A stretch of 23,044 nucleotides of DNA from a virus: positions 1-23,044 of IMG/VR virus record IMGVR_UViG_3300032241_002499. One strand, written 5' to 3'. Positions 1 through 23,044 of the stretch are shown here, one piece after another. Each line of letters starts with the position of its first letter. Within the stretch, counting starts at the first letter, position 1. A program made the translations under genes and the position numbers. Under the pieces are notes generated by a model. That model worked only from the letters and a program-made list of their open reading frames with translations, made no database searches and was not told the origin of the DNA.

Positions 1-222
1 AAAGTCAGCATTTTCTGCACGGATTTCAGCAAGATTACGCTTATGGTAAGTCTTGGCTAACTTGCGAGCAATCTTAGGTGGAACTTCATAATTCTCCTTG
101 AGATCATTGTAGATCTCTTTAACGAGATCTTTTTCAGCAGAGACTCGCGTCATTGAGTTACAGATCTCATCAAACTTACCCTTAATTTCTTTCAACTGTG
201 TTGTTGTATATTTCTGAATCAT
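1..222 (-). CDS. dsbA: DsbA-like dsDNA-binding late transcription protein (partial, 3' end outside window)
   Basis: The reading frame opens with ATG at 222 and stays open for 74 codons to the window edge, so the C-terminus is missing. The visible protein is small, charged and mostly helical. Residues near KLAKTYHKRNLAEIRAEN resemble the conserved segment of T4 DsbA (LLALYHKDNRDVFEAE), a dsDNA-binding protein that binds near late promoters. T4 DsbA is about 89 residues, so only a short tail would be lost. It sits 3 bp after the gp45 stop codon, which suggests co-transcription with the sliding clamp, itself a late-transcription coactivator. The match comes from recalled sequence similarity over a short region. 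A different small phage DNA-binding protein is possible. Confidence 0.55.
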   Translation of the reverse strand, partial: MIQKYTTTQLKEIKGKFDEICNSMTRVSAEKDLVKEIYNDLKENYEVPPKIARKLAKTYHKRNLAEIRAENADF

Positions 223-225
223 AAA

Positions 226-903
226 TTACTTCCCGAATGAAGAATGAGCTTGCTCAAGAGCAATCCAATAAGTCAAGTTCTTTGATGGGCTTGTAAACTT
301 ACCGACGCCAACAGATGAGAGTTCAACCTTATATGATCCTGGAAGGACCTTAAGATTCTCAACCTTAATCGCTGCTTGAAATGCTGTATCAGAAGTACCA
401 TCAACCTTAACAGCAGCATCGTCGACAATCTCACCCTTAACATCCATAGCCCAGATGTTAATATCTTCGCCCTTACCGTCGCACTTGATTACGATATTTG
501 GACACTTGAGAATAGATGCTGTACTGAAGATCCAGCTGAACACTTCAGAAGTGAGTTCAAAGCTTACATCATAATTAGGAACATTGATGTTCTTATTTGG
601 CGGAACAAGAATAAGTGCTGGAGCAGTGTAACGGAGGCGAATTGTGCCTACAGACTTGAATGAAAGGAAGTCCTTCTCAAACTCAACTTCAGGTGAGTTC
701 TTATTGCTCGAAATAACGCTGAGCAACTTATTCAAGTCATAAATTCCAAACTCTTGTGGGAAATTTTCTTCGACGCTGGCTTCAGCAAGAATAGCCTTGT
801 TGGAAGAAATAGTTCTCAAGGTCTTTCCTGGCTTAACGAGGATTCCTTGATTGATAGAAGCAAAGTTCTTAAGAACGTTCAAAGTATTTTCACTCAATTT
901 CAT
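226..903 (-). CDS. 45: DNA polymerase sliding clamp (T4 gp45-like)
   Basis: This is the processivity clamp of a T4-type replisome. It forms a ring on DNA, tethers the polymerase, and in T4 also activates late transcription with gp55 and gp33. The N-terminus MKLSENTLNVLKNFASINQG closely follows T4 gp45 (MKLSKDTTALLKNFATINSG). The segment YDLNKLLSVIS, a VPPNKNI/P-like segment and the C-terminal LPGSYKVEL...WIALEQ also match the family. The length of about 225 residues is close to T4's 228. I chose ATG at 903 because GGAG lies 6 bases upstream. An in-frame TTG at 915 would add four residues, but its codons overlap that ribosome binding site. A sigma70-like promoter precedes it inside the end of the kinase gene. 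Confidence 0.95.
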   Translation of the reverse strand: MKLSENTLNVLKNFASINQGILVKPGKTLRTISSNKAILAEASVEENFPQEFGIYDLNKLLSVISSNKNSPEVEFEKDFLSFKSVGTIRLRYTAPALILVPPNKNINVPNYDVSFELTSEVFSWIFSTASILKCPNIVIKCDGKGEDINIWAMDVKGEIVDDAAVKVDGTSDTAFQAAIKVENLKVLPGSYKVELSSVGVGKFTSPSKNLTYWIALEQAHSSFGK

Positions 904-931
904 AAATATCTCCAATAATAAAACAGATTAT

Positions 932-959
932 ATTATATACTCTAATCAATTCAACTCAA
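932..959 (-). promoter_or_regulatory. sigma70-like promoter for gp45
   Basis: On the minus strand, TTGAGT (959-954) is followed after 16 bases by a perfect TATAAT (937-932). Transcription would start near 925, about 20 bases before the gp45 ATG. The -35 element overlaps the last codons of the dNMP kinase gene. This would let the clamp be expressed apart from the modification cluster upstream. The identification is by consensus only. Confidence 0.6.
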
Positions 960-1583
960 AATGTTATCGATACTAACCTCCAAATCTTCAAGCGTACCAT
1001 CATTAAAAATAGTACCGTCAATCTCCGAACCGACCCAAGCCCATTCACTGAAATGAATTTCAGGATACTTCTGTGACATTAATTCATTTTTATCTTCTAA
1101 CATCCACTGATCATATTCATCTGTAGTGTTTTCTTTAAATGCGGTCTGATACCAGATAGGATCTTCTCCGCGTTTTACACGAAAAACTTTACCGCCATTT
1201 TCCCTAATTGATTTTATTTCATTAGGAAAACGAACATCAGCGATAACATAATTTTTATTAATACTGCATCGTTTCTGTAAAGCAAGAATCCACAAGTCAG
1301 GATGAAATACATCTCGACCTGCTTCAGTTCCCATTAATTGAAGAGCGTATCTTGGCGACATTTCTCTACCAAGCTTTTCTGACCACCATGCATCTGGCTG
1401 CTCGCGCCATGCTCTAGATTGAGCTGTGTCGCCTTCGAGAAGGCTGCGGTCCCAGCCAAAGATAACTGAGACCGCGTCCTTCACACTATTAGCGAAACTT
1501 TCTTTGATGAATCCTTTTTTGACAAGAATATCTGCGGTGGCGCCTTTACCGTTCCCGATGGAACCCACTAAGCCGACTATCAT
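951..1583 (-). CDS. 1: deoxynucleoside monophosphate kinase (T4 gp1-like)
   Basis: Phosphorylates dNMPs to dNDPs. T4 gp1 accepts dTMP, dGMP and 5-hydroxymethyl-dCMP and is needed to feed modified nucleotides into T4 DNA. A P-loop GSIGNGKG lies at residues 7-14. Further family features are the FANSVKDAVSVIFGWDR stretch, the LQLMGTEAGRD segment and the VIADVRFPNE motif that forms part of the dNMP-kinase core. The 210 residues compare with 241 in T4. The gene starts 2 bp after the stop of the GT-A-like gene with no strong Shine-Dalgarno, so translation is probably coupled. Its place at the end of a candidate DNA modification cluster is suggestive, but dNMP kinases are also common in T4-like phages that lack modified DNA. 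Confidence 0.9.
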   Translation of the reverse strand: MIVGLVGSIGNGKGATADILVKKGFIKESFANSVKDAVSVIFGWDRSLLEGDTAQSRAWREQPDAWWSEKLGREMSPRYALQLMGTEAGRDVFHPDLWILALQKRCSINKNYVIADVRFPNEIKSIRENGGKVFRVKRGEDPIWYQTAFKENTTDEYDQWMLEDKNELMSQKYPEIHFSEWAWVGSEIDGTIFNDGTLEDLEVSIDNILS

Positions 1584-1585
1584 AA

Positions 1586-2383
1586 TTATAGCGAGCCGAC
1601 ATAGTTAGCCACTGCTGGCATATCTCCATGGAACGCATATGTTCCGATATGATGGGTTCTCATCCATGGGCAAAGCCAAATCTTGCCGCCCATGTTACGC
1701 CACCACTGACAGAACATGTAATCTTCTGAGAGATAACGATCGCTCTTACCGTGATCAATTACTGTATCAAAATATGCGTGGATGTATCGCGATCCATCGA
1801 AGTTAGCCTGTCCGACATGGTCTGGCTTATAACGGAATTCTGGATACTTCTCAGCGAATTTAGGAAATACTTCGCGCTTGACCATCATAAATCCAGTACC
1901 GATCTCAAGAACTTCTAATGGCTCGCCGACATTAAACTGACCTGTTCCTGCGACAGCATTGAACACATAATCTCCAGTGACCTTTTCAAGTTCAGTCGGG
2001 GAGATATCTGGCTTACGCTTCACTGATTCAATTACAGATGACCACTTAATAGACTTCTTAGGATATGGACCACCGATCACTTCTTTATCGATTGCCATCA
2101 TAGCAATAACATCGCGGGGATCATAATGGATATCGCTATCAATGAATAGTAGATGAGTGAACTCGGAACGTAAGAACTCATCAACGAGATAATTACGGGC
2201 GCGAGTAATTAGGGATTCATTAAATATGAATGAAAACCGAACTTCAATTCCATATTGTGTGCAAAGGCTCTGTAGATCAAGACAGGACTTTACATACATT
2301 CCATGGCATTGGCCACCATACATTGGCGTCGCCACAAACAATTTATTCTTTTTTAGTTGATCAACAGAAATTTCTAATTTCAT
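1586..2383 (-). CDS. GT-A-like glycosyltransferase
   Basis: A 265-residue protein with a GT-A type pattern. An N-terminal strand and loop (KLFVATPMYGG) is followed by an early RARN segment (61-64) and FTHLLFIDSDIHYDP, whose DSD (82-84) fits the metal- and nucleotide-sugar-binding DxD motif. The later YLSEDYMFCQWW segment (about 217-228) fits the catalytic acidic region, and paired histidines (244-245) could be a metal ligand. The role would be transfer of a sugar from a nucleotide sugar. The acceptor is not shown by the sequence: it could be modified DNA, an existing base-linked sugar, or a host or virion glycan. It follows the HAD gene by 48 bp, has a good GAGGTG ribosome binding site, and abuts the dNMP kinase. 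Fold call is fairly sure, acceptor unknown. Confidence 0.75.
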   Translation of the reverse strand: MKLEISVDQLKKNKLFVATPMYGGQCHGMYVKSCLDLQSLCTQYGIEVRFSFIFNESLITRARNYLVDEFLRSEFTHLLFIDSDIHYDPRDVIAMMAIDKEVIGGPYPKKSIKWSSVIESVKRKPDISPTELEKVTGDYVFNAVAGTGQFNVGEPLEVLEIGTGFMMVKREVFPKFAEKYPEFRYKPDHVGQANFDGSRYIHAYFDTVIDHGKSDRYLSEDYMFCQWWRNMGGKIWLCPWMRTHHIGTYAFHGDMPAVANYVGSL

Positions 2384-2431
2384 TTAACACCTCAGTGAAT
2401 TAATAAATCAATAAACAACGTAACTATATAG

Positions 2432-2884
2432 CTAACTTTTGAACGGGATTGGATCTATCATACCCTTTTCCCAAAAATATAATTCTATCCATGGAGGCAG
2501 TAATTTCTCCATTTCTTTTAATACTTTCTTGTTATCTTCATAATGCCTTTCTATATTCAAATTTATAATAACCTCAGATTTAAAGGCAGCAACATTCTTA
2601 ATAGATCTGGATTCTCTAAGAAGATGTAATTCGATTACACGACTATTATAATTGGCATTAAGCCAATCCATAGAAATTTTATAGATATGCGGTTCTGCTT
2701 TCCTAGCAGAGATAGCATAAAATTTATCTTCTTTTGGTTGTATTAGAGAAGCAGCATTTTTATACCAATCATTTAAGTATTGCTTTCTTTCTCTACGTTC
2801 TTCCCCGTTCATTTTACCCCAACTCTTTTTTGAGGCTGGAGGTTTCTCGGCGAGAACGCCATCAACATCATATGATACAATCAT
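2432..2884 (-). CDS. HAD-superfamily phosphatase-like protein
   Basis: A 150-residue protein that starts MIVSYDVDGVLAE. D6 and D8 form the DxD nucleophile motif of HAD phosphatases. S59 in YAISARK is motif II, a lysine around 97-102 could be motif III, and E116/D117 in HYEDN are the acidic motif IV. No large cap domain fits in this length. The family hydrolyses small phosphate esters, including sugar phosphates and nucleotides. Its start overlaps the stop of the GT-B gene by ATGA, so the two are translationally coupled, which hints at a role in the same pathway. Options include 5'-nucleotidase or sugar-phosphate phosphatase activity, or polynucleotide 3'-phosphatase. The substrate cannot be read from the sequence. 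Confidence 0.7.
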   Translation of the reverse strand: MIVSYDVDGVLAEKPPASKKSWGKMNGEERRERKQYLNDWYKNAASLIQPKEDKFYAISARKAEPHIYKISMDWLNANYNSRVIELHLLRESRSIKNVAAFKSEVIINLNIERHYEDNKKVLKEMEKLLPPWIELYFWEKGMIDPIPFKS

Positions 2885-3888
2885 AGCTTGATCAAATCAA
2901 CTTTTTTCGTCATTTGAATGGTTCTTTTTTGTTGGTTCCAAATTTTTTCTCTAAAGGAATTATCTGTCTCAGCGAAGTCAGATAGAGATCTAGCAGTGTC
3001 TATTCCATAACACCAATTTAATCCAGCATTACCTTCTGGCGAACAGACAGGAATACCAGCGTACACAGCATGATAAGCTCGACCTGTGCGCCAACCGCAT
3101 GTCTTATGTTTGTTATCATAGACCGCAAGACATCCAGCATATGTTTGATAGAATGCCCTTCTATCTTTTTGACTTGGATTTTTAACTACATTTACATCTG
3201 GAAAATCTTTCCATTCTTCTGGCTTTCCAGCTATTACGAGTTCTGGAGATTTTGTCAATTCTTTAAATATTTTAGAACGACCATTAGGTCTACCGATATA
3301 AACTATCTTTTTATTTTCTCCATCATGAAAATCAGCAAATTCCATTCCACCATCCATCGGATAATCAACAACTCTGACTCCTGTTGGACATCCTAGGACT
3401 TGACCCACTTCTTTAGGATTTACTGCATTAGCAGCAACAGTCCAACGAGTCCAGTTTTCATTAGGTAATAATTCCCAGAGAAATGCTAAGTCTGGATCAT
3501 CATTGATGAATATGATCTTGCCTTTATGGTCATTAATCATCTCTACAGTTTTATCCCAATACTTTTTGTAAAACTGTAAATTAGTACCGCCAAATTCAAG
3601 AATTAAAGTGTCGCATTCTTGATACTTTGAATGATAATCTGATAGTTCATCTTTAGTAGCATCAGTTGGTTCTGACAATAAATCAATTCTATAATTATCA
3701 TCAAGCAAGGTCTTGAACAAGGCTACTCGTTTCTCTACCCAAGCTCCGCGAATTCCTTCTTCGTTGTTAGTAAGACCAACTTTACCCGAAACTCTACGAT
3801 ATCCGATCTTAGGACCAGTGTTGCTTGAATATCTATCGAGAAACCAACTGAGTTGGCTCTCTTCACCTAACAATGACATTAAACTCAT
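2881..3888 (-). CDS. GT-B glycosyltransferase, resembles T4 DNA beta-glucosyltransferase
   Basis: A 335-residue protein with two Rossmann-like halves. The N-terminal half (about 50-140) has VALFKTLLDDNYRIDLLSEP and a KIIFINDDPDLAFLW strand. The C-terminal half has KIVYIGRPNGRSK (194-206), RRAFYQTYAGCLAVYD (243-258) and TGRAYHAVYAGIPV (268-281). These align in order with T4 beta-glucosyltransferase elements (VISEMGLNVDIISL, YYLFTDIRLP, VIYGGSFRSGQR, AIAALIIGD, TLRVWETMASDAVM), the C-terminal ones lining the UDP-glucose pocket. T4 BGT is 351 residues and glucosylates 5-hydroxymethylcytosine in DNA. The gene starts 3 bp after the stop of the dioxygenase gene, which would make the hydroxyl acceptor. 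GT-B fold is likely; the DNA acceptor is inferred from similarity and context. Confidence 0.7.
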   Translation of the reverse strand: MSLMSLLGEESQLSWFLDRYSSNTGPKIGYRRVSGKVGLTNNEEGIRGAWVEKRVALFKTLLDDNYRIDLLSEPTDATKDELSDYHSKYQECDTLILEFGGTNLQFYKKYWDKTVEMINDHKGKIIFINDDPDLAFLWELLPNENWTRWTVAANAVNPKEVGQVLGCPTGVRVVDYPMDGGMEFADFHDGENKKIVYIGRPNGRSKIFKELTKSPELVIAGKPEEWKDFPDVNVVKNPSQKDRRAFYQTYAGCLAVYDNKHKTCGWRTGRAYHAVYAGIPVCSPEGNAGLNWCYGIDTARSLSDFAETDNSFREKIWNQQKRTIQMTKKVDLIKL

Positions 3889-3891
3889 AAA

Positions 3892-5295
3892 TTATCCAAA
3901 TAATGATTCCAAACTATTTTTATGCTCAAATCTTTCGATAAGCCAAGGGTGATATTTCTTTAACATAGTATATCCATTTGGTTTATTTTTTAAAAATTCA
4001 TACCATTCTTTGGCTGCTTCCCAATCTTGTTTAGGATCTTGGCTGTCTGAAAAGCAATTTTTCGAAATACCATTCCAGAGTTTCCTTTGCATAGGATGTT
4101 CAGGATTCTTGCGACGAGATTCTACAAATTCAAAACGATGAGTTTCATATTCATATGAACCAAGTTCAAGCATCTTTTCGCGAAGATAACATACCAACGA
4201 AATACGCTCACCATCTTCGTATGGTTCGATTGGTGTATTGCCATGAATGATCTCATGATTGTTCACAAGAAGTAGATCGCCAGGACGCACATTAACCGCC
4301 ACACGATATTCTGGAAATACGAGATAACCACCTCTATACTTACCGTTATTAGATAAGACAAGAAGATTACTCAGACCATCGGTAAAATCTCCAGCGTCTC
4401 GATGACAAGCTGTACGGAAGGTCTTGTTAACAGTAATAGTTGTAAATACTGTATCAGGAACTAAAAAACGTGGATCGATTTTATCAGCGGCTGCTCTTTG
4501 ATTTCCCCAACGCCACGGCAACAATTCTTTAAACCCACGATCAAGTGATTGTAAGAATGGGAATGCCATCTCAAACTTATCATAGTGGTTTTGCGTGTAA
4601 GCAGTCGCTCTTCCATAAGGAATACGCGGATAACGATCGAACCAACCAGCAATACCAGAGAACACTGGATTTGCATATGTCGTATCAGAAATATATTTGC
4701 TCATCACATCTTTAGCATCTTTACGAATCTCAGCTTTATCCTTTTTCTTAATAACTTTAGAAAGCCAATTTTCAAAACTGAAGTTGTCTTTCTTGATTTC
4801 GTTAGCGAGCCAAACGATTCCCCTACTTGAAGATTCATCTTTGTGAATTTGACGAAGTCTCTCTATTTCTTCTTTTAGATCAACTTTAATTACAGTATCA
4901 GTCAAATCAGAAAGGTACTCTAAACTTTCAATCTGAAAGTTGGTAACCCAATCGCGCTCACCGCATTTCTCACCTTTCGGTCCTGCAGCCAACCCACGAT
5001 TTTGAGAAGAAGTAGCTGCTTCTCTTAAGCCTTGATAGGCTTGTTCTTGTTCTTGTTTAGAGAAGAAGTTTTTACGAAATTTGAATGCGATCTTACGTTC
5101 ATTTGTTGGATCGACGGAGGAACATTTACTGCAATCTTTTTCTTTACAGTTAGCCTTTTCAATTATGCTACATCCAACTTCCATATAGCAATCAGTATCT
5201 TTTTCGATGAGAGTGTCATAATGAGACTCATCGACGAATTGTCCAAGGAGATGTTCGCAATCAATTTTTTCTCTTGCTACAATAATTTTAGCCAT
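3892..5295 (-). CDS. TET/JBP-like 2-oxoglutarate/Fe(II) dioxygenase, putative DNA base hydroxylase
   Basis: A 467-residue protein whose C-terminal half carries a double-stranded beta-helix oxygenase core. The iron ligands are H298 and D300 in RTACHRDAGD and most likely H351 in IIHGNTPI. R364 in GERISLVCYLRE fits the 2-oxoglutarate-binding arginine. The strand and turn GGYLVFPEYRVAVNVRPGD lies between them, as in TET/JBP relatives. Known members oxidise the 5-methyl group of 5-methylcytosine or thymine in DNA; phage versions occur with DNA glycosyltransferases. The N-terminal half is not recognised. It has a cysteine cluster (C36, C42, C50, C55, C58) that could bind metal, and a charged helical stretch. 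An AGGAG site precedes the ATG. It is first in a unit behind its own promoter. An oxygenase acting on protein is the main alternative. Confidence 0.7.
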   Translation of the reverse strand: MAKIIVAREKIDCEHLLGQFVDESHYDTLIEKDTDCYMEVGCSIIEKANCKEKDCSKCSSVDPTNERKIAFKFRKNFFSKQEQEQAYQGLREAATSSQNRGLAAGPKGEKCGERDWVTNFQIESLEYLSDLTDTVIKVDLKEEIERLRQIHKDESSSRGIVWLANEIKKDNFSFENWLSKVIKKKDKAEIRKDAKDVMSKYISDTTYANPVFSGIAGWFDRYPRIPYGRATAYTQNHYDKFEMAFPFLQSLDRGFKELLPWRWGNQRAAADKIDPRFLVPDTVFTTITVNKTFRTACHRDAGDFTDGLSNLLVLSNNGKYRGGYLVFPEYRVAVNVRPGDLLLVNNHEIIHGNTPIEPYEDGERISLVCYLREKMLELGSYEYETHRFEFVESRRKNPEHPMQRKLWNGISKNCFSDSQDPKQDWEAAKEWYEFLKNKPNGYTMLKKYHPWLIERFEHKNSLESLFG

Positions 5296-5320
5296 GGTAT
5301 TCTCCTGCTTTCAAAACTCT

Positions 5321-5349
5321 ATTATATACCATTACTTATCCAAGAGCAA
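5321..5349 (-). promoter_or_regulatory. promoter for the dioxygenase/glycosyltransferase operon
   Basis: On the minus strand, TTGCTC (5349-5344) is followed after 17 bases by a perfect TATAAT (5326-5321), and the ATG is at 5295. A strong terminator for the previous gene ends just upstream, so the dioxygenase operon should be a separate transcription unit. The same layout, TTGCTT then 17 bases then TATAAT, precedes the CobT-like gene. The upstream box also resembles the T4 middle-promoter MotA box (TGCTT core), but its 15-base distance to the -10 is longer than in T4. Confidence 0.55.
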
Positions 5350-5360
5350 AATTTAAATTC

Positions 5361-5386
5361 AAAAAATGGGGGCATTGCGCCCCCAT
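5361..5386 (-). terminator. Rho-independent terminator after the HTH gene
   Basis: An 8-bp perfect stem (5366-5373 pairing with 5379-5386, five G:C pairs in a row) encloses a 5-base loop. On the minus strand it is followed by a run of six T (5366-5361). It lies about 30 bp after the stop of the small HTH gene and just upstream of the dioxygenase promoter, so it isolates the two transcription units. Confidence 0.9.
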
Positions 5387-5418
5387 ATAACTCTTAGAGT
5401 TTTGAACTGTGCTTAAAA

Positions 5419-5700
5419 TTAAGCACTAATCGCACGGCGATAAAGAACCTTGCGAGCGCGAGCATAATGACTCGAAGCAAAATTCTTTACAAAAGCCTCA
5501 CAAGGTGTACCAATACGATACACAAAAGTGCGAGTGCCGTCGCTCAACTTCGCGCGGTTGGTGTACACTGCGACACCATTGTTGCGAAGACGATAAACGA
5601 GATCAGCGACATTCTCAACCTTAAACAAGGTACGAGCCTGACGCGTGGTCACTTTATTGCCGTTGGACAAATAATTAAACATTGACTCAATAGCAGACAT
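5419..5700 (-). CDS. small helix-turn-helix protein (HTH_39-like)
   Basis: A 93-residue basic protein. The order MFNYLSNGNKVTTRQARTLF, then VADLVYRLRNNGVAVYTNR, then a short strand hairpin (TRTFVYRIG) is that of a winged helix-turn-helix of the small phage HTH_39 type. Residues about 16-45 would be the HTH and 45-68 the wing. The ATG follows GGAGTTATCAT. It is flanked upstream by a candidate promoter containing a perfect palindrome and downstream by a strong terminator, so it is a monocistronic unit. A DNA-binding regulator is likely; autoregulation is inferred only from the palindrome. The target genes cannot be read from the sequence. Confidence 0.7.
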   Translation of the reverse strand: MSAIESMFNYLSNGNKVTTRQARTLFKVENVADLVYRLRNNGVAVYTNRAKLSDGTRTFVYRIGTPCEAFVKNFASSHYARARKVLYRRAISA

Positions 5701-5769
5701 ATGATAACTCCAAACAAAACACCGCTCATTTAAAAATTCGTAAGTTGCGGCACAGATTTACGAACTACC

Positions 5770-5784
5770 CAGTTATAATAACTG
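5770..5784. promoter_or_regulatory. palindrome overlapping the -10 of the HTH promoter (possible operator)
   Basis: CAGTTATAATAACTG is a perfect inverted repeat with 7-base arms around a central A. It covers the candidate -10 element of the HTH gene, as expected for a repressor operator. It is too AT-rich, and its loop too short, to be a convincing terminator for the CobS-like gene. The binding protein is unknown; the adjacent HTH protein is the obvious candidate. Confidence 0.4.
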
Positions 5785-5803
5785 AATTTATTGTAAAAGT
5801 AAA
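5775..5803 (-). promoter_or_regulatory. candidate promoter of the HTH gene
   Basis: On the minus strand, TTTACT (5803-5798) and TATTAT (5780-5775) are 17 bases apart, with four and five of six consensus matches. Transcription would start near 5768, giving a leader of about 70 bases before the ATG at 5700. The region is AT-rich, so a chance match is possible. Confidence 0.4.
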
Positions 5804-5816
5804 ATTAATTTTAAAA

Positions 5817-7205
5817 TTAACCAACCTTTACAGTATTAGGAGCCTGAACGACACTAGGATTAGTCGAAAGAGCATCATGATGACTTACAAGACGCTGTAC
5901 GATTTCTTCTTGTGTAAGAGAAGAACTCAAAAGATCAGACTGAGCAATTACAGTTCGATACCCATGAGATTCAATGGTTACATCTCCAGTAAGAGGATCA
6001 GTAAAAGTCGTTATGTTAGTAGAGCCAGCAGTCTGTGCAGTTGGGACTGACTCAGGATGTGGTGGATTTACAGAAGCATCACATTTCGTGTAAAGATCTA
6101 AGAACCCAGTTTTCGTTTCATTATCAAAACGATTAAGAGCAAGATTGATCGATTTTAGACGATCATTAAAAATTGCATGAGTTTTAACAATATGAACAAG
6201 ACGGCGAGTTGTAATCAACTCATCAGTGCCGCCATCAAAAAACGTTTTGCGAATAATTTCAGCCCAAGTGCAAAGCTTGGTTGCGAAATCTTCATCAACG
6301 TTACCGAGCTGTTCCATGTTCTTAAGAACGATTTTCTTTTCAACAGAAGCTGAAGGATATTCCTGCTCCATTGTAATACTGAATCGCTCAAGGAATGCTT
6401 CGTTCATCACCTTTGTGCCGACAAAGCGACCATCTTCTGAACCCTTGCCCTTGGTGTTACCAGTGATAAAGATATTGAATCCAGGCGTCGGATGGATGAC
6501 TTCACCTGTTTTCTTGTTGAAGTATGGCTTACCCTCAAGGATCGGCATAAGGCAGAGAATTTTGGTATTATTAAGATCGCCTTCGTCAATCAAAAGTACA
6601 GAACCACGGCGCATCGCAAGAAGAACAGCGCCCTCGCGATTGACAGTGTTACCATCAACCAACTCAGTGCCGCCGATCAGATCGAGCTCATCGGTCTCCT
6701 CGGTCACATTGATTCGAAGCAGTTCGCGCTTGAGTTTGGCGCAAGCTTGCATGATTGACATGGTCTTGCCGTTACCAGAAAGACCAGTAACATAAACAGG
6801 AAAGAAGATTTTAGATGCGATAATTTTTTCGATGTCTGAGTAATTGCCGAACGGCACATAAGTCGGATCTCGATCAGGAACAGAGCATGAAACATCAGCC
6901 TGCATCGACTTAAGTTTCATAGGAGCACTCTCAGTTGTAGTTTCGACGACCATGACTTCTTTCTTATTTATCTTAGGCATTGGCGGCAGTCGCAAAGGCG
7001 AAACGTTCGCGACCATGGCAACAGAATACTTGCCATGAGTAACTTTTCGAGTTTTGTCGCGAAACAAGAAATGGGGAAACGGCAAATTGTTGTTTTCAGT
7101 AAACTCGCGTATTTCGCCCGAAGACAAAACTTCCCGCTGATAAAATTTATTCAGCGACGACAAAAGATCGTTCTGCTGCTCTTCGTTATATGAAACCTTT
7201 GGCAT
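5817..7205 (-). CDS. cobS: CobS-like (MoxR-type) AAA+ ATPase
   Basis: A 462-residue AAA+ protein with Walker A GLSGNGKT (141-148), Walker B VLLIDEGD (203-210), a sensor-1 strand IFITGN ending at N250 and an arginine-finger segment FLERF (R274). The layout is that of the CobS/MoxR group common in T4-like marine phages. In bacteria CobS works with CobT and CobN to insert cobalt into corrin rings. MoxR-type ATPases more broadly act with VWA-domain partners to remodel or activate proteins. Here the partner is the adjacent CobT-like gene. The C-terminal 130 residues after the ATPase core are not recognised. GGGAG lies upstream of the ATG. No CobN subunit is present, so true cobalt chelation is doubtful. 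Confidence 0.85.
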   Translation of the reverse strand: MPKVSYNEEQQNDLLSSLNKFYQREVLSSGEIREFTENNNLPFPHFLFRDKTRKVTHGKYSVAMVANVSPLRLPPMPKINKKEVMVVETTTESAPMKLKSMQADVSCSVPDRDPTYVPFGNYSDIEKIIASKIFFPVYVTGLSGNGKTMSIMQACAKLKRELLRINVTEETDELDLIGGTELVDGNTVNREGAVLLAMRRGSVLLIDEGDLNNTKILCLMPILEGKPYFNKKTGEVIHPTPGFNIFITGNTKGKGSEDGRFVGTKVMNEAFLERFSITMEQEYPSASVEKKIVLKNMEQLGNVDEDFATKLCTWAEIIRKTFFDGGTDELITTRRLVHIVKTHAIFNDRLKSINLALNRFDNETKTGFLDLYTKCDASVNPPHPESVPTAQTAGSTNITTFTDPLTGDVTIESHGYRTVIAQSDLLSSSLTQEEIVQRLVSHHDALSTNPSVVQAPNTVKVG

Positions 7206-7294
7206 AAAATCACTCCCTCATTACAAACTATATTACTATATTACTATAATAGACTTCAAAAGACAATATTAATTAGCTCAACAAAATCAATAAC

Positions 7295-9523
7295 TTATGC
7301 AGCGATGTTCTGGACGAATCGATTCAAGAACATACGCTGGAGTCCACGATTATTCAGAGACTTAGCGAAGGCTCGAGCAATCTGACCTTTTTTGGCTTCT
7401 GCTTCGACTTCGATCTTCTGCTCTTCAATTTTAAGATTAGAATTAAGAACAAAGAAGTATTCAGAAAAGCCAAATTTGTCAGAAGCATAAAATCCCTGAT
7501 CGTTCACTTTTTCCGAAATTGACCTACGCTGTTCTTTTTCGACAACTTTATTAATATACTGAAACTCATAAGGCATAACAGAATTATAAATGTCATGCTT
7601 AGAAGCAATAAAATATCCAGTATATTTCGCACCAGTTACTTTTTGTGCTATTTCAAGCAGCGCACGAGAGCTCGCATAATAGTCAGAACGGTTGCTGTTC
7701 TTGGTTTTATTTTCAATTCGCGCACGAATTTTGGTTTCTTTGTGTTGAACAAAAACAGTATCTTTCGGATTAAAGAAATGTTCTTGCAATTTTCCAGCAT
7801 AATTATATCGAGTAACACCATATGATGGTGCGCCGCAGCCATCAGTTAGAAAAATGCTATTCACACGATCAAGTTTATGATTTTTCTTGAAAGAAGAAAC
7901 CAAATCAATAGAAGCAATTATAGCTTCATCAAGAGGAGTTCCGTAAAGCGTCTCGGTATACGGGAGAAGATGTTGTAGCCAATAATTCCGATGAGCTGCA
8001 CCAACGTGAAGCATGTTCTTTATGCTTTCGCGATACACATTAGTTGTCATCGAAGAACTCAAATATTGTTTGATGTGGAAACCCTCATCAGCGGTCGAAA
8101 GATCATTTTCTTTCAATTCGCAATATTTGTGAGAATCGCTCGTGGTCTTGTATTGTTGTACTGAATGGTGGTTAGAAAATCCATAAACTTCAAACGGAAT
8201 ATTAATTTTTTTACAGAACATTGTAAGAACAATAGCCTGTTCGAAAGTTTTTTCGATAATAGCTTTCATCGAACCAGAAAGGTCGATGAACATTACCAGA
8301 CCATGATTTTGGCCATACGGCACATTCATCACACGCTGAAATAAATCCTGATCTAGATTGTATCGAGCAAGTTTCTTAGGATTAATTTTACCAGACTTCG
8401 CAGTCTTGGCGCGAGCCAACTGTGAAGCATTCTTGCGCATTTCAAATTCCTTGATCATGTAATTGATCATAGGAGTAGAACGCTTGATCAAATCTGTATA
8501 CCGTGCGTCATACAGATCCATGAAATCTTTATATTCTATTTTAGATTTCGCGATCGCGATCGCCTGAGAGATTTTGTAATGTACTTTTGTGTGACTAATG
8601 AAATACTTGTCATTATACTCAGGAATATTCGCGATTAGAATTTCACCCTCAGTATTTTCAACAAGCTTGTTTTCGTTAATACGCTGAGCGCGATCAGTTA
8701 TAGAACTGACGTCATCTTGATCTTCTGGCTCTTCTTCCGAAGCGTCAGATCCATAAGTATCATTAGATTCTTCCGAATCAGAATCGGAATCAGAATTTTC
8801 ATCTGACTCGTTCGAGTCGACGTCACCGTCGTCACCATTTTCGCCTTTTTCTGAATCTTCAGAATTTTCTGATTCATCATCATAATCAGAATCATCAGAA
8901 TCGTTACTGACGGGAAACCCGTCCATATTCTCAGGTTCATCATTGTCTTGATCAGGATTATTTTTTTTATCTTCTAAGGCTTTAGCGTAAAGTTCGCGAG
9001 CGATAACTTCGACGTCGTCCCAAGTATTAGCAACTTGCAAACGATCAACGTATTTCAGTTCTTCCTGAGTAAAAGGAACGCGAACGTGTGCGCCGAGTTT
9101 GAAGAAAATATTGATACGATCGATGAGACGCAGCTTGCTGACATCAAGACCATTCAGACCAAAGAAATCTTCTTCGTGGAGTTTCTTGTAAGCAAGAGCA
9201 AACGAACGACGCAGACCAGGAAACTTGTCCTTCATCTTGCGCTCGATGCGAGCGTCCTCGCAGACGTTCAAATAAGATTTGAGAGCAGAATTTTCAGAAA
9301 TGGCATCATGCCAACCCTGCTTCGGGGTGTTAAGAGCATGACCGACTTCATGACCCATGAGAAGATCATAAATGACGCCATCCATTTCTTTCCAGAAAGG
9401 AAGAATAATGGAACGAGAATTTAAATCGAAATATGCTGTCTTAACCTTACGGTGTACAATGTTAAGATTTTCTTCTGCGAGCAATTTCGCAAGTACAGAT
9501 TTCGATTCAAATAATTGAGTCAT
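7295..9523 (-). CDS. cobT: CobT-like protein: HExxH metallopeptidase-like domain plus VWA domain
   Basis: A 742-residue protein in three parts. The N-terminal part has GHEVGHAL (57-64), a zinc-binding HExxH motif (H58, E59, H62), with a later CEDARIE segment (88-94) that could give the third ligand. Residues about 189-275 are an Asp/Glu/Ser-rich linker. The C-terminal part is a von Willebrand A domain with the MIDAS motif DLSGS (414-418), GTPLDEA (528-534) and FLTDG (558-562). This architecture matches phage CobT-like proteins and pairs with the AAA+ ATPase 89 bp downstream, as MoxR and VWA proteins usually do. The ATPase probably remodels a substrate recruited by the VWA domain. Peptidase activity is possible because the zinc motif is intact. 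The substrate is unknown. Confidence 0.85.
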   Translation of the reverse strand: MTQLFESKSVLAKLLAEENLNIVHRKVKTAYFDLNSRSIILPFWKEMDGVIYDLLMGHEVGHALNTPKQGWHDAISENSALKSYLNVCEDARIERKMKDKFPGLRRSFALAYKKLHEEDFFGLNGLDVSKLRLIDRINIFFKLGAHVRVPFTQEELKYVDRLQVANTWDDVEVIARELYAKALEDKKNNPDQDNDEPENMDGFPVSNDSDDSDYDDESENSEDSEKGENGDDGDVDSNESDENSDSDSDSEESNDTYGSDASEEEPEDQDDVSSITDRAQRINENKLVENTEGEILIANIPEYNDKYFISHTKVHYKISQAIAIAKSKIEYKDFMDLYDARYTDLIKRSTPMINYMIKEFEMRKNASQLARAKTAKSGKINPKKLARYNLDQDLFQRVMNVPYGQNHGLVMFIDLSGSMKAIIEKTFEQAIVLTMFCKKINIPFEVYGFSNHHSVQQYKTTSDSHKYCELKENDLSTADEGFHIKQYLSSSMTTNVYRESIKNMLHVGAAHRNYWLQHLLPYTETLYGTPLDEAIIASIDLVSSFKKNHKLDRVNSIFLTDGCGAPSYGVTRYNYAGKLQEHFFNPKDTVFVQHKETKIRARIENKTKNSNRSDYYASSRALLEIAQKVTGAKYTGYFIASKHDIYNSVMPYEFQYINKVVEKEQRRSISEKVNDQGFYASDKFGFSEYFFVLNSNLKIEEQKIEVEAEAKKGQIARAFAKSLNNRGLQRMFLNRFVQNIAA

Positions 9524-9552
9524 TTACGTTTACCTCTTTAATCTTTAATACC

Positions 9553-9581
9553 ATTATACTGTAATAAAGAAATAAAAGCAA
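9553..9581 (-). promoter_or_regulatory. promoter for the CobT-like/CobS-like unit
   Basis: On the minus strand, TTGCTT (9581-9576) is followed after 17 bases by TATAAT (9558-9553), 30 bases upstream of the ATG at 9523. The TTGCTT box also matches the core of the T4 MotA box. It shares this architecture with the promoter of the dioxygenase operon, which suggests a common early or middle class. Confidence 0.6.
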
Positions 9582-9620
9582 CGTAAATAACTCAAATTAA
9601 ATCAATAACTTACGATCACC

Positions 9621-10295
9621 CTACCCAACATTATACTCGAATACTGCTGGAGTTTCCTTTTTTGGAGCTTCTGTTATCTTTTGTATTTTATTAGAAAGCT
9701 TTTCTGATTTTTCTTTTAATTGATTGAGGTCTTCGTATGCTTTCTTAAGTTTATTTACTTTCTTCAAGTTAATCTTAACTTTCTCTTTGGCTCTTTCTAG
9801 AACTAGTCTACTGACTTTACTTGTGTAACAAATTCCATCTAAGTGGTCCAACTCATGCTGAAAGATTCTGGCAGTAAGTCCATCGAACCGTTCTTCCTTG
9901 GTGACGCCATTCATGTCGGTATATCGAACATTAATGCTGGCTGCTCTCGGAATCTTCAGATATAATCCTGGAAATGAGATACAACCTTCTTCAATGATTT
10001 CTTCTCCGCTTCTTTCTAAGATTTCTGGATTGAAACAAGCAAATCCGACTTTCTCAGCTCCCATAACAAATACGCGATAAGGAAGTCCGACTTGATTTGC
10101 TGCTAGACCAACGCCACGATACTTAACCATAGTTTCAATTAATGAAACGGCAAGTTCTCTAGGATTAACTGGAGGCTTACTGAAATTAAATGGTTCTAAT
10201 TTTTGTTTTAGAATATCTGAGTTTGGATCTACACGTTTGTATAAAACATACTCATATGTTTCGCCATTAACAACTTTAAATTTTTTCTCGCTCAT
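9621..10295 (-). CDS. def: peptide deformylase with C-terminal coiled-coil extension
   Basis: Removes the formyl group from N-terminal formyl-methionine of new proteins. All three family motifs are intact: GVGLAANQVG (61-70), EGCIS (103-107) with the metal-binding C105, and QHELDH (146-151) with H147, H151 and catalytic E148. Marine phages often carry this gene, apparently to maintain processing of newly made proteins during infection. Known phage deformylases are usually short and lack the bacterial C-terminal helix. This one instead has about 60 extra residues (165-224), lysine/glutamate-rich and predicted coiled coil. The start overlaps the SLOG gene stop as TAATG, with AGGA 7 bases upstream. 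It is the last gene of the gp46/47 operon. Confidence 0.93.
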   Translation of the reverse strand: MSEKKFKVVNGETYEYVLYKRVDPNSDILKQKLEPFNFSKPPVNPRELAVSLIETMVKYRGVGLAANQVGLPYRVFVMGAEKVGFACFNPEILERSGEEIIEEGCISFPGLYLKIPRAASINVRYTDMNGVTKEERFDGLTARIFQHELDHLDGICYTSKVSRLVLERAKEKVKINLKKVNKLKKAYEDLNQLKEKSEKLSNKIQKITEAPKKETPAVFEYNVG

Positions 10296-10636
10296 TATAC
10301 CATCCTCACTTCAACACCTTGTTCTTTAGTAATTCTAGTCATGTGGGCTGTGCCACGACCACCTTTAAACGATAATAACAAATCAAGACCATGATCTAAC
10401 ATTCTTTTATTACGAATTGGTCCAGCAGATCTACCGTATGCTTCCCAGTTAGCGTGATAAACGAAAACAGGAACTTTTCTTTCAGTTGCCCACTTACGAG
10501 CAAAGTTATCAACACCTGTAGCGTCACCAACAATTATATTGATGTTAGCATTTGTGTGGTAGATATTATCTAATACTTGCCATACGTGGGCTTCATCTTT
10601 ATAGTCACGTCCACCAGTGACTCCTACATTAAACAT
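10295..10636 (-). CDS. SLOG-fold protein of the YspA/DUF2493 type
   Basis: A 113-residue single-domain protein. It starts with FNVGVTGGRDY, a strand followed by the GGRDY nucleotide-binding turn. It continues with INIIVGDATGVDNFARKWA, where GDATGVD is the second conserved loop, and GRSAGPIRNKRML, the third. This is the pattern of the YspA/YpsA-related SLOG family, thought to bind nucleotides or nucleotide-derived signals such as ADP-ribose-type ligands. Phages frequently carry it, with no fixed role. It is joined to gp46 upstream and to deformylase downstream by TAATG stop/start overlaps, so it is translated with them. The ligand is unknown. Confidence 0.8.
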   Translation of the reverse strand: MFNVGVTGGRDYKDEAHVWQVLDNIYHTNANINIIVGDATGVDNFARKWATERKVPVFVYHANWEAYGRSAGPIRNKRMLDHGLDLLLSFKGGRGTAHMTRITKEQGVEVRMV

Positions 10637-12339
10637 TAAACCATTCTCGAGAAATTCTTTACCTTTTCAAATTTAATTACGTTTTTAAATTTATCCATGA
10701 GAATGTCTCCTTTATGAGAAATTACGAACACGTTAGTATCTGTTAATGTGTCAATAAGTTTCATAAACTCTTCAGTTCCACTATTATCTAACGAACTGTC
10801 GAATACTTCATCTAATATCAACAAATTAGTATTCATGCTGCTCTTCATTTTCGCAACAGCACGCCAAGTAAATAGCAAGGCAAGATCAATTCTTAATTTC
10901 TCGCCCTCTGAAAAGTTCTGATAACTAAAGTCATCACGATGACGCGACTTAATTGTTTCTTTGAACTCTTCATTAATTTCAAAATTAACAAAAAAGTCCA
11001 TAGCCGCTAGATATTTATTGATCAGTTTATTAATCACAGGTAAATACTGTTTAACGATTTTAGCTTTAATTCCAGAGTCTTTTAATAAAGTAGCAGCAAC
11101 ATCAATATAACTTTTGTCGTCAGTTAGCTTTTTTCTTTCTTCATTTAATTCTTGAAGTTTATCGACCAACTCTTTTGATACGTTCATCATGTCTTCGCTA
11201 AGAACTTTTTTGCCCTTAAGATCTTCTATCTCTTTACTGAGTTTTTTGATGTACTTGTTTATCTGGGCGACCGAAGCGTTGATTCGAGTAACTTCGTTAT
11301 TATGAGTGTTGATTTTTTTCTGCACTTCACTTATTTGAATTAGCCTTTGGCTGACTTTGTTATATTCTTCTTGTAGTTTGTTTATGCCGTCAGTTAACTC
11401 TGTAATCTTATGATTACACTGATCAACTTTTTTATCTTTATTATTAATTTTCTGGTCACAAGTAGGACAGGTGCTATTCTTGGTATAGAACTCAATATCT
11501 TTTTCAGCTTTAGAAATATTCTGTTCAATCTTTGCCTCAAGCTGATTGAGTTTTTTTTGTTTCTGCTTCAGAGTGTCTTCATCAGTAATTGTTTTAATCA
11601 AAGCATCAATGTGTCTTTGAACCAAGCCAACATCTTTCGTTAGTTTTTCAACTTGTAGAACGTGTTCATCGTGATCTTTTTGTTTTGCTTCGATCTGTTC
11701 ATTGTTATTTTTCTGAGCGTCTTCAATAAACTTCTTTTGCATTTCAATCTTAGAGAGAGTGCTTTCTATTTCTGACTTTAATTCAATAGCCTTTTCTTTG
11801 ATTGTGGTCGCCCTCTCTTTAACGATCAAGTTCATTGAAGAGAAAACATTAATGTCTAACAAGTCTTCAATAATAGTTCTACGATCTGCGGCTGAAAGTT
11901 GCATGAACGGGACAAAAGAAGAAGAACCAAGTATAACGATCTGAGTGAATGCTTTGTAGTTAAATTTTAAAATTTGGCTTTCTAGAATTTGTTGATAATC
12001 TTTGCTGGCAGCTTCTTGATTTAACATTTCACCGTCGCACCAGATTTCAAAAATATTCGGCTTAATGCCTCTAATGATCTTATAGTGTTTCTGACTAATA
12101 TTAAAAACCACTTCGACGACACAATCTTTGTTATTGATTGAGTTGACTAGAGTCGGTTTATTGATTCCACGAAATGGTTTACCGAACAAGGCAAAGGTCA
12201 ATGCATCAAGCATTGACGATTTACCTGCGCCATTTGTTCCAACAATAAGTGTGCTCGAAGAATTATCTAACTGTATTTCTGTGAAGGAATTACCAGTAGA
12301 TAGAAAATTCTTCCATTTAAGTTTTCTGAATGTGATCAT
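10636..12339 (-). CDS. 46: recombination nuclease ATPase subunit (T4 gp46, Rad50/SbcC-like)
   Basis: The SMC-like ATPase partner of gp47. Together they process DNA ends for recombination-dependent replication and host DNA breakdown. Walker A GTNGAGKS lies at 34-41. A long coiled coil spans about 165-420 and carries a zinc-hook CPTC at 291-294. The C-terminal part has the ABC signature FSEGEKLRIDLA and Walker B LLILDEVFD. The 567 residues match T4 gp46 (560). Its start overlaps the gp47 stop as ATGA, so the two subunits are made together. Confidence 0.96.
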   Translation of the reverse strand: MITFRKLKWKNFLSTGNSFTEIQLDNSSSTLIVGTNGAGKSSMLDALTFALFGKPFRGINKPTLVNSINNKDCVVEVVFNISQKHYKIIRGIKPNIFEIWCDGEMLNQEAASKDYQQILESQILKFNYKAFTQIVILGSSSFVPFMQLSAADRRTIIEDLLDINVFSSMNLIVKERATTIKEKAIELKSEIESTLSKIEMQKKFIEDAQKNNNEQIEAKQKDHDEHVLQVEKLTKDVGLVQRHIDALIKTITDEDTLKQKQKKLNQLEAKIEQNISKAEKDIEFYTKNSTCPTCDQKINNKDKKVDQCNHKITELTDGINKLQEEYNKVSQRLIQISEVQKKINTHNNEVTRINASVAQINKYIKKLSKEIEDLKGKKVLSEDMMNVSKELVDKLQELNEERKKLTDDKSYIDVAATLLKDSGIKAKIVKQYLPVINKLINKYLAAMDFFVNFEINEEFKETIKSRHRDDFSYQNFSEGEKLRIDLALLFTWRAVAKMKSSMNTNLLILDEVFDSSLDNSGTEEFMKLIDTLTDTNVFVISHKGDILMDKFKNVIKFEKVKNFSRMV

Positions 12340-13403
12340 TTTATTTCTAAAGCCTGAGCCTCAACATATATTTCGCGCATTACATTTTTAAGTTTAGTTT
12401 TGTCTAAACTAACTTCTAACGATTCAATTACTTTATCAAGTATTGTAACTGTGTCATCTGATTGATCGACGATATCATCGTCAGATATTTCTGAATAGTC
12501 TGTAAAATCTTCAACGATAGAAACGTCAACTGGGGATGTTTTATATAAACTGTCAAGAAACATATCATACAAAACTAGATTTGTTTTATTCGCAACAACA
12601 ACTTTGACCATCGTATTTTTATATTGGCTGAAGTCTTTTGTTGTTACAGACTCAAGCGTTTCTTCTTTATCGTCATATATGATTTTATGGAACATTCTGA
12701 ATGGATTTTCAATAAACTCCATTTCACGAGTCTCGGTATCAAAAATATGAAATCCGCGCTTATCATTATAGTCAGCCCAAGTCATCTCTCCTGGAGTTCC
12801 GACATAATATATGTGTCCGTTATAGCTTCTATGGTGAAAGTGGCCACTAAGAACTAGATCATACTTCTTCAGCGTTTCATCATTCATACCTTCATAACAT
12901 ATATTACCACGATCCATCTCATAACCAGCAAGTTCAAAGTGACCAAAACAGAGCTGAGAATTACTCTTGTTTATGAACTCTAATATTTGCGTTTCATTCT
13001 CTGCGCAAATCCAAGGAATAATGTCAACATCAACGCCATCGAATGTAACTGTTTCTGGTTTATCGTAAATTTTAATATTTTTATATTCGTTTAGAAGTAG
13101 CTGCGGAGAATTAACTTCTAGTGTATTTTTATAGGCAATGTCATGGTTGCCTAATAGAGTATGAAATTCTATGTTCTTGTCACGAAGAACATCAAAGAAA
13201 TATTTACGACTCAGAGCGAGCGTCTGAAAACCGATAAATTTTCTACGATCGAAAAGATCTCCCATCTGAAACACAACATTAATGTTGTTCTGTTCTAGAT
13301 ATGGAAAGAATGTTTCTAGGTAGAATTTTCTATAGAGATTATGAAATGGAACGGAGTCACCTCTCATCCCATGGTGAGTATCACCCAAAATAGCAATCTT
13401 CAA
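12336..13403 (-). CDS. 47: recombination nuclease subunit (T4 gp47, Mre11/SbcD-like), TTG start
   Basis: A metallophosphoesterase nuclease that acts with gp46. Family motifs in order are ILGDTHHG (D8, H10), FQMGDLFDRR, LLGNHD, and SGHFHHRSY near 210-220. The 355 residues compare with 339 in T4. The start codon is TTG at 13403-13401. The protein sequence KIAILGDTHHG begins directly after it, exactly where T4 gp47 begins. GGAG lies 7 bases upstream, and there is no in-frame ATG in a better place. It is followed by gp46 with an ATGA overlap and preceded by a 36-bp gap. Confidence 0.95.
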   Translation of the reverse strand: MKIAILGDTHHGMRGDSVPFHNLYRKFYLETFFPYLEQNNINVVFQMGDLFDRRKFIGFQTLALSRKYFFDVLRDKNIEFHTLLGNHDIAYKNTLEVNSPQLLLNEYKNIKIYDKPETVTFDGVDVDIIPWICAENETQILEFINKSNSQLCFGHFELAGYEMDRGNICYEGMNDETLKKYDLVLSGHFHHRSYNGHIYYVGTPGEMTWADYNDKRGFHIFDTETREMEFIENPFRMFHKIIYDDKEETLESVTTKDFSQYKNTMVKVVVANKTNLVLYDMFLDSLYKTSPVDVSIVEDFTDYSEISDDDIVDQSDDTVTILDKVIESLEVSLDKTKLKNVMREIYVEAQALEIK

Positions 13404-13439
13404 CGTTGAACTCCAATAATTGGATTCATCAATTATAAC

Positions 13440-13688
13440 TTATTTTTTTGTAATAGCCAAAATTTTATTTAATTGTTTCTCGACAACTTCTTTACGATTT
13501 GGCCATTTTATCATTACCTTTTCAGGATCTCTCATTAAATTCTGCATGAACGGAACTATAATAGCTTCCACTGCAGCTAATTTTTGAGCATAGGTTTTTT
13601 CAGTTGTTGAAACAGCTGTATTGATTTTTTCATCAATTTCACTTTCATCATGAAAAGAAAATCCAAAATCTTCTACTTGATTAATCAT
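13440..13688 (-). CDS. small conserved phage protein of unknown function between gp55 and gp47
   Basis: An 82-residue protein, not recognised by function. It begins with an acidic segment (VEDFGFSFHDESEIDEK). A helical stretch follows (about 20-55) that could form a coiled coil, and the C-terminus is basic (KEVVEKQLNKILAITKK). Proteins with a similar DFGF opening occur at this place in marine T4-like phages, as far as I recall. The start overlaps the gp55 stop by 8 bases and has a GAGG ribosome binding site inside the gp55 end, so it is part of the operon. Confidence 0.75.
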   Translation of the reverse strand: MINQVEDFGFSFHDESEIDEKINTAVSTTEKTYAQKLAAVEAIIVPFMQNLMRDPEKVMIKWPNRKEVVEKQLNKILAITKK

Positions 13689-14247
13689 TTGTTACTACCT
13701 CATCGTCATCTATTAAAAGTTCTAACGATTTCTTTGTTTTACGTTTCTTCTTGAGTTTTGCTTTTTCGTAGTTATCTATAAACTCTGAGATATTATCATA
13801 TTGCTCATACTGTCTATAATTACTTCCAGCTTCTTCCAGCTCAAATTGCTCATATTCATTAAGCACACCAATTTGCTCAGTTGACTTATACTTAACATAA
13901 AGCTGTTTCTTTTCTTTATGTATGCGACGAATGAAAGCATAATAGATAATTTGTGTGAAATATGCGAATGGATTTTTGGATTTCTTTGGATCAAAATTAT
14001 CAAAATACATTACACAGTTTTCAATCGCATCAGCAATCATTTCATCTCTAAAAGAATATGAAAGAAAATTAGGCTTGTGTGAAAGATTTTCAGCAATAAG
14101 CATTAAACATTTTCCGATGTAATCAGGAATTTTTGGTTTTTCTGTTTTATTACGTTTGGCTTTCCTACAGTCCTTTTTGTATTGTTCGATTGTTTTCAAT
14201 AAATCAGCATTATTTACATAATGTGTTCGCTTTTTTGTTTCTACCAT
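13681..14247 (-). CDS. 55: late transcription sigma factor (T4 gp55-like)
   Basis: A minimal sigma factor that directs host RNA polymerase to TATAAATA late promoters, working with gp33 and the gp45 clamp. The segment NCVMYFDNFDPKKSK and then NPFAYFTQIIYYAFIRRIHK is the conserved sigma region-2-like core of gp55. The 188 residues match T4's 185. The C-terminus is lysine-rich and then acidic, fitting the clamp-binding tail, though the exact motif is not clear. The clamp is encoded in this window, and a TATAAATA site sits before gp22. Confidence 0.93.
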   Translation of the reverse strand: MVETKKRTHYVNNADLLKTIEQYKKDCRKAKRNKTEKPKIPDYIGKCLMLIAENLSHKPNFLSYSFRDEMIADAIENCVMYFDNFDPKKSKNPFAYFTQIIYYAFIRRIHKEKKQLYVKYKSTEQIGVLNEYEQFELEEAGSNYRQYEQYDNISEFIDNYEKAKLKKKRKTKKSLELLIDDDEVVTND

Positions 14248-14307
14248 AATAATTTGCCTTTAAAATCTTAACTCGGTATAATCAGTGTGTCGCGTATGAA
14301 GTGATAC

Positions 14308-14724
14308 TCAATTAAGTTTATCTTTATTACTCTTACTAGTAAATGTAATTACTTTCTTATCATCATCCATATATTCTTTCTCTTTCTTTTCAATCTTTAA
14401 CGGAAGATTGTCGTCTATTAAATCGAATACCATTCCTTTATAATAGTCCGAAATATCCTGCTCAATCTCCGCAATAAAAATTACATCTTTCTTATTCAAC
14501 CTACATTCATTTCCTTTTGCTATGCCTTGTGGCATCCAAGTGTGCATATAGATAGTCTGCTTACCGACATCTAGATCGGCATCAACAATGACGCGCATCG
14601 GATTAGTCAATATCATGCTGATTTTGCCGTCGTCTTTAATTTCAGAGATGATGTCGTCTCCGTTTGCCAGTCTCATAAATCTAATTGTTGATTCTAAAAC
14701 AACAGTGTTTTTATTCTTGGGCAT
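14308..14724 (-). CDS. Sm-like small beta-rich protein between uvsW and gp55
   Basis: A 138-residue protein. Residues about 12-85 have the strand pattern of an Sm/Hfq-like barrel: IRFMRLANGDDIISEI, then NPMRVIVD, TIYMHTWMPQ and DVIFIAEIEQD. The C-terminal 50 residues are charged and probably disordered. Similar proteins occupy this place in marine T4-like phages and are usually listed as hypothetical or Sm-like. RNA or protein binding would fit the fold but is not shown. The start overlaps the uvsW stop by 14 bases, with AAGG upstream inside uvsW. Confidence 0.6.
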   Translation of the reverse strand: MPKNKNTVVLESTIRFMRLANGDDIISEIKDDGKISMILTNPMRVIVDADLDVGKQTIYMHTWMPQGIAKGNECRLNKKDVIFIAEIEQDISDYYKGMVFDLIDDNLPLKIEKKEKEYMDDDKKVITFTSKSNKDKLN

Positions 14725-16219
14725 CTTTTAATTCTACCTTATATGTTGAAATTTTAAATTTCTCGGCATGGTATATTTTCACTCGTTCAGCATAATGGTT
14801 CATAGTATAATTTACATGATTACCAGTTCTTAAGTCGTCAGATATATCATAAAGAGTTGCCTTTTCCTTTCCTTCTCCGAGCCTCAATCCACGTCCTATG
14901 GATTGTAGATTACGAATTTTAGATTTACTTGGTGAAGCGAATATAATATTATGTAGGCGTCGAATATTAACGCCTGTTGAGAACACACCATATGAAGCGA
15001 CGATAATTGCATCGTTTTGTTCTTCGGTGATATGCCTCACAGCTTCGCGATCTTCTGCTTCTGTTTCACCAGAGACATAAAAAATCTTTCTGTTTGGTTG
15101 ATCTTTAGTTTTTTCTAGTATATTATTATACAGTATTTTACCGTGTTTGTCAACATATTGGAATAAAATCAACGAATTACCTTTGAGATCCATAGCAAGA
15201 TTAGTGATGAATTTATTTCTTGCAACATTAGTCACAATAAAATCCATCTCTTCATGAAACTCCATCTCTTTGACTAACTTACAGAGATGTTCTGGATATT
15301 TTAATACAATACACTTGATTTCTAGGTCTGACAATTGACCTTTGTCCATCAGTTCTTTTGTTGTCACTATTTTTGATGTTGGTCCAAAATGTCCCTCTAA
15401 AACTAATTTATGAACTTCTGTATTGTCAATTGTTCCAGTTGTGCCGATACGATATTTGGCATTAACCATTTTGGTCATAATATTTGAGAGAGATTTAGCT
15501 TTGAATCCGTGAGCTTCGTCTCCGATCACAAAATCAAATTGTTGGAAGAATTTCTTAGGAAAGTCATGAATACTTTGCCATGTAGAAATCGTCATTGGTT
15601 TAGTAACGAATTTTTCTTTTCCTTGATATATCTTTTGAACTTCATTATCTACATCCCAACCATTAGCAGATGAATAATCTTTGAAGTCTCCATACATCTG
15701 TTCAACAAGAGATATAGTTGGAACAATCAATAAACCTTTTTTGCAATCATTATTTAATAACAAGCGTGTGATCAAATATATGATCAGAGATTTACCAGAG
15801 GCTGTTGGAGAAAGAAGTAACAGCTTGCGATATTTAATTGCTTTAACAAAACCAGTATATTGATAATCTCTCGGCTCAATTGGTTGACCGCGAGAATGTA
15901 GATCTATATTTTCAACAAACTGTTGAGCTTCTTCTAATGTAAATTGATTGAAATCTTGAACTGAGGGATCAATGGTAACTTTAATTTCTCTTTCTTTGCA
16001 GAATTCTTTAAGATAGCGTATTAATCCACCATACAAATAACATGTCTTTTTATTGAAGAGATAAATTTTTCCATTCCATACTCTTTTTTTATAGAGAGGA
16101 TGAAATTGATAGTTGGGAGCAAAGAATGAAAAGTAGTCTGTTAGTTCTGCTTTTAGACTTTCATCGCAAGTTAGCTGAACATATACCTCATTGATTTTAG
16201 TTACTATGATTTCACTCAT
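14711..16219 (-). CDS. uvsW: UvsW-type superfamily 2 DNA helicase
   Basis: Unwinds branched DNA and R-loops and moves Holliday junctions. In T4 it switches replication from origin-dependent to recombination-dependent. Motifs: EPRDYQ (115-120), Walker A SPTASGKS (137-144), DEAH (234-237) within FVIGDEAHGF, GTTGT (259-263), and motif VI QSIGRGLRLG near 440. The N-terminal 100 residues match the UvsW DNA-binding domain in size. The 502 residues match T4 UvsW (about 503). Its ATG directly follows the uvsY stop codon. Confidence 0.95.
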   Translation of the reverse strand: MSEIIVTKINEVYVQLTCDESLKAELTDYFSFFAPNYQFHPLYKKRVWNGKIYLFNKKTCYLYGGLIRYLKEFCKEREIKVTIDPSVQDFNQFTLEEAQQFVENIDLHSRGQPIEPRDYQYTGFVKAIKYRKLLLLSPTASGKSLIIYLITRLLLNNDCKKGLLIVPTISLVEQMYGDFKDYSSANGWDVDNEVQKIYQGKEKFVTKPMTISTWQSIHDFPKKFFQQFDFVIGDEAHGFKAKSLSNIMTKMVNAKYRIGTTGTIDNTEVHKLVLEGHFGPTSKIVTTKELMDKGQLSDLEIKCIVLKYPEHLCKLVKEMEFHEEMDFIVTNVARNKFITNLAMDLKGNSLILFQYVDKHGKILYNNILEKTKDQPNRKIFYVSGETEAEDREAVRHITEEQNDAIIVASYGVFSTGVNIRRLHNIIFASPSKSKIRNLQSIGRGLRLGEGKEKATLYDISDDLRTGNHVNYTMNHYAERVKIYHAEKFKISTYKVELKDAQE

Positions 16220-16663
16220 TTAGCCTTGTCCGTGTACGAACTTCTCAAAATCAATAAAAGCTCTGAGTTGATAAGTTCTTGCATTTAATTCTTTGATGAT
16301 CATACTCAATGCATCAACTGCCTGATCGTGTAGAGATTTTTTCGCATTAAGTTTTGCTAGATCTTCATCAGATTCTAGATATGTATTAATGTCTTGTTTG
16401 AGAACGAAACGAAAAGGTTCCCAGCCATACTTTTTTAATTCTGATTCATCAAGACGACCTTGATAATATTCCCACTTTAGTTTTTTCATTTTATTAAATT
16501 CAAATGCGCATTGTTTTGATGCTAGAGAATGTAATGTATATTCTTTAACATATTTTGAATGTAGTATTGGAATGCGAATTAATTCTCTGCTAGGATCTGT
16601 TTGATCAATAACAGAATCTTTTTCCCACATTTCTATAAGTTTGAAAATATCAGTTGGTTTCAT
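16220..16663 (-). CDS. uvsY: UvsY-like recombination mediator
   Basis: Loads the UvsX recombinase on gp32-coated single-stranded DNA. The 147-residue protein follows the T4 UvsY plan (137 residues). A short acidic N-terminus is followed by IDQTDPSRELIRIPILHSKYVK, then KKLKWEYYQGRLDE, where T4 has ALKARLDYYSGRGD. Next comes FVLKQDINTYLESDEDL, where T4 has TVLSADKDVLKVDTSL. A C-terminal helix, KELNARTYQLRAFIDFEKF, corresponds to T4 SRGFAIKHIQDMRAFEAG. Its position before uvsW also fits T4. The gene is preceded by a TATAAT element at the end of the gp19-like gene. Confidence 0.85.
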   Translation of the reverse strand: MKPTDIFKLIEMWEKDSVIDQTDPSRELIRIPILHSKYVKEYTLHSLASKQCAFEFNKMKKLKWEYYQGRLDESELKKYGWEPFRFVLKQDINTYLESDEDLAKLNAKKSLHDQAVDALSMIIKELNARTYQLRAFIDFEKFVHGQG

Positions 16664-16695
16664 AAATTAATCCACAACAAAAACAAATAATCTCT

Positions 16696-16701
16696 ATTAT
16701 A
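16696..16701 (-). promoter_or_regulatory. candidate -10 element for the uvsY-to-deformylase operon
   Basis: TATAAT on the minus strand overlaps the stop codon of the gp19-like gene, 33 bases upstream of the uvsY ATG. The ten bases TATAATAGAG are identical to those at the dioxygenase-operon promoter. A -35 element is weak (TTAGCT at 18 bases). A switch from late tail gene to early/middle recombination operon makes a promoter here likely. Confidence 0.4.
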
Positions 16702-17233
16702 CTCTTTCTATATTATAATAGCTAAATTTAAATGACGCTTCGCCGTATATGATCGTATCAGCATTATTTTCTGTGTCTAAGTTTATACCAGTTAAACTCA
16801 CGGGAAAACAATCAACAAATTTAATTTTAAAATTTTCATTGTTTTTATTTGTGTAAATGGAAAGAATGGCGTCGCTATATTGCGGAGCTTGATTTGGCAA
16901 GCCTGGAGGTAAACCTCGATTTTGATACTTCAATCCAATGTATTCTTCAAAATCATATGGGAAAGAGAGTCCGCGAATCCAATCGTGCACGCTTTGCCAT
17001 GATCTATAATCTTCATCTACAATAAATTTAATATCTAATGTATCATAGTGTAGTCTATCTCCTGGTGTGTATAATTCAACAAATACTGTTGGTTGTGGAA
17101 CAGCATCAATATTAATTCCAGGAATATTTGCAGCCTGACAGAAAAATGTCATATATGGCAAGCGATCAAAGTGTAGTTGAAACTTTGTACTTTGAGCTGG
17201 ATTTTGATTTATGGGCGTCAGTGAACTTGCCAT
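16697..17233 (-). CDS. 19: tail tube protein (T4 gp19-like)
   Basis: A structural subunit of the inner tail tube. The 178-residue protein has the gp19 pattern: STKFQLHFDRLPYMTFFCQA near the N-terminus, then IPGINIDAVPQPTVF. A GDRLHYDTLDIKFIVDEDY segment corresponds to T4 GDRTFDDWTVTVMNDEAH. The C-terminal strand FKFSYYNIE corresponds to T4 FEVTLALDYWE. T4 gp19 is 163 residues. In T4, gene 19 lies before gene 20, not after gene 23, so this may be a second, divergent tube-like protein or a rearranged gp19. A TATAAATA-like site lies 26 bases upstream and a gp23 terminator just before that. Confidence 0.82.
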   Translation of the reverse strand: MASSLTPINQNPAQSTKFQLHFDRLPYMTFFCQAANIPGINIDAVPQPTVFVELYTPGDRLHYDTLDIKFIVDEDYRSWQSVHDWIRGLSFPYDFEEYIGLKYQNRGLPPGLPNQAPQYSDAILSIYTNKNNENFKIKFVDCFPVSLTGINLDTENNADTIIYGEASFKFSYYNIERV

Positions 17234-17258
17234 TTAATTTCCTCATCCTTATCATAAT

Positions 17259-17266
17259 TATTTAGT
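17259..17266 (-). promoter_or_regulatory. variant late promoter for the gp19-like gene
   Basis: The minus strand reads ACTAAATA, six of eight bases of the T4 late element TATAAATA. It lies 26 bases upstream of the ATG, nearly the same distance as the perfect element before gp22 (25 bases), and directly after the gp23 terminator. A promoter is expected here because the terminator separates the units. Confidence 0.4.
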
Positions 17267-17268
17267 TC

Positions 17269-17298
17269 AAAAAAAAGGGGAGCTTTTTAGGGCTCCCC
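17269..17298 (-). terminator. Rho-independent terminator after gp23
   Basis: A 7-bp GC-rich stem (17277-17283 with 17292-17298) has an 8-base loop. On the minus strand a run of eight T (17276-17269) follows it. It lies about 50 bp after the gp23 stop codon, as expected for a very highly expressed capsid gene. Confidence 0.9.
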
Positions 17299-17346
17299 AG
17301 TTTTCTTCAGTTTTTGTTATTATTATTAACTGAATTTTACTCAATA

Positions 17347-18729
17347 TTACTTCAAGTTGGCAACGATAAACTTGCGATAATAGACGTTGCTATTATTAAC
17401 AAGAGCACCGAGACCTTGAACTGCGCCCTGAGCATATGGGTTTGCAACTAGACCATAACGTGTCTTGAAGCCAATCTTTGGCTGGAAGGTGTTAGGATCA
17501 ATTGCACGTACCATCTGGAGTGGGACGTATGGGCAATAGAAGAGTCCAGCGTCATAAGCAACTGTTCCCTTATAGCCTGTTACAACATAGTCTGCGCCAG
17601 CAACTGAGTATGGGTCAACATATACTTTTACACGTCCGAAGAGTGTACCAGCAAATGTATTGCCTGTATCATCAACTGTTAAGTTGGTGTTGTTGGTGAG
17701 AGCTGATTGATAGTCTAGAAGACCTGACATTGCGAGGGCTGATGCGACGTCTGTCGAACATACGATCATATTGCCCTTGCCACGACGGGTATCTTTGGCG
17801 ATTTTATTAGCTTCGCGCTCAATCTGGAAGATAAGACCCTTATAGGCTTCAACCTGCCATCTGCCGCTGTTGTCACCTGAACCGTTTGGTGCGAGGTTGT
17901 AAACGCCAGGAACAGATGTGAAAGAAGCACCAGGAACTGATGTTGCGTAAATTGTACGAACAACTTCGCGATTGATTTCAGCAAGAATTTCTGTTGAAAG
18001 AATATTTGCTAACTCAGTTTCTGCGTCTAGACCATGAACAGCCTTGAGGTCCTGTGCAAGTTCTAGGGTGTAGGCTGCTGCTAATGCACGTGTATTTGCA
18101 GTAACAGTTACTTTTTCAATCGAGAAACCCATCTGGTTCATCGTTGAAGAAGTGTCAAGACCTTCACCTACGTTTGTTGGCCAACCATAACCAGTGTTTG
18201 CAAGACCAAATACTGAAGCATTGCTTGTACCTGGATTGACATTTGCATCTGGATTATTGCCTGATGTAAATAGCGTATTCTTGCCATTACCAGAAAATGC
18301 AGTATTAGCTTCTTGGTAGAGAGCTTCTGGCGTGGTTGCTGTAAGGGCTGAAGTTGTGCTATTTGCATAAATTGAGCGCATTGCAAAGATAAGTCCTGTT
18401 GGACCTGTCATTGGCTGAACGCCGCAAATGTCATATGCCATTAGGTTTGGAAGTGAACGGCGAACCAAGCTGATGAGGATTGGGTCAAAACCAGCAACTG
18501 GACCACCAGCAGCTGCGCCTGTACCATAACCCTGATAGCCAGCAAAGTTAGCAGGTGTACCGCCAACTCCTGACTCGCTAAGAATGCCAGCTTCTTCACG
18601 AAGAGCCTTTTCTTGGTTCTCGAGAACGACAGCTGTTACTGCTCTGCGGTATGGATCTGAGATCTTACCGAGATCTGGGTGATCCAATACTGGAGCCCAT
18701 TTGTTTTGGATTGTTTCTGAAAGATACAT
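17347..18729 (-). CDS. 23: major capsid protein precursor (T4 gp23-like)
   Basis: The main shell protein of the head. The 460 residues (T4 has 521) begin with MYLSETIQNKWAPVLDHPDL and contain DPILISLVRRSLPNLMAYDI, GVQPMTGPTGLIFAMRS, and later GFSIEKVTVTANTRALAA and AYTLELAQDLKAVHGLDAE, all hallmark segments of T4-type gp23. A likely maturation site for the gp21 protease lies after E52 in ILSESG (LxE rule); T4 gp23 is cut after residue 65. AAGGAAA precedes the ATG. No late promoter is seen in the 39-bp gap, so it is probably read from the gp22 promoter. Confidence 0.97.
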   Translation of the reverse strand: MYLSETIQNKWAPVLDHPDLGKISDPYRRAVTAVVLENQEKALREEAGILSESGVGGTPANFAGYQGYGTGAAAGGPVAGFDPILISLVRRSLPNLMAYDICGVQPMTGPTGLIFAMRSIYANSTTSALTATTPEALYQEANTAFSGNGKNTLFTSGNNPDANVNPGTSNASVFGLANTGYGWPTNVGEGLDTSSTMNQMGFSIEKVTVTANTRALAAAYTLELAQDLKAVHGLDAETELANILSTEILAEINREVVRTIYATSVPGASFTSVPGVYNLAPNGSGDNSGRWQVEAYKGLIFQIEREANKIAKDTRRGKGNMIVCSTDVASALAMSGLLDYQSALTNNTNLTVDDTGNTFAGTLFGRVKVYVDPYSVAGADYVVTGYKGTVAYDAGLFYCPYVPLQMVRAIDPNTFQPKIGFKTRYGLVANPYAQGAVQGLGALVNNSNVYYRKFIVANLK

Positions 18730-18768
18730 TTTATTTCCTTTAAGTTGTTAAGATAGAGTTTTCACAGA

Positions 18769-20115
18769 TTAGTTTGGGTTTGTGCGTGAAATTGCGCGCA
18801 CATAATGTTCCATAACAGGTGATACCTCTTGTGGAACCACAGGCTCTGAAGCTTGCTCAGATAACTGAACTTGTTTCGTCGACTGCTTCACCTTTGATGG
18901 TTCTGCTGAGACATAATTCTCGCGAATTATTTCTAGCTTCTTTGCATATTCACCCTCTGTGGTGAACTCTACACCCTCTGCGAGTGTTTTTACCTTTTCA
19001 GCTTGTGTGGCGGTGAGTCCCTCACAAACTGATGTAATTATTTCTGATTTTGTTGCTTCGACAATAGCTTGTGAAAGTTCGATGTTGTTATTAAGAGCTT
19101 CGTTAAGCTTTGCTTCTAACGCTTCGTTCTCTTCAGCCATTGCTTCAAGAATATCAATCTTCTCATCTGGAACATCAATATAATGTTCTGCGAAAAGATT
19201 CTTTAAGCCAGTCATAAAGTCTTCTACGATCTCTGCCTTTAAGCCAGATTCGATAGCGACCTGATTCTCATTGACCCACTCTTCAACCATATAGTTGAGG
19301 TATGCGTCAACCTGCTCTTCGAGCTCATTCTTGATTTCTTCAATTGACTCTTCAGCAGCAGCAAGAATCTCAGCTTCCATTTCTTCTACAACGGTAATAG
19401 CGCGAGCAATTACAGCTGATTCAAAAATGGTTGCAGCCTTGTTCTTAAACTCTTCTGAAAGCTCTTCGCCATTAAAGAGGGCATCCATATCTTCTTTCAT
19501 GCCGCCCATCTTGTGCATCTTTTCTTTCATCATTGCCCATTTGGCTTTCTTGGCTTCTTCAAGCTCTTCTTCTGAAAGTTCTGCCGATTCTTCAAAATCT
19601 TGATCTTCTTCCAACGGTCCAGAATCATGATCAATTTTAGCTCCATTTGGAACTAACTTTGAGGGTTTAAATCCTAAGTGAGGCTTAGAAGGAGCAAATC
19701 CTACTGCAGCATTATGAGTGCCGATAACTCCATGGACTGGATGAACTACGTTATATGTTGGCGGCACGCCTTCTTCCATTGTTGGATGAGCATAGCCATG
19801 TCCTGCTGTATCGACGCCAGGACCATTTAGGTGCTCTGGATCGACCATTGCATGACCTTCGTGGTCTTCTGGATGACCCTTTAATTTCTTCATGCCTTCT
19901 TTTGTATCAGAAGCTGGTTTTGTTCCTGGCTCTTCTGCTTTACCCATATGAGAAGCAGCTGCTGTTCCAACATCTGTTCCCTCTGGATTTTCCCATGTTG
20001 CGCCGCCAAGATCAACGACCTTATGTGGCATTGTATGCATTGATTCTGCTGGGGCTGTAGCACGTGTCTTGTTTAGAACTTCAGCGGCAGCTTCTGCTAG
20101 TGTACGGACTGTCAT
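18769..20115 (-). CDS. 22: prohead core scaffold protein (T4 gp22-like)
   Basis: The internal scaffold on which the gp23 shell assembles, later cut to peptides by gp21. The C-terminal 280 residues are strongly acidic, helical and coiled coil, with repeated SEE/ELEE segments. Motifs such as AEHYIDVPDEKIDILEAM and an MEHYVRAISR C-terminus are typical of gp22 in marine T4-like phages. Several possible gp21 sites of the LxE form occur (for example LSEE, LSEQ). At 448 residues it is much longer than T4 gp22 (269). The extra part is an N-terminal His/Gly/Pro-rich region (about 25-165) of low complexity. Its place before gp23 supports the call. Confidence 0.88.
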   Translation of the reverse strand: MTVRTLAEAAAEVLNKTRATAPAESMHTMPHKVVDLGGATWENPEGTDVGTAAASHMGKAEEPGTKPASDTKEGMKKLKGHPEDHEGHAMVDPEHLNGPGVDTAGHGYAHPTMEEGVPPTYNVVHPVHGVIGTHNAAVGFAPSKPHLGFKPSKLVPNGAKIDHDSGPLEEDQDFEESAELSEEELEEAKKAKWAMMKEKMHKMGGMKEDMDALFNGEELSEEFKNKAATIFESAVIARAITVVEEMEAEILAAAEESIEEIKNELEEQVDAYLNYMVEEWVNENQVAIESGLKAEIVEDFMTGLKNLFAEHYIDVPDEKIDILEAMAEENEALEAKLNEALNNNIELSQAIVEATKSEIITSVCEGLTATQAEKVKTLAEGVEFTTEGEYAKKLEIIRENYVSAEPSKVKQSTKQVQLSEQASEPVVPQEVSPVMEHYVRAISRTNPN

Positions 20116-20138
20116 TAGTAAACTCCTATTTCGATATT

Positions 20139-20816
20139 TTATTTATAAAAATTAAATTTTTGGGCTACCGCTGTGGTAGATTTGGTACAATTATCAAAGT
20201 GATATCTCTTTATTAAAGATTTACCACCTATTTTTCCGCAATGAGGACATTCAATCCTCTCTTGTGGTTTTTGAAACTTTTTTAAAATTTCAGGATTTTT
20301 CATAGGGTTATTGTTCTTAAACCTTAGTTTGGCAGCTTCAATAACCTTTATTCTAACATTAGATTTTAGGAAATTATGAGATCCTTCATCCAATTGTTGA
20401 TTTGATTTTTGCTTTCTTTTTTCTCTAACTGAATCTTTTTTAGATGGATTATTTATTGATGCATATCTTTTTCCATCTTCTGTTTTCATCCAATTCCAAT
20501 TATTTCTTCTTTGTTTTTCTTTATCAGAATGAGCAGGATTTAAATTTCCTGTCGCAAATCCAACAGAAGAGTTATTGAAGTTCATATTTAATTCATTATT
20601 ATAATGTTCTGTTATTAAAGTTTTCTCAGCCTCACATAATGATTTAAAATCGTCATAGTATGAAAGAATTTCCTTAATCAAATTCTTTTTATCATTTAAT
20701 GATCTTATCCATTTGCCAGAACCAATATAGCTATCATTAATATTTTCTGTGCTATGCCTTCCGACATAATATCTGCCGCTCTGAGGATCTGTTATTTTAT
20801 AAGTATAATGTAACAT
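20139..20816 (-). CDS. GIY-YIG homing endonuclease with zinc finger
   Basis: A mobile free-standing endonuclease that cuts genomes lacking it and spreads by repair. The N-terminus MLHYTYKITDPQSGRYYVGRH is the GIY-YIG core, followed by the usual DSYIGSGKWI segment. The middle is basic and rich in Asn/Lys, as in T4 Seg-type enzymes. The C-terminus has CPHCGKIGGKSLIKRYHFDN, a CxxC...HxxxC zinc finger of the kind used for DNA recognition. I place the start at 20816, because an upstream in-frame ATG at 20846 lies inside gp21 and adds residues before the GIY-YIG core. It is wedged between gp21 and gp22, which are adjacent in T4. Confidence 0.88.
   Translation of the reverse strand: MLHYTYKITDPQSGRYYVGRHSTENINDSYIGSGKWIRSLNDKKNLIKEILSYYDDFKSLCEAEKTLITEHYNNELNMNFNNSSVGFATGNLNPAHSDKEKQRRNNWNWMKTEDGKRYASINNPSKKDSVREKRKQKSNQQLDEGSHNFLKSNVRIKVIEAAKLRFKNNNPMKNPEILKKFQKPQERIECPHCGKIGGKSLIKRYHFDNCTKSTTAVAQKFNFYK
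20140..20147 (-). promoter_or_regulatory. T4-type late promoter before gp22
   Basis: A perfect TATAAATA on the minus strand lies 25 bases upstream of the gp22 ATG, with TAGGAG as ribosome binding site between. It falls within the final codons of the homing endonuclease (its Tyr-Lys-stop is TAT AAA TAA). The late sigma factor gp55 that reads such elements is encoded at 13681-14247. Confidence 0.75.
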
Positions 20817-20820
20817 TAAT

Positions 20821-21465
20821 TTATAATTTTGAGATAAAGTTCTCAAATTGACGTATCTGAATCTCTTCCAACTGTCTGCGTTTTGCGTTGATAATAGCCT
20901 TTTTCATTTCATCTATTTCAACTTCTTTGACTAAACCATTATCCCAAACCCACTCTTTACCTTCCATAATACCTTGAACGAATGCTCCTGGTGCGCTCGG
21001 GTCTGCGACGATGTCGGCTGCTGTAGCAAGATAATAATCGGGCTGAACATAGTTTACGCCATCTATGCTCTTTAATGAGCCCATGCCTCGTGAAGAAACA
21101 CCAAGTTGAGCGCCACCTTTAATAAGGTTCTCGGCAATCTTTCCCATTGGTGTTCCTAAAATTTTTGCTTTACCAATCCAGCAGTCACCATCTTGTTTAA
21201 GATCTACAATCATGTGACTGACGCGATCTAGATTAATTGTTGGAGTTTCTGGATGTCCCAATTCGCCGAATGCTCTTTTCTTTTCAACGAATTCTTTTAT
21301 ATAACGATCAACTTCTTTCTTTAATACATCAGTAGGATATATTCTACCATTCTTATTCTTTTTTTCGGCGACCAAAAATGGTCCTGAAATATGAAGAGAT
21401 TTCTCCCCATCTTTTTCTTCAGTCAAATATTTAACTTCTTCGATTGTTTCTCTAATTAATTTCAT
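20821..21465 (-). CDS. 21: prohead protease (T4 gp21-like)
   Basis: A serine protease that matures the prohead by cutting gp22, gp23 and other core proteins at LxE/IxE sites. The catalytic histidine is in GELGHPET (H71) and the serine in LGVSSRGMGS (S124/S125), as in the herpes-type/T4 prohead protease family. The segments FLVAEKKNKNGRIYP and VSHMIVDL are also conserved. The 214 residues match T4 gp21 (212). AGGA lies upstream of the ATG, and the start overlaps the stop of the small basic gene as TAATG. Confidence 0.96.
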   Translation of the reverse strand: MKLIRETIEEVKYLTEEKDGEKSLHISGPFLVAEKKNKNGRIYPTDVLKKEVDRYIKEFVEKKRAFGELGHPETPTINLDRVSHMIVDLKQDGDCWIGKAKILGTPMGKIAENLIKGGAQLGVSSRGMGSLKSIDGVNYVQPDYYLATAADIVADPSAPGAFVQGIMEGKEWVWDNGLVKEVEIDEMKKAIINAKRRQLEEIQIRQFENFISKL

Positions 21466-21755
21466 TAGTGATATCCTAGTGATCTTTTTTTTGCTAAATC
21501 TATTTTTCTTTTAAATAAAATCCAAGTCATATTGGCTTTTCTTTTTCTCTTTGCCTTAAGAGCTCCGAGTTCTCTTCGAACTCTTTCAGCATTAGTAATT
21601 CTAACTAGACTGCCTTTTCTATTTAATTTATAATTCTTTGCGTTCGAAACATACTTTCTTCTTTGCAACTTACCTTGTCTAACTCTGGCGTTGATAATTC
21701 TTAATCTTCCAACTGCTCCTATAGTTTCTGACAAGAATTCTCTAAATCCCAACAT
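21465..21755 (-). CDS. small basic protein, possible prohead core protein (gp68 position)
   Basis: A 96-residue, very basic protein with many Arg/Lys residues (RKYVSNAKNYKLNRKG, KAKRKRKANM). Its N-terminus MLGFREFLSET has the short amphipathic helix seen in internal head proteins of T4-like phages. In T4, genes 67 and 68, coding for prohead core proteins, lie directly before gene 21. This gene occupies the gene 68 place and overlaps the gp21 start. I do not recognise its sequence. No strong ribosome binding site is seen, but it starts 2 bp after the upstream stop, so translation is probably coupled. Confidence 0.6.
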   Translation of the reverse strand: MLGFREFLSETIGAVGRLRIINARVRQGKLQRRKYVSNAKNYKLNRKGSLVRITNAERVRRELGALKAKRKRKANMTWILFKRKIDLAKKRSLGYH

Positions 21756-21757
21756 TT

Positions 21758-22201
21758 TTATGGATTATAAGATGAATCGTTATAATCAATATAAGCGTTA
21801 GCGAATCCACTTTCCTTATTCAAATGCACAATAATTGTATAGCTATCGTTAGCTTGTGTATTGTATACTTGAAGATTAATGTTGCCGCCCAATGGAGCAG
21901 TTGAATTATTAATGATATAAGCGTCAAAATGACCAGACTGAGATTTACCTAGATTAACTATATCAACTGGATCTGATCCACTATCCCAATATAATTTCAT
22001 GGAACCGTTCGCAAACCCAGTAGAATATTGAATCTTTTCTACAGAAACAATACAAGTCTGTGATGTGTTTGCGAAACTTAAACTGCTAGGAACAACAGCA
22101 GCAAAATAACGATCATTAGAAGATTCGAAACGCTCAGTAATTTTTATTATTGTCGTTTTGCCAGTATCTACTAAAGTTTGTTGAGTTAAATATGATGCCA
22201 T
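21758..22201 (-). CDS. beta-rich protein of unknown function in the head-gene cluster
   Basis: A 147-residue protein with no recognised family. It has alternating short strands rich in Ser, Thr, Asn and Tyr (CIVSVEKIQYSTGF, SMKLYWDSGSD, FDAYIINNSTAP, SYTIIVHLNKESGFANAYIDY) and almost no helix-forming segments. That is the look of a small jelly-roll or immunoglobulin-like structural protein. It lacks a signal peptide and membrane segments. AGGAA precedes the ATG. Its place among late head genes suggests a virion or prohead component, perhaps a shell decoration protein, but this is inference from context. Confidence 0.7.
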   Translation of the reverse strand: MASYLTQQTLVDTGKTTIIKITERFESSNDRYFAAVVPSSLSFANTSQTCIVSVEKIQYSTGFANGSMKLYWDSGSDPVDIVNLGKSQSGHFDAYIINNSTAPLGGNINLQVYNTQANDSYTIIVHLNKESGFANAYIDYNDSSYNP

Positions 22202-22211
22202 ATTGATATTC

Positions 22212-22667
22212 CTATTTTATGTCATTAGCTTTGACGAATTTAACAACATCATTAAAGTCTGAAGGAGATGTGTTAATTTTATCTGCTAATCTTTTCCTAT
22301 TGTAAGTATTTATAAGTTGACGTAGTGATGCAACAGATGCAGCAGTTGCTGGTTGAACATTCTTTAAAACAGCACCATTAGGAAACGTCACATCTCCTGG
22401 CTTACCTTTTGCTATTGCTCCTAACTTCTTCCATATCGTTTCACCTTCTTTCAAGCTACTATATGGAATTTTTTTATCACCATATTCGTAAGGGAAATAA
22501 GGAACACTTACATCAAGGTTGAGTTGGTCGTTGTGGTATAGCGCAATTCTTTCGCCATTAGGAAAATTCCTAATACCTTTGCGTTTTAACAGCACAACCA
22601 TCGGAGGGTCTGGCAGCTTCGTCCCAACCTTTCTGGGTGTTCCTCGTAATTCCGAGAATTTTTTCAT
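22212..22667 (-). CDS. protein of unknown function in the head-gene cluster
   Basis: A 151-residue basic protein, not recognised. The segment GIRNFPNGERIALYHNDQLN followed by DVSVPYFPYEYG looks like a short globular beta domain. The C-terminal part (about 105-151) is helical. It is separated from the next gene by 10 bp and contains an internal TATAAATA on the coding strand (22314-22307) that could be a late promoter for the downstream genes or a chance match. Context suggests a structural or assembly role. Confidence 0.65.
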   Translation of the reverse strand: MKKFSELRGTPRKVGTKLPDPPMVVLLKRKGIRNFPNGERIALYHNDQLNLDVSVPYFPYEYGDKKIPYSSLKEGETIWKKLGAIAKGKPGDVTFPNGAVLKNVQPATAASVASLRQLINTYNRKRLADKINTSPSDFNDVVKFVKANDIK

Positions 22668-22678
22668 TAACTACTCTA

Positions 22679-23038
22679 TTAATAATATAATTTTTCTAAT
22701 GCGTGTAGAGCGTGACGAGGAATTGGGTGTCCCTCATGATCGTCAGCACCTTCATCTGCTGATCCTCCAGCAGCATGAAGATTCATTCCATTTTCTTTTG
22801 CGCGGCGTAGCCTTTCTTCTGCTTCCTTTACATGTTTTACAAGACGCGGAGGAATTTTCGTCTTTCCTGCTTCTGCATGAGCTTCCTTTTTATTTGGAAG
22901 CGAATTTGCATGCAATGCACCTGCAGCAAATTCATGAAAATGAGGATACATGCTAACGTCATGATGTTCCTCAGAAGTTTCATTCATAGCATGCTTATGA
23001 GCAAGCTTCATCATCTTTTTTGTAAGCTTGTGGTGCAT
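22679..23038 (-). CDS. His/Met-rich protein, possibly 5'-truncated by the window edge
   Basis: A 119-residue reading frame rich in His, Met, Lys and Glu, not recognised. The N-terminal 30 residues (MHHKLTKKMMKLAHKHAMNE) form an amphipathic helix. Further on are KIPPRLVKHVKEAEERLRRA (helix) and a DDHEGHPIPRHALHALEKLYY tail. The frame stays open upstream to the window edge, and no ribosome binding site can be seen in the six bases left, so the true start may lie outside. It may be an internal head protein like T4 gp67, since it lies in that neighbourhood, but composition differs from T4. Confidence 0.55.
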   Translation of the reverse strand: MHHKLTKKMMKLAHKHAMNETSEEHHDVSMYPHFHEFAAGALHANSLPNKKEAHAEAGKTKIPPRLVKHVKEAEERLRRAKENGMNLHAAGGSADEGADDHEGHPIPRHALHALEKLYY

Positions 23039-23044
23039 TTTGCC

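Follow-up and report, generated by a model that had tools for sequence, protein, structure and literature searches.

The dioxygenase gene and its neighbours

The stretch of DNA analysed here (the window) is a linear viral fragment of 23,044 bases, which is the entire public record and is complete as deposited. It is a segment of a T4-like myovirus and contains the sliding clamp gp45, gp46/47, the late sigma factor, UvsW and UvsY, together with structural genes for the tail tube, the capsid protein gp23, the scaffold and the prohead protease. The genes for the prohead protease and the scaffold flank a homing-endonuclease-like ORF (20139-20846, minus strand; phrog_314, E 8e-22), and the replication cluster includes a peptide deformylase (9621-10295, minus strand, E 2e-37) and a small SLOG/YAcAr protein (10295-10636, minus strand, E 3e-18). 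None of the relatives came from a bacterial or archaeal genome contig, and hence no host is assigned.

At positions 3892-5295, on the minus strand and exactly where the initial annotation had placed the gene, lies an ORF of 467 aa that encodes a TET/JBP-family Fe(II)/2-oxoglutarate (2OG) dioxygenase (TET in the following). A winged-helix protein (5419-5700, minus strand; HTH_39, E 1.6e-6) is encoded immediately 5' of it. On its 3' side, the same strand encodes, in this order, a 335-aa protein that belongs to no Pfam family (2881-3888), a 150-aa HAD-like protein (2432-2884), a predicted glycosyltransferase of the phrog_1574/Anp1-like type (1586-2383; phrog_1574 E 4e-63 and, slightly below the Pfam cut-off, Anp1 E 2.5e-6), a T4 gp1-like deoxynucleoside monophosphate (dNMP) kinase (951-1583; Pfam DNMK E 5e-7, phrog_139 E 2e-39) and gp45.

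The membership of the 3892-5295 product in the TET/JBP family is shown by sequence, catalytic residues and fold. It matched Pfam Tet_JBP (PF12851) with E 5.6e-23 (81.4 bits, compared to a curated cut-off of 34.9), and a match to phrog_24024 (E 1.5e-156) spans the full length. The AlphaFold model (pLDDT 88.4) has a double-stranded beta-helix fold that is nearest to TET enzymes (TET2 Z 20.9, NgTET1 19.1, CMD1 18.6, CcTet 18.5), and the next structural group scored only ∼14 (ALKBH3 14.2). When the protein was aligned with TET2, the iron triad and the 2OG-binding arginine (H298, D300, H351 and R364) were found in register, and these four residues are invariant across 43 aligned members. The HxD iron-binding motif (H298, D300), together with D303, is encoded at 4387-4404, the second iron-binding histidine H351 at 4243-4245, and the segment from R364 to R372 at 4180-4206 (all minus strand). 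That the enzyme oxidises a 5-methylpyrimidine in DNA, which we predict to be thymine, is inferred, as there is no biochemistry. Some of its relatives carry the public label 'SNF2 DNA repair protein'; the SNF2 domain, a feature of JBP2, was absent from the Pfam matches of the window protein, which leaves the label unsupported here, and it probably reached these entries by way of JBP2.

The gene at 2881-3888 (minus strand) encodes a predicted DNA glycosyltransferase (GT). In a sequence search it had no relative in Pfam, among PDB sequences or in phage records. A model built from 19 sequences (pLDDT 82.7) showed a GT-B fold, and its four top structural matches were all T4 beta-glucosyltransferase (BGT; Z 20.0-20.5 over ∼290 residues, the best with 291 residues at 3.4 Å), followed by TarM (Z 17.3) and T4 alpha-glucosyltransferase (16.7). 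Sequence homology between the GT and T4 BGT was undetectable (hhalign probability 0.8%), and a short FGGxxN/FGGxN stretch is common to both. The glucosylation step rests on the fold alone, and the transfer of glucose to a hydroxymethylated base is a prediction from the model. In vitro, T4 BGT can make base J from 5-hydroxymethyluracil (5hmU) in oligonucleotides, in duplex DNA only if 5hmU is mispaired with G (PMC4111573).

The third cassette gene (2432-2884, minus strand) encodes a HAD-like phosphatase candidate with the motifs SYDxDGVLA and HYEDN. It had no Pfam match and no known relative in phage records; DxDG and HYEDN are kept in 23 homologues. We collected 27 further contigs with the window's own TET-glycosyltransferase-HAD cassette. 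TET precedes the window-type GT, directly or nearly so, in 26 of them (the remaining one is cut at the contig end), and the HAD-like gene stays with TET and GT across the cassette loci.

The C5 methyltransferase and a predicted base-contact residue in related phages

The initial annotation had claimed that the window contains neither a DNA methyltransferase nor a nucleotide hydroxymethylase, and this held: the C5-cytosine methyltransferase family (PF00145) had no match in the 23-kb window, and a Pfam scan found no ThyA-family hydroxymethylase (PF00303) among its genes. It had also allowed that a methyltransferase could lie elsewhere in the genome and had suggested searching there for both enzymes. 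As the remainder of this virus's genome is not public and the window is the full record, nothing further could be searched, and the absence was tested in relatives instead.

Three sets of viral contigs were gathered according to the similarity of their TETs: the clade of the window (set A; 80 loci, 58-74% identity); 71 TETs related to that of Methylophilales phage Melnitz, used as the methyltransferase-linked control (set M); and 80 TETs related to those of P12024L and HTVC112P (set P). PF00145 was searched over whole contigs, 50 per set. It was found in none of the 50 set A contigs (1.39 Mb in all, including records of 197, 173 and 89 kb), while 49 of the 50 set M contigs contained it, although these were shorter in total (0.63 Mb). 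For the contrast between A and M, Fisher p is 1e-27, but contigs that are related cannot be counted as independent draws. In 53 of 60 set M cases the methyltransferase is found one gene upstream of TET, and it is because the linked relatives keep theirs at this position that a missing methyltransferase beside the window TET is informative.

The 27 own-cassette contigs, among them records of 160, 106 and 102 kb, also had no PF00145 match. Neither did any of six complete isolate genomes whose TETs are related to that of the window (DLP6, Cr30, C48C1, S-CBWM1, HTVC112P and P12024L) or four actinophages with a TET (Nigel, Terij, Kharcho and LittleMunchkin), even at E<=10. With 0/50, 0/27 and 0/6 against 49/50 in the control, a phage-encoded methyltransferase elsewhere in the genome, as the initial annotation had allowed, is now unlikely for this clade. 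We note that metagenomic contigs may be incomplete and that their completeness is not given.

In set P, 4 of the 50 contigs (L200, L203, L206 and L217) carry a short C5 methyltransferase together with an Arg-type TET (see below), within 2 kb in two of them. In P12024L, a DNA methylase of the N6/N4 type, not the C5 type, adjoins TET and its glycosyltransferase (L006:9373-10008; PF01555, E 3e-13). The TETs of the four actinophages (L247-L250) are publicly labelled as queuine tRNA-ribosyltransferase or oxidoreductase; they adjoin ParB-like nucleases, and a PF18751 kinase is present in two.

The clades also differ in a residue predicted to contact the base. In TET2, the contacts to 5-methylcytosine (5mC) include N1387 and H1904. 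The equivalent of N1387 is D303, which is Asp in sets A, M and P; as it does not separate the clades, it was dropped as a marker of specificity. The equivalent of H1904 is R372, which lies eight residues past the 2OG arginine in a gap-free alignment. In a census by clade, this position was Arg in 80/80 members of set A and 80/80 of set P, Asp in 60/63 of set M and Leu in the four actinophages. Conceivably, Arg could serve as a donor opposite O4 of thymine, and Asp as an acceptor opposite the cytosine amino group, but this is inference. In a tree, set A with the T4-like isolates, set P and set M form separate groups. The contrasts in the residue and in the methyltransferase both follow one deep split in this tree and are thus not independent events. 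Moreover, the four set P contigs with an Arg-type TET and a C5 methyltransferase show that Arg at this position does not exclude cytosine everywhere.

The cassettes that follow TET

The gene order in set A is AAA ATPase, winged-helix protein, TET, a variable cassette, the phrog_1574 glycosyltransferase, dNMP kinase and gp45. The winged-helix gene is at position -1 of TET in 44 loci, the window among them, and the phrog_1574 glycosyltransferase and dNMP kinase are present in 54/80 and 45/80 loci, respectively. Across the set A loci (L011-L090), at least four types of cassette occupy the slot between TET and the conserved phrog_1574-dNMP kinase-gp45 block. A P-loop kinase with an amino acid:DNA transferase (ADDT, PF18724), usually accompanied by a glutamine amidotransferase and a GNAT protein, fills it in 38/80 loci, one GT-B gene in 23 and a TET-associated glycosyltransferase (TAGT) in 6; the GT and HAD cassette of the window was also found in one set A locus (L013). 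ADDT and the GT-B gene are mutually exclusive across the set. We predict that the swapped cassettes represent a natural series of modifications built on one hydroxylase.

This arrangement bears on an anti-restriction or eraser role. Here TET would oxidise 5mC installed by the host, in phage or host DNA, against 5mC-dependent nucleases, and the GT would modify something else. Such a role needs no phage methyltransferase, and eukaryotic TET enzymes serve as erasers. However, in nearly all readable loci the slot 3' of TET holds a predicted tailoring enzyme (GT-B, TAGT, ADDT with kinase, or GT with HAD), which implies that further groups are added to the oxidised base, and we consider the eraser role very unlikely.

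We also regard it as very unlikely that the enzyme acts on nucleotides or RNA, with the gp1-like kinase phosphorylating an oxidised dNMP for replication. In favour of this, the dNMP kinase lies downstream in more than half of the clade loci, as given above, and T4 gp1 phosphorylates hydroxymethyl-dCMP. Against it, the top structural matches of TET are DNA-acting enzymes, gp1-like kinases are found in T4-like phages with or without TET, and past the GT-HAD cassette in the 27 own-cassette contigs (L267-L293) the operon goes on without a recognisable kinase.

Tailoring of a base hydroxylated in DNA remains our preferred reading, and the ADDT cassette is informative about which base this may be. 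The ADDT proteins of set A match PF18724 with E 5e-18 to 1e-52, and a profile built from them detects the ViI protein (E 1e-39). The family is also present in phiW-14, ViI and M6, in which the hypermodified base is thymine, made from 5-hydroxymethyldeoxyuridine (5hmdU) via a 5hmdU DNA kinase (PMC6449724, PMC5977210). All three of these phages carry a PF00303 hydroxymethylase. In contrast, PF00303 was found in none of 15 set A contigs and none of 10 GT-cassette contigs (0/25), while the positive control, T4 gp42 (dCMP hydroxymethylase), was detected. Cr30, which has both TET and ADDT, contains one PF00303 gene, the only one among the T4-like isolates; it lies beside ribonucleotide reductase and has the Asn typical of thymidylate synthase. 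As the TET-ADDT contigs are without the PF00303 gene that the known ADDT phages carry, TET appears to take the place of the ThyA-family hydroxymethylase and to supply the 5-hydroxymethyl group of thymine in these phages. This is an inference, but it is the simplest reading. ADDT was absent from all 50 contigs of the methyltransferase-linked set M. It was also absent from the window, itself a fragment, while about half of its clade, as well as Cr30, have it.

Some other genes of the operon were not used to judge the base. The P-loop kinase family also occurs beside set M TETs; the 5hmdU DNA kinases (PF18748) are among its best matches in M6 and ViI, but the similarity is weak. The P-loop kinase and TAGT were dropped as base markers, as both accompany methyltransferase-linked and methyltransferase-free TETs. 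Similarly, the phrog_1574 glycosyltransferase, present in 65 phage records, was not counted as evidence of glucosylation: it is also found in many phages without a TET match, and so it probably does not depend on TET.

The strongest competitor to thymine is that TET oxidises 5mC to 5hmC, which is then glycosylated, with the methyl group provided by the host or by a phage methyltransferase that is either encoded elsewhere or too divergent for PF00145. For those phage TETs that have been characterised, the substrate is 5mC (Burke et al. 2021, cited in PMC11404850), the Melnitz-type relatives encode their C5 methyltransferase one gene upstream and four P-clade contigs have one as well, T4 BGT, the nearest fold to the GT, works on 5hmC, and Caulobacter, the genus of the host of Cr30, has a PF00145 gene. 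Against this, PF00145 was found in 0/77 clade or cassette contigs, some of them near genome length, and in none of the six complete isolates; apart from the Cr30 thymidylate synthase there was no PF00303 protein able to make methyl- or hydroxymethyl-dCMP; host methyltransferases would mark few sites only; and thymine is a better fit to ADDT and the Arg residue. We therefore consider the 5mC route unlikely.

A putative thymine route and its relation to known systems

The reading that we favour, and that we consider likely, is that thymine is oxidised in DNA to 5hmU, which is then glycosylated to a base-J-like product; the chemistry is inferred throughout. In the first step, the TET/JBP enzyme would act on replicated DNA and hydroxylate thymine at its 5-methyl group, as kinetoplastid JBP1/2 do. 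In the second, the adjoining BGT-like GT-B enzyme would add a sugar to the hydroxymethyl group, with the HAD protein, and possibly also the phrog_1574 glycosyltransferase, assisting. The phage would thereby carry hypermodified thymine in its DNA, which would be expected to resist host nucleases. In those relatives that have the kinase and ADDT after this TET, these enzymes would turn 5hmU into amino-acid-type thymine derivatives.

The genes, the folds, the conservation of the operon, the exchange of cassettes and the absence of the C5 methyltransferase and the ThyA-family hydroxymethylase from the clade are shown here, whereas the thymine substrate, the identity of the sugar and the protective function are all inferred. 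In particular, JBP-like hydroxylation of thymine to 5hmU is deduced from gene content and one residue only. We favour thymine because ADDT fills the same operon slot in close relatives that are without the usual hydroxymethylase. The initial annotation had proposed a thymine-directed route as worth testing, and the absence of the methyltransferase from the clade and the presence of ADDT without a hydroxymethylase support this proposal, but the chemistry has not been shown. Several points speak against thymine: there is no base measurement for any of these phages, it is possible that hosts supply 5mC, the window itself is without ADDT, and the GT resembles BGT by fold only, with 5hmC being the natural substrate of T4 BGT. 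A bolder reading is that a large T4-like clade makes base J, or a close relative of it, by means of a TET/JBP enzyme and a BGT-fold GT, while sister phages feed an amino-acid-transferring thymine pathway in which TET replaces the nucleotide-level hydroxymethylase; this is in our view as likely to be wrong as right.

A TET route to modified thymine has so far been shown only in trypanosome-type parasites. If the route proposed here exists, it would provide base J synthesis with a counterpart, or an ancestor, among viruses, and phages with a second route to hypermodified thymine, with enzymes that write 5hmU into ordinary DNA. It would also offer a test of which active-site residue sets specificity for cytosine versus thymine. 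The isolated phages DLP6 and Cr30, which have relatives of the window TET, make the question testable now. The paper on DLP6 describes digestion with 18 restriction enzymes (PMC5349666), which we did not use as evidence because the sentence that gives the outcome is garbled.

In the literature searched, from which many journals were lacking, we found no earlier work that systematically connects a TET clade without a methyltransferase to enzymes of thymine tailoring, or that describes a BGT-fold partner. For the five-gene cluster of Rhodococcus phage Tonitrus, a role of a tet-like gene in thymidine hypermodification has been suggested by annotation, without tests (PMC11955845). Tonitrus is an actinophage; the TETs of the four other actinophages group in a clade of their own, have Leu at the R372 position and are next to ParB-like genes, but the Tonitrus TET was outside that comparison.

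The window GT is similar to T4 BGT in its fold and in the FGGxxN/FGGxN stretch, but it differs in having no detectable sequence homology, in its predicted acceptor (5hmU rather than 5hmC) and in its partner, which is a TET rather than a dCMP hydroxymethylase. With the phage pathway of TET and C5 methyltransferase (Burke et al. 2021; the Melnitz clade), the window's clade shares a homologous TET (profile E 1.3e-58) and an operon with tailoring enzymes; it departs from this pathway in the missing C5 methyltransferase, in Arg instead of Asp at the H1904 equivalent and in the ADDT of many of its members. ADDT, along with a distant resemblance of the kinase, in turn connects many members of the clade with the thymidine hypermodification of phiW-14, ViI and M6. 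Those phages make 5hmdUMP before replication with a ThyA-family enzyme (PMC5977210), whereas the TET route would act after it, and the window itself has the GT cassette instead of ADDT. Finally, compared to the kinetoplastid pathway of JBP1/JBP2 and the base J glucosyltransferase, the genes are organised in a phage operon, the dioxygenase has no SNF2 domain by Pfam, the tailoring enzyme has a BGT-like fold and the substrate is inferred; what the two systems have in common is the Tet_JBP family itself, a hydroxylation of thymine followed by glycosylation, which in the phage is predicted, and no requirement for a methyltransferase.
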